In this document: positions 1-64,000 of the stretch, one piece after another
How positions within the stretch are numbered: position 1 is the first letter of the stretch
Layout: each line of letters opens with the position of its first letter
From: Conoideocrella luteorostrata
Taxonomy: Eukaryota; Ascomycota; Sordariomycetes; Hypocreales; Clavicipitaceae
DNA length: 64,000 bases
NCBI GenBank assembly: GCA_032433595.1
Contig: JASWJB010000023.1
Location: 1 to 64,000 of the forward strand
Direction: 5' to 3'
Translations under genes and position numbers: made by a program
Notes under the pieces: generated by a model
What the model was told of the DNA's origin: nothing
Databases searched by the model: none
Seen by the model: only the letters and a program-made list of their open reading frames with translations

Positions 1-271
1 GACAAAAAATAATAGACACCGCAGGTGCTAGCTCATTGAAGACGCAAAGCAGGAAGCTGTAACAGGCTGGGCACCCGCTGCAATGGATAGTGCTTGTTTG
101 CTTGCCTGTGTTTCCTAAGCTTGACTCTTTTCCCAGCGCCCTGCAGCAAACGTCTTTAGGCAGCAGACTATGATTTGAATCACGGGCAAGCAAACAAATT
201 GTCCAAACGTATTTATGTGGCAGACTGCGATTTAAACATGGCAATCTCTCAATCAAGCCAGACAAGCCTGG

Positions 272-339
272 CCATCCCGCACTCACAAGCCAGACCATCT
301 CGCACTCACAAGTCAGACCGTCCCGCACTCACAAGCCAG
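272..339. repeat. 23-bp tandem repeat, three units
   Basis: Three head-to-tail units begin at 272, 295 and 318 and share the core CCCGCACTCACAAG with a few transitions. They lie directly upstream of the FHA-kinase start at 354, so they are probably in its former promoter or 5' leader. No function is inferred. Confidence 0.85.
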
Positions 340-353
340 CCTGTACGTTCAAC

Positions 354-1645
354 ATGCCGACGGACCGCCATCGACGTGGACTCAACGTCGGCTTCTTTTG
401 CGGCTCAAAGTCACGCTACACACTGGCCACTATAGGACGATGTGGCGATATTGTAGTCAAGGGGGAGGATATATCACGAATACAGTGCTCTTTCGAGATG
501 CATGAGGGCAACATGAAGGAAATTATGCTCCAAGATCGGTCAGTCAATAGATCGACTCAACTTTTCGGTGACTCAGCGATGCCGTTTGAACCAAGGCGGG
601 CTCATCGCCGAGTCGTCGTGGACCCGTATACTAATCGGAAGTTCGGGTTTGGCGGAGCTGCGTGTGATCAGTACCTATTTCGAATCGTTTGGCATAAAAT
701 TCCTGAGCTCGGGATCAACTTTCATACCAGTTATCGAGACCATCCCCGCCACACTCGCACCCCAATCCACACTCCCGGTCCCGAAGAGAGGATGTGGATC
801 AGGTACTCAAAGCGAGAGAAGCTCGGAAGCGGATCGTTTGGTGAGGTTTGGAAGGTCGTCAATATCGATTCTGGTGAGTATCTGGCTGTCAAACATGTGA
901 CAGTGCCAGATATTCACTCCCAGGAGTATGTTCGAGTACAACGGGAGGTCAAGACGTTATCTTGTGTTTCATATGTAAGTAAATCCGACGACATCTATCT
1001 TATTTACGACCAGCTAACAATACCAGAAAAACATCATAGAATACAGAGGGGCTCAATGTGGACCTGGGCATCTTGACATTATCATGGACTGCAAGTCTGG
1101 AAGTCTCCAAGACCTGATCCGGCAGATGTCTTTGTAAAATATCCAAATATGGCAGAGTCATTTCTTCGCCAAATGCTTCAAGCGCTTGATTACCTCGCGA
1201 GCAAGGGCATCATTCACGAGATGTCAAACCCGAGAATATTCTCTACACGCCCACTCCAGATGGAGACTATCTATACCAGCTTGCAGACTTCGGTCTTGCG
1301 AACATAGCTTCCAACGCCCGAACATTCGCCGGATCGAACCGGTACATGGCGCCTGAGCTAGAAAATGGCCTGCAGCAGCCCCAGACGCCCAATATGGATG
1401 TCTGGTCCCTCTTTGTCACTCTCGCATACGCGATGAACGTAGCCGACTTTCGGGCCAAAGACTTGTACACGACCCCCCAACGAATCAAAGCAATTCAGGA
1501 GGCGGCGAATGATAGGATGTTTCAACGGCTTCGAGACATGGCATTTGCTGATCCCGGCCAGCGGGCGACAGCGGGCGACATGTTAGACAAACTCTTCAAC
1601 GGGTTGGGCCGCATAACTCCCCGCAACCGAATGTTGTTGGAATAA
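354..1645 (+). pseudogene. FHA-domain serine/threonine kinase, frameshifted
   Basis: The N-terminal about 130 residues look like a divergent FHA phosphopeptide-binding domain (ISRIQCSFE, then LQDRSVN). A kinase domain follows with glycine loop GSGSFGEV and VAIK-type lysine in AVKHV. A GTAAGT donor at about 977 and a GCTAAC branch mark a short intron. Past it the kinase text continues but changes frame near 1110-1118 and again near 1217. There the catalytic loop RDVKPENILY is out of frame with the preceding residues IIH by one base. DFGLAN, YMAPE and subdomains IX-XI are intact to the stop at 1645. Fungi carry FHA-kinases of this build. As read, the gene cannot make a full kinase. Two one-base sequencing errors are the alternative, and reads would settle it. 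Confidence 0.8.
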
Positions 1646-1863
1646 GTCGCCGCCACCGAAAAGTTTTGGGGAAAACGGGGCAGAAAAATTGAACAAAGAC
1701 CGATCGCTGCAGCGAGCAATAGGCGTCAGACACCCTTTTCTCGTAGAATGGAGAATTAATTGCCCGGTCCTGTCCGAGACACTGAAGAACGGCCTTGCTT
1801 CACTCAAATGAAACCCAGTGGCAAGATTCGCTCACCCTCTTTTCGTAGTATCATCATCATCCG

Positions 1864-1975
1864 TGTCACAAGTGAGCAGCTATGGTCATCTGATTCAGTG
1901 GAATTATGCTTTGTATTCTAGCTAATTGACGAGGAATGAGACCTCTTGTTATAAACAATTATGGGTAGTAATTAG
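1864..1975. repeat. Partial LTR-like repeat, family D
   Basis: It starts TGTCACAAGTGAGCAGCTATGG and resembles the complete copy at 33422-33795 and the copies at 46666-46941 and 56088. Similarity fades after about 110 bp and no target duplication was found, so this is a truncated or decayed copy. Confidence 0.55.
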
Positions 1976-2381
1976 TCTTCGAATTCGTGTGAGTAGCTGT
2001 GGATCATCTGATGGGTGTAGGTTAATGTTGAGATTTTGTGGATTCTGCGGGACTACTAACTTTATTTTATTATTTTAAGGTTTTTTTTTCCGTTTTTCTA
2101 TGTTTTTTTTTTTTTTAGTTTTTTTTTTTTTTAAAATTTTTTTTCTCTGTAAAAGGGAGAGGGACTCTATCTGCGCCAGCCAGGCCAGCATGCTGCGAGG
2201 TACAAACAAAGAAGAGAGAGCATGCGTGTGTGCACGGTAAGCCAACGAACTACTGGTTATGCGGCGCACAAGGATTTCCCGCTCTGACTACCGAGCATGG
2301 AGCAGGACAGATGCAGTAATCACTCTTAATTTAGTAATGTCTTACGGTTCGTAAATCGACCATGCCACGGGGGGTGCAGTG
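1976..2381. other. Intergenic stretch with poly-T tract
   Basis: There are no credible genes here. Positions about 2070-2145 are a long T-rich low-complexity run. Open frames through it are lysine homopolymers and are not coding. Confidence 0.7.
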
Positions 2382-3306
2382 TGTTGCGTTATGTGCCTTC
2401 ATCTCCTAAATACCGGAGAGCCTGATCAAATGTACTGACAGGGATATCGGACCAATGAAAGCATAATATTAAAGGTACTTAATCCGCCACCTATTTTCCA
2501 CCATGATAGAAGTCAAAGCTACCCTGTTTTTTACAAATCGCTACATTACACTAGTCACAACCCACCTAGTCTGCAGCCTGGGCACCCGATTGAGGGCATT
2601 ATTGCCTACTAAAAATAATGCTCGCGCTTAGTTAAGGGTTTCTTTACGGGCCTACAGGTGCTATTAGCTGCCTGCTCACGTACGCTATCTGCCTCGTTAA
2701 TAATTAAAGCCTCTCTGTTAAATATAGTGATTTAAGCGTCTTTGCGAGGCTTATTAAGCTGCTCCAGAGGGTTATTGTGGTGCTCTGGCAGCTTAGAATT
2801 CATCGGTAGTATCGAGAAACGCATCGTAGGGCTTTTTAGTGTGCTAGGTTTTGGTAGGCAGGCGGTGACCACGCTGCGAAGGGTCACGTAATTTGTCCCC
2901 CGCCTGGTATGTTACGCGGGTCACTAGAAGTCCCCAGGGAAAAAAGAGACAAAAGTGGGCAAAGTGGGCCCGCGATACATTTAATCAGGCTCTCCGGTAT
3001 TTAGGAGATACGTGTGAGGGAGCAATTTGCAACAGTGGCAATGGGCAGGAATAGATGGATTTCAAAACGAATGAATTGAATTGAAGAGCCTTGAAAGTGA
3101 TTACTTCTGACGATGATGATCATGATGATGCCTCTTCTGAAGAGCACTTATCCTCCTATATAGTACTTCAGCAGCCGTAACATGTCCTTGAATTCAGTGG
3201 CTTTAAGCGAATATTTCCTGGCATCGTGCCACCTGCTTCCACTATCGTACGATTCTACCAATACGAGGCCTCGATGAATTTCCGAAGGACCTCTCTAATC
3301 TCAGCA
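2382..3306 (-). mobile_element. Solo LTR, family A, with a nested TIR element
   Basis: The left end TGTTGCGTTATGTGCC and right end TAATCTCAGCA match the LTRs at 34788, 11227, 3659 and 54006. The 5-bp target duplication CAGTG is perfect (2377-2381 and 3307-3311). The LTR is about 320 bp but is split by a 605-bp insertion at 2403-3007. The rest resumes at ACGTGTGAGGGAGCAATTTGC. No internal retrotransposon region is present, so it is a solo LTR left by LTR-LTR recombination and later hit by another transposon. Confidence 0.9.
2403..3007. mobile_element. 605-bp TIR element (MITE-like) inside an LTR
   Basis: The termini are inverted repeats of about 28 bp: CTCCTAAATACCGGAGAGCC at the left end and its reverse complement at 2980-3007. 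One mismatch lies further in (GATCAAAT versus GATTAAAT). The flanking dinucleotide AT occurs on both sides, giving a possible 2-bp duplication. There is no transposase frame, so it would be non-autonomous. The inside is AT-rich. The host LTR sequence is continuous on either side, which defines the insertion clearly. Confidence 0.85.
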
Positions 3307-3364
3307 CAGTGCGATGCCATCTCGGGGTGGGTGGCCGCATTGGCCAGAAGCCAATCTGTCTGTC

Positions 3365-5417
3365 CTACTTCCTAGCCTTTGCCCCAACAGTTTGAGTCAT
3401 TATTATTCTACCTCTCTTCGGTTCCGAGGTGCCATGCTCGCCGCCTTGTTCTACGTGACCTCTCTTTGGAGTCCGATTCGCAGAGTTCTCAACGATGGCT
3501 CCTCTACCACGTTGGCCTTCCCTTTCCTTTTTTTCTTCTGCAATCCTAGCACTGCGCCGAGGTGGACCGGACAGAGCTCTGTTTCTTAACCCTCTTGTTT
3601 CGCCGCCCGCAGCCACGAACTTTTTATCACAAGGTAGTGTCGTCTCGTCTGCCACACCTGTTGAGATTAGAGTGGTACCTTTGAAAATGACCGATGCCTC
3701 GTATTAGCTAGATTCGTACGATAGTGGAAGAAGGTGGTATGATGCCAAGGAACGTAGGCCTAAGGCCACTAAAATCCAGGGAATTTCCCAGTCGCTGAAG
3801 GACTATATAGAAGGGTCACGATGCCCTTCAGAGGGCATCTATAAAGTCAGAATATCATCTATCAATATCACTGCACACACTCTTCAATATCGTTAAATTC
3901 ATCTATTTCGTCTATTCCTGCCTATTTCCACTGTTGCCAAATTGCTCCTGCTCCTATCTATAAAGGCACATAACGCAACAACACCCTTCGTGCTTCGTGA
4001 CAGGAGTCCTCAAGTCATGCTGCTCGTTAGTATCAGTAGCATCGGATTCCTCGCAGAAGATGGCTGAGTGCCGACTATTATGTCTCAGTCGTTTGGGAGG
4101 CTGTTCATCTTCGGTTACATCGGAGCAGCGGCTGCGCTTGGATCGGCCCGGGGGTGAGAAGACACCTCGAGCCGCTAGATGCGACGTCGCGATTCCAATA
4201 TTCCGCCGAGTAGCCTCTTCTGCGTCCTGCGCGCTGTGGGTGACTACCGGCTGGAAAATTGATGCTTCCCTCGTCCTTCCGCCAGCCCGTCTCTCTGTAC
4301 CAGAGGCTTCGGCATCTGCAGGAGCTGAACCCAGGTTGCCATCGATCCTACCATGGGTGACGTTAAAGGGTGGTGCCGCCAGCCCGAAAATTACTTCAGG
4401 TTGTCCCCGTTTGACACTAGAAGCAGCAGCAGGAGTTTCCACCAACTTCTCTTCCTCTGGGCCTTCGTACATCCACTTCATTCCCGGCATGTCACTCCAT
4501 TCCGATCTCCAGATGCCATCTTTTATCCAGATGCTCTTGACACTTTCGTAGGCCATAGCATCGAGATCGCAAGTCAAATCGACTCTAGTGCCCGGTTTCT
4601 TGTAGAACATCTCGTCTCTGATCCAGACGCGCTCCTTGGGTATCTGATATTTAAATTGATGGTAGGGGCGAGATGCCTCAGGATTGCAAACGGTGGGCCT
4701 CGGAATAGGATATTGAGGTGTCTGGGTAGACTTGGTAGGCCGCGAACGAGGCTTCTGTTGTTCTGGTTGGCGTGGACGAGGGCCAATACCAAAGAGACGT
4801 TCTTGTTCCTGCCCTGATTCCGACTTTGGTTCCGATGCCAATTCAGATTCTTTTTCTGAATCCGGCTCTGAGTCGGATTCCTCGTGACCCCAACGCATGC
4901 CTGGCCTGGTCCTAAACGTGGCGGGGTCATAACTGCCAGAAAAAGGGCCATCCCTGGCATCGAACCCTTTACGCATCGGATGACTACCCTTGGGCCAAGC
5001 TGGGCCCCATTCGTCCCCCTAGATGCCTTGTTCTACCCAGCGGCTTCGGACATTGTTCTCGGCGTTAGCCCGATCATTTGAAGAATCATCCCACGGCAAC
5101 GTTTGTCTTCGGCCAAAACGTTCATGTGCTCTCTGATGTTCCAGCCGTTCGGTCTCGCGTTTAACCTGACTCTCGAACTGTTTCCATGGTAGTGACTTGT
5201 AGAGAGCCAACATTTTTTGTTGATGTTCATAAAATGGGTCTACAACAGGAGACGCCGGGGTCGGTGGCTGCGTTGTTTCTGCATACGGCGGGGGGTTTCG
5301 GTTGTAGCGTCTATCTCTCTCGCTGGCAAGCTGCTGAGGATCGTCATGTAGCTGTTGGAGTGCTTCAGCCACCTGCGGTAGAACGGAGCGCTGAGGCCTA
5401 TTGAAAGTGAAGGACAT
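3365..5417 (-). pseudogene. Conserved fungal gene of unknown function, broken by stop, frameshift and LTR
   Basis: The start is the ATG at 5415-5417 (MSFTFNRPQRS). The frame reads to RSRWVEQGI, meets TAG at 5019-5021, then continues in the same frame as GDEWGPAWPKG down to about 3986. It includes an acidic Ser/Glu repeat, EASRPYHQF, DMPGMKWMYE and a basic region PPKRLRHNS. A solo LTR (3659-3980) interrupts the tail. Past it the C-terminus continues one base out of frame as SGPPRRSARIAEEKK and ends at 3365. From memory this is a widespread filamentous-fungal family, often ending in PPRRSARIA, with no known function; the usual residue at the stop is Trp, so TGG to TAG fits RIP. As it stands it is a pseudogene. 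Confidence 0.75.
3659..3980 (+). mobile_element. Solo LTR, family A (322 bp)
   Basis: It runs from TGTTGAGATTAGAG to CATAACGCAACA with the perfect 5-bp duplication ACACC (3654-3658 and 3981-3985). A TATA-like ACTATATAGA near 3802 sets the transcriptional direction. It sits in the 3' part of the minus-strand gene at 3365-5417, whose last coded residues run into LTR sequence. Confidence 0.95.
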
Positions 5418-5429
5418 CTTTGTGAGATG

Positions 5430-5770
5430 ATGATGGCGGTGGTGATGAGGCACATGAACTAGGGTGGCAGAGGATGGAAAGTTTTGTTTGTTGGAAGTGA
5501 GTTGGGCGTCTAAAGTTGCGCCATGCATCTGACAAAGCGGAGCCAGGCAGCAGCCAACTCGAGACACTATTTACGTGCGAAAGGCTATTTTTTGAAGGCA
5601 GCGCGAGCAAACGAAAAGAAGAAAAGAAACAATGCTCCAACCTAAAGAAAGGGCTGCCATGCAGTGGAAAAAACACGAGCCATCGTGTCACAAAATCCAA
5701 CAAAAGGTGAAGCTCCACACAAATAGCGTGAATAATGCATTTTATCTAGCCTGTGACACACTGGGGGTTC
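5430..5770. repeat. Segment shared with 8700-9015 (duplicated upstream region)
   Basis: The 5' flank of the broken gene (from GATGATGGCGGTGGTGATGAGG through CGAGCAAACGAAAAGAAG, and GGGCTGCCATGCAGTGG) recurs at about 8705-9015 with roughly 85-90% identity by eye. The second copy lacks the coding part. The far end (5690-5770, GTGAAGCTCCAC to TAATGCATTTTAT) also recurs inverted at about 33940-34015, so a dispersed repeat is nested there. Confidence 0.75.
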
Positions 5771-6183
5771 CAGTAAATCTCAGGTCCAAGCTACTGATGC
5801 GATGCTCCAGGTGGGGCACAGGTAACACAATACGAATTTATGGGTCCTTACAATCATGTGGCATATTCTCAGCATAAGCTTAGTTTCTGCTTTGCATTTG
5901 CTAACCCTGTTCTTTCTTTCTTCTTTGTTATATTCTTGCCCGTAAGAAGAACCTAACTATACGGCAGGAATATCCTAGGGTTGGTGGTCCCAGTAATATC
6001 CAATCCAGCTTGCGTGCCGCAATGCGACTCTGGGGGTTGGAAATTTATGGACACAGACTGTATTATCGTAAGGGTTATAAGATAAGATGTACGTAATCAA
6101 AGCAAAGTGAAACACAAGTCAGGTGTAAAGTAGTTGTAAGATGGTTGTTAATTTCATCACTATCAGGCTGGACTCGACCTTTT

Positions 6184-6443
6184 ATCTCTTTGGCGACCGT
6201 AAGGCCACACTCTCGTGCCAGTCTCCACAAGCACCTCTGTCAACACGGAAGACCTAGAGTGACCTTCAGTAGTCCTCTGGGCTGTGAGACGTGCGATGTA
6301 TCTCTTTGTATTTCGAAAATTTGCTAGGACTTCTATCATAGTATAAATAGCAGGCAGGATACGTACCTTCCAGTGCTCCACTTCTAATTGGCTACGACCC
6401 CCTATCCGGTACCAAAGTGTGGCCTTAGGGTCGCCAAAGAGAT
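6184..6443. mobile_element. 260-bp TIR element candidate
   Basis: Inverted termini are ATCTCTTTGGCGACC plus TAAGGCCACACT at the left (6184-6212) and the reverse complement at 6415-6443, with one mismatch in the TIR core. A weaker match (GACTCG) extends outward on both sides. It has no coding potential and no clear target duplication. It looks like a MITE. Confidence 0.6.
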
Positions 6444-6669
6444 GTGCCGAGTCTGTCACGTGAGTGACCTAAGTACCCTGTCCTAGCTATGGCTATCTTG
6501 ATACGTAACAGTGGGTATATTTAGGGTATATATGCCTTGCATATGCCCTAAGAAAAATTTAATTTGCACTAATACACTGTGAAGTCTTGCATATGCTCAG
6601 CATTTGTAGCTGCTCTTCACCGCTTGCCTAATTAGGCGGGTCCCAGCCCCTTTCTGGGCCATCGCATCA

Positions 6670-7222
6670 ATGGTTGGACCTGAGATTTATTGTGTGTATG
6701 CCGCCGCTCTCCTTCTTGACCCCTCGAAACGACGGAAATACATTGAACAAAACTGGAGGGCGTCCTGGCAAGCCCCAGCCACTGCTGCGGCGCAGAAAAT
6801 TTGGTTAGACGAGTATAAGACTTCGGCGATTCCGGAATCCTTGCGGGTGTCTCTAGATATGCCCTCTTCTAGGAGGCAGCGCAATAAGCTTAATGAGCTA
6901 TTGAGCGATATCGCAGTCACTAGTCCTATAGTAGATAATGCTGATGATTTTGAAACCTTTGTTAATGCGCCTCTGACTCAGATTACTGGGTCTCCTCTCT
7001 AGTGGTGGCTACATTTAGATCAAAGGAAATCATATCCATGACTATCTTATATAGCTATTGACATCCTCTCCATTCCTCCTGAATCATCTGATGTAGAGTC
7101 GCACTTTTTATTTACGCGCTGTACGCTATCATGGGATAGAGAGAGCATAACGTGCAAGAATCTAGCGAAGGTGGAGTGCGTGGGCAACTGGATACGCGAA
7201 GGTATCATTGTTCCTAGGTCGC
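6670..7222 (+). pseudogene. hAT-family transposase C-terminal relic
   Basis: The frame starts near MVGPEIYCVYAAALLLDPS, continues with KRRKYIEQNW and meets TAG at 7000-7002. The same frame continues with WWLHLDQRKSYP, TGA at 7039-7041, then LSYIAIDILSIPPESSDVE and a short tail. The W-rich stretch followed by LS.IAIDILSIP is the hAT dimerisation region, which ends transposases of the hAT superfamily. The catalytic N-terminal parts are missing and two in-frame stops remain, so it is a dead fragment. Confidence 0.8.
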
Positions 7223-7339
7223 ACGGCGGCAGGGGAGTTCTTTCGAGCGGTGCTGTTGAATTTGGTATAAATACAGAGGCCGAGGATTTGCTAGATTAGA
7301 AAAACGCCACGTTCTTTTAGATTGCTATAAATAGATGTG

Positions 7340-7475
7340 GCTTTCCTGGATATCAATGTTGCTAAACTGGCTATGTGGCTATCTGAATATCAATTTGGAT
7401 ATATCGATATCCAGATAGTATCGCGAGCTTATCTGGATATCGATATAAGGCCCTGAATTTTGGTGGATATCGATA
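7340..7475. repeat. Palindromic GATATC-rich inverted repeats
   Basis: GATATCGATATCC and its relatives occur about five times. TATCGATATCCAGATA and TATCTGGATATCGATA form an inverted pair around 7400-7445. The block follows the hAT relic and could be the end of that element (subterminal repeats). No defined TIR or target duplication was found. Confidence 0.5.
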
Positions 7476-7479
7476 TAGA

Positions 7480-7636
7480 CAGGTCTGTTCAGGACGCAAG
7501 TGTCTCAGATTGTAGGGGTATTTATAAGGGGATTTGGACACGGCCGTCAGACGAGGGATTCTGCATCAATCATCTAAGTAACACTGCACATCCCACCAAT
7601 GCGAACAAATTTGAACCTCTCCTATCAATTCCAACA
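7480..7636 (+). mobile_element. Truncated LTR, family B
   Basis: From GTCTCAGATTGTAGGGGTATTTATA to CAATTCCAACA it matches the 3' two-thirds of the LTRs at 29712-29954 and 12211-12449 (TATTTATA box, CGTCAGACGAGGGATTC, GAACCTCTC). The first about 80 bp are missing and no target duplication remains. Confidence 0.75.
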
Positions 7637-7757
7637 CGTATAAAAGGGGCCCGGCCACTTAGTCAATGGAACGGACAATATATCCATTCCAGTTCCCCGG
7701 AGCCTCAATACATGCAATGTTTCCGCCATTCACACTGACAATCACTTCCCCTGTACA

Positions 7758-8054
7758 CTAGCGGTTTACGTATCCAGTTAACTTCCAGTTTCCTCCGCCG
7801 TTAAATAAATACTGGGAGCATCCCTGAAAGCTAATGGGAGAGCAAGATACAGCTTTGGTTCCTCCCGCCGAAGTTGCTCCTAAACCACGGCAAGCTTGTC
7901 CAGGGGCATAACAGTTGAAAATCCAAGACGTCTCCTGAGCTAGCTTCTTGTGAACTAGAAATGCTGGATTATCCGACTCGGTTTCAGGACATGGGGCTGG
8001 GCTCGCACCAACTAAAGGAGACAAAGCTGCGCTCCAGAGTGCTGCAATGGCCAT
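7758..8054 (-). CDS. Small secreted cysteine-containing protein (putative)
   Basis: An ATG at 8052-8054 opens a 98-residue frame. A hydrophobic leader (MAIAALWSAALSPLVGA) precedes a mature part with five Cys, Gly-rich stretches and the ending NWKLTGYVNR. The leader looks like a signal peptide with cleavage near GAS-PAP. No family is recognised. The ATG overlaps the stop of the upstream frame at 8054-8323, which is unusual for fungi. The two could instead be exons of one gene whose splice was not resolved. An upstream in-frame ATG at 8108 would bury the leader. Confidence 0.5.
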   Translation of the reverse strand: MAIAALWSAALSPLVGASPAPCPETESDNPAFLVHKKLAQETSWIFNCYAPGQACRGLGATSAGGTKAVSCSPISFQGCSQYLFNGGGNWKLTGYVNR

Positions 8055-8323
8055 TACTTGAGTACTAATGTGTACACTGTTGCTAGTGGATCCGGCTGTA
8101 AAACGCATTTTTGGCAGAATGCTCCGACAGAATCGAGTTGAGCTTGGTAATCGTTGGGGACAGAAGAGACTTCGTAGTAAACGTCCTCGCCGTCCTTAGA
8201 GGCGAGAGCAGCTTTACTGTTGACTTCTTGCAGCTTTGCGGTAATGGTTTCGATTCTGCTTGCCCTTTCTTCAGGCGAATCGATCGAGGGAGGAAGAGAA
8301 AACTTGATCTTGATTGTTGGCAT
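8054..8323 (-). CDS. Small hypothetical protein (MPTIKIKF...)
   Basis: The frame starts MPTIKIKFSLPPSIDS and has a charged helical middle (EERASRIETITAKLQEVN). It ends with a short Cys pair (CQKC) and runs to TAA at 8054-8056. Its last bases overlap the ATG of the secreted frame downstream. The composition looks coding: balanced residues and no low complexity. The family is not recognised. It may be a first exon joined to the next frame. Confidence 0.4.
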   Translation of the reverse strand: MPTIKIKFSLPPSIDSPEERASRIETITAKLQEVNSKAALASKDGEDVYYEVSSVPNDYQAQLDSVGAFCQKCVLQPDPLATVYTLVLK

Positions 8324-8586
8324 TATGCGAGATATTCGAATCAACTGGCAGAGGTGCCGTGGTATTTGTATAGTCTAGTAAGTAAGAAAGATAATCGCGA
8401 TTAAGATAAGCGAGCGAAGGTTTGTTGTACCTATGTATTACCATTTGACTGGAGGGGATGTTTTGACAATGAGTAGGCAATAAAGCTGGCAGTCCTCTCA
8501 TAGGAGGAGAGGAGGCGAAAGCTGTCACAAGATGATGTTATAAGCTAACATTTGGCTGACACGTAGCAGTCTGTTTTTTTTTTTTG

Positions 8587-8672
8587 TTTATTTAGCTTCG
8601 AGTGTTTGTCTTCGCTACTTTTTGCTTTGTTTAGCCTCGAGGGCTTGCTTTCGCTACTATTTACTTTGTTTA
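8587..8672. repeat. Imperfect tandem repeat, about 42 bp, two units
   Basis: The unit TTTAGC(C/T)TCGAG...TTCGCTACT...CTTTGT is repeated in tandem. It sits just before the truncated duplicate of the 5.4-kb upstream region. Confidence 0.65.
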
Positions 8673-8699
8673 GCTTAGCGTACGCACGAGCGTCACGTG

Positions 8700-9015
8700 A
8701 AGTCCTGGATGATGGTGGTGGTGATGAGGCACATGAACTAGGGTGGCAGAGGATGGAAAGTTTTGTTTGTTGGAAGTGAGCTGCAGGGCACAAGTGGCGC
8801 GATGCGTCTGACAAAGCGGAGCCAGGCAGCAGCCAATTCGAGACACAATTTACGTGCGAGGGGTTAATTTGTGAGGGCAGCGCGAGCAAACAAAAAGAAG
8901 AAAAGAAAAGAGGTTTGAGGTGTAATGGTAACTCCCACAGCCGTATGCCTGCAACGCCTGGTGATGCTACAATCCAAAGGAAGGGCTACCATGCAGTGGG
9001 AAAAAAACACGAGCC
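8700..9015. repeat. Truncated second copy of the 5430-5690 segment
   Basis: It carries the same leader and promoter block as upstream of the gene at 3365-5417: GGTGGTGATGAGGCACATGAAC, GGAAAGTTTTGTTTGTTGG, CTGACAAAGCGGAGCC, then GCAGTGGGAAAAAAACACGAGCC. The coding part has been replaced by the tandem repeat at 8587-8672, so only non-coding flank remains. Confidence 0.75.
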
Positions 9016-9028
9016 AGACCCACACACC

Positions 9029-9116
9029 TGTTTACCACTTGACTATGGAGCAAGGGTGTAGGCCTACTAAACTGTTGCTCCAGTAGCTGCAATTTGGCCA
9101 TGTATTCTACGCAACA
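9029..9116. mobile_element. Very short LTR-like element, family G (88 bp)
   Basis: It begins TGTTTACCACTTGACTATGG and ends TATTCTACGCAACA. The flanks ACACC (9024-9028) and ATACC (9117-9121) are a 5-bp duplication differing by one CpA-to-TpA change. Copies occur at 43964-44059 and, inverted, at 42826-42922. Confidence 0.7.
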
Positions 9117-10148
9117 ATACCATAATAACATAAGTTAAATTGGTCATAACTATCGCATTTAAAGCCTGAATTCGATGAAATCAATATTATTAGCTAGCTA
9201 ATTCAATGGACTAAAATGCTGTATGTTATTTGTTTAATTCAATCACATGTTTTAGTCGTGTGGGCATCGGAATACTGTGGCCATAGTGTAGTTAACAGCT
9301 CTGTTATTTCTCAAATAGTACTGGAACACGCAGATATGCACAATGGAAATAAAGACTGTGTCGAATGGACAAGGCGATGCCACCCTCTGATCTCAGATCT
9401 GACCTTAGATTTCCTAGCCTGATCCCGGCCACACGCTAATCCTACCAATTAAACTATTGCTCCACATTCTGATCGCATCTGATCGCATCTGATCCCCTGC
9501 CCCACTCGGATCCCACCCTCTGAGCCACCGTTCACTGGCCCCGGGAGCTCGTGAGCTCTTCCACTGCACTAAAGTTTGCTGCTTTGGGAAAATTCGCTTA
9601 AGAAGAGTGGTGACTGGAGGAGTACTCTATAGATCACTCCACAGAGCATCAACGGACCACAACTAGTCAATGCGCTAGCTGTCACGGGAGTACGAGATGG
9701 GAAGAGGAACAGCAGGAGGCCGTATCCTTTGATGCTACCCAACACACCGGCTAGGCTGCTTTTCGGCTGATTGTTCCCTTTCCTCGGCTGCATAGGTGCC
9801 GTTGTCTTGCATTAGAGCGCGCAAACCACATATTTTGGACATGATCAATTTCATTCATTTCTTTCAGTTTCCACTGCGTCAAATGGCTGGCTGGCTGCAT
9901 ATCACGTGACGCAGGCACAGCAGCGAAGCAGCAGTCGTCATTCGGCCAGGCCGCAGAAGATAGAAAGAAGAATGCACCATCTCATCTCAACAAGGACCTC
10001 CGTCCCCTTCACGAGGGCAAAAGAGTGACGGGAAGTGAGCAGCTGCACCTGATATGTGACAAGCGAGCAGCTATGGCTACAAATGCGACCATCAAGAGCA
10101 ACACGCATACAATAACCCCAATGCCGCTCGTATCATGCTCTCGAAATC
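9117..10148. other. Intergenic stretch without recognised genes
   Basis: Only short overlapping frames are present. A triplicated 10-mer CTGATCGCAT lies near 9475-9495. Fragments resembling family D (GCGAGCAGCTATGG near 10060) are visible. Nothing else is supported. Confidence 0.6.
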
Positions 10149-10351
10149 TGTGGGTTGCACAGGGGTGCTGTGCAAGTTGATCTAGATCAAATGCATCAAA
10201 ATACAATATATTCAATAATAATCTCTATCTAAGAGGGGAAAAACAAGTCAAGATACGATGCCTACGATGCTCGTATAAATAGGGTGGCCGAAAGGTGACC
10301 ACGTGACTCGCTCCGTGCTCTTGTTGTGTGCTTGGCGGCAAGATTCTAACA
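10149..10351 (+). mobile_element. Solo LTR, family E (203 bp)
   Basis: It runs from TGTGGGTTGCACAGGGG to AGATTCTAACA with the perfect 5-bp duplication AAATC (10144-10148 and 10352-10356). It contains CGTATAAATAGGG (TATA box) and CACGTGACTCG. Its near-identical sibling is at 43230-43436. It ends 17 bp before the ATG of the broken gene at 10369, so it lies in that gene's promoter or leader. Confidence 0.95.
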
Positions 10352-11226
10352 AAATCCCTTCATCGCTCATGGCGCCGCGAAAGCGCACCAAATAACAACC
10401 AGGCGAGCTCTCTCCTGAAATCTCCCTCCCCTTGGACCCTCCAGCGAAGAGGATTAAATCGAAAACCCAGCGTGACCTCGACGCCTGTGCGTCTTGGGAA
10501 TATATACCCTCGAGTCCAAGATCAGGCCGACACACCGAGCTTTGAGAGAGCTCCATCGTCGCGCGAGGCTTCTGCACCTTTGCTCCTGCCCGGATACCTC
10601 AAACCGGCTCGACGAGCACGCCGCAATCACGGCCACCAGCTACAGAGACCGAGCACGATCCCCCAAAAACGGCGGACCAGACCTGTCTGACCTCTCAGGT
10701 GTGGGTATCCCGACGTGCACAGGCTATCTGGTTCTGACGATGAATTTAGCATCCCCTCCGCCAACAGCCTGCCACTTCCCCGCCATTTTGAGTTCCATGA
10801 AACTCTCCAGAAGCTGTGGCAGCAGATTCACAAACCCGGCTTCTCCTCAACCCACGTCGGTCCCGGCCGGGTCCAACAAGCCCTCGCCCAAGGATCGCGA
10901 CTTTGATCGGCACTTGATGGGCTATCATGTATATCCCTTGTACTCCTCGGAGGAGCCAGACTCGGACGACAGCATGCCAGTACTTGCGAAGTCACAACCG
11001 TCACTCTCACCATCCTAGTTCTCCGATGGGACTTTCAAAATGAATGTGATAAGCCCGCTACGACGGCAGGCACAGTTGAGTCTCGCGCCATGCACAGCCT
11101 ACAGAGCTTTAGAGAACAACCAAAGTACGACGGCCAAGCCCATGTCTTCAGTTCGACGTATCATGAAGGCACCATTCAAATATGCGCCCATCACCCCACA
11201 GCGCCAATATAAGAGGAGGGGCCATC

Positions 11227-11505
11227 TGTTGCGTTATGTGCCTTCATGAGCGTGCGAGAGCAACTTGCAACAGTGTAAATCGGCAGAAATAGATGGATTG
11301 AAAATTGAATTAGATTGATGACTGAATTGATTGTGCTTCTGACCTTCCTCGAATGCCCTGAAGTCCTCCTACTTATAGCACCTTTCTTCCTTCCGTATCT
11401 CCGTTGACTTCCTAATCCCCATTATCTCTCTAATCTCCAGTGTCTCCGGCATCCCTATTATCCAACACACTGATCTTCCTGGCAGGAGCTTTTCTCGTCT
11501 CAACA
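11227..11505 (-). mobile_element. Solo LTR, family A, diverged (279 bp)
   Basis: It runs from TGTTGCGTTATGTGCCTTCA to TTCTCGTCTCAACA with the perfect duplication CCATC (11222-11226 and 11506-11510). It is shorter and more diverged than the 322-bp members. It interrupts the gene at 10369-12210 in frame. Confidence 0.92.
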
Positions 11506-11649
11506 CCATCCGGACACCACATGACCCAAGTTGACGCCTAGACCGTAACGGGCAACCATAAGGGTTTCGTGCAAGACGCTACTGCGCTCAGGGACGCGAG
11601 CGATCTAGCGGAGCCACACCATGACAGCTTCATCCTAGCTGCAAACACC

Positions 11650-11712
11650 ACAGCTTCCAAAAAAGTCGTCACAGCTTCCAAGAAAGTCGTCACAGCTTCC
11701 AAGAAAGTCGTC
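11650..11712 (+). repeat. 21-bp tandem repeat, three units
   Basis: The unit ACAGCTTCCAAGAAAGTCGTC is repeated three times with one change and encodes TASKKVV in the broken gene at 10369-12210. Confidence 0.9.
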
Positions 11713-12210
11713 ATAGCTCCCCAAGGTAGATCAACATCTCCAGCTCACCATGGTCTTGAAGAGGAGAGTTCAGATGACTTTGTGGATTGTGCAGACTTTC
11801 CTCGGCCAGAAAGTCCCGACGAATCATCCCCCGTGGTTCCGGACATGGACAGTTACAGCCAGCCGTCTGTGCTGCCTGAGCTCGTCGACATACTTCAAGC
11901 TCCACGTCAAGCTTCACCGCTGACAGCCCAAAGCGGCCGAGGCAGCTGCCCAGCCCTAGATCCAAATTCTTCTCTAGAAGCCGCCCACCATGTTCTAGCA
12001 AGCGTCAACATTCCCCGGGGCAGCCAGACGAAGACTGGCCGTGGGCCATCACCTGCAGATAACGCCGCGCATCTGTGGGTGGACATTAGCAACGAAAAAA
12101 ATCCAACCAAACGAACGTATCTTGACCGTTTCATCTTCTTTCGTCTATCCCATTGTCGAAGCACTAGTAAGCTTGGACAGCAGCATCATGAGTGTTTTGC
12201 AAGTATAACC

Positions 12211-12449
12211 AGTTGGAAGCAATTGGAGAGGTTCAAATTATTGTGCATTGATGGGAAGACCTGTGTTACAGTGATGATAGAAGGACAATTCCTCGTCTGA
12301 CGGCCTCGTCCAAACCCCCCTATTTATACCTTTACATTCTGAGACGTCCTTGTCTCGGATTCCTGGCCTAGGCCCAGAGGCCACGTAATCTTTATCGCAC
12401 TGCCCGTATAATCCACACACGTCCATACACACATCCGAGTTATCCAACA
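12211..12449 (-). mobile_element. Solo LTR, family B (239 bp)
   Basis: It is bounded by AGTTGGAAGC and TATCCAACA with the perfect 5-bp duplication TAACC (12206-12210 and 12450-12454). The terminal T at one end has mutated to A. Its interior matches 29712-29954. It sits at the 3' junction of two convergent broken genes. Confidence 0.92.
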
Positions 12450-12454
12450 TAACC

Positions 12455-14290
12455 ATTCTAGTCGATGGAGACAGTGTCTTATGTTGTCTAGCCAGGTCGG
12501 ATCGGTCCAAATCCTCAGCTTTTTTGGAGGCTAATAGCTTAGTTGAGCATCTGTAGAATCCCATCGTAAAGCATAGCTCTTCCATCGTGCGAGCTCACGT
12601 TCCAGTCCACAGTGTTCCGTCGTCTACTCGGACCGGAAATAGTAGCCGGCGAAAGCCCCCAGCTAGCGGCTGTAGGGTCTGACATTCCGGGGCAAACTCC
12701 AACAAGATGGACTGAAACCCGTCTGGTGCCATGTGGACCATCTTGCGTCCTGCCATTTCTTCGTAGCTCTCACTCTGCCACCTCTGAAGCCTGCTGCCTT
12801 CCGGCGGGGACTCTGACCTGTCCGCGATGACGGCCCATAGAAGGACGTACAGGAATGACTCTAGATCATGTCTGTACGTGCGATGCCGGCCTTTGGGAGC
12901 ACAAATGGCCGTAAAAGGAGGCGTTCCGGTGATGGAGATGCCCCCAGGGTTCTGGGGCCACACGTCCATGATCATGGCGACGTCCAGATTTATCATGACG
13001 CCCTTTGGTGCTTCTGGGTCGACGGACTCGCTAATGACCATGTTTCTCGTTGCAATATCCTGGTGAAGGATGCCGTCATCCTCGTACAGAGATCGATGAG
13101 CCTTGACCGCGTCTCGGAAGACTTGAAAAAGCTCGAGCACAAACTCGTGCGTGCCGAGAGGCCTACCGCATGGCGATGTGATGATGCAGACCATAGTGCG
13201 GACTCTGAAAGTCTCGTCTGTTTCGACCGTATGCGAATCGATGCCCCTGCCACTTGGTACGCTTATACCAGGACCATCCTCGGGTGGGACGCGTCGGTTT
13301 GGACGGTGTCGAAGGCCCGACCTCAATTCGGCCCTAGCGACTATCTCGTCGAAATAGTCCGTGGAGAGTAGCCCCTCCAACGTTTCGCTTATGCGCATGC
13401 CGAATCACTTGGTCCTCGGCGATATCGTCTCACAATCGCCATTTGAACTTTTACGGCGTAATCCCATCGATCTGAATCTGGTCTGGCTCTGAAGCATGTC
13501 GTGGCCTTGCTGACCGTGTCTTCGGAAGTGACAAGAGGGCGGTCTGCGAGACGTAACGTTGGACTTGTCAGTGCAATACAGGCGTCTTTCTTCAACGTGA
13601 TGAATGGGCCAATTCCGTCATGCCTGAAAATGTCACTGAGCCCTAGCTCTGCGTCCGTCATTGACGAGTACTTTAAAATCCCCGTAATGAGTCTTTTAAA
13701 GTCTTCGCGAGTGTTGAACACATGGTAGCTGTATAGCCCGCCACGGTCGGAAACAGAAAGCTCGGCCGAATTTCCGCGGAGGAAGAAGGCGTATAGAAAG
13801 AGGCGCATAGGCCGGGTTGTAAAGAGGGCAGAAGCCTTGGCACAAAGGTTGAGCAGGCCATCTTCGTAGAAGACGCCCTAACCGGGGCAAAACTCGCCTA
13901 TGACCTGTACAGCCGCTTGATCTGGCTCTGTGTAAGTGTCGCTGTTGAAGACTAGAGCGATGTGCGCGTTGAGATCTGACTTGTGCCCTTTATCAGCATG
14001 ATACGACGTTCTCCATAACCCTCGAGCGCCCGTGTAGTCCTCCATCGCAAGAGCTGATACCTAGCGACGGAAGCCCTCAACTGACGTGGTGGCACGCTGG
14101 AGAGGATGGGTGGCGCAAATATCCCTCACCGTCTTCTGAAATGTGTCGTCCGAGACTGCATCACCAAAGTATTTCGAGAAGAATCCATCGAGCGGCCAGT
14201 GATGAAACCATCAAGATTCTCAGAGACTTCGCCGATGCAGCCGTCAGACATGCTTCTACCTCACGCATAAAATTCGAGTGCTTGGCCGGT
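12455..14290 (-). pseudogene. FunK1-type fungal protein kinase, multiple stops
   Basis: The catalytic part reads RSLYEDDGILHQDIATRNM, a divergent HRD loop (HQD), then a D-V-A motif in place of DFG and YRHDLESFLYVLLWA. This block is diagnostic of the FunK1 family (Pfam PF17667). Upstream are DGLLNLCAKASALFT, DRGGLYSYHVFN and KYSSMTDAELGLSDIF, as in FunK1 N-termini, back to about 14290. In-frame stops lie at 14061-14063, 13878-13880 and 13430-13432, and another follows WTGT near 12595. A frame change lies near 13400. Most stops can come from Gln or Arg codons by C-to-T. FunK1 genes are usually multicopy, which exposes them to RIP. Confidence 0.8.
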
Positions 14291-14819
14291 AGGATTTCTC
14301 GTCTAGGCCGACTGGCAATTCCATAAGAATGGTGCGAAAAAAGCTGCCGTTTCCGCGCAATGCAATAGAACGCTGACTGCCAAATGGCCAGGCAGACCTA
14401 AAATGTGCTTAGTCAGTCTGGCTGACTACCCTGAAGCCGCACGACTTGGGGTCGTAAGGTGACGTTAAGAACAATGGACGGGTGAAATAGTTCCGTAATC
14501 AAGGTGAAATTATTAACGCATCTGGATGTCCTTGCATAAGGTACGGGCCATAGGTGGGCAGGGCAGATTATGGCCGGCTTTCCGACCGCTACTTTATTTG
14601 TGCCGATCAGACTCAAGCATCATGGACAAGTCCAACACCTGCTTTCTTTCAAGCACTCAAGCTCAGAAATTAGCCAAAATAGCACTTCTCATGAATAATT
14701 TTGTGGCTCTTTATCATGCCTTGGACCTCTAAGCGCCACTCGATAGCACTCTCTCCCTCTGCTCCGAACAGCTAGACGCGAAATATCTTTCGGCCTCGGT
14801 ACATACTATATACACATGC

Positions 14820-16400
14820 TCATTGATTCATCTTATCCAGCTCCTTTTGCACCACATCCCACGTCCGCGGCGGAAAGTATCCCCCCAGCCACATATTCCC
14901 ATGGACATCCTTTCCCACCGCGCCCAGCGTATTCCGCACCGTCGACGACCGCGCATGCAGCTGCGAGTGCAGATATACAATGCGTCCCAGCCTACCACGT
15001 TCCCCCGCCGCAGCCACCCCGTCCACCACCACTGCGGGTGAAAAGTCCACGGCGCGCGCGAAATCCGCCTTGATCCAGTTGGTCATGGTGAGCAGCTCGC
15101 CCGTCGGCGGCGCGCCGCAGACGATGTTCGCGTCTTTGCCGGCGTCGACACACGCGCGCAGGGCGCGCAGCATCCAGAGGACCTGCGTGGGCGAAGCCTG
15201 CGTGGCGAGCACGGCGCGGTACTTGGCGGCCACGAGGCCGACAGGGCCGCGCGCCTCGGCGGGAGAGACGGGAAGATAGCTGAGCGCGACGAGGTTGCGG
15301 ACAAAGACGCCGGCGGCGGGCTGCTTGTCGCCGTCGGTCGGAGGCGGCGGCGGAGGCGTGGTTTGCGGGAGGCGGTTGCGCAAGTTGAGGGCGTTGTGGG
15401 CGTTGATGGGTCGGGGCTTAGTGCCCTGCGCGAGGGAGACCACGCGGCATGCCCAGGCGAAGAGGACGTCGCCCTCGCTGATCCAGGGCTTTGCAGTGTC
15501 GGCGGCGTTGTCGTCGTCGCGCGGCGCTTGCGCGGCAATGTCGTCGATGGCGCCGGCACGCATCCTGTCGAGGGTGCCCTTGGGGAGATATAGCACGCGG
15601 CTTTCCATCGCAGGCTCGGTCAGGATAGCCCAGAGAAAGCGCACGACGAACAGGACAAACGAGAAGCCGGCGAGGTAGACCGGCTGCAGCGCCCAGGGCT
15701 CCTTTTCGCCGCCTTGGGCGCTGGCGAGCTCCGCATCGGCTGCGTCGTAGGCAACGTCCTCACGGGCGCCGAGGACAGGCGGCACCTCGTCCATCCTGCC
15801 AGCGAGCGCAAGCGACCACGCGCCCATCAGCTCGCCCAGCGCCATGGCGTCCATGAGGATGTGTGGCACCGCGACGGCAACGAGCGTCGCGTCCGCAAAC
15901 CCCGTGATGCGCAGCGACAGCACCGGCCGATCCTCCCCCGGGACCAGGAACCCATCAATCGTGTCCGGGAGGTCCCTCGCCGCCGCAAACTCGCGAAAGT
16001 CCTCCGCCGCCGCATACAGCGCCGCATCCCTGCCATTCACCCCGGGCAGATGCCTCCCCAGCTCGTGCTCCGCGATGGAGACCCCCGAGAAATCCGCGTA
16101 TGAGTAGGCAACGGGCGGGTGTGATGCCGTGTGCAGCCGCGGGACGTGGATTTTCAGCACCTGCGGCGTCTCGTCCCTGGCCGGCCTGCGCAGACGCCCG
16201 CCGAGACGCCGCCAGTCACCCGTGTCGAGGAGCGTGCAGAGCGCGGCGTGGAGCTTGGAGGGCTCGAGGACGGCGTCGAAGCGCATCGTGACGGAGAGGA
16301 CCATGGTCTTTAGGACCATGGCATTGTCGATGCGGCCGGTTGGGTAGACGTCGTCGTCAGCGGCGACAGCCGCAGCGCCGTCAGAGCTGACTGTCGCCAT
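14820..16400 (-). CDS. BAHD-like acyltransferase, 526 aa
   Basis: This is a single uninterrupted frame. Fungal BAHD-type enzymes transfer an acyl group from acyl-CoA to an alcohol or amine, usually in secondary metabolism or detoxification. The catalytic HxxxD motif is H180-I-L-M-D184 within VAVPHILMDAMALGELMGAW. The second conserved BAHD motif (DFGWG) is not obvious, which is common in fungal members. A hydrophobic segment (about 246-266, FSFVLFVVRFLWAI) may be a membrane anchor or buried helix. A Pro run sits near 370. A TATA-like TTATAAAAT lies about 30 bp upstream. GC content is far higher than in the flanks and there is no stop or RIP scar, so it is likely functional. No biosynthetic partners lie nearby; substrate unknown. 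Confidence 0.8.
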   Translation of the reverse strand: MATVSSDGAAAVAADDDVYPTGRIDNAMVLKTMVLSVTMRFDAVLEPSKLHAALCTLLDTGDWRRLGGRLRRPARDETPQVLKIHVPRLHTASHPPVAYSYADFSGVSIAEHELGRHLPGVNGRDAALYAAAEDFREFAAARDLPDTIDGFLVPGEDRPVLSLRITGFADATLVAVAVPHILMDAMALGELMGAWSLALAGRMDEVPPVLGAREDVAYDAADAELASAQGGEKEPWALQPVYLAGFSFVLFVVRFLWAILTEPAMESRVLYLPKGTLDRMRAGAIDDIAAQAPRDDDNAADTAKPWISEGDVLFAWACRVVSLAQGTKPRPINAHNALNLRNRLPQTTPPPPPPTDGDKQPAAGVFVRNLVALSYLPVSPAEARGPVGLVAAKYRAVLATQASPTQVLWMLRALRACVDAGKDANIVCGAPPTGELLTMTNWIKADFARAVDFSPAVVVDGVAAAGERGRLGRIVYLHSQLHARSSTVRNTLGAVGKDVHGNMWLGGYFPPRTWDVVQKELDKMNQ

Positions 16401-16904
16401 TTTTTGTACCGAGTAGCTCAGTGCGGTATTTTATAACATGGAGTGTGTGACATGTGGGCGGTTGACGTGGGTTTTCATGTGTTGGTCGACGTAGCCTGGA
16501 TGGATGGGATCGATCCCCTGCAGGGCTAGTGTAGAGCACCCATCTCGTTATGGACTGTGCAGGGGGAAATGACGCGAACAATTTTTTGCATTGTTCTTCC
16601 CGAGTACTCCTTAGTTACAACATTGAACGTTGACAAGCCGTCACTTCACTGCGCGGCGCCAATCTAGCTGCCATAAGAGAACTGTAGCGTCATCGGATGC
16701 CGCACGGGATTGCAAGGTATACTCCATCGTGTCGGAAATTTCTCGGGCGGTTATGCCCGAATCAAATGCTGCTACAATCCTTGGCGAACCCCACGTAACC
16801 TCCGTGAATCGCAAACAGAGCCCCGCGCTTGCGCTCGCACATTTATGCGAAGCGAGAGAGTTCCCATATGTTCTTGCCTAGCTATGTGACTATAAACTAT
16901 CAGC
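16401..16904. other. Intergenic region upstream of the acyltransferase
   Basis: It holds the acyltransferase promoter (TATA-like box near 16427-16435 on the minus strand). No other supported feature is seen. Confidence 0.6.
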
Positions 16905-17236
16905 CTCGCTCTGAATGATCACCTCCCGACTTCAATCCTCGCTCTGTATATCCCCTGTATACATGAACTCGCCAGACCTTCCATCCTCTCCAGGAAACAC
17001 AACAGATACCTCCCAGCCTCCGTAGGCCACTTTCATAGATACGGCTGGGTACACCTTGCCACGAGTCTGGGTGAAGACCCGCCCTGTTTGGGAAATAGTG
17101 CTATAAGCATGCGTTGCATGAATAGCGTAAGGTAGGTATTCTGGTATGTACTCACCGACAGCTGTTCCCTCGATCCTATAAAATGCTTCGCCTGTGGCAA
17201 AGTTGACAGAAACGGCGTACAGTCTAGCTTACGTAT
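16905..17236 (-). pseudogene. SPRY-like domain fragment
   Basis: Reading the minus strand from about 17236 gives VSVNFATGEAFYRIEGTAVG. A GTGAGT-to-CAG intron follows (about 17155-17098), then RVFTQTRGKVYPAVSMK and EVSVVFPGEDGRSGEF, ending near 16920. This is the pattern of the C-terminal half of a SPRY domain as found in fungal ankyrin/SPRY proteins. No upstream exons were found and the 5' side runs into AT-rich DNA, so it is probably a leftover 3' end. Confidence 0.45.
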
Positions 17237-17744
17237 TACAACAGTGCCTAACACATGCCTCCTTATGCCCGTAATCTAATGAAACAACGCAGGTGGCCAC
17301 ATTGAGAGAGCTGCCGAGACATCGATATGTTATTTCCCAGTGTTAAAGTTGTAAAAATTCCTCTCCTACACGGTAAAACACAGTACATATAGTGTATCGA
17401 CAAAGACTAGCTCCCACACTATCTGCGGATTGGTTTAATTTACGCGAGTATCTTGTAATAGATTAAAAGGGAGAACGTATATCCTAAACGTGAGTGCGCA
17501 GAAGGGACACGTGTGGGCTGATACTAAGAATGTAAGTAATTAGAGAACTTCTTAGACATATTAGACCCCTTTACAGACTATATGTAATAGGTACATAGTG
17601 TTAAGCTCTGTAAGTAGCAACTACACAAGTTTTTCTAACTATTTTATAGACAAATGCAAGCATTCCTCTGATAGCAGTATAGCTACTATAGCATTAGGAC
17701 AGAGGCGGGGTCTATTTAGTAAGTACTGTGAGAGCGGAAAGAAT

Positions 17745-18150
17745 CCTCTAAGGTGACTAGATTTAGTTCACATGAGTCTTTGGACTTGACTGTATTGGTC
17801 AGATCAAGTGATATAGCTATAAGTAGCAGGGTTATCCCTCTCGTGGGAATCAGCAACTATCATCAGCAATCATGAATTGAAGAAGTTCCCCTGCCGAATT
17901 AAAGTGTGTCTTTATCTGGTGCCTCGCACTACTGCTTATTATGCTTTATTGAATTGTACAGTGACTCGATAATCATCGAACAAGCTGTCAGACCATTTGA
18001 TCTCTTCACAAGTGAGTTCTTTACGAGTTACGGAAGGTATCTGGATTGGTCCTTTCACGACGTGTACGGAGCGTGGCTGGTTGTGTGTCAGACACTAGTA
18101 TACGTGAGTTTTTGGTGTGCGCTTTGCGTCGACAAACCAGCAAAGTATAA
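17745..18150 (+). repeat. Dispersed repeat, family F, copy 1
   Basis: About 400 bp (ATCCTCTAAGGTGAC to GCGTCGACAAA) is shared with 43085-43680, with CAGTGACTCGATAA, AAGCTGTCA and GTGGCTGGTTGTGTGTCAG in the same order. The second copy is interrupted by a family-E LTR. Ends and target duplication are not certain, so the class (LTR or other) is open. Confidence 0.65.
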
Positions 18151-19224
18151 GAAAATGCATTGAAGTGCTTCGTGAGACGGAAAACTGTCGGCACTGTGAA
18201 GGCAAGTTCGAATGCTTTACGAATTGTTAAACTATTCAGGTGGACAAACACATGCCCTGCGATGCACAAAATGCCGCACAAAACACTACAGGCCCTGAAA
18301 AGGGACTATCAGCACGGCTGTGATTCTTAGGGTTTATGTAGTCGTGATAGCCGGCGTTGATTGCTGCTCCCATGTGGCTAGGCAGGTTTAATTTACAATT
18401 ATAATTTATGTAAGTTTTTCATAGCTTTATTAAGGTTAGAATAAGCTAGCTCGTATGCCACTAAACGGCATATGTGGTAAAGGCTAGGTATGTGAATGCT
18501 AGCTGTGAGAACATGAGTACATTGGGTTTTCTAATAGGATCACGTCTAGTAGAAAGTTCAGAGCTTATTTACTCTTAAATGGGCGAAAACAAATAGGTTC
18601 CAACCTAGATATACTAAGCATAAAATGTCTAAAACGACGTGGACGCTTGAAGATGTGCGACTTGATACCGTCTCACCTAGCCAAGGCTTGACTTATAATT
18701 CGCAGCGAGGCGATGTCGGTTGACCCCGAAGCGTATTAGCCAATAGCCCGCTGCTGAGTCAGGCCACGTTGCCATGCTTTGTCAGTTGACTCGGGATGAT
18801 GTGATTTACTCATGTCTGCCCCATTATAGATTGCGCTGTGCGTTACTGATGACCTTGGCTCGGATATGCCACGCGCCTCATGACTCGCAGGAGGCGAACT
18901 GTTAGGGGTCATGACACGTTCAGGCTAGTAACCTCTATTCCACAATTATGCTGCCCACGCGGGCCGAAATTAACACAGGTGTAGTCTGTTGAATCATGAT
19001 TGCATTGCATTACCGTGGGCGATTCAGAAAGAAGTCGAGCCAAACTTGCATCTTAACATGATATAAGAACATGATATAAAGAGTGATGGAGTGTCAGCCA
19101 TGTCGAACCTGGTTAAGCTTCTCTGGGCAACTCATTCGTTTACAATTGTTTATTTTTAACCGTCACTCTTTTATGCTTTGCATTTCTTTATTAAACATCA
19201 GTCGTTCGTTACAACATTGTCGTC
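18151..19224. other. AT-rich stretch, then promoter of the aspartic protease
   Basis: No coding pattern was found in 18151-19070. A TATA-like GATATAAAG lies at about 19073-19081 upstream of the protease start at 19225. Confidence 0.55.
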
Positions 19225-20875
19225 ATGCGCTGTCTCACCATCAGCGCGCTCCCGCTGCTGGCTCATGCCCTGCCGGCGAGTAACGGGGATGGAGTGCTGC
19301 ACCTGCCCATCGCTGCCGGGTCATTGGATTCGAGAGGCGGCAGCCTCGAGGCCAGACAGATCCATCAAGCGACCGACAACTGGCTGTCCACCCACACCAT
19401 CAACTTGACGCTCGGGACTCCGCCGCAGCCAGTCACCCTTGCGTTTGACTTGGGTTCCTCGCAGACCTGGGTCAATCCGAATTGCGACAAGGCTCCGAGC
19501 GAAAACGTCCAGTTCTGCAAAAAGCTCAGCAGGTTTGATCCGGGAAGGAGCACTACCCTCGAGGACCTTGGCGCACCACCTATGAAGCTGACGTATGGGA
19601 TCGGCTCCGCAACTGCGAGTTTCAAGTTTGATCAGGTGAACATTGGATGTAAGAATTTTATCATGAAGAATTCCTGAGAGCATAGTTTGAAATAGTCTAA
19701 CTGCGGCTTCCACGCTCAGCCGCTACACTCCAAAACCAGCTCTTCGGCGTCGCTACCGACAGCGAAAAGGTTTCCTTTGGCATCTTCGGCGCGGCACCCG
19801 ACTTTTCATTGAATCGGTTGGGACGCGATCGATCCCCGATTATACAATCTCTGTTTACGGATGGAAAAATCAAGCGACCGGCTTTCGGGCTGGGGCTTGG
19901 AGGTCGCGACGGAAAACATGGTGCGTTTTGATTCTTCAACGTTTCATGTATTGGTGTCGGCTAATACCCCAAGAAGGCGGAATAACGTATGGTGGCATCG
20001 ATGTGAAACAGTTTTCGGGTCGGCTTGAAAAGAGACCTGTCGCGGGAAAGCAACCGGAAGGCACTTCAGCGTATGCAACACCCCCTAACGATTTTTCTTT
20101 CTTTTTCATTGGCTGGGTCAGGCACTGACACGTTTTTTTCGTCTTCTCCAGATACATCGTTCAACTAGACAGAATCACGGTAGGCTCTGGAAACGGACGC
20201 GACAGCACTATTATCCCATCCGCTAAGCCACTCAGGGTTCTCCTAGACAGCGGAACTTCGGCACACATACTGCCGGCAAAGATGGTCGAAGCTATTATCA
20301 AATCCATTCCGTCAGCCGAACCGATTGTTGAGAAAGGTTCAAACCTAGAAATGACCTATTACAAGGTTGACTGCGCCATGAGAGACAGCAAGGACACAAT
20401 CGATTTTACGTTTGGACAAACCGTAATCAAGTCATCGTTCCGTGACATGGTTGTCCCTGTTGACGCCTCAAATTCCCATTGCAAGCTAGCATTGGGGTCG
20501 AGCAGCCAGCTTGAACGTAAGTGGACCACTAGAAAGCCTTCTTTCTTTGTTTTATTCTTTCCTTTTTCGAGAAAAAAAAGGGGGGGGGAGGGCGTTCTTA
20601 TCCACTAACATATCACAGAAATGGGCGTCAATATTCTAGGGGCACCTTTCCTCCGAGCTGTGTACATGGTAGCTGACTGGAAAGATTGGGTTGTCTACCT
20701 TGCCCAGAAAGAGGACTGCGGGTCAGAGATGTTGAGTTTGGACATGAATACTTCGATTGACACCATCACCGGCAAATGCGGCGCCGACCCCAAAAAGGCG
20801 GGCAGCAGTGGCCAAGCTGCTCAACCCAAACCTGAAGACAGCCCGAGTTGTTCTTGGTGGAAATTCTGGTGTTAG
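19225..20875 (+). CDS. Secreted aspartic protease (pepsin family A1), 447 aa
   Basis: Exons are 19225-19648, 19720-19920, 19974-20070, 20152-20516 and 20619-20875. All introns are GT-AG and the phases fit. A signal peptide (MRCLTISALPLLAHALP) and pro-region precede the A1 core: first catalytic Asp75 in AFDLGSSQTWV, flap Tyr124 in LTYGIGSA, second catalytic Asp273 in LLDSGTSAHI. The usual first motif is DTGSS; here Thr is Leu (DLGSS), which may affect activity. Length and the C-terminal YLAQKEDCGS region recall yapsin/OPSB-like fungal proteases, but the tail ends SWWKFWC with no clear GPI signal. It is expected to act outside the cell. The frame is intact although repeats flank it. Confidence 0.88.
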
Positions 20876-20906
20876 GGCTGGGCATGGAAGAGTTGACTCG
20901 CGTTAG

Positions 20907-21133
20907 TGTTGGATAACACGCATGTGTGTGTGTGTGTGTAAGGTGATGTGCGTGGATTACACGGGCGACACGAGAGAGCCTATGTGGTCTCTGGGTCTTT
21001 GTCAAGAATCTGAGACAAGGGCGGGGATTTGGATGAGGTCATCAGACGAGGGATTCTTCTTCCATCATCGCTATAACAAGGCTCTTAACATCATAGCATA
21101 TGAATTCGAACCTCTCCAATTGCTTCCAATACA
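20907..21133 (+). mobile_element. LTR, family B, diverged copy
   Basis: It starts TGTTGGATAACACGC, has a (TG)n run, then TGGATTACACGGGCG, GGGGATTTGGA and CGAACCTCTCCAATTGC, and ends CCAATACA. The order matches the LTR at 29712-29954. The flanks GTTAG and ATGAC do not match, so the duplication is lost. It starts 32 bp after the protease stop. Confidence 0.75.
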
Positions 21134-21139
21134 ATGACA

Positions 21140-22310
21140 GTCTTGGCGTAAACATCGTCCTTGTTGAGGAACAGGGTAGAATATATAGTGTTCTTTAAAT
21201 CGATTTGGTCGCGAAGTCGCAGACAAACCTTTCGATCAAAGCTAGGTCGTGAGACTTGCGAGCCTCGGTGATCAATGCAGCGACACCAGCCACAAAGAGA
21301 GTTGAAAAGGATGTTTCGGTGCAATGGTGGTACTTATTACCACGACCAGTCGACAATACATCTTCACCGTAAGCACCAACCTGTGGCTTTATGTCCAGTT
21401 CCCAAGATTGACCCCATGCCGACATGGAAGTCATCTAGCCGACTAGTCCGGTTTCAGACCTCCGTTCATAAGAAATGAGGCCACAACTACTGCTCCATAA
21501 GCTACAGCCGGATAATACTTATTGAAAATACCGTGATCGTCTTTACAATCGACATTCCCGACTGCGACAATACATGAAACCCCCACCGCGACGATTCCCG
21601 AAACAGCTGTTGAGAGGGGAATTGCTTCTGCTAGAGAAATCAGTGCCGTACATAGCTAGATTAGTGAGGGATTTACTGAAGCAGCGGAACAAGCTAGTGA
21701 GTAGCTGCAGGAGGTTTTCAGCTGCATAGGGCATCGTGGAATCCGAAGGAATCTGACGGGTTAGTTGAAGTCAGGCATAAAAGGAAGGAGTTCCCTGTCA
21801 ATTTTGAAGGCATCAGACATCATCAATTCAATTCAATCTATTCATTCCCACCAAGTTTCCACTGTGCGATTGCCCTGGCCTCAATAACGTAGCAACAGCA
21901 GCAGACCATGTGCTCCCGGACCAGCCGCAGAAACCCCCAATGGACATGTTGATGGTGTCTGCACTGTCGTCATAATCCTTATTACTAGCGGCGATGAAGA
22001 TATCGACCGCTTTAACGGAGGCACGCTTGCCGCCGAGGACACGATAAGCCCCAAATTCGGGGTGATGATAGTTAATATGTGATTGGACTGTTGTTAAGAC
22101 TCTGTAAATAGCAAAGTGCTTAAAGAGGAGTAATGATATTAAATTGGTTAATCTACACCAGTATCGAGGACGGCAATTTTGGTCAGACCCAACAAGCTTT
22201 TGGTCTGAGGCTGAGTATGACGTAGCCACGACTGTGTGATCGCTGTGTTTCTTAAAGACCTTCCAAACGGTCACCGTTGCTTCAAACGCCACATCTTGCC
22301 AATCCAATCA
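21140..22310 (-). pseudogene. Subtilase (peptidase S8) pseudogene
   Basis: Minus-strand pieces in order are: KIAVLDTGVD at about 22190-22145 (catalytic Asp) followed directly by a TAA; FGAYRVLG...KRASVKAVDIFIA and DTINMSIGG at about 22050-21935; GWSGSTWSAAVA. A solo LTR (21608-21897) follows. Past it come VAVGNVDCKDD, YYPAVAYGAVV, two stops, then WELDIKPQVGAYGEDVLST and ETSFSTLFVAGVAALI, the degraded GTS catalytic serine block. Such S8 enzymes are secreted or vacuolar proteases. Several stops and an LTR make it dead. Confidence 0.8.
21608..21897. mobile_element. Solo LTR, family C (290 bp)
   Basis: It runs from TGTTGAGAGGGGAATTGC to AATAACGTAGCAACA with flanks ACAGC (21603-21607) and GCAGC (21898-21902), a 5-bp duplication with one transition. 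A close relative with a perfect duplication lies at 26925-27227. It sits inside the S8 pseudogene. Confidence 0.82.
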
Positions 22311-22925
22311 ATATAGGGACGGATGATGATAAATTAAGGTGGCGGCGTAAAGTTGGCACCCAACGTAAACAACGAGGCCATCCTACGAGAGCACATCGCT
22401 AGTGGGCCAAGCCACCGCCGGCTCGCTCCATTCTTCACTACAATTTTGAATGCGACGGAAGATAGCCCCTTGAGACATTGATCGAAATTTGTGGCTGCCT
22501 TAATAGTCACCAATGCAATCAGCAAGAGACCAGGTGGCAGAACATGAATGGCTAGATGCTGAGGCTTGTAGAGAGGCTGGAGCTATTACAGCAGGTCTAG
22601 GTCAAAGTCTTGAGGCGGGGCGGGTTTCCATCGGTTTCGTCTACGACAGAGCCTTTCCCCGTCGTCTGCAATAGAACAAGAGGTGATTGGATGTCAAACC
22701 CCCCAGCCCAAAGCGGGTTCGACAAAGACTACGCCCCCGGTCGCATTTTCTCTCGGACGATGATTTATTCGATGTTTAACGATAAACGCTTCGTAACCCG
22801 ACACTACCATAGCCGTCAATTTATGTTGGAAACAGATCACGTTGCGGTTCGACGACGTCGGGCTCACCTATACAGACTAAGGGAATGACGGTCTTGGGTC
22901 ATAAGGCCAGGCACACTTCAGCAAC
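22311..22925. other. Intergenic, no recognised gene
   Basis: A frame at 22610-22888 is open for 92 codons but has an atypical composition and no recognised motif. It is not called as a gene. Confidence 0.5.
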
Positions 22926-23120
22926 ATGCCGACAACACCAGCAAACCAACTTAACCCCGCAGCCTACACAGTAGCCTGGATTGCAACTCTTGAGATCGAG
23001 GCTCGCTCTGCCCTACATCTACTGGATAAACAACATCGTGGTCGTTTTTCCGCTCGGCCAAGGAGACGACTATGTGTTTCGCGCGGGTACTGTGTCACAG
23101 TGGGGGCTTATTATTCTGAT
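22926..23120 (+). pseudogene. PNP_UDP (nucleoside phosphorylase-like) N-terminal fragment
   Basis: It opens with NPAAYTVAWIATLEIEARSA and LHLLDKQH, the typical start of fungal PNP_UDP proteins (compare DYTVAWVSALAVEHAAA at 32.5 kb). One base later the frame changes and reads FPLGQGDDYVFRAGTV, the expected continuation. It then dissolves into non-coding DNA. It is a frameshifted, truncated relic. Confidence 0.7.
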
Positions 23121-23239
23121 GTTTTCAGACATTTTTGACTTTTTCAGATATACCGTATTTGTGATACCAGATGCGTTCAACCGGATCCGTTACATCAAGA
23201 TTCCTAGCATCCAATATGCCAGAATAGCTAGATAAAAAC

Positions 23240-24192
23240 TATCTATAAATAGAGGTCTAATTCCTTAGTAAATTAGACAGAAGACAAGAATAATTTCACT
23301 TCGTTAGAAAGCCACTTCGATATCTGCTCACATTGTGACAAGTTGGTTTTGCACGTCGTGATAGAGAATTTGTCTATGTGTAACCTGTTTTCAGGTAGGA
23401 TTCTCGATTCAGTGCGGACTAGGGGCCCATGAGACTTTCGATTCAAAGTTACGAGCCACTCTCGGGCTTACATTCACGGGGATGGGGTACGTAGTTTCCT
23501 AGCCATGATTGGTGACGCTTGCGGATAATACCTTTGGGGAAAAGTTATTCTGGGTTATATCACACAAGGCGCAGCGGTCAGTCCGATTCAGAAAAGCAGC
23601 CACATCAGTACGATGAGGCCGTGTGGTATGCGGTTTCTCATGGATTGGAATTAATTCAGCGGTGCGGAACCTGCAGAGTTGGCTCGGGAATCTGAATTGA
23701 ATAACATGGCGCAGTGCAGATAGATGATGGGATTGCTGTGGCAGTCGAGGTACGGCTGGCTTGCCTTGGACCCCTGGGAGACATGGGGTTCGCCGGGGCG
23801 TCACGTGGAAATAAGCCGCCTCGCTATCAGGCATCATCAATGTCGTAGATTGTGTTGATTCGCCTCGTTCTTGACGGTTCCTCCGGTGGCGCGACATGGA
23901 TAAGCCCCTGTGAAGATTCTTACCAGTTTTTGGCAGCGTTGAGTCTTTCTTGAGAGGCCTTGCGGAGCTCCGCACTGGAGCTCCGCGTGATTTGCGTTCA
24001 TGAGTGTGTTCGCAGCTCAAGCTGGCGGGACTGATTACTCAGCACACCAACCCGACCTTAGGCCGGCTAGTCAATAGCCACGCGAAACATCATCCACGCA
24101 CCCGATTACTCTGGGGAGCCCAGCTGGACAACATCGTACAGCACGTCCTTCAAGCCTCTTTGTTTAACATCCCTCCTTGCCAATTGCGCTCA
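23240..24192. other. Intergenic region upstream of the reductase gene
   Basis: No gene is recognised. The frame upstream of 24193 is open back to 24004, but its residues look unlike a presequence. The start was therefore placed at 24193 (or 24208). Confidence 0.5.
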
Positions 24193-25641
24193 ATGGTTGC
24201 TAGAATCATGCTATCTGCTACCACTTCGGCTATGCGCTTCGGCGCTCGCCGCATTACCCCACGAGTCGCCTCAACTCCGATCGCGCCCAAGCCCAACCTC
24301 TCCTTCGCGCAAGCTCGACATCTTTCTTCCTCCAGCCGGCTATCTTACGCTATCAACACAAACCCGAACCCTCCCCTGGGCATCAAGAATGCCTCTAATA
24401 CCACCCCTTCTCGGATTGGCCTCATCGGAGCCCGCGGCTATACAGGTCAAACCTTAATCGATCTTCTTGACAAACATCCTCTGATGGACCTTCAATATGT
24501 ATCTTCTCGTGAACTCCAGGGCCAAGAGCTCAAGGGTTATACTAAACGCAACATCATCTATGAGAGTCTATCTCCCGAGGAGGTCGCCCAGCTGGACAAG
24601 GACGGCAAAGTCGACTGCTGGGTTATGGCTCTTCCCAATGGTGTCTGTCAGCCCTTCGTGGATGCTCTTGGCCAGTCTTCCAGCTTGGTCGTCGACCTCT
24701 CCGCCGATTACAGGTTTGAAGAAGATGGGCCTTGGAGTTACGGACTTTGCGAATTGAAACCAAGAAGCAAACTTGCCCTGTCAAGTCGTATCAGCTGTCC
24801 TGGATGCTACGCTACTGGCTCACAACTTGCCTTGGCGCCAATCTTGGACTATCTTGGGGGAAGCCCTCAGGTTTTCGGCGGTGCGACTCCATATTGACAC
24901 TGAAACGGAGCTAGGAAGCTAACTAGAAACAGTTTCTGGGTACAGTGGCGCAGGTACAAAGCCTTCTCCCAAGAACGATGTCAACAACCTCAAGGACAAC
25001 CTTCTTCCCTGTAAGAGTCCAGCAAGAACTCTGCTACTAGGAAAGAGGAAGCTAACATGTATCAGACTCGTTGACAGGGCATATTCATGAAAGAGAAATT
25101 AGCCACCATCTTGGTACACCTGCAGCATTCATGCCCCATGTGTACGTGCATTAAACCCCCCCTCGGGCACTCTGCGTATTGTGAGACTGACTATGGTCTA
25201 GCGCCTCCTGGTTCCGCGGTATTCACCTGACCGTCAGCATCCCACTGAAGAAGGAGATGCCTTCTCGGGAGATCCGTCAGATCTACCAGGAGCGATATGC
25301 TGGCGAGAAGCTGGTCAAGGTCGTTGGCGAAGCCCCGTATGTGTTCTTCCCTAAGAGAGTGCCAGATTGTTTCCCTACATTAACAACTATGAAGTGTTGT
25401 CAAGAGAATCCAGGACAAGCACCATGTTGAGATTGGCGGATTTGATGTTGACAGCACAGGCAAGCGTGTCGTCGTTTGTGCCACGATTGACAACCTAAAC
25501 AAGGGCGCTGCCACACAATGCTTGCGTAAGTCCTGAACAGTGACGACGGAACAGTAGCAGATTTGTCTTGGCTAACTAATGTAATCAGAAAACATGAACC
25601 TCGCACTCGGATATGACGAATATCAGGGAATTCCCATCTAA
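24193..25641 (+). CDS. Stand-alone N-acetyl-gamma-glutamyl-phosphate reductase, 386 aa
   Basis: Exons are 24193-24880, 24933-25010, 25066-25142, 25203-25336, 25395-25525 and 25589-25641; all junctions are GT-AG and in phase. The enzyme makes N-acetylglutamate semialdehyde in mitochondrial arginine synthesis. The N-terminus is a presequence (MLSATTSAMRFGARR, RHLSSSSRLSY). Next come RIGLIGARGYTGQ (NADP fold), SCPGCYATG with the catalytic Cys, SGYSGAGTKPSP and HIHEREIS. It ends MNLALGYDEYQGIPI. In most fungi this domain is the C-terminal half of a bifunctional ARG5,6 of about 870 residues, after an N-acetylglutamate kinase. Here the kinase is absent and the presequence joins the reductase directly, so this is probably a truncated paralogue that stayed functional. 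Confidence 0.85.
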
Positions 25642-26199
25642 TAACCAAAAACACACAATTATGGTGGTATATTAGTCCCTTATGTAGGCTGCTGTATTTT
25701 TCAAGAACCGGGATTTCGGAAGCATCTGGTAGCGGTAGGTCATAGCAACAGAACGGAACAAGCGTAGTTACCTGGAAGGATTGCGTCCCTCAGCTTGATG
25801 AACTTCTTTTACAGCTATTAAGTAGGGGAATGCGCCAGGCAATGTCACAGTTGAATTGATGGTGGCAAATTGGTCAATGCAACCATCGCCAACCCTGCAG
25901 ATAATCGGGGTGCCGCAGTAATGAATGGTTTGACGGGCTAAAATGGGCAAACCGAAATGGGCATGGGGCAAGGCCTTAGGTGTCGGGTATCTGCAGCAGC
26001 GCATAATTGGTTGGATCAAAATACATCACTTATCAATTTACGTGACCTTTCACGGCCAACCCAACCACGCTGTAAAGGGTCACGTTTGTTTCAAGGGTGG
26101 AGGGAGTTGCTGCCTTCCAGATGATGAGTCGCCTAGTACACGTATTCCCTGCAATATCAGACAGCGTGAGGTATACTCCCCACCTTCTCCCCCCCATAA

Positions 26200-26815
26200 T
26201 TGGGCATTCTCAGTACACTAACCAGAACCTCAATTAGAACTTCGGACAACCGAAACGCGGAGGCGGCCAGCAATCATTGGGCTGTATGCGGTGTGCTTCA
26301 ATTGTTGTCTAAACACGAGTTTGCTCAACTCGTCGGTAGGTTTGCCGACGAGTTGCTCGTCTTCGAAAAGCTGTTGTCTAGTGCGCGCGCCATGGGTCGC
26401 TTTTCCTCCTTGGCCATTTACAAGAGCTGGATTCTGTAGCTCATTGACGCCTTGAATTGTCTTCATTCGTTTGGCATTGTCCATCGCGATTTGCGCGCTG
26501 ACAACCTTGTCTTTCAGACGATGGGAAGCGTCTGGTTGTATGTGATCTCGAAAGCAGCTGGGAGAGCGGTCGGCGCCCGAGGCCGTTTTCCATGGAGGCC
26601 TGGAAGACTCGGTTGGACCCCCAGATCAGACACAAATGACATCGGAAACTGTATCGAAAGCATGGATTACGCGAACGCACCAATCACCCAATTGTCGAAT
26701 GGCCTGTTCCACCTCCGCTCCAGGCCATCGTCGATGTGTACATGCGTCCGCGGTCGGAGGAGCGTCCAATCCTGGCCGATTTGCGCGTAATGGCGCAAGA
26801 GATGCAGGCTTAAGC
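26200..26815 (+). pseudogene. Short fungal protein kinase-like gene, broken
   Basis: The reading is AQLVGRFADELLVFEKLL, then TAG at about 26438-26440, then LIDALNCLHSFGIVHRDLRA with DNLVF (catalytic loop HRDLRxDN). WTPRSDTNDIGNCIESMDYA and NAPITQL follow. The frame shifts at about 26694 and continues VEWPVPPPLQAIVDVYMRP, RSEERPILADLRVMAQEM to TAA. This matches a fungal family of short kinase-like proteins. One stop and one frameshift disable it. A perfect 10-bp hairpin (AACTCGTCGG/CCGACGAGTT, 26327-26354) lies within. Confidence 0.75.
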
Positions 26816-26924
26816 AAATCAAGATACGGAGTACATGGTGGTGTGAAATCAAGCAAAAGTTTGTCGACGGATGCCTCAGACTCGTATGATAGGGGTAAAG
26901 GAGAAACGATATTCGTGATGCTTT

Positions 26925-27227
26925 GGTTGAGATGCGGATAGTTCCGGTCAGGAAGGTCAGTGCCGTAGATAGCTAAGATTACGGAGAAGGCAAATTCCGC
27001 CATAACAATATGAAGTTATTAGCTCGGAGGTCACGGATAAGCCCGTCAATCATAAGATATCGTGGAATTCGCCGGACCAGTGAAGTTAGAATCTAGGGAT
27101 ACGAAGGAAGGATTTCCCCTTCAATTTGGAAGGCGTCGATCCTCGTCAACATCATCGATTCAATTCAAATCTACCTATTCCTACTATCTTTCCACTGTGC
27201 AGTTGCTCTGGCCTCGATAGCATAACA
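26925..27227. mobile_element. Solo LTR, family C (303 bp)
   Basis: It is bounded by GGTTGAGATGC (first T mutated) and TAGCATAACA with the perfect duplication GCTTT (26920-26924 and 27228-27232). It shares GTGCCGTAGATAGCTA and TTTCCACTGTGCAGTTGCTCTGG with 21608-21897. Confidence 0.88.
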
Positions 27228-27289
27228 GCTTTGTTGGCTAGTGACTGTGATTTCAGCGGCAGACGCCCCAAAGCTATCGCTCCTAGAGC

Positions 27290-27543
27290 TGTTGAGACCA
27301 GAATAGCTCCTTGCTAGGATGACTAGTGCCGTAAATAGCTGTATTCCTCGGATAGTGAGGTTTCCGGTATCATACTATTAACAGTGGGAATAGGAGGGCC
27401 TCACAGGCAGGAAGAAGAGGCATATGTTGAAGCATTCTGACGGGTCTGACAGAGGAGGAATTCCGCATCTATCATCTTTCGTCATTAACATCAGCACTAT
27501 CATCAATATACATGAATGTGATCCCTTCCTACTGACTCCAACA
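27290..27543. mobile_element. Diverged family C LTR-like copy
   Basis: It starts TGTTGAGACCAGAATAGC, shares GTGCCGTAAATAGCT and ATAGTGAGG with the other copies, and ends GACTCCAACA. The flanks AGAGC and GGTTT do not match. It is separated from the previous LTR by about 60 bp. Confidence 0.55.
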
Positions 27544-27750
27544 GGTTTATATGTTGCAGCAGCCGGCACTTTTCTCAGCAAGAAAGAAGTCCGGTTCAGC
27601 ACTCATCCAAATATCCCGCCTCGTAGAGGCCATCCAGAGTCCTTGGCATAACTTGGCCTTATTCTCGGGTTCAGCGAAGAGCGCGCGAGAACGTAAACAC
27701 ACACAGTCATACAGACATCCAGGCCTGGTATCCCAGCTCTTGGATGCTTG

Positions 27751-29001
27751 TTATTCCGTCTCAGCTTGCCCATTGGCGTTCTGTCTATTTAAAATTGACA
27801 ATGACCCTTTTATAATTGCCATCCTGGTTTTTCCTGGGGGCGCATTAATTAATGCACAGTTGATGGCAAAGAAGACGTAGTTCTCAGTATTGTCTAGAGC
27901 CCTGCTGCGATCGGTACCATCGTTTTTAACATCTTTGACGCCTGATAACCGAACACAGTTATCAAAGCCCATTGAGTTAGGCCCATCCACGGCACCCGGC
28001 CCTTGGGGAAGAGTACTCAGAAGCGAATAAAGCATCCTCCCATCCCCCTGCATAACCATGTCGTTTACACTCTTGCTAGGGAATCTAGCCTTAAATCTCG
28101 TCTCGAACCTATGATCTAATTGGTTTATTTTTTTTGATAGTTGATCCCGAATATCCTCAACGACCTGAAGGTACGGTCTAGATTTTAGTAAGGGCTTTTG
28201 ACTAAGAGTATCCCTTAAGTAGCCAGGGCATATCTGAATCTGGGCGGGCATCTGCACGGACGGCCGCGAATTAGGCATTTCGATTGATACTGCAGGCTGT
28301 GACCACGCTACCTATAAATATAAAAAGAGGATTAAAACCAGTTAGCGCAACATGGCTACACTTAGTGATTAGGTACATGTATGTCTGTATACCTCTGAGG
28401 TCGGAGAGTCAAGACTATCTTGACAATCCACAAATGTCTGGTCCATCTTTACGTCAAGTCCAACTGCTGTATCGCAAGCATATCCCGGATTCCAGGCCCG
28501 TGTAAAACATTGCTCAGCGATGCGAAAGCGACTATAGTCACAATGCACTATGACTTCGCTGTTAGGCAAGCCAAGATAGCGATGGGCTGGGTCATCCATA
28601 GGAATATGCTCCTGTTGTCGGTGCTCGAGCGCATTGATTTGCTTGAACCTGTCTTTCACTAAAATCCAATCAGGATGATCAAGGGGAGGGATGCTAATAG
28701 GGATAACACCCGGTGAGAGGATAAACCTATATAGAGAGTTAAAGAGACTATCAATGCTAGCAAACCGTGCTAGATGCATTTCGCCTCGTCGCCTTTCTGG
28801 GACAAGCCTGTCCCGCTCGAGCTGGTCTAATGCATGAGATGCGGCCTTGCTAAGCTCGAAAGCGCCCTCGATCCATCGTTTTACATAAGCTTCACGATTA
28901 TCCTCCCTGCTCTTACAAGAAGCATCCAAATACCAGCCATGGCAAGGGACGACGATGGTGAAAAGTATAAACAAGGACATGAACAACATGTTGAAGAGCA
29001 A
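27751..29001 (-). CDS. Secreted M35-like (deuterolysin-fold) protein, likely inactive, 389 aa
   Basis: Exons are 29001-28393 and 28311-27751 with a GTATAC...TTATAG intron, branch GCTAAC, phase 0. A strong signal peptide (MLFNMLFMSLFILFTIVVPC) is followed by a mature domain. Its ordered features resemble fungal secreted M35-like metallopeptidases: ICPGYLRD, a run ending GFDNCVRL, and ALDNTENYVFFAINCAL near the C-terminus. Where those enzymes carry HExxH, this protein reads YSLLSTLPQGPGA with no His-Glu pair, so a catalytic zinc site is not visible. It could be a non-enzymatic relative, for example an effector-like protein. A TATATA box lies about 60 bp upstream of the ATG. The family call rests on motif order only. 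Confidence 0.6.
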
Positions 29002-29711
29002 GGCGTAACAAGAATAAAGAGAGACACATTATAACATGTTTGGGGTGCACGTAGCGCATCTATATATGTAGAGGGCAGCTATCCAAATTACGTATGTATG
29101 CATGCATTCGGCGCGGCCATGTTATTTTTGTCTCGATGCTATTTATCGTCTGCAGTAAATGCAATCACGTATAAAGAGATGCAAGCATTGTTCGAGAGCA
29201 TAGACCGTGGCAAACCCACACATACAATGGAGCAGTCGACAATACAATGCGTGGAGCGTGCTGAATGAGATGGGCGGAATAAGAAGAACAATGAATAGTC
29301 TTGACGTTGCTGAAATCTATCCCATTTATAGCTCAATATTTAAATCCCTCATCTCCTCTTTGTTAGGACCATAGGTGAACTAAGCGGACGCACAATAGAC
29401 ATAGATACAGTACAAGACTGCCAAAACCTAAAAGTAGAAATAGATGCCCATGTTGTGCGGGGTTTTGTGGTCATGGTGGTCATGCATTTTAATAGGTTCC
29501 TATTGTTCCTACACAACCTGCTGTGGAAGGATTGTGTGGCTGCCGCTAGTCTTCTATTGACCCATTGAACTTATTCATAAATATTGTGGCTTGCGACCAG
29601 TCCTTCAGTCGGCCGCAGTCGGTTTGCCCCCGACAGAAACTCAATGACCCCAAAGCTTTTTTTGCAATAGAATCAATCCATCATTCGCAACTAGCCACTC
29701 TACTCCGTACT
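29002..29711. other. Intergenic stretch upstream of the secreted protein gene
   Basis: It contains the TATATA-type promoter of the gene ending at 29001. No coding or repeat features were recognised. Confidence 0.55.
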
Positions 29712-29954
29712 TGTTGAAATTGGCACGAGAGGTTCAGATTTGTTTGCATTGATTGGATGTGCAGTGTTGCTGTGATGATGGAGGAAGAATTCCTCGTCTG
29801 ACGATCCCGTCCAAATCCCCCTATAAATACCCTTATAATCTGAGACACGCCCGTCCTGAATTCCTGCTTTAGGCTCAGAGGCCACGTAATCTTTCTCTCA
29901 CAGCCCGTGTATCCACACATCCGGTTCACACACACCCCTGTGTAATCCAACAGT
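29712..29954 (-). mobile_element. Solo LTR, family B (243 bp), best preserved
   Basis: It runs from TGTTGAAATTGGCACG (plus strand) to GTGTAATCCAACA, with the perfect duplication GTACT (29707-29711 and 29955-29959). On the minus strand it contains GGGTATTTATAGGGG as a TATA box. It is the reference copy for family B. Confidence 0.96.
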
Positions 29955-30254
29955 ACTACCAACTCCAATACAGGCGATGCCTCTTTCAGCCTTCAGACGT
30001 CTTCGGACCAGAAATTATGACCAGCCCCGATGCTGCCGGCCAGGAGCTCGAGATCACCCTGCACATGAGGGCACGGGTCATATTCGATGGCCGGTGCGCG
30101 GTATGGAGTAGAGACTCTGTACCTGCTTTATACACGGTGGAAAGAGCTTGAGAGCTACACTCAAAGAAAGCGTACGAGAGTGACTATAGACGCCAGATTC
30201 ACTATAAATAGCCCTCTCTTCTAAGCATAGCATGAACATGTCTAAACGACACGC
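29955..30254. other. Intergenic stretch between LTR B and ankyrin debris
   Basis: There is no recognised gene. The sequence is not low complexity and may include further decayed coding DNA. Confidence 0.4.
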
Positions 30255-30678
30255 CTACCATTTCCACAGAGTTCGCGGCGCGATGTAAAGGTCTGTCGCC
30301 GAGATTACCCCCATGGCATTGAAATCACCGGCAGAATCAAGAATCAACATGGTAACTTCAAGAACACCTGCCGCCGATAAATGCAGTGACTCGTCGCCTT
30401 TGTGATTCTTAGCAGTAACGCTGGCTCCTGCTCCCAATAGAGCATTTTCGCAACGTCAGCATCATCTCCCAGGCTACTTTTCATATGTAGTTATGACCAT
30501 TAAACAAGCTCATATTTCCTGTGACAAGTATCTCAGCAAAATTAGCATATCCATGTCGTCCATGTCGGGCTGCCCAATGCAACGGAGTCATCCCTGTATC
30601 GTCCTGTGGATCAAATGTCAGTGCCCGGGTCCACGAGCATTCGAACCATCAAATGTTGGCCCTTGCGTGCCGCATAAT
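30255..30678 (-). pseudogene. Ankyrin-repeat gene debris
   Basis: On the minus strand: NYAARKGQHLMVRMLVDPG, then in another frame DPQDDTGMTPLHWAARHG with NFAEILV, then GAGASVTAKNHKGDESLHLS and VTMLILDS. TPLHWAARHG is the ankyrin core. Frameshifts and stops separate the repeats. A family-H LTR abuts the upstream end. Ankyrin repeats often form the sensor end of fungal NLR-type proteins with PNP_UDP domains, and an intact PNP_UDP gene lies just beyond at 30942-32535, but a direct link cannot be shown. Confidence 0.7.
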
Positions 30679-30869
30679 TGTAGGAAGCACAGGGCTTTGG
30701 GTGACGAGGGGTATCGATACCAGAAGGTGAAGCAGAACAGTGTGCAAACAATTCAATTCATCTGGTGTCTAACTAAGAGAGAAGAAGAAGAAAAGGAAGA
30801 GAAATGCCGCTAGGGTGGCCACGTGACCTTGTCTGCAATTGCTCGTACGCTTGGCGAGGGATCCCAAAA
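30679..30869 (+). mobile_element. LTR-like element, family H, second copy
   Basis: It starts TGTAGGAAGCACAGGGC and shares the A-rich AAGAGAGAAGAAG block and CGCTAGGGTGGCCACGTGA with the complete copy at 34380-34575. The end near CCCAAAA is decayed and no duplication was found. It lies at the edge of the ankyrin debris. Confidence 0.65.
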
Positions 30870-30941
30870 TCATGTCTCATGAGCACAATCATAATTAGAT
30901 CCACGAAAAACAGCATTTAGGTCCACGCAAAATACTCGGCA

Positions 30942-32535
30942 TTAGATTTCACAGCCCGTGCTAGAGTATGGTCTACCCTGTAAACATCATCGACGGAATC
31001 GCTTGAAAAAAGACTGGGCCGTCGGAAACGGCCACCGAATCCCTTGCATCGATCGATGAGCTCGCGTTGCGTATCCACTCACCTTCCGATTCACATTGCT
31101 CCCGATATGAACAGGCCCTCTTACGTTGCCAACCAGATTTAGTGACCCGCCTGAGTTCCTGATGATACCTCCTTGGTTGTTGATAACGTGCTCCATGACG
31201 GTCCCGTTTCCGAGGTACACCTTGCCGTAGAATTGTATAGTGCGGTTGAAGAGAGAGAAGCGTGCTGTTGTCTGTGGAGGCTGCCGAAGAAGTTGCAGGA
31301 TTCGGGAGTGGTCCTCTGTCGGCTCAGCGATGGTCTCTTCTGGTTCCGCAGTCTTGTCTACTGTCTCAGTTTTCTCAGGCGAATCAGACTCTGTAAAACG
31401 AAATCAGTTCCATTGTAATCGAATGCTTCAACAGTTGCCGAAACCTACCCGTCTCCTCAATCACTCCGCGAACACTCTTTTTCTTCTCACCCCTTCTTGG
31501 GCCTCCGTCCAACTCGCGAGCTTGTGGTTCTTCCATCTGTTCTGAACTCGTGGCTTGGCCGGAAGCAACCTCCCAAGGTTCCTTCAGGCTCTCAGACGCT
31601 GTCTTGGTTCTCGCAACGCGAGCTGGGTGGAGAACAGAAATAATAGCTTTTGCATAAGCCGCAGCCGTGGCGGCCGCATATGGCTGCCACTCTTTGTGCT
31701 TGTGTGAGTCTGCATAGTCACAGACACCTCGAATCACGAGTGCCGGAAAGCCGTTCATCAGGCCGGCTGCTTCCATTTCAAAGCATAGAGCCCCATCTAA
31801 TTCCCTGCTCAACTTGTCGCGCATTACGCTGTCTTTGATCACCATGTTCCCTGATGCGATCGTACCGTAGTGATAGATGGGAGCTCGGCTTTTTCTGGGA
31901 GAGCGTTCCACGAGACTTCCGTCTACTGCGTAGAGATTATCTGGCCCTGCCTCCTCGCGGCTGAATGGATTATCAGGTAGGCGATCAAAAACCGACAGGT
32001 GCTTGGGGGTGGGATCTCGACCCAACTCGATGAGCGCTCTGAGTTGTGCTACGGCGGCGAGGAGAACCGATGGCGGTGAATTGAGTTGTCCAACTCGATG
32101 GAATCTCTCCCGAGTGCTCTTCCCGAGATCATACTGAACGACTCCTGGATGCTGGCCAGTGGGGAGACTTACCACCACGTCACCAAGCCGAATATCCCTC
32201 TGATCGCTCGGAACACCACCGCCGATTCCCACCATTAGACTGGCTCTCAGAGATGGAAATCCCACTGCAAGGCGAGCAGCTGTCCACGCCGCCGAATTGG
32301 TACCATACACTCCAGACGCAAGAGAGGTTAGAACCACGTTCTGAGACCCCATTCGGCCAAATGTGTAGATGTTTTCGTCGCGAGCTTGAGAGATAAAGTC
32401 ACCTGGTAGAGAGTGCTCTTCGTCAAGCATAGCCATCGCCGCAGCATGCTCTACAGCGAGCGCGGAGACCCATGCGACTGTGTAATCATGGATACTGAGA
32501 GGAGATTCCTGAACCATGGTATTGTCTTTGTGCAA
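30942..32535 (-). CDS. PNP_UDP (purine/uridine phosphorylase-like) protein, 476 aa
   Basis: Exons are 32535-31449, 31390-31083 and 30977-30942; phases fit. The domain begins DYTVAWVSALAVEHAAAMAM and carries GIGGGVP, LGDVVVS and EMEAAGLMNGFPALVIRG with VCDYADSHK. These are the phosphate-, nucleoside- and ribose-site blocks of the PNP_UDP_1 superfamily. In fungi this domain is the usual N-terminal effector of NLR-like proteins and also occurs alone. Here no NACHT or NB-ARC follows. Instead there is a Pro/Glu linker and a 45-residue tail rich in Asn, Gly and beta-branched residues (INNQGGIIRNSGGSLNLVGN, then GPVHIGSNV). A second ATG 18 bases downstream (32517) is also possible. The frame is intact. 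Confidence 0.82.
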
Positions 32536-33421
32536 GGCGCTCTTTCACGTTGGGTAGGACTTCGCACCTTGAGTCGCATGCTATGTCCTCTGCGACATCC
32601 CCGCTTCGCGCCTTCATGCATGTTATGTTCAGCTCGGATTATCATAGGCGCGGGTCACTCCTGCAGCCTGCTTCAAGTTCAAAGCCTTGCGAGCGCCCAA
32701 TGTCAATTATCAGTCTGTTTCTAGCGATATTATACTCGCCTCAATTGCGTATTAGTAGTATTTATCGCACGCACGGACGTTGATTTGTTCTGGAGACGTC
32801 TCCAAGTCGAGGCAAATCACGTGATTACCGGTCTGACCCATGGTTGACTGCGACGAAGACCGCCTCACACGGCGTGAGCTAGAATGTGTTAAAGCGATAC
32901 AAACTCCCCCGGAAGGCATAATAGTTGGAAATATATCTCAAAATCATTCCACTACGTCATCTAAACTCGACAGCACGCTAAAAGGCTCTTATAGGCGATA
33001 ACCACGTGCTGTTGAAGTTGAGTGACCCTGTTCGCCCGACATCTCTTTCTGTGCAGCTGAGCCTCGTCGCAAGTATAACCCTAAGCCGTCAACTCGTTAT
33101 TGAACCGTAAATATCTTGAAAACGGGTCATCGGATCAGAGGACACGTAATGTAGCGCGGGAAGTCGGATAACCAATGACGATGCCGCTGTTGTTAGTCAA
33201 TTGCCAACGGTCGGGCTCTAGATCGGCTAGGGTTGAACCACGGCTTTCACAGTGGGCTGCGTCCGGACTCTATGTCTTGGTCACATTTCTCAGACTATAC
33301 GAATGTATCTACATCGCCGGCGGGTATGTTTGGTACGGCGACCTGCTTTCTTTCGCAAACCTTCCCCCTTAGACCCCTTCGGATGCCTGACGTTGTCACA
33401 GATCGTGGCTAAGAGTGGATC
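32536..33421. other. Intergenic region upstream of the PNP_UDP gene
   Basis: A TATAAT-like box lies near 32731 on the minus strand. The frames present are short and unconvincing. Confidence 0.5.
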
Positions 33422-33795
33422 TGTCACAAGTGAGCAGCTATGGAAATCGGTCTCTAAGGCAGTGGAAAAATGTCCTTGATTTCTATCTAATTGACGGGAA
33501 TTCGGCTGCTATTTATCTCTACGATATTCCTCTTTTCGTGCATTTATTCCATTCCATTGATTCTGACGATATCGTAGGTTTCCGGCGATATCGTCCGTTT
33601 CCGGTGATGTTGAATTCCTCGTGCGGGGCGCATTCCTCGGCATCGTTCAATTTTGACGATATTGAATGCTTCCGGTCGTACGATTCTGATGAATTTGAAC
33701 GCTTCCGACGATGTTGAATAATTCTGGTCGCATTGTGTGTTTTCGGTGATATTGAGTGCATCGTGCATTGGTTGTGAGGAATGCTTCCTGTGACA
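33422..33795. mobile_element. Solo LTR, family D (374 bp)
   Basis: It runs from TGTCACAAGTGAGCAGC to GCTTCCTGTGACA with the perfect 5-bp duplication GGATC (33417-33421 and 33796-33800). It is the reference copy for family D. Confidence 0.95.
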
Positions 33796-33934
33796 GGATC
33801 AAACATAAATATTAGAAGCATTGGCAAAATGAGGACGAAAGAAGCTGGACGATGGTGCACGAATCCTAGGGAGGCGTAGCTATGACATCCTAAGTAGGAG
33901 ATTTACAAAGCTCCCGAGCTAAGCATAAGGGAGG

Positions 33935-34015
33935 ATTGTCACGAGCTATATAAAATGCATTATTCACGCTATCAGCGTGGAGCTTCACCTTTTGCTGAAT
34001 ATTGTGATAAGGGGT
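33935..34015 (-). repeat. Dispersed repeat matching 5690-5770, inverted
   Basis: The reverse complement reads CAGCAAAAGGTGAAGCTCCACG then GCGTGAATAATGCATTTTAT, as at 5699-5745. A related palindrome CACGCTG-T-CAGCGTG occurs at 53239-53253. Confidence 0.7.
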
Positions 34016-34379
34016 ATGGAACCTGTTAATCCAAGACAAGCTCAATGCAAGTAAGACAAGCAATGGTTTCGGTGGTGGGAGACTAGGCAAGGCGAACTAA
34101 GGATGTTGAGAAGCTAGGCTGTGCAATAGACAACTTCGAGACGCAGTGGATCTTAGGAGATGGACAAGACTGCCATCATCCAAAAGGGCTTGGAGTTGGA
34201 TGCCATCTAGAGTGCATCTCAATGTCTGCCCTACGTGCCCCCAAGACTTAAATAAGGCAACTCAGCATACATTTCAAAGCTCTCAAAAAGAAAAACGTCG
34301 CCGTCGAAAATGGGTTGAAGACAGCCTTGCCTCACGGCTTTCCGAAGGCTTTACCATTACATCTAATTTCACTTGGAAG

Positions 34380-34575
34380 TGTAGGAAGCACAGGGCTTCT
34401 GATTTGACGTCAAAAGGTTCTTGCACGAAGCAACAGGTAAAACAAAGTAATCGATTCATCTGATCATATGTAAGAGAGAAGAAGAGGGAGAGTATCTATG
34501 CCTGCGCCGTATAAAAGGAGGCGCGCTAGGGCGGACACGTGATGTGTCCATGTGCCTTGACGGGATATTCCAACA
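34380..34575 (+). mobile_element. Solo LTR, family H (196 bp)
   Basis: It runs from TGTAGGAAGCACAGGG to GGATATTCCAACA with the perfect duplication GGAAG (34375-34379 and 34576-34580). A CGTATAAAAGG TATA box lies near 34508. It interrupts the F-box-like gene at TWK/LPVEM. Confidence 0.95.
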
Positions 34576-34787
34576 GGAAGCTTCCGGTTGAGATGTGCCT
34601 GATAATAGCCAGAGAATTGCTGTCGCTTTATGCGGCCGGAATATCTCGCGATTTGTGGACGCCGCCTCAGAATGACGAGGTTGCGTTAGAGGAATCAGTA
34701 TGCTGTAGATTTGTTGCATTCGAAGGCAAACAGTACATTGCGTCGTTGTCGAATTCTCCAAGCCAACATCACCCAAACTCACTATTC

Positions 34788-35109
34788 TGTTGCGTTATGT
34801 GCCCTTACATAGGTGTGAGGTAAAGGAGCAATTTACAACAGTGGAAATTAGCAGGAATAGACGGATTTGATGAAGAGACTAAAAAGTGCTGAATTCTGAC
34901 AATGATAACAATAATGATGATTCTAATGATCATCTCCTCTGAAGGGCACTACAACTCTTCTATATAATCTTTCAGCAGCCGGAATGTTGACTCGTGTCTT
35001 AGTGGCCTCAGGTCTCTGTTCCGCTGCATCGTGCCACCTCCCACTATCGTTCGATTCTAGCTAATACGAGGCATTGGTCATTTCCGAAAGTGCCACTCTA
35101 ATCTCAACA
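34788..35109 (-). mobile_element. Solo LTR, family A (322 bp)
   Basis: It runs from TGTTGCGTTATGTGCCC to CTAATCTCAACA with the perfect duplication TATTC (34783-34787 and 35110-35114). It interrupts the same F-box-like gene a second time, at NSLF. Confidence 0.96.
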
Positions 35110-35267
35110 TATTCTGCCCACTAGAAAGAATGAACCGCGTATTCACTCAGGAGGACCACATTGGCATTATCTCTATGCATCTGCCCGACTCGCATATTAA
35201 ACCTAAATATCCTTCTAGAAATGTTTCCGGCGCCTGGTGGGGGAGCTTGATGGTTCCTAGAAATTAA

Positions 35268-36917
35268 ATAATTCATGGAGTATTTGACGTAAGTAGAAGC
35301 CTATAGGGAATTGCCCTCAATGGTTGCCTACTTGCTGTGAGTGGAAAGTTATAAAGTTGAGCCCCAGAAAGCACTACAAACTGTGGAGTGTCTCAACCCC
35401 GTGCCGTCCTTTGACGCGTATTGCTTGATACAGAGAGTGTGCAAAGTATGTAAGACGAGATGGCAACAGAATTGCGTAAAGCGGGCGGTGGCTGTGCCGT
35501 GACTACTGCCACATTACACCACGTGGGTTGAATTACTGTGGTCGGCCAAAATCTAGGTATTCGTGGAGTAATCGCCCGAATTGTTCGCTCTCGGAGCCCA
35601 AGATGATAGATGAAGTACGGGCAACCTCAAGCGAACCGATGATAGTAGATACAACAGGAGCCAACTTTGTCTTAACTTCAGAGGCGGGATGTGCCTATCG
35701 AGCTGGCTGGGGAATATTGAATGGAGGATGGTTTGAAGGAGGAGTGAAGCTTGCTACAAGAAGAAATTTGTCAGGAGCAGGGAAGGAAATCTGTCTGGGG
35801 CGGGAAAGCCTACTGCTGCCGGGATCAGAAAGGCTAGCTGCGAGCGAACAGCCGTCTGAGAGGGGAGAAGCTTAATGCGAGAGAAAAGCTATCAAGACCA
35901 GAAAAACTATCTGCGGAAAGAAAGGCTCTCTGGGGCAGAGAAGATTGCTGCGAGAGAAAAGCTGTCAAAAATAGAAAATCTATTGTGTGGTGGCTCTCGC
36001 TCTCACGATGAGAGCAGGGCAAGGAAGGGATCACAATTCATTTGATCCTTACAAGAAAATGGGTACAAGATAGCCAATTTGCTAGTAGCTAGACTTAGAA
36101 GGATCATCGTCTTTTGCTCTCAGGAATTGACTGCTGATTGAAGTGGCCGTTGAGCCATGTGACTTCAAGTGTTGAATTCCATCTCATCAACGTTCGATAA
36201 GTGGAAGGGGCGCATGCAACCTATTTGATCCAGAACGATCTTATTCGAATACATTGGCCTATTTTTATCATCTATTAAATTGGACGATCTACGATTTGTG
36301 CGTACGAGGTATCTCGACAGCCGGTCCCCGTGAGCTCATTTTCGATCAAATACATCGTTGGGGTGTGTGCGGTTTCGGTCAACAAACTATCTGCAGAAAG
36401 AAAGTCTGTTTGGGGCAGACAAGCTTGCTTCGAGAGAATTGGATGCAGAGGAAAGGGCTATGGGAGCCTACCGCGGAGTAGTGAGCTCCAACCCATCGTG
36501 CAGGAACTTGAGTTGCTGCACAAACTTAACGAGTTGACCGTGCGGACATGCGCTGGGGGAATTTGTAGCCAACCTAACAATCCTCCCAGGTCCGAGTACA
36601 GCTCCGAATATCAATAGTTACTCCCCTAGGCTGCATGAACACGGTGGAGCAGCTGCGCTAGCAAATCGTGCATGGCATCCAACAGCAGACTTAAACCCTG
36701 TTCTTTCGCCTTTGCGGCTACAAGTCAGCAGGAAAGAACTCTATTTTTGACTTTGTTGGATAAGTTTTGGGCTGTATATAATCATGATCTCCCAGCTGGC
36801 GCTCAGTCAACATCTATTCACCCGCAAAACATATCCACCACCAAAATACACGTCTCAAACTCGGAGCGACACCCCTCTCAATCCACACACTCAACCGACT
36901 ACACGCCTAATTAGAAC
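35268..36917. other. Intergenic region with a small duplicated motif and the DUF6546 promoter
   Basis: AAACTATCTGC(G/A)GAAAGAAAG followed by GGGGCAGA(G/C)AAG occurs near 35905 and 36383, a local duplication. A frame at 35528-35875 is open for 115 codons with no recognised motif. A TATATAA near 36774 could serve the gene at 36918. Confidence 0.5.
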
Positions 36918-38459
36918 ATGTCTAGAGACAGAACCTCCTGGTATCGTCTACCTCCCGAGATTCGAAACGAAATCCTCGGTCTCCTGCCAGTGCTCGGCGG
37001 GAGGTACAGCCTGCTCGCGACCGTTTGTCGAGACTGGCAATCCACTCTCGAGCCGCTTAACTTTGCCAAGATTAGCCTGACGGTACCGCGCCTTGCCGAC
37101 CCCGACTCTCAAGCTATTCTATCTCGAAGGAGTAGCCAGATTCGCTACATTTGGTTTCGCGTGGAACTAAAACAATACGATTGCGGACAATGCGCTAACA
37201 CTAACCCGGACAATTGGGGCCTAGACAATATTGATAATCAATTCATCGCGGATGCCTTTGAAAGCTTGTTTACGACACTTAGCGCATGGGAACCCCGCGG
37301 CGATTTAATGCTTGATATTAGTGTCTACTCGCCCAGTGATAACCAGCACTGGTTTAAGTACCTCAGCTTTTGTCCAGATACAAACGGTGGCAAGTGCTCG
37401 TCTCTCCATGAGCATACACAAGGAATAGCCATGATAAATGACCCGGCTCATGGCTGGCTTACCGGAAGACAAGCCTTTACTCCTGACGAACACGCTATTG
37501 AACAAACATTTAAAGAGATCATGGGCGAAGGGCCTTTTGAGGACGAGGAACCCGAGATGCAGTGGTGGCGGGGTCTCCCCCTTGTACCTGTTATCGGGGC
37601 TGTGCTCCTTCGCCAACAAACCCGCCTGCGATGGAAGCCAGTTGCACTTGCTAATATGTTCACGCGGTTCCCCAACATGAAAGAGCTTTGTTATGAACCC
37701 TGGAGGGAGTGGACTGGGATTGAGAGGCAAACCGATAAACGTAAGTGGTTAGCAATATAGTTGTTGTGGCAGCTAATAAACCAGAATATAGGCACCCAAA
37801 CGCTACTTGAATCTTTTCCGTTAACGAAATTACGCAAACTAACAATATTTGAGAACTTTAATGAGTTATACCCAGAAAGAATCTTCCTATGCCCTGCTAT
37901 TAGGGTGCCGGACTTGGCCGTGAGCCAGAAACTTGCCTACGCTAGCCTGCATCTCATAACACTATCCGCCTCTTTTATGGTCGATGCCAGTTACTTCTTC
38001 GCAGCACGTCAAGATTCATGGATTTGGGAGAAACTTACTTCTCTGGCACTGACTTCAAGGGTCCTCACTGGCGACGCGGACACACTAAATATCAATAGCA
38101 TGCTGCAAGATGCCGCTGCAGCAGCGATTAAAATGCCAAGGCTTAACATAATAGAGATATGGAATGGCAGACGGGGTGTGGCAATGCTCTTCCGCTATCA
38201 GAGGGCTCGAGATGGGCAATCGGCTATTATCACGGTACGGGGGACATCGGGACTTTCTCTAGGAATTGAGACCACGCAAGCTTGGGATATGGTCGCCCAC
38301 CGGCATCACCATGGCAGGGTCGTTGTACAAACCTCTTTGATCGATCCGGCCTTGATTCGATGCCACGGCGATGCGATCCGTCAGCTGGGACTTTTTACCG
38401 AGGTCGCTAGGCCTGTCTCGGTCCAGCAAATCCTCAGTGAGCATAGGTTTCGGGGTTGA
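36918..38459 (+). CDS. DUF6546-type F-box protein, 496 aa
   Basis: Exons are 36918-37740 and 37792-38459 (GTAAGT...ATATAG, branch GCTAAT, phase 1). The N-terminus reads WYRLPPEIRNEILGLLPVLG and LLATVCRDWQSTLEPLNFAK, an F-box-like helix set. RYIWFRVELKQYDC follows, typical of the Pezizomycotina DUF6546 family. F-box proteins bring substrates to SCF ubiquitin ligases, but the target here is unknown. The middle carries an acidic patch before EMQWWRGLPLVPVIGAVLL. The C-terminal half has leucine-rich LRKLTIFENF and LPRLN-like steps that suggest LRR-type packing. Length and splice phase fit the family and there is no decay. It is intact between two repeat-rich blocks. Confidence 0.82.
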
Positions 38460-38581
38460 TATCATCAGCAAAGTTTGGATAGCGGGGCAGAGCAAAGAAG
38501 CTGTAAGTGTAGGTTGCACGGGGTCTTATGCAGGTGGCATCGATTCCAAGTGCTTCAAAATGCAAAAATGATGTATTTAAT

Positions 38582-38857
38582 GTCCGATGTCTATGGAAGA
38601 AGAAGCAAAGCAGGATGAGGGCCTCGATATCGTCGCATAAATACCGTGGCCGCAGGGTGGTGTTCCTATTGTGCTTGACGAAGGGTTCCAGCAGCAAGCT
38701 ATAAAACGAAGGGAAACTATGAAAGGAAGCGCCATGGAAAGAATTAGACTATCAGAATCATCAACAATCAATCATCTTTCCATCATCATTAGTCATCACG
38801 TCAATGTGAACCCCTTGATTTTTTGCCGGTTTCCACTGTTGTCAAATTGCTGTCGGA
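38582..38857. repeat. Possible LTR-like element, unconfirmed
   Basis: It is bounded by TGTCCGATG and CTGTCGGACA (inverted TGTCCGA termini). It contains CTATAAAACGAAGG and GCCGGTTTCCACTGTTGTCAAATTGCTG, the latter like the end of family A. The flanks do not match, so it is tentative. Confidence 0.35.
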
Positions 38858-39206
38858 CAATAGATGTGTGCGCACCAAATGTAGACTACAGCTTTTCTGG
38901 AGTCTTTTTTAATAGCTCCGAGTAGAGTAACTCATCATCATCACCATTATCGTTACAATCACCATGCAGAAGAACTAGTGTAATGATCGAATCTTAGTTT
39001 CGGCCGAGCTCAGTTGTCTCAGCCTACTTATCCAGGACACCACGGAAAGGTGCTCGATCGTCGTCCTGGGCCACTTGGCATCTCCACTCAACTTACTTAA
39101 GAGAGCTTCACAGACAGGGCAAGGCGTGTAAGGTATGTGTAGGTGATATGAAGGTGAAGAGACAAAGCAGAACAATCGACAGAGAAAATGTTCACTTACT
39201 CGTCTA

Positions 39207-39415
39207 ACCCCGAAATTCACCAAAGCCTCGGAGAAGGGCCTCAAGGGCGGCCTCGGCCGCTAGCTCGGCCCAAAAAAAACGGCGCCAGTCCTCGAGCCAC
39301 AGACGGCCGTCGAGGGCGCTCTCAGCAGCGGCTATGGTGGCGTGGCGGGCTCGGTCGAGTTCGATTTCGGCTTTTTCAATGGCGAGGCGGCGGGATGGGC
39401 CTGGTCCTGGCCTAT
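39207..39415 (-). other. GC-rich Ala/Glu helical coding fragment
   Basis: The minus strand reads RRLAIEKAEIELDRARHA, TIAAAESALDGRLWLEDWRR and ALEALLRGFGEFRG then stop: strongly amphipathic, coiled-coil-like and GC-rich in an AT-rich area. A plausible acceptor (TTTAATAG) at 39413-39420 and a donor (GTAAGA) near 39475 suggest a second exon. The first exon was not resolved. The family is not recognised. Confidence 0.35.
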
Positions 39416-40091
39416 TAAATCATGTGAGCAGCTGAGCATGAAGAGAACTGAGCGAGGGAAATGGGCAAGCCTTCTTACATTTTGGCGATGATGTTGATGG
39501 GAGGGAGAAAAAGAGCATCGAGTTAGTGGTGGACAAGGAAATTTCATAGTCTTCATTAGCTCGTGCAGCAACTGCAGGAGCATCGAAGGCATGGCTCTTT
39601 AGGCAGTGGCATCTCTGGACATACTATTAGTCCAGGAAACAAGACCTGGAGCAGTCTTGGGCTTAGTAGGCTGCTCGACAGACGGTCATTCCTTCTTCTT
39701 GTGGATGGGAAGTTGACAGGACGACCTCACGACGAGACGTCAGATAAATTGTAAATTATTATTAGGAGACGAGACATTCGAACTCTCAAGACATTTAATG
39801 TACAAAATTTACAGTTTAGCCCTTCTTAGGTTTATATTATCTTAGATTTAAACGATGAGAAGTCTGTTCTAGTAAGAGCGACAATTTAGTGGGGCGAGGC
39901 CTGTCTCGTCATTTGGTGCTGGCGCAAGAGACAATCACGCGAAATGTGGCGCAGCTAGAGGTCACTTCTCTTGGATGTTAATACGCCCTATCCCGTGACA
40001 CATGTATACCATCACTTAAGATGCCAGGACACAAAAGACATGTAAAACCCCATCACTTGGAGAGACTGATGACAACATACGTGTAGACGCT

Positions 40092-40104
40092 TCACTGGGC
40101 CATT

Positions 40105-40150
<46 letters not shown>

Positions 40151-40332
40151 ATCAACGCAAGCTGATGACTTGCGCTTCCTAGGGATTCCTCGTTGAAGAG
40201 CAATAATTGCAATGCTCTATCCCCATCATGACGGAGTTTAACTAGATTACCAGGGCCTTCCGGCCAAGGAAGTACTCGCTGGCTCCGTCGGTGTAGCGCG
40301 CGTGCAGCCCAGAACATCTAAGGACATCACAG
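40092..40332 (-). rRNA. 18S rRNA 3'-region fragment (pseudo-rDNA)
   Basis: GGCCATTCAATCGGTAGTAG, CGACGGGCGGTGTGTACAAA, AATCAACGCAAGCTGATGAC and GGCTCCGTC...GTGTAGCGCG match the antisense of the nearly invariant 3' part of eukaryotic small-subunit rRNA. It is only about 240 bp. Homology starts and stops abruptly, with no ITS, 5.8S or complete 18S around it. Changes such as AACATCTAAGGACATC for AACGTCTAAGGGCATC are transition-type. It is a displaced, decaying rDNA piece, not a working gene. Confidence 0.9.
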
Positions 40333-40639
40333 CATTTTCGACGTCCAAAGGTACCTATGTACTTAAAGATGCCGACGCGGTCGTTTCCCAATTCGGGTGG
40401 CTTTGCCTGTCACCTGGTTGTCAGGCCGGACTGAGCTGCATTTGTCCGGCTGATCCCCTACGAGCTTATAAGTGATTTTTGGTTAAGGCACACAATGAAA
40501 ACGATGCAGTCCATCACTCACGGCCATTTGAGGGCGCACATCGGAACATTACTTCAGGCGAGAGCAACGGGGCCTAGGTTTTGTCAAACTAGACTAGCGA
40601 GTTCCGACCTGAAATGCAACATATATCTTGTCTCGGGCC

Positions 40640-41400
40640 CTCCTTCTTCATCTTCTCCGTTATATTGTTAATAAGGTCAGGATCCAAGGTTTGAACCTAT
40701 TGTAGTATCTTATCGAGTCTATCTACAATCTTGTTCATCTGACGAAGAGTTGTCAGAGTGTTAAAATTAGAAGAAACTATAACCTGGGGCTTCTGGCGAT
40801 GCTGAGGGTGTTTGAACGGCTGCGTATTTAGCCACTTATTCAATTATCGGCTGAGGGCTATAGGGCTATATTCCGGTTTTCTTGAACGCTGATGTTATTT
40901 TGATCGTCTGAAAGCTTGTTTTCTGACCTGTTCAGTGCAGGATAAGAACTCCAGTTTTATAATGCTCACACTATTGGAAACCAATATGTCTAATGCCTTT
41001 GCATGATAATTCTTCAACGGCTAAAAGACCACAACATCAAGAGTTTGAAGAAGGTGTGTGAAATTTAGAGGCATTGCGAAAGGGATGATATCATGACTTT
41101 CGCATTATTCGATGAATTCTCTCGTCTAATGCGAGCCGTGGCTATCAAGGATAAGAAGGCGTTTAATGTCAATTGTTTGAGCCTTTGCAAATTGCTCAAA
41201 ACTCTTTAATTACGTAAAACTGGGCTCGTCGTTGGGGTATCCTGGTGTTAAGACCGCTATTTAGTATTTAAATGAAGCTCTTTTACATAATACCATCGTT
41301 CTATATGCTTTTGGCTGGTTAGAATAGTAAAGGCTGGAATAACGCTACTGCAGCGGAAATAGCTTTAACTGTAGTTGTAGATTCGCGATTTTTAGGCATA
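40640..41400 (-). pseudogene. Fot1/pogo-type DDE transposase relic
   Basis: The minus strand reads VIPAFTILTSQKHIERWYY, then stops, then LLILDSHGS-like text (LSLIATARIRREFIE), CESHDIIPFAMPLNFTHLLQ and TLDVVVF*PLKNYHAK. The order ILDxHxSH...EFxxYCxxxxIIPxxMPxxxTHLLQPLDVxxFxPLK is diagnostic of DDE_1 transposases of Fot1/pogo elements. Many stops and frame changes leave no open frame above about 30 codons. TIRs were not identified. Confidence 0.8.
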
Positions 41401-41521
41401 CTAGATATACCTTAGCCTACCCGGCAAACCCTCGTCGCAAATGCAAAAAGTAGAACCCTAGAACAGCTCACTTTCCTCTAAATATCAATTCACTGACGAG
41501 ACTGTTGATGCTCCTTCCCGC

Positions 41522-42244
41522 TTAAAACCTTGAATTATGCTTGCAAAATTTCACCATCAATAGCCAGCATCTAACATGACGTGATCCAACTATACCCCTG
41601 TGGCCATTTACATCTTCCAGAGCGTATTGCTCGAGTAGAGCTCTTCCTACCGCTGCCGCTGTAGCTGCTACATAGTCCTGCCATGTATTACTCTTCTGAC
41701 TGTCCGAGTAGTCGCATATGCCTTTAATTACAAGGCATGGGACCTTGTCCCAAGCACCTGCGCCGTCTATCTTGACGCTGGCTAGAAGACCTTGAATATC
41801 ATTGCTTGCCCTGCTAAGACTATCTTTAATGCTTTTTACCACAAAACAACCTTAGTAATATTGTCTATAGCTATACTAAGCAATAGTTTTGCTGACAACA
41901 ACATCACTTAGGAAAACATCGCAGCCGTTAATATAAGGAATCCCGCTACAGACTCTGATTAGTTGGGCCAATTTCAGTCTTGGAGAGCCTGAACGCGAAC
42001 AAGTAGCGGTTAATGCGGCATTTATTGTGCCCGTCGCAGGAGCTAATGCGAGGACAGTATTATAGATGCCTAACCGACCTGTAATATATATTTTAGTGTC
42101 TCCTCTTGCCTAGCCAAAAGTATCGCTGTCGTCGTCCTAAAATTCATTAACTAATAGAGGTATAGCGTTGGTATCGCAAGACAATACATAGATAATTGCA
42201 GTAGAGAAATCTTCACGACTCGTTGGCTTAATAGGTGTAGTCAT
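41522..42244 (-). pseudogene. Second PNP_UDP gene, multiply stopped
   Basis: From ATG 42244 it reads MTTPIKPTSREDFSTAII, NAIPLLVNEF, TAG, DDDSDTFG, TAG, ARGDTKIYITGRLGIYNTVL, APATGTINAA, SGSPRLKLAQLIRV and DVFLSDVVVS, then further stops. The C-terminal block DKVPCLVIKGICDYSDSQKS with YVAATAAAVGRALL ends near 41560. All landmarks of fungal PNP_UDP domains are in order (LxxDEFWDDDGD, TGRIGxHNVVLA, GDVVISKT, VIKGVCDYADSHK). Loss of Trp and other codons to stops matches RIP-type change. Confidence 0.8.
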
Positions 42245-42825
42245 TGTAGTAGGGAATGGTCTGTTGGTATAGAGAGGAAGGCGCAGCTTGTCGCAAGCCT
42301 AAGCTGCTGAAATGTATGCCCAAGGGAGACCGGAGTATGCAGCATTGCAGAACAAGGCTGTCGACTATAAGGCGGCCATTGACTTGGCCAACGTTTAAGG
42401 CCGGCTGAGTTCCATACAGTTGTCTCCCCCGAATTCACACTTTTACTGCATCTCAACTCCAAGTAAAGAGTAGAAATTTATCTACTGCCTTTTTTTTAAG
42501 CACAATAGACACCACCACGTTTGGTGATTTTAATTCAAGTTTTTAGGCGAGAATTCCACCACTCCGCTCTAAGTAGGCTTAGGCAATAAGCTAATGCCAG
42601 TCCTCTATTGCTAATAAATACATAGAGAGACAAAGAACGCCGCCAACTAACCTAATCCTAACTCAATTTAGTCACAGCAGAGACTTTATTAATCGAGGAG
42701 ACGCACTCAACCGGATCGAACATAGCTGTGGCCGGTCAGGGTTGCGGACTGCGCTCGTCGGCCTTGGTGTGTTATGTAGGTTTCTACATCATATTACATA
42801 GTATCCTTTTAACAAGTCGCTAATT

Positions 42826-42922
42826 TGATACGTAGAATATAAGCCCAAATTATAGCTACTAGAACAACATTTCAGTAAGCCTACACTTTTACTCCATAGT
42901 TAAGCGGTTAATTGTTCTAACA
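42826..42922 (-). mobile_element. Family G short element, inverted copy
   Basis: The reverse complement reads TGTTAGAACAATTAACCGC to TTCTACGTATCA, aligning end to end with 43964-44059. The flanks TAATT and GTTCT do not match. Confidence 0.6.
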
Positions 42923-43084
42923 GTTCTGAGCCCGGGAAGGAAGCCTAGTCTAAATAGGGAATAAGACTAGTATTAACTTGTAACTCCCGCTGTTAGCGTA
43001 AATTGCTATAGGACCAAGGAATCACGTGACTACCTAAGTGTGGAGGTTTGGTGAGTTTGAAACTAGCTTAGTATTGTGTGTGCC

Positions 43085-43680
43085 GAATAGATCCTCTAGG
43101 GTGACAGGATTAAATTCACGTGAGTTGTGGACTTGACCAATTTCGTCAGAAGGAACGTTAGAGTTATAAGTAGTGCGATTATGCCCTTGACAGAACACAA
43201 TGGAGAGGCAGTCAAGAATGTACGAAGTTTGTGGGCTGCACAGGGGCGCTGTGCAAGTTGATCTAGATCAAATGCATCAAAATACAATATATTCAATAAT
43301 AATCTCTGTATATCTTGGAGGGGAAAAACAAGTCAGGATACGAGGCTCAAGATGCTCGTATAAATAGGGTGGCCGAAAGGTGACCACGTGACTCGCTCCG
43401 TGCTCTTATTGTGTGCTTAGCGGCAGGATTCCAACAAAGTTTTCCCCCGAAGTGTTATCAAGTGTGCTGTGTGCATTATATCCCTACCTATTATGTTGAT
43501 TTAAAGTGTGCAGCGACTCGACAACAGAGAAGCAAGCTGTCAAACTATTTAATCTCGGCAAGAGAAAGGTCTCTATGCGAGCCTTTCACAAAGTTTACAG
43601 AGCGTTGCTGGTTGTGTGTCAGGCTCCAGCACACGTGAGTTTTGGGTGTGCGTTTTGGGTCGACAAAATACCTGTTAATA
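43085..43680 (+). repeat. Dispersed repeat, family F, copy 2 (interrupted)
   Basis: It matches 17745-18150 from ATCCTCTAGGGTGACAGG to GGGTCGACAAAA. The family-E LTR at 43230-43436 with its AAGTT duplication splits it, giving a relative age: F inserted before E. Confidence 0.65.
43230..43436 (+). mobile_element. Solo LTR, family E (207 bp)
   Basis: It runs from TGTGGGCTGCACAGGGG to GGATTCCAACA with the perfect duplication AAGTT (43225-43229 and 43437-43441). It has the same TATA box and CACGTGACTCG as 10149-10351 and very few differences, so E is probably among the younger families. Confidence 0.96.
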
Positions 43681-43963
43681 AACTAAGTTATATTAGCAGA
43701 TGTGTTAAGTCTAGAAGTTAGTTGCTTGCTTTAGCGTATATTATTAATTTTGCTGTTTGCTTCTTCCCCAAAGTCTGCACCTAAAGACTCTCTCTATGCC
43801 TGGAACAGAATTCGTTTATATGCATTTACAGTGCTTTATTAATTAACTGCAATAATAGTGGCAGTGTCTAACAGAATTAACGAGCTGCCCCTTGCATTTG
43901 TGAACCTGCCACCTTACCAGTCTATTTCAGCTTCACGCCATATATATTAACCTTGATGGTATC

Positions 43964-44059
43964 TGTTGGAACAATTAACCACTTGACTACGGAGCAAAAG
44001 TGTAGGCTCACTCAATTGCTCTCCAGTAGCTGCAATTTGGGCTTTTATTCTACGCAACA
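43964..44059. mobile_element. Very short LTR-like element, family G (96 bp)
   Basis: It runs from TGTTGGAACAATTAACCAC to TTATTCTACGCAACA. The flanks GTATC (43959-43963) and GTATT (44060-44064) form a 5-bp duplication with one C-to-T change. Confidence 0.75.
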
Positions 44060-44064
44060 GTATT

Positions 44065-45229
44065 AGCATGCTGTCTTTTTACAGCGCCATGCTCAGCAAG
44101 CCTTTTGCGCTTTAATCGGTAATACTCCGGATTTCGCTGAGTGCAATGTGATTGCTTTATGGCGGTCATTTTCGAACGCAAGGCCGGGAAGTCTAAGGGG
44201 GTGCATCATGTAAAACTTTATTCGAAACAGAATCAGGCCCACTAGGATATGAGGTGCGAGAAAGTGTCCGGTCTGGTCTAGCGCTAGTGGTAGCCGCAAG
44301 CGCATAAAATAGCGGACGTACGGCATTTGAGTCAGAAAACTCCTAAATACAAGCAAATTGCATGTGGGGTACACAAGTCGACTAACTTCACGATTCATAT
44401 AACGAGATCGACTTGCAGGGTGCTACGCTATGCTGTTGTTATCTAATAGCATGGATGCTCCTGTTAGATAACCAAGGAAGGAAGCGGATACGCATTAGGG
44501 AGGAAAAGAGAAATAATAAGCTAAAGGCAATATTAATAGGAGGAGCTAAAAGCATTTATTAGAGAATAAATTCCTAATTTATTATTAATATTAATTTTAT
44601 TAAAACTATAAATATTTATTAACTTTACTAAATATTATTAATTTATGTTAGCTTCAAGCAATAGTTATAAATAACGCTAGTAAATTCTTAGTTAAGTACT
44701 CTTTTAGCTACTCGCGCGTGCCAAATCTTACTCGTAGCCCTGTGGAATCCCAACCGGACAATTTATGCTTTAGATATTAATGCTGCGAAATAACCCCACC
44801 AAGGGCTCCAGCCAAATCTCTTGTTACGCTGACCTCATTTGTATAGCTGAAATAAGACACTAGAATCTGGAATATAACAGCATTATTACAAAACACACGT
44901 ATGGATATAGCACTATGACTCGGTGACAAGCCGTCTTTAGTTTAAATTTAAATGGATAAGGAGTTGACTAACCCAATTGACTATGGAAACAGCTTCAAGT
45001 ATGATACAGCCTGTAGTTCTAAACATAATTAAGGCATTAATTTATTTATTTACTATTGAGCTTACTTAAGTGTATGCTGCTCGTTGAGAATAACAGTGAA
45101 GTACTTATAGTCGGACGCTTGCTGTACCTCTTCGGTTAGAGGAAATTTAATCAACAACAAGTGTCTCGCATCTTTCCCGCTACCTGAGCTAGTTATAATC
45201 TCTCTTTATAAGCCTTTACTTTCTAAACC
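44065..45229. other. AT-rich decayed stretch, then promoter of the M43 protease
   Basis: 44500-44700 is extremely AT-rich (ATTATTAATATTAATTTT runs) with no coding pattern, as expected for heavily RIP-mutated DNA. A TTTATAAG box near 45205 precedes the protease ATG at 45230. Confidence 0.6.
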
Positions 45230-46535
45230 ATGCGGTTTATACTTCCCATTGCGGTAATGGCTGCGGTAGCTGCCTCAGCTGGCCTGAAATCTAGACCAAA
45301 AGCGTCAGAAATTTGCGGTGTTCGACCCGTCTCGAGCAGTTTAGCCGCGACAAAGAGCAATGGTGTCTCTCGCTATAAGCGAGGTAACGGTGAGAATATA
45401 AATATCGACGTCTACGTCCACGTTCTTGGAAGCCCAACCGACAATAAGGCCAATCGAACGGAATTTCTCCTAAACGTAAGTTGCCTATTCTAGCTAATTT
45501 ATACCAAAGACCAAAAAAAGAAGTAACTAAGAGTTTATAGAGGGGCGATATAAATAAGCAAATAAAAGCACTTAACAGCGGTTTCCAATCTGCAAACATA
45601 TCATTTATACTTCAGGGCGTGGACTGGACTATTTGGCCTCCTTCTTCTTATTATCATCCATTTTCGAATGTTGTACATGACGAAAAGCTGAGGGATCTCC
45701 ATAAGGGTAACTTATCAACCTTAAACCTATATTTTCTCAATGGTACCAAAACTCATGCCGGCATCGCTTCAACTACATTGAACGTGTACTCAACGCAGAT
45801 CCATGCTGTCTGGTTGAACAGCAACACTGTTCCTGGAGGCAATAACCCTTACTTCAACCAGGGCAAGTCTGCTGTCCATGAAGTTGGCCATTGGCTTGGA
45901 TTTGATACTCATACCGCAACAGAAGAGTGTTTTGATAAGTAGGTCACTAGAACTCGGAACAGTGCAAACTTAAATACTTACTAACGTGATGAATAGACAC
46001 CCCTGCAAGACTTCACCCGAATGTATCAACTACATGAGTTTTGCCAACGAGTAAGATACGTATACACTATAGTCGAAGAAACATTCTAACGTTGAATCCA
46101 AGTGAATGCAAAACTGAGTTTAACTCGGAGCAAATAGCACTGATGCGTAATTTTGCGACGCAAGTTAAACTAGGGCAGCGTCCCAAGTACTACACAGAAC
46201 TGGAAAGCGAGAAGGCGCCACCTTTCGACCCGGAGACTTCACCCGGCGACACGGAGACTAGCCCTCCGGAGCAAGCTAGTAATACATGCGATAGCGAGGA
46301 AGATGCTCAGACAACGTACCACATATCTCTTGATGAGTGTCGCAAAAGATATTCGCAGTGTATTTCAGAGCTCGGGGAGGACGCTAAAAAGCCAGACGCT
46401 ATTTGGTTTTGCATAATGCTGAAAAGCACGCCATCAGACACAACAGAATCAGCGGCCACCACGACATCGCAGACAAAAACATTAGCAGTCGTCAACAAGC
46501 CAACCCAGCCGACCAAGTCGGCGCCACCCGCATAG
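45230..46535 (+). CDS. Secreted M43 (pappalysin-like) metalloprotease, 351 aa
   Basis: Exons are 45230-45475, 45616-45938, 45997-46050 and 46103-46535; all are GT-AG and in phase. The signal peptide is MRFILPIAVMAAVAASAG. The zinc site HEVGHWLGFDTH (about residues 170-181) has the full HExxHxxGxxH of metzincins. The Met-turn follows in INYMSFAND (Met about 203), then the C-terminal Cys block of MEP1-like enzymes (ECKTEFNSEQIALM). The segment between zinc site and Met-turn is only about 20 residues, shorter than the Cys-rich loop usual in fungal MEP1 enzymes. An extra C-terminal extension has a four-Cys cluster and a Ser/Thr/Pro tail. It is expected to be extracellular and active. Confidence 0.85.
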
Positions 46536-46665
46536 AATCAACTGATGGAGTGTATTCGAGGATTCTCGCGTGAGTTTAGACAGTGCAAATTGCAGATGAA
46601 ATGTGAAAACAAGATCCTTGACAAGGCGTACGATGCTTGCATACAAAAGTCACGGGTACCCTAGT

Positions 46666-46941
46666 TGTCACACGGAATCACGTAGAATCCCGTGGCATTC
46701 AATGAATTCCATCAAATCTTTCGGAATCTTAACATTCCGTGGAACCTATCGAAAGCCTCATCTGAAGCACAATAGAAGGGCTGAATCTTAGCTCCAAGGT
46801 CTGACGGAAATCCTAGATGGACGGAATCTAGAGAGGAGTTTCAGGCATAAATAGCTGACGGATTCCTCGTCAAATTAGATAGAAATCAAGGACAACATTC
46901 CAAGCAACCATCAGATGATTCGCAGCTGCCACATCGTGACA
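46666..46941 (-). mobile_element. Family D LTR-like copy (276 bp)
   Basis: It is bounded by TGTCACACGG and CACATCGTGACA, and its interior matches family D (TAGATAGAAATCAAGGAC). The flanks CTAGT and TAATA do not match, so it is recombined or decayed. Confidence 0.65.
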
Positions 46942-47163
46942 TAATAACGTGTTATATGGAAGGTAAAAAGCCTTTAGAGTTCGTTCAGAAAATACTTCAA
47001 AATAAAATAATAAATACGGTTGTGGTCTAGATTCGAGCTTGACACTTGGTACTAGTGGTACCATTGCCAACACGCACATATTTAGCACCCACCAAGTCAG
47101 TCAACTCAACACAATTCACTTTCTCACTTTGCGCGCCACAGCAAGCGTCTAACCAATAGAGAC

Positions 47164-47475
47164 ATGAGAAAAGTCGATGCTGTTGATTTGATACCTTCTT
47201 ACGGGTCTAATTACGCCGACCAAACCGGTCAATTTCTCCTCATTGTTAGAAGCCACTGTCAGCTAAATGAAACCGTCCTCATTAAGGCGCTTGTGGACCA
47301 CAGTCTTCGATATGCATCCAAGAACGACAAGTGGTCCCAAGGCGGACGTGAGGTATTCCGCGAGAGTGTCTTCTTCTTTACATCCAGAGGCAAAAAAGTC
47401 GAGTGTTGCCTCGACCAGGAGAAAACATACTCTCTTTTACCTCGATTGCCCCCCCCCACAGCTATTGTTGACTGA
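47164..47475 (+). CDS. Hypothetical 103-aa protein (weak)
   Basis: The frame MRKVDAVDLIPSYGSNYAD to PPPTAIVD has ordinary composition (KVECCLDQEKTYSLLPRL) but no recognised domain, signal peptide or introns. It follows 220 bp after a family-D copy. It may be a real small gene or chance. Confidence 0.3.
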   Translation: MRKVDAVDLIPSYGSNYADQTGQFLLIVRSHCQLNETVLIKALVDHSLRYASKNDKWSQGGREVFRESVFFFTSRGKKVECCLDQEKTYSLLPRLPPPTAIVD

Positions 47476-48993
47476 CTGACTACGCCGGGGCTCGCTCCCA
47501 TAGGCATATATTGAATTAGCCAACGTTGATGGATGAGATGATGGAAGGTCTGAAGACGAGAGGGAACCTTTGGTGGAACCCATTTCTCACATTCTCACAT
47601 ATGGGCTTGTCACAGGAAAATGAGCCTATTTAAGGGTCATAGGTACACATGAAAAGTGACCTCTGGCTACGCCAGTTTTTATGTGACAGGGCTGAAGTCG
47701 GGCGGCACCACGGCCACCTCGCCAGTCTTTGCTGGAGAGGACAGCGACCTCACTCAGAGCAGCGATCCGGCGGCACGATAAAGAGCTGCTAAAAAGACGC
47801 CTACCAACAAAGTGGCGCATCAGGATGACATTCTGCAGCTATCCCTATGCACTGTGCCACCTGAAATGGTGAGGAGCATCAATAACAAAACAAAACACGA
47901 AATCTCCACTGAACTACATGAATGTCATGGCGTGCCTTTCGATGAGTTGACAAGCTTTCCCGATATCGGCAGCATTTTGAACAAGTTGTCTTTCCAGTTA
48001 AAGACTTCAATTCCCCTATTCCATGTGACATGAGCAGCAGGTTAAGACACTTTGGGTCAAGTAGGATGATTCCTGCCCCTACTTCGAGAAGTCAGTTTTG
48101 TTTCAAGGTTGTATTTCGCGTCTTCAGTGTCTTTGCCCACTCATAAGGGGGTTTACAATAAAATGAAGAAGGATCTCCGCAATTTTTTAACTAGCAAATT
48201 GTCGCAAACGCTTAGATTTACTTTTCATGTCCTCCAGCACGGGCTACCCCATGGAGGCTTAGCCAAACGGCGACCGTTACGACGTCCAGTATCCAGCTTT
48301 CCGCGATGCAACGTAGCTTACCACTGTCAAAGCTGCCAAAGATACAGCCCAAGTAATTCGAGATGGTGCTGGAAACTATCACGAGCAGAAGTATGCACTG
48401 ATAGGCTGCTCCCAATACACTGCAATCTATCTCCTACTAAAAATGGCAACTCTCCGCCTGTGTGCGTGGTTTTATGACCACCTAGGGTAGGCAAAGGTGC
48501 CTTGGTCTGTCATTTTAACGATGGCTCAAACTTATCACAAAGCCCAAAATCTTTCTATCGCTCTCAAGCTGCGTCAAAGCGTGCAGTCACTACCAATTAC
48601 ATAGCAGTCTAACCGAGCTACGTTGAGCCTCTTGAGTGAACTGTTGGACATCTGAATCTGCTCGTTGACTGCAGGATTTCGCCGCTATACAGAATGAGAA
48701 AGGTGACGTGCTCGTCACATAGGTTTTCACAGGCAAAATAGTTCTCGCTGTAATGTTTTCGACCCATAAGAACTATATTCGTCTCTCTTTTGGAACTAAT
48801 TTATATGCCAAGAGCTGATTAGTTGATTTATTTCCTAAACTTCCCCAGCATCTTCATCGCCCACACAGTATCGCTATGGGTACTTTTTGGCTTCGTCACT
48901 ATGCAAAGACGGGATGCCTGGTATATATATAAGCCGTGAAACAGGTTCTGTCCTATTACAAGTCCAAGAGTCAGTGTCGGATCAGATTCAACC
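47476..48993. other. Decayed coding traces, unassigned
   Basis: Short frames look partly coding, for example KAAKDTAQVIRDGAGNYHEQ (about 48320-48390) after an in-frame TAG, and ELHECHGVPFDELTSFPDIG near 47915. No family is recognised. One or more degraded genes are possible. Confidence 0.35.
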
Positions 48994-51874
48994 TTATAGA
49001 ACTGCTACGTACTTGCCAGAGGTTGTTGGACTAATTGTGATTCTCGACTCTTTCAGTTTAGACTCCACGACGGTGCTTAGAAGTCCAACCATGAGTCCAA
49101 TAAGGGTAGGAAGTTTAGGATGAACTTCCATTGGGGGAACATATGGCCGTACAAGACTATGGAGCTCTGTATCAGAAATGTACTCTCCATTATGGCTATC
49201 AGCAGCTTCGATCTTTTCTTCTTCGTACAATGCTCCCATTTTAATAGATAAAAGAGTATTGAGTTCCTTGCGAACTTGGTCTTTTAAAACTGGGAATGCA
49301 TTGGGCTGCTGATCTTCTTTAATCTTGCCTTGAAGTAGCTGTACCACGTAGGCCGCATGTGTGATGGCAATTGTGTTGGCGAGGTCGTCTGACACACTAG
49401 AAGCTTCTCGCTTAATATAGTCCTGCGCAGACAATGTGCGTGGAATAACCTTCAATCTTTTTGATTGGCCCAGAATAAACGACATTTCCAGGAGACTGGG
49501 CACTTGAAGGGGCGCGTTTCGCAGAGATTGTGCTATTTTGTCCATGTGCTCGCGGGCAGACTTTTGTCTGATCTGTTTCGCTCTGTCGTATTGTTTTTTT
49601 GCAACGGCTGCAGCATATTCTTCGGAATTGTCTTCGCCATTTAGTGGCTCAGGACCCTGATATTTCATAATCATCTCCTCAGAGGTGGTTTTGGCGATGA
49701 ATTCGCTATTATATTTATCTTTAAGCGAATTAGTGAAATTATCCCTGAGAATAAGCGGAAGACTTAGCAAGAGCTTCTGCTGCCTCTTTGCAATTTCAGT
49801 TAATGTTTCGTTTCGGATAATTTTCGTAATATTTTCAGAGCTGATCTGGAGCTTATTTTGATCTGCACCAGGCGTGGGTATACGGCTGGTCGCATTTAAT
49901 GCGCCTATTGTCTGCGCGCTTTGGGAACTTAGAGCTAACGCCTTGATTTGAAGAGCACCCTCCGGCTTGGAAGCATAGCTGCTGTTGCTATTCTTGGGGT
50001 AGAGATGTTCATGTGAGTATATATACGGATAGAGCTTGTCACTGAGAAGATCTTTCCATGACTTATCACGAGCGCTCTGCATCTCTTCGTTGGTTGGCAG
50101 CTTCGGCGGAGGAACAAACGTCTGGATAATTATTCTCAGAAAGCCAACGACAAAAGAAGCGGGAAGGAAACCACTCAGAAACAAGCCATCCCCAAGATAG
50201 CACATGGCCGCATCAATGTCATCAAAAGTAGAAGTCTTGCCGTTCTGTCCTGCAGCTGCTTGCCCGATGGCACAACCCACAAGGGGTATAATAGCTGAGA
50301 CGGCTGCAGCCCGATCCAAGGCACTCGCTTCATTTGTGAACGCCTGCAATACGCCAGTTGCCCATGCGTATGTTCCAGCAACTCCGGCTACCTTTCCTGC
50401 CGTTGCACCACCAGAGCCAGCTCGTAATCTCGGCGACGAAGGCTCTAGTGGAATGTACTTCAGCAATTTAGTACGCACATCGGAGAATTGCGTCTTCCGC
50501 TTTTCTGGAAGCTTCTTTAAGTTCAATTCATCAGCGAATTTAGAGAACTCGATTTCTGATACTTCCTCCGCGGTTTTTGCCACGCTTGAGTCTCCCGGTT
50601 GGGGGGCTGGCAGCTCTTTGCCTCCTTTTACACCTTTATCCTTTCGCACGCCTTCTTCCCCTTTTGATTTCCCTTCACCTTGAGTAACTTTGGTCTCGGA
50701 CTGCTGCTGATGAGCAGCCTTCTGGTCAGTAGCCTTCTAATCAGCAGGCTTCTTTTCGTTATCCTTGTCAGGATGTTCGGTTTGCGATCCGCCTGTCTCG
50801 CCGTTTTTTGTTGGTTTGGAAGCTGTACCGCACGCGCCACCCCCTTCCTGTCTCTCGCAGTGGAAGATTGTCTTGATGTTTGTACTAAATGAGAGGTCGT
50901 CCAAACGGATAAATTGGTTCTTTTCGTAGACAACGCCCACAGCTCTAGCTTTTCCTGTTATCCTCGCACGCTCATAGTCAGCACTACTTTTCCTGACCAT
51001 GCTGTGTTTTTTAATAATAGTCAACCGACATACAAATTAAGAGAAAATAAATAGAAGCAGAATCCTGATTTTTTTTTTCGAGTTTTATAAAAGAAAAAGA
51101 GATTAAACGTACCATCTCTGCCTTTAACGAGTATCTTCTTCCTCCACTTTTCGCCCGGCTCATGTTTTAGCTTTTGGCCACGTCCCTGGTCAATAGCCTG
51201 GGCGACCCGTTCCCGGCTAATAGCTAAATTTTAATCTACTGTGATCTTTTCAAGCACAGGTTTATTGGTCGAGCTTCTAAGATAGTAGCCCTCTTGGACC
51301 TTAGCCTCAACGTCATAGGTACTCTTAAAATTGTCCCCTTCAGAGTGTTCCGCTATGCCAATGAAATTATCGTTTTGCGTCACAATAGCTCGGAATTTAC
51401 CGGGAAGTTTGGCTCGGCGTCCAGCGCGGTTCAGAATAATCTCGCCGTTCTCTATATCAACATTAGTAAGAGATTTGTGTTTGCTTTCACAAAAAAAAAA
51501 AAAATCCATGCCAGTGACTTACCCTTCTTCACCAAGTCCACTTCAACTAGTTTTGTAGTTGGTTTTATATCTGGGCTTTGGAATAAACCACCAGACTTTG
51601 ATTTGCCGTTTTCTAGACCGTGGTTACCGAAGCCGTTTTTTCGATAGGATGACTTAATAGCCGTTTGAATATCGTCACGCGTCCAAACCGTGCCATCAAG
51701 GGTTATTGTAGCGGGGATTCTGTTGCTACCTGTGGGGCGATCAAGGCCAAGCCTAGATATACCGTGGGAATGGGAATGGGAATGGGAATGGGAATGGGAA
51801 CGGGAATGGGAATGCCGAAGAGCGTCTGAGAGGACGGCGAGTCCGAAGACAATGGCATGCTTGAGACCAGGCAT
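48994..51874 (-). pseudogene. Secreted multidomain protein: RNase-like head, enterotoxin-type tail; broken
   Basis: The first exon (from 51874) has a signal peptide and a Ser-His repeat encoded by a hexanucleotide run. A microbial RNase/ribotoxin-like domain follows over two exons (GTAAGT donor near 51520, ATATAG acceptor near 51450). It has a late FRAIV...FIGIAEH block like the Arg and His sites of RNase T1/N1 folds. An in-frame TAA (51231-51233), a one-base slip near 51000 and TAG (50737-50739) interrupt it. The last 551 codons (50649-48994) are open and resemble the C-terminal half of fungal heat-labile-enterotoxin-like proteins (ASALDRAAAVSAIIPLVGC). Both stops are one C-to-T step from Gln in CpA context. 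No single full-length product is expected. Activity of either part is not shown. Confidence 0.6.
51765..51815. repeat. Hexanucleotide repeat TGGGAA, about 8 units
   Basis: (TGGGAA)n with one TGGGAACGGGAA variant, on the minus strand coding Ser-His alternation in the broken secreted protein. Copy number is likely variable. Confidence 0.95.
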
Positions 51875-54005
51875 TGGCTGCGGCTGTTATGGATACGGAA
51901 AATGCAGCGAACCGTATGTCGAAAAGCTGACATGAAAAAAATGGCTTGTTGTTGACTCTCAAGTAAAAATCATGGTGCTTGACCAGAACTTGGCCTTTTT
52001 ATAGAGTTGATGGCAGACATGTAGCGAAATTTGGTTGCGCTATGGATATGGCAATTGTGGATATTATGGACGGCATGGAGTGAGTCAATTCGTCCGGTGT
52101 TGATCACTTTACATTTGATTTGAACCAGTCTGGGGCTCGGGACTTTGCCTATTGCATGCATGCGTAAGGCTTCACGGTAGCCCCACAGTCGAGATGTCTC
52201 AGCGAGTCATTTTCGTTCGGTCCGGTGTTTGATAACGCCGTTGATAACGCCACAGCACAGTGAATAAAGCTTGAGTGTTTTAAGGGTTTTCTTCATACAC
52301 AGCAGTGTGGTATTGGGTGCTTTGGCTCTGTTGGTTAACATTGCCATGTGTCGCGCGATCACGCGGAATAGCGCGATGCTACTTTGCCCAACAGTCGTCC
52401 AATTCTTGGGTAGGTTAGGGTCAACTCGGAGCAGTTTGACGAGGAACCGGTAATAAGAACGGAGTACTCCGTACGGAGTGACTAGTTATGCAGCTGTCCA
52501 TTGCGGAGGACGGAGTAACCCTAACTCACATGCCGCGCGATGCCCAAACTGTGGTGATCGCTCCCTGCATCATGTCTACGGAATGAACGGTTGCCAAGTA
52601 CAGACTCGGCGGCGTGAAGTTTTTGCCCCCTTGCCCCTGCAGGTGTCTTCCACGCCAGCGGGTGTATAAAAACACTGTGCGTGCCCCATACGGTAGTTTG
52701 CAAATACGTATGCGGGATTTCGCCCTCGCCCAGAGAATTCCCGCTGTATAACCGGCCTTTACTAGTGTGGCTTGGCGGCCTATTTTGTCCCATCATCAGG
52801 GCTAGCTAGCTGTCTGCCGAGTGGGCCTAAGATTTGCTACAAACACCATCGGCTACTTCCGAGTGGAGCACTCCGCACCTAACTAGCTGGTAAGTAAGGG
52901 ACGTCAGGTCTTGCGACCGCTTCAGGTAAAGTAGGCTGCTTATCAACGTTGGCCACCCCGAAGCTGGATGTAACGGCTCTGGCTGATTACCAAGGGATTA
53001 ACCTAGTGGCGGGTTTATGCTGGCAGTACCGTTAGGGCGTAGATCTGAGCAATGGATGTGTGTGACGTCTAATAATAAACCGAAGGTCGTAATCAGAGTG
53101 ATTATTTAGATAGACAATGTACTTGGGTAAATGATTATACTAAAAGCTCACTAGCTATTGTCTCTTAAAAGAGTGTAATTTATCGAGGACTATATACTAA
53201 GGTAATCACTTAGGATGTTGGTGAGCTATGAAGGTGTTCACGCTGTCAGCGTGGTGATCGCGACGACTGCTCACTTATGTACGGGGTGAGCGCAAGCTAA
53301 TTGACCTGCAACGCCGAACCTTCTGCCGTGATTCCCCCCAAGTCTCAGTGTAGTACTCCACAGCGGAGTGGTCAAGAGGAACGGGCTATGCTCAGATGGC
53401 GTAGCGCTAGCACTGCTTTAGCCCCTGTGGGGTCAATCATAACAGTCGAATAATAAGAATAATTGCGTAAATTAGGCTTATAAACTATTATAATATAAGC
53501 AGTTATTAAAGTAGTTCTTTAAAGTAGTAAAATTGTCCTTATTATTTTACTTAATTTCACAAGGAATTAAATCTCTTTTATGGATAATTTTTATCTAGCT
53601 ATTTTAGCATATTAGATGCTCGGAATCTTAATGTAACGGATTCGGTTGTACGCATACGGTGTCACGAAAACGGAATGTCTGAAAACATCAAAATGTCTGA
53701 ATACATTAGCATAGTAAGCTCCGTGTCACAAATGATCATGGCAACAGGTTTCAAAGAGCCATGCTTATCCAGCGTTGGAGTCAGATCGAGGCGATCATCA
53801 AGCAAACTATTAATAGATAATAGCGTAAGATGGTCTGCAAAACACACCGATGCAATGTATCGACTAGGCTGGAGTTCCATAGCACACAGGCGGCTGGTGG
53901 GTAGTGTGGTCCCGTTTTAGAACTTGAGATTATATTCACTCTTTCCGCAACTTCGCCGTTGTGCCTCGGGAGCATCCGCCCACAGAGCATACATGAGGAT
54001 GAGGT
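51875..54005. other. Intergenic region without supported genes
   Basis: It contains nested palindromes ACGGAGTACTCCGTACGGAGT (52458-52478) and GTACTCC...GGAGTGG (about 53346), and the palindrome CACGCTG-T-CAGCGTG (53239-53253). A tRNA-like A-box look-alike lies near 53385, and very AT-rich DNA at 53440-53640. Open frames are short. Confidence 0.5.
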
Positions 54006-54318
54006 TGTTGAGATTAGAGTGGCACCTTCGGAAATGACCGATGCCTCGTATTAGCTAGTATCGTACGATAAGTGGAAAGGTGGTATAATGCACCGGGATA
54101 GCTGCCTAAGGCCACTAATTCAGGGAAATGTGCCGGGTACTGAAGAACTATATAGAAAGGTCGCGGTGCTCTTCAGAGGGCATCATCATGAATCATATCA
54201 TTATTGTCAGAATTCATCACTTTCCGGTCTCTTCATCAAATTCATCTATTCCTGCCGACTTCCACTGTTGTAAATTGCTCCTTTACCTCATATCTATGTA
54301 AAGGCACATAACCCAACA
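54006..54318 (+). mobile_element. Solo LTR, family A (313 bp)
   Basis: It runs from TGTTGAGATTAGAGTGGC to CATAACCCAACA with the perfect duplication GAGGT (54001-54005 and 54319-54323). A TATA-like ACTATATAG lies near 54148. It is the copy closest to the gasdermin-like gene. Confidence 0.96.
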
Positions 54319-55137
54319 GAGGTGAGCCTCAAATGTCAGTTCTGAAGCCCATATTCCGGTACGATCAAGACCGAGACTGAATCGATTTTCTTGGATCCTT
54401 ATTCTGTTAAATTACGTTCAAATGAATACTCTAGCCAACCTCTAACAAAAACTTTTAAAGCATTAATTGACCCGCAGGATCTCATTCGCTAGCAACCGTT
54501 TAGGTCATGACATTGTACAAACGCGAAAGGTCGGAAGGGCTAGCTACAGATCAGAGTCAACTCTGGAAAATCCCAGGCCCTTTCTAGTACTACGGCCACC
54601 GCAAGACCAGCCTAGCGAGGTGGATCGCGGGGATTCCGACCACGAAGTTTATCCCTGGGGACCGAATTCATGTTCTCTGGATAATGGCTATCCCACGTCC
54701 GTAAACCTTACTTATGAAGATTTTCGAGATTACTAAACTAATCTAGCATGTTTCTCGGTGCTGGCCACTTTCGCCTCAAGATTAGCAGGCTCTACTTTCC
54801 CCGTAGCTCGTGATATTGCTGGGTCAATGAACGATGAGCCCCGCAGCCCCTAGACTGCGGGGCTGGGTTGGCGCCGCGGAGATTCGGAAAATACTACTCC
54901 GTACTTTGGTACAGCTCGACAGAGGATCCATATATCGATTTTATTGGCTGGATTGAGTTGGGCAGCGGTGCGGCTGAGCTAGCTGACACGGAGAGGGACG
55001 CTCGAGAAGTAACTCGCGAGGGTCAGATAGCCTTGTTTCGAATGGCGTGAATATATGTTCTTCCAGCCCGGTTTTCGCTCACCCAGGCAGTCCAGAAATT
55101 TCCCGCTAGAATTCTCTTCGGCATCCCTTCCGCTACG
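54319..55137. other. Upstream region of the gasdermin-like gene, with two short frames
   Basis: Frames at 54467-54736 (89 codons) and 54868-55050 (YIDFIGWIELGSGAAELADT) have plausible composition but no recognised family. They could be remnants of another gene or chance. No clear TATA box was found. Confidence 0.4.
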
Positions 55138-55992
55138 ATGGCAAACCAAGTCAAGAATTATTTCCTGTCCCCGAGCTGGGACTATGCGCCAGATGGCAAG
55201 CCCGGGGTGACGATTGCGCTGTGGAATATCGTCAGCTCGCCGACAAAGATGGTACCGCCGCTTGCAGCGGCCACCGTCGTGCCCGAAGAAGATGACACTG
55301 GCAAATCTACTAAGACGGGCTTCGAGTGGACGCGCGAGCGCGAAAAGGAGAAGAAGTTTGGCGTTTGGACCAAGTTTCTTAACTGGATCGTGGGAGCCGG
55401 CGTCGATATCGGCCACAACCGCACGACGTCCATACATGACCTGTATACGTTTAAGGAGATGGCTACCAAGGAGGCGTTCCCGAGTACCGAGTACCTCGAG
55501 AAGATGGTTAAGGACGGCCCCGTGCGGAAGTATCTCGAGCGATTCGATTTTGAGAAGCCCGTCTACGTCGTAGTAGGCACCAAGGCTGTGTGCGGCACAA
55601 CTGTTAAGCAGGTGTTGAAGAAGGAACGGTCGACCGATTTCAAGCTCAGCACCGACGCGATGCAAACAGGAGTACCCATCTCGCTAGGACCAGAAGTCAA
55701 GGTGGGGAGCAAAGACGGAGACACACTCGGTTTCACGGGCTCCTCTGACTTTGTCTTTGCCTTCCGCATCCGCAAGATTGTGGTGGATCGCAATTTTGAA
55801 ATAGTAGATCAAGACGACGAGACAGAGGGCACTGCGCTAGGACCCGATGATGATGAATCTGGCGATGATCTTGTCGTGAAAGGATTAGAAGGCCGTGACA
55901 GCGGGGCAGCTGATGTTGCTGGCGGAAAGGAGGAGACCGTCGAAGAAGACGACGAACCCGTTCGCATCACGATCTTTAGCGAATCCGGGTAA
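55138..55992 (+). CDS. Gasdermin-like protein, 284 aa
   Basis: Single exon. It starts MANQVKNYFLSPSWDYAPDG. GVWTKFLNWIVGAGVDIGHN, KPVYVVVGTKAVCG and SSDFVFAFRIRKIVVDRNFE follow, then an acidic 65-residue tail (DQDDETEG, DDDESGDD) ending RITIFSESG. The order VYVV-strand, variable beta/loop block, then FAFRI.KIV.D resembles the last strands of the gasdermin pore-forming domain (in animals VYVVTEVL...LAFRVAQLVID). Length is close to the fungal gasdermins RCD-1 and HET-Q1, as I recall them. In HET-Q1 a short C-terminal piece is cut off by a partner subtilase to release the pore-forming part, and the acidic tail here could play that role. A complete-triad subtilase gene ends 1.1 kb downstream on the opposite strand. 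This is sequence-pattern inference; a structure comparison is decisive. Confidence 0.55.
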   Translation: MANQVKNYFLSPSWDYAPDGKPGVTIALWNIVSSPTKMVPPLAAATVVPEEDDTGKSTKTGFEWTREREKEKKFGVWTKFLNWIVGAGVDIGHNRTTSIHDLYTFKEMATKEAFPSTEYLEKMVKDGPVRKYLERFDFEKPVYVVVGTKAVCGTTVKQVLKKERSTDFKLSTDAMQTGVPISLGPEVKVGSKDGDTLGFTGSSDFVFAFRIRKIVVDRNFEIVDQDDETEGTALGPDDDESGDDLVVKGLEGRDSGAADVAGGKEETVEEDDEPVRITIFSESG

Positions 55993-56087
55993 AGATGGAA
56001 ACTCAGGTGGTAGATGCCTAAGCGTCTTTTCGTTGGCGGAACATTTTTTAGGTATAAAAAATCATTGAACGAAGTCTATACACATAC

Positions 56088-56260
56088 TGTCACGATGTGA
56101 GCAGCTATGGTTATCTGATGCGTGCAGTGGAATAATGCCGTTGATTTCTATCTAATTTGACGGGGAGTTTGACAGCTATTTATATCCGAAATACCTCTCT
56201 AGATGCCATCAATCTAGGAATTCCATCAGACCTTCCTGGATTCGTTGAATTCGATAGTTT
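56088..56260. repeat. Partial family D LTR-like copy
   Basis: It starts TGTCACGATGTGAGCAGCTATGG and shares TTGATTTCTATCTAATTTGACGGGG with 33422-33795. The far end is not recognisable and no duplication pairs with CATAC at 56083-56087. Confidence 0.6.
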
Positions 56261-57083
56261 CGTATTATCCTTGTTCATCTTGTTGTGGCAGGATTCTTAG
56301 CACCTCTTATTGTTGTCTTGTCACGACTAGATTCTGATATAGCAGAGTGACGAACAAGACTCCTGATGTATTCGTTACTTCGTAGCAGCACGCTATTGTT
56401 GACGGTCTTAATTTCTGGCCTTCTAAAGACTTGGTCTCCTCCTTCCCTACTTATGCCTCGCCGCTACCCCGCAGTGAAGAGTTTGCTAGCTGCATGGTAC
56501 TCTCCTCCAATAGCCTAAGGTGCATCACTAGCTCCACGGCCTCACGTGGTCCCTGAATGCCCTCACAAGTGGTAGTCTCTGACATGTCTATTGCCGCGAA
56601 CCGTGGCGGGCGACTAATTTTTCAGCTCTTCTATTGTGAGCAGAAATGAGGCTTTGCTAGCATCTAGAATAATAGAATTATTTGTAACCCAAAGGCCCGA
56701 AGGATTAAATGGAATCTAACAGGATTCCATGCAATTCCGCGCATGCGTATGTGATGCCTTGTTCTGCTGTTGCGTGTGACATATGTTTATAGCCTTATGT
56801 GCCTAGTCTACACTATTTCCACGGGAACATAGATAGAAGAGCCAACTTAATTTTACATGTATTTTAGAGTTTAGCTTAGATAGGTACCTTAGGTCTCGTA
56901 GCTATGAGCTCTTTAAAACGGCGAGTAGGCATTCGTGATCGGTATAAATCGCAGAACTGGAGGATAACAGTCATAATAGATCTTGGTCAGATGTAGTGTT
57001 TAAAAGCGTGTTATGTTGGGGTATAGAGTTAAAAAAAAAAAAAAAAGCAAAAGCCTTTCGCATGTAATACTTGACAATCGCTT
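56261..57083. other. Intergenic between gasdermin-like gene and protease 3' end
   Basis: AT-rich with an A-run at 57030-57046. No coding signal was found. Confidence 0.55.
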
Positions 57084-60000
57084 TCAACCTTTGAGCGCCT
57101 TCTTAATCGCCTCATTTATTGCGGTTACTGTATTCTCCTTGAAGTACTTCTCGACGCCAAGATACTGATACCTCGAGCCAGCCTCGGCATCATCCACTGC
57201 TACCATGGCCTGCAGCACATTTCGCATGCCCTCGTAGCTTTGAATCTTGTGGAAGAGCTTTTCGTGGTCGGGGACTAGAACGGGAATATAGGTAAGAAGG
57301 AAAGCAGAGAGGCAGACAGCGATAGGAGTAGCAAAGGAAGTTCCCGAGAGTAACCTCGTGCTGCCACTTCCCTCTTCCGTGTTGGTCAGCCACGCGGACT
57401 CGATATACTCGCCGAGGATTCCAAAGTTTTCGTCTTTGGCGGGAGGCGGGTTGAAGTCGGACTTGATGCCCTTTCCATTGGTGGAATGGATAGCAAACAC
57501 CGAGTGCTGCCGGGCGGGGAACATCCTCGACTGGTTTCGCCCGTCGTTGGAAGCAGCCGCAAAAACAAGGATATTGTTTTGTGTGGCTCGTGTTACTTGG
57601 TTCCAGATCTCACGAATGCCAAGCGGGAAGCCAAAGGACATGGTGATGATGTCAACCTCCCACTCTTTCTGGGCGTAGTATAAAGCCTTTGGATGGTGTC
57701 AGCCTTCTGGACATAAATTTTCATCCTCCGAGCGAGTGGCTTACATTGGCAACATTCAATGAAATCCCCTTCTTAAAGTCTCGAGACTTAGAAATTCTTG
57801 CAACGTAGAGGTCGATGCTTGGACAGAGATCCAGCAGCAAGGACGCAATGAAGGTCCCGTGACCCGAGATGTCGCCACCTTTCTGGTCCTCAGCCCCTTC
57901 TGATCCATCTATCCAGGAGCGAACACTCTTAATCCGCCCGCTCGGGTATTGACCTTCAAAGTAGCTATGCTGGAGATCGATGCCAGTGTCTAGGAGTGCG
58001 ACCTTCACTTGCCGATCGGATATAGACTTGCCTCCCGGTTTGATCCTCGCTGTGATGATATTCTTGAAGCACTTGAGCCAATCGCTTGAGTCCTTGGCAC
58101 GACTGTTACCGTTAGAAGCGGAAAGATGGCTTTAAAAAAAAAGAGGCTGGTACTGACCCTTTGTCTGGTTCGACCCCATCCTCTACGCCAAAGAGGTTGA
58201 AGTCCTCCTCAATCTCCTCCGCGGCAAACACCTCCTCTGGCTCGGATACCGGCACTTTCAACTCAATGCTTGCCATCTCAAGCAGGGAAGCAGTTTGGTT
58301 GACGCGCCGAGCCGGCGGCTTGGACTCCACTGGTGCTGAACCGAGCAAAGTCGCACGCTTAATGGAGCCTAGGTCCAAAGACTCAAATGCCTCTTCACTG
58401 AGGTCGGACTCCAAAATCGCCCTCTCAAGGGGCTGCACCACGTTCTCGTAAATAGCCTTACGGAGGAGTTCAGGCTGCTTAGGTGCCTTGTCCGGCTTCA
58501 GGCAGTATTGAATCGCATGGCGGTAGTGACGAGACAAGATAAGACAACCGCCGTTCAGCTTTTTAGAGTATACCATGCTCGCATACGCCCACTTTTCATC
58601 CAGGGTCTTCGCTGGTTTTTTGTCAAGGGAGGACTCCAAGGTTTGGCCGATCTGAAGTTCCAGGAGGATGACTCCTAACTCGAGGAGCTGCGGGAAGCGA
58701 TGAAACACAGCCTTCGGTGGCTTAATTGGGGACTGGCCTGGTAGGGATACACACAACCACGGTTTGCACGGAATCCGAGGTCCCCATTGGAAGAAGCGGA
58801 TATTGGGCTGCTGCCATCTGCCAGAGAGCCAACCTCCACCGTGATGATAAGATAGCGCGTGGGAGAGTTGCATTGCGAGTACAATCTTGTCAACATCGGT
58901 CCAATTCATCAAGGCGAACAAGTCTGGATAGCTGTATTCTTTGATTTCTTCGTCAGGATAGTCATGCGGCAAGAAGGACGGTTCGTGAAGCTGCCAGGAC
59001 TGGTTCTGGTCGAATTCGACGTGCTGGAGAAGGCTCTTGAATGTCGGGGTTAGGTTTTGAGCATGCGAACATATACACTCGAGAGGTGACGGCTCCTCTG
59101 CCCTCCACGGTGATTCCTCCTGGTCGGAGTCGGAGTCGGAGGGAGGCTCGTCAAAGGTCACCACGGGAATTGGTGATCTTTCCGTGGTGAGGTCGTATGC
59201 TTCATCTTGACTAGACTCTTGGCTAATGCACTGTTAGGTTTTTAAGAAGAGGCTAAGCGGGGGCTGTTCAAGACGACATACATGGACCGAGGGGAGCAGT
59301 GAAGGCATATCGTCAGCCAGAATCGCTCAGTTTCATCTTTACCCTGCACTAACACGTCGAGCGATCGATCTTCTTTTGGAGGATCCATCGATCGAAACAT
59401 GCCCAATCTTAGTCGCAACTCGACGCTGGTGTTGCAATGACATGATATAGCGTTGAAAACACGGTCGGCACAAGAATAGAAAACGTCGTCGTACGGTGCA
59501 CTCCTTCGAGCCGGATTCGGGTCATCATCATCTATGTTGTCGCCCGACATGAGTGGCTCAAGGCTGTCGCACGCATCGATTAAGTCTCCATGGAGGCATT
59601 TGCAATCTTCAATAGACCCGAGAACATTGCCAAAGCGTTGTGTGTGAGAGTAGAGCCGCGGGTACTGGCGCGAAGCGACGTCTTCTAGGACCTAGTCAAG
59701 AAACACACAAAAGTAAGTTAGTCTGAATCCAGACCGTACATCCCAGTCCGAACGAGTCTCTTCTTGGCCGTACCATACAACATGGTCTAACTTGTCCATA
59801 CAGCACTAGAACGACGGCCTTATGCATGTCGTAAAGCATGAAGGAAAATTTGACTTACCCGCCCCGGTATGTCAGGATCCGCTAAACGCACCTCTAGGAT
59901 GCGGGCAATATGGTGGACCTGCGAAGCGATGGTACTCAGATCTGTGCATTTTTTGATATCGTGGAGGGTCTTGAGGAGACAATAAGTTGCCGTGCGGACA

Positions 60001-60143
60001 AATTTGAGAGCATCGATATGCGCCTCATCCAAGGTCTCGTCCGATAGAAGCTGTTCGCTCCCGCTTTTGATCAACGAAAGACCGCTATTCACGACTTCAT
60101 ATGTACTGATAATGGAGCCTGGCCTGCCTGAATTCCCCTCCAT
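57084..60143 (-). CDS. DUF7580-like/subtilase (S8) protein, 906 aa
   Basis: Exons are 60143-59859, 59691-59282, 59222-58158, 58102-57745 and 57686-57084; every junction is GT-AG and in phase. Residues 1-230 are helical (IISTYEVVNSGLSLIKSGSE). Residues about 235-560 resemble fungal DUF7580 (MNWTDVDKIVLAMQLSHALS, then HHGGGWLSGRWQQPNI). The S8 domain spans about 610-870 with the full triad: Asp625 (VALLDTGID), His668 (SGHGTFIAS), Ser823 (LSGTSFATP), and oxyanion Asn753 (AAASNDG). There is no signal peptide, so it is an intracellular subtilase, as in fungal death-inducing pairs such as HET-Q2, not a secreted nutrient protease. Neighbours are a gasdermin-like gene (convergent) and a pseudoprotease (divergent). 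An upstream ATG at 60203 would add 20 residues. Confidence 0.85.
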
Positions 60144-61006
60144 GGCCGAGACGCTGAGCACACAGCGATGGGCTTGTAGGTTGTGGCGACAGGTTGCTGA
60201 CACCGGAGCCTTAACCCTAACGTAACCCTTGGCAGCAGCTATGGTGGACCAGCCTCATCAGGCGGGAAAATCGAGTCGTCGCGGCTCGGAAGTTCGAGTA
60301 TACGGCAGTAGAATATTTCAGACGATCTAGCCTCAGCAGTTGGCTTCAAATTTTCATTATTCCAAGCGCTTTGCTTGTTCTTCAGCTCGGGCGGGGACGC
60401 AGAACCGAATTGTGACGACTCTTGGGTTGCTTTGCAGGGCTCAGCCGCAGTCCTATCTATTGGCTGGCTGCCCAAAACCCCTCTCGGCTCGGAAGATAGT
60501 GGTGTTCCTCGGTCTCCCCACCGTCAGCCCGACAACGTCCAAGCAAAATAGGACGGAGCAGTAAAGATATCTATCTAGATTTGTTTTTACGCATAGCTGG
60601 CGAAGAGATTTCATGCCGCTCCGGAAGCGCAGCCGACAAACGTGACGCGCAGACAGCACGTTTTACTGCGACCAGCAGTCGCGGCAGAGTGAAATAGGTG
60701 AGTTCGCGATTATTGGTCGTCTACGCTCAAGCTCTAACCTCGGTATGTCGTCACAGTGTGTTCGATTTGCCCAGTCTAGGGCTACTTAGACCGTTGGAGA
60801 GTCGAAACACAAGTTATAGCGGTCGGGATAAATTCATAGTGGCCAGGCAACCTAGGTCGACCCCCGGATACAAGACGGCCAATGCGGACATGCGCTATTG
60901 ACAAGGACAATCAACAGTTTCCTCCACACGCTGTCATACCACTGCCGCACCAGTAGTCTTTTTACTTTTTTTTTTTTTTGGTCGCGACGCAACCAGATCT
61001 CCAGAT
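60144..61006. promoter_or_regulatory. Shared divergent intergenic region
   Basis: About 860 bp separate the starts of the S8 gene (minus) and the C2H2-pseudosubtilase gene (plus). A T-run just before the plus-strand ATG (60959-60980) is typical of fungal leaders. A minus frame at 60239-60475 is open for 78 codons and could be an extra 5' exon, but no splice was established. Shared control of the pair is inferred only from the layout. Confidence 0.5.
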
Positions 61007-64000
61007 ATGTCAGAACTAACTGGAAAGCACGCACGCGCTTCCATCAGGGACACTGCGGGATCGTGCCTCGACCTCTTTGCATCCGTCCTCCAGGCCAACG
61101 ATTCAGCCTTGGATGTCATACAAGGTATTGATGCTGCAACCCCGCAACCAGACCACGGACGCCTCAGAATCGAGAGGGACAGGTTCCGGATCTGGGCAGC
61201 GAATTCGGCTGCCTTTGCTGAAGGCCGGGGTTCCCTGGACTTCCGTTTGAGGGAGCTGCCGGATGAGTTGGATCAAGTGAGATCTTTGCTCGGGACTATA
61301 TCCTCTCGACTCTCATCATACGGCCTAGCTCTTGCAAATAAAGTAGGCGTGGCTCGTATAAATACAGGGCTAGCGGGAGCCGAGAGCGTATTAGCCATAG
61401 AACACGCCGAGATCGGTTCTAAGTCGGGCGTGCCGGGCCGCTCGAGCGGCACCGATGAAGACCCCGCTCCTGAAGTCGATAAAAGTCCCATGGAGAGCAA
61501 GGTAGACTCCAATACCGCGTTGTTCCGCTACGATGAGGCCCTGGAGGCGATCCACACAAGCATTGATTGGCTGCATCGACTCTCTAACTTGTTGCGCAAA
61601 GCCAGCGTTGTCAATCAGAATTTGCACGCCCAGAGCTACTGCATTCCGGGCGTGGACGCAGAAGGCCTCAAGAGCTATTTCTCCTGGGTCGTCCGTCGCG
61701 ATTTTCCCGGCCTCTCCGAGCAGCTGAAAGGAAGAATGGCTAGCACCATGGTCGAGAGACATCGCCGTGTTCTGTACCGCCGAGAACGATACGGAGCTGG
61801 GTGGAAGCAAGAGCAGTCCTATCGCCGTGAGGAAAAAGTGGCTGCTGAGTCTGAAAAGATAATGAAAGTGGGATCGCTATCCCCGGACTCTATCGATCCT
61901 ATTGCGTCAACTTCAACACACCAGGACCCGCCAGAAGCTGGACCACCGTCGAAAGAAGCATCGAGCCTTTACTCTAGGGGTGCAGTGACAGAGCCCGACC
62001 GTTCGAGATACTATGCTCCATCATCCATTGCCACGGGTCGATCCGCTGCCCTTGACCATGATGCCGAAATCTTACTGCCATCGCCACCCCCCACCTGCCA
62101 AACGGAGCAAAACTTTACTTGCGACTTATGCTGCATGATACTGGACAGCCGTGTGGGTAAAGAACTTGCCCAATGGAGGTATGCAACCCCCATGATTCTT
62201 AGCCCCATATAAAGACACATGCACTCTCACGATAGTTGAAGAGCGCTAAAGCGACCGCCCGCGCGATCTTTGTTGATCTATATACCTAGTCCATTATATC
62301 AACTATGTAAGTACTCTGGTTTGATGCTAGTCACCGGTTTTACAGAAAGCATGTGAAACAAGACTTAGACGCCTATGTTTGTCTCTTTGACCGCTGCGAC
62401 CGGCCGTTCGATATCTTCTCGACGAACAAGGAATGGCTACGTCACATGCGGTCGGAGCACCTCGTCAAATGGGTTTGTCCGGCAACCGACCATGGCACTG
62501 TCGAGTTTGGTACCAAAGAAGAACTCACGGCGCACATGGAGCAAGCACACTGCGACACATTCAGCCCCGAGCTGTTGCCGTACATGATGGACTCTTGCTG
62601 CCAGACCTCAGAGGTCGTCTTCGAAGCCTGTCCCTTTTGCGACAAGACACACAGTGCCATGGAAACACATGTCGGCCACCATCTGCGCTACTTGGCCTTA
62701 AAATCGATCCCTTGGCCGGACGGCGACAACGACATAGAGGAGGAGACCGAGGACGATGACGATCTTGTAGTTGCAGACAAGGATGTGGACAGGGAGACGC
62801 TTGGCCAATCTTTTGGGTCCCTTGAATCTGGTTCCATCTACTATGGTGATCAGAAGAGCTTTCCCATTGCATCCGAGTACGGCGGCAACTCTTTCTTTCT
62901 AGAGCCGGAGCAACAAGAAGAGTGGCAACGCCATGCCTCTGAGCCCAGAGACGTTGACGATGATCGCCAAGCAGAATGGGGATTTATAAGGAGAATCTTC
63001 GATCAACATAAAGAATGGAGAGCCATAATGAATCATGAACAGGTTTTCAACACGAAAGATCCCACAAAGAAGCCAGAAAAAGCCCCTCACAGTGACTGGT
63101 TCCAGCACATGGACAAACTGACTTCTCTCATGACTCCCCGAGAGGACGAACAAGATGAATTATATCGGGAACGGCCTGTGAGAATTGCAATTCTAGGTTC
63201 GGGTATTTCCAGTGAAGCTGAATCCCACTTATCAAATAGATTTGCAGGCGGGAGAACCTTCTTTGATGATGAATTGACTTGGAATGCGGATCCGATTGGC
63301 CATGGCTCCCGCGCCGCTACAATAATTGCGAGGATCTGCATTTCGTCCCGGATCTTCGTAGCTCGTCTCACTAATACTGGAACGTTTCATAAAGACGACA
63401 TGCTTCGGATTGCGAAGGTAATGTTCTTGTCAACTTTCTGTGCTGTTGCGAAAGGTCCTAACACTGGCCAGGCAATTTACTGGGCTGCAGATCTGCGTGT
63501 CGATATTATCCTCATGAGCTGTAACATGTCTGCTATCACCCAAGATATCATGGCTGCCATTGACCAAGCAGCTAAGAGAGGAATACTGATGTTTTCACCA
63601 ATGGTGAACACCGGTCGATCTATAAGCATTAGATTTCCCTCCAATACGACCGACGTCTTCGGCGTGTTTGCAGCTAATTCCGACGGGAAGCTGTTTGAAT
63701 TCAGCCCACGTGCTCCTGCGTCCCTCCATGACTTTTCATTTCCTAGGGAAGGCATGGAAGGCCTATTGCCCGAGACCTCGGGGGGCGATAATGCCGCTGC
63801 TGTCGCCGCAGGAGTCGCAGGAAACTTACTCGATTTTTTTCGGCAGCCCGTTTGTCAGAATTTAAGGGAACATCCCATAACCAAGTTAGATATAGGTACT
63901 ATTTTTAATGCCATGTGTATAACCGGGATGGGACAGTATCGCTATGTTCGCCCTTGGCAATTGCTAGGGGAAGCTTCAGGCAGCCAAGACCGCGCAGGGA
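61007..64000 (+). CDS. C2H2 zinc-finger protein with a degenerate subtilase domain (runs off the window)
   Basis: Exons are 61007-62178, 62346-63417 and 63472 to the window end; phases fit. Residues 1-240 are helical, as in the N-termini of fungal C2H2 proteins. Residues about 370-500 carry several fingers (FTCDLC, YVCLFDRCDRPF ending HMRSEH, WVC...HMEQAH, EACPFC...HVGHHL). An S8 fold follows. The catalytic Asp position is Gly675 (IAILGSGIS), His710 is kept (IGHGSRAA), and the GTSxATP serine block reads GGDNAAAVAAG with Asp854 in place of Ser. Two of the three catalytic residues are gone while the frame and surroundings are intact, so this is a pseudoprotease, not a pseudogene. It may bind substrate, regulate the neighbouring active enzyme, or act as a decoy. 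The C-terminus is missing from the window. Confidence 0.8.

What the first reader, a model, noticed from the sequence alone, without database searches (positions are those of the whole stretch)
55138..60143. Candidate gasdermin/subtilase cell-death module (HET-Q1/HET-Q2 type)
A 284-residue protein whose last beta-strand blocks (VYVVVGTK, FAFRIRKIVVD) resemble gasdermin N-domains lies 1.1 kb from an intracellular S8 protease with an intact Asp625/His668/Ser823 triad. Fungal gasdermins are known to be clustered with S8 or CHAT proteases that cut off a short C-terminal piece to trigger membrane permeabilisation. The acidic tail fits a cleavable inhibitory end. The pair is intact while most neighbours are decayed, which suggests selection.
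Basis: partly seen in the sequence, partly recalled or inferred. Interest (0 to 1): 0.88.

Follow-up and report, generated by a model that had tools for sequence, protein, structure and literature searches.

The report
Fungal gasdermin paired with subtilase
This stretch of a fungal genome encodes a membrane-pore protein of the gasdermin family next to the protein-cutting enzyme that most likely switches it on, a cell-suicide pair of a kind already known in fungi.

The parts
55138..55992 (+). fungal gasdermin (fGSDM), 284 aa, single exon
55138..55788 (+). gasdermin pore-forming N-domain, residues 1-217
   Evidence: Profile match to RCD-1-1 over profile positions 12-210; position 210 is residue 215
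55789..55989 (+). acidic C-terminal tail, residues 218-284, presumed autoinhibitory
   Evidence: Net charge -18; median -15 in 35 aligned sequences. Strands predicted at 245-254, 263-270, 273-280; mean pLDDT 84-86 in residues 251-280. Inhibition inferred from HET-Q1
55828..55842 (+). conserved linker motif GTALG, residues 231-235, candidate cleavage site
   Evidence: Position 234 is L, Y or F in 35 of 35; G231 and G235 each in 26 of 35. A similar motif is clear, by eye, in 4 of 11 paralogue tails. Cleavage itself inferred
57084..60143 (-). DUF7580-peptidase S8 receptor gene, 906 aa, five exons: 60143-59859, 59691-59282, 59222-58158, 58102-57745, 57686-57084
   Evidence: Splice model; Pfam DUF7580 163-500 (E 3e-23), Peptidase_S8 617-843 (E 2e-17); two homologues over 100% of the length at 54-56% identity
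57084..58102 (-). exons 4 and 5 with the subtilase (S8) domain, D625, H668, S823
58158..59222 (-). exon 3, most of DUF7580, degenerate kinase C-lobe-like
   Evidence: Pfam; hhalign of 14 homologues against nine kinases of this genome: score 37.8, probability 49%; best of 100 column permutations 19.7
59282..60143 (-). exons 1 and 2: N-terminal region (residues 1-162) without a Pfam match, plus the start of DUF7580
   Evidence: no kinase similarity in the N-terminal region
61007..63999 (+). neighbouring second S8 gene (ORFs 61007-62212 and 62311 onward to 64068, outside the window; taken as one gene by inference): Asp and Ser of the triad replaced; behind it a shortened RCD-1-like gasdermin at contig position 64727-65434
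   Evidence: whether it works with the first pair is unknown

Best explanation
A two-gene fungal pyroptosis-like module. The 284-aa protein is a gasdermin kept inactive by its acidic C-terminal tail. The neighbouring 906-aa protein is its receptor and activator: an N-terminal region plus DUF7580 (a degenerate kinase-lobe-like domain) senses an unknown non-self or damage signal and releases the C-terminal subtilase. The subtilase cuts the linker after the core domain (most likely at the conserved GxxL motif, residues 231-235), the tail leaves, and the core oligomerises into plasma-membrane pores that kill the cell or hyphal compartment. Shown here: gasdermin homology and fold, triad residues of the protease, physical linkage, conservation of the pair, conserved acidic tail and linker motif. 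Inferred: autoinhibition, cleavage and its site, sensing by DUF7580, pore formation, cell death.
Confidence: 0.86

Rival explanations
1. The gasdermin is activated by partner pairing, as RCD-1-1/RCD-1-2 are, or by another protease of the genome, and the neighbouring S8 gene has a different substrate.
For: RCD-1 is the closest solved relative and is activated by heterodimerisation of two alleles (PMC12881547, passages). At least 86 S8 loci exist in the genome, and one paralogue (C30) also has a CHAT domain about 8 kb away.
Against: Linkage of 13 of 13 gasdermins found to an S8 domain, triad residues kept in 12 of 13, and a tail with net negative charge in 35 of 35 aligned sequences.
Confidence: 0.08
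2. The pair is a relic or a neutral hitch-hiker: both reading frames are open but the module is no longer used.
For: The adjacent second module has a protease without Asp and Ser and a shortened gasdermin, so decay may happen here. Expression data are absent.
Against: Both frames, splice sites, triad residues and start codon are present, and the gasdermin is 77% identical over its full length to its nearest relative.
Confidence: 0.05
3. A pore-forming protein of another family (MACPF/CDC-like) used for secretion or offence rather than self death.
Against: RCD-1-1 leads them by 6.4 Z units and the sequence profile finds only gasdermins. No signal peptide is apparent at the MANQVKNYF start (by eye, no program run).
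Confidence: 0.01

Closest known systems
HET-Q1 / HET-Q2 of Podospora anserina (fungal gasdermin cut by an S8 protease)
   Same: Gasdermin of 278 aa against 284 here, short C-terminal tail, S8 protease partner (PMC10989679, passages); the profile finds the HET-Q1 pore 9uv9 at E 1.6e-9.
   Different: het-Q1 and het-Q2 are idiomorphs (PMC12881547, passages) and HET-Q2 is 388 aa. Here both genes stand side by side in one genome and the protease is 906 aa with DUF7580.
fGSDM / Q2L two-gene clusters of fungi (Clave et al. 2022, not held; seen through PMC10197012 section 15 and passages of PMC12881547 and PMC10989679)
   Same: Gasdermin next to a multidomain protease receptor, most often S8; about 80% of about 1900 fGSDM genes are clustered so. 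Predicted kinase-like domains fused to the protease are mentioned in PMC12881547.
   Different: The texts I saw name ANK, TPR, WD40, NLR and unspecified kinase-like domains. The word DUF7580 is in no paper of the held library; that does not show that the architecture is unpublished.
RCD-1 of Neurospora crassa
   Different: RCD-1 acts by pairing of two alleles (PMC12881547, passages); here an S8 gene is the neighbour.
Bacterial gasdermins with neighbouring proteases
   Different: Sequence similarity only marginal (E 0.40 and 0.48).

Membership tests
fungal gasdermin (fGSDM) | sequence homology of the N-domain to RCD-1 and HET-Q1 | tested here: met
   RCD-1-1 E 8.9e-15, HET-Q1 1.6e-9
fungal gasdermin (fGSDM) | gasdermin N-domain fold | tested here: met
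fungal gasdermin (fGSDM) | short C-terminal inhibitory tail | tested here: inconclusive
   A conserved acidic tail of 67 aa exists; inhibition not testable here
fungal gasdermin (fGSDM) | membrane binding, oligomerisation, pore formation | not testable with these tools
   needs experiment
Q2L protease (HET-Q2-like, gasdermin-linked) | S8 or CHAT protease domain within 10 kb of an fGSDM | tested here: met
   S8 hit 1,284 bp from the gasdermin
Q2L protease (HET-Q2-like, gasdermin-linked) | catalytic triad residues present | tested here: met
   D625, H668, S823
Q2L protease (HET-Q2-like, gasdermin-linked) | cleaves the linked gasdermin | not testable with these tools
   needs experiment
het-Q1/het-Q2 incompatibility system proper | the two genes are idiomorphs, alternatives at one locus | tested here: not met
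   both genes lie side by side in one genome
het-Q1/het-Q2 incompatibility system proper | protease of 388 aa as in HET-Q2 | tested here: not met
   906 aa with DUF7580
RCD-1 allelic system | two antagonistic alleles activate each other | not tested
   only one genome of this fungus was looked at
Pfam gasdermin models | matches a Pfam gasdermin model | tested here: not met
   no gasdermin model among the hits of 35 members; whether those models reach any fungal gasdermin was not tested, so this may speak about the models rather than the fold

The most novel reading that the evidence does not exclude
DUF7580 is a degenerate kinase lobe that serves as the main gasdermin-activating receptor class in this fungus: a pseudokinase-gated subtilase, so that one protein joins the MLKL-like idea (pseudokinase as switch) to the pyroptosis idea (protease frees a gasdermin), cutting at a conserved small-hydrophobic linker motif (GxxL/Y/F in the family, KGAFL-like in some paralogues). 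The neighbouring second module, with a dead subtilase and a gasdermin that lacks about 47 central residues in two genomes, would then be a conserved decoy or regulator rather than debris.
Probability: 0.3. Interest if true: 0.62.

Novelty: new member of a known kind. Interest (0 to 1): 0.42.

Why it matters
It adds a conserved, experimentally tractable gasdermin/protease pair. One genome holds at least 13 gasdermin genes, each with an S8 domain within 7.2 kb, 9 of them with a DUF7580-S8 locus, which gives the uncharacterised domain DUF7580 a likely role as the sensor part of fungal cell-death receptors. A review calls the nature of the stimuli a major open question (PMC12881547, passages); a defined receptor class and a predicted cut site make that testable.

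Tried and rejected
Pfam on the 284-aa protein: only a Cren7 match below the cut-off (E 0.02), rejected as chance. CHAT proteases: 10 matches in the genome (one below cut-off), only one within 10 kb of a gasdermin found (C30, about 8 kb away, where an S8 hit lies at 0.5 kb), so CHAT is not the usual partner here. Matches of the second gasdermin ORF (P0056) at C94 and C13 cover its ubiquitin-like end; no gasdermin was found at either place. The survey of the protease partner elsewhere was limited: one search returned 18 proteins, so the lack of a partner for 12 of 16 named-source gasdermin relatives is no evidence of absence. The chance estimate rests on 111 S8 hits (86 loci), a lower bound, so the 2.8% is a little low; and 2 of the 13 gasdermins (C221, the second C23 gene) were first seen by inspecting S8 or DUF7580 loci and are not independent. 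Structure prediction of the DUF7580 protein could not be run. DUF7580 against nine protein kinases: hhalign probability only 49%, E 1.7e-4 for a single comparison; controls were lower (100 column permutations max score 19.7, reversed alignment 14.3, S8 profile 21.7, gasdermin profile 19.2, real 37.8), so I take it as likely, not proven. No Pfam kinase model matched any of the 15 proteins of the protease alignment, which speaks against a plain kinase. The cut-site motif is clear by eye in only 4 of 11 paralogue tails (C291, C88, C221, C269) and looser or not recognisable in the other 7.

Full report
Observation. The ORF at 55138-55992+ is open and codes for 284 residues. The two genes converge with 1,091 bp between their stop codons.

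The tail. Residues 218-284 carry net charge -18; across the 35 sequences the tail has median net charge -15 and length 66, the core +5. In the low-confidence linker (220-242) lies a short conserved motif, residues 231-235 (GTALG): position 234 is L, Y or F in 35 of 35, and G231 and G235 are each kept in 26 of 35. Of 11 paralogue tails printed, 4 show a clear similar motif by eye (KGAFL, KGALL, KGAFM, DGSMY); the other 7 are looser or unrecognisable. The HET-Q1 pore chain, 232 residues, aligns up to its residue 230 at profile position 227, which is our residue 233, so that fragment ends about at this motif. I infer that this is where the protease cuts; HET-Q1 is reported to be cut at F238 of 278 (PMC10989679, passages), and I did not establish how the chain numbering relates to F238.

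The protease. Pfam finds DUF7580 at 163-500 and Peptidase_S8 at 617-843. The two closest homologues are 911 and 917 aa proteins of Purpureocillium lilacinum and Metarhizium anisopliae at 56 and 54% identity over the whole length. The word DUF7580 is in no paper of the held library. Compared profile to profile with nine protein kinases of the same genome, DUF7580 aligns over what I read as the kinase C-lobe (helix E, the HRD loop, helix F; element names recalled) with score 37.8 and probability 49%; 100 column-permuted kinase alignments reached at most 19.7, the reversed one 14.3, and the S8 and gasdermin profiles 21.7 and 19.2. In the homologue P0038 the HRD position reads SGR, so the catalytic Asp is not there. 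No Pfam kinase model matches any of 15 homologues. I read it as a degenerate kinase lobe, likely but unproven; a review mentions predicted kinase-like domains fused to these proteases without naming a family in the passages I saw (PMC12881547).

Is the pairing more than chance? Genome searches with four gasdermin queries and profiles on fetched stretches gave 13 gasdermin genes, a lower bound; C221 and the second C23 gene were first seen at S8 or DUF7580 loci and are not independent, the other 11 are. C4 is weak with a single query (E 0.0026) but firm with the profile (E 2.6e-10 and 9e-10 for two ORFs); the second C23 gene is weak with the profile (E 9e-4) but firm against RCD-1-2 (E 8e-15). 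All 13 lie 351-7,113 bp from an S8 hit; 86 S8 loci put about 2.8% of the genome within 7.2 kb. Of 17 DUF7580 loci (19 rows), 10 have an S8 domain beside them on the same strand (taken as one gene, which I modelled only for the window, while C492 and C221 are single open frames); 9 of these have a gasdermin, and the tenth, C587, lies at a contig end. The 7 without S8 have none in 10 kb. Triad residues are present in 12 of 13 linked S8 genes. Among named relatives, gasdermin and DUF7580-S8 homologues have near or consecutive locus numbers and equal longest-contig lengths in Xylaria curta (564144/564149), X. scruposa (435187/435188) and Phialocephala subalpina (16837/16838); that equal lengths mean the same contig is an inference. 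Metarhizium anisopliae has both genes but the contig columns differ.

The second module. Just to the right, and partly outside the window, ORFs from 61007+ lead to an S8-like domain (62311-64068) in which the Asp and Ser positions read IAILGSG and SGGDNAAA. Behind it, at contig position 64727-65434, one open frame holds a ubiquitin-like domain (ULD_2, E 2e-22) followed by an RCD-1-like gasdermin (RCD-1-2 E 8e-15) that lacks the part between RCD-1-2 residues 78 and 126. One relative (P0058, 66% identity over the shared part) has the same shortened gasdermin, without the ubiquitin-like part as predicted; one search shows no such second copy in this genome, so it comes from another one. Whether the module is debris or a conserved non-pore form is open.

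Mechanism and place among known systems. The parts, their arrangement and conservation match the published fGSDM/Q2L clusters: about 1900 fGSDM genes in 400 fungal genomes, about 80% clustered with proteases, about 63% with S8 and 19% with CHAT (PMC10197012, section 15 read). It is not the het-Q1/het-Q2 incompatibility system itself, whose genes are idiomorphs (PMC12881547, passages). Shown here: homology, predicted fold, triad residues, linkage, conservation. Inferred: inhibition by the tail, cleavage, sensing and killing. The finding is sound and belongs to a known kind; what I add is the DUF7580 receptor class, the candidate cut site and the dead-protease module next door. On checking I lowered the main confidence from 0.87 to 0.86 because fewer paralogue tails show the motif clearly than I first wrote.

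Noticed in passing
window 61007-63999+ and G000:C23:64727-65434+ (L026 4728-5435): A second S8 gene whose triad lacks Asp and Ser lies beside the pair; behind it one open frame holds a ubiquitin-like domain and an RCD-1-like gasdermin lacking about 47 central residues. A relative, P0058, shares the shortened form.
   Followed up: partly
G000 C221, C291, C30, C269, C203, C492, C88, C5, C171, C105, C4: Eleven further gasdermin genes in this genome, each within 7.2 kb of an S8 hit; the first eight listed have a DUF7580-S8 locus beside them.
   Followed up: yes
G000:C587:147-2130- (L018): A DUF7580-S8 locus with no gasdermin seen in the first 10 of 13.6 kb; the S8 lies at the contig end.
   Followed up: partly
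window 31387-32535-: ORF with a phosphorylase-superfamily domain (PNP_UDP_1, E 8e-10), a domain also listed among N-terminal domains of fungal NLRs (PMC9815663, passages), so the window may hold another sensor-like gene.
   Followed up: no
window 12598-13398-: ORF matching the C-terminal part of Pkinase_fungal (E 9e-39, profile positions 256-386 of 387), apparently partial.
   Followed up: no
window 37761-38456+: ORF matching DUF6546 (E 5e-62).
   Followed up: no
window 48997-50649-: 551-aa ORF whose only Pfam match is below the curated cut-off (E 1e-4), probably chance.
   Followed up: no
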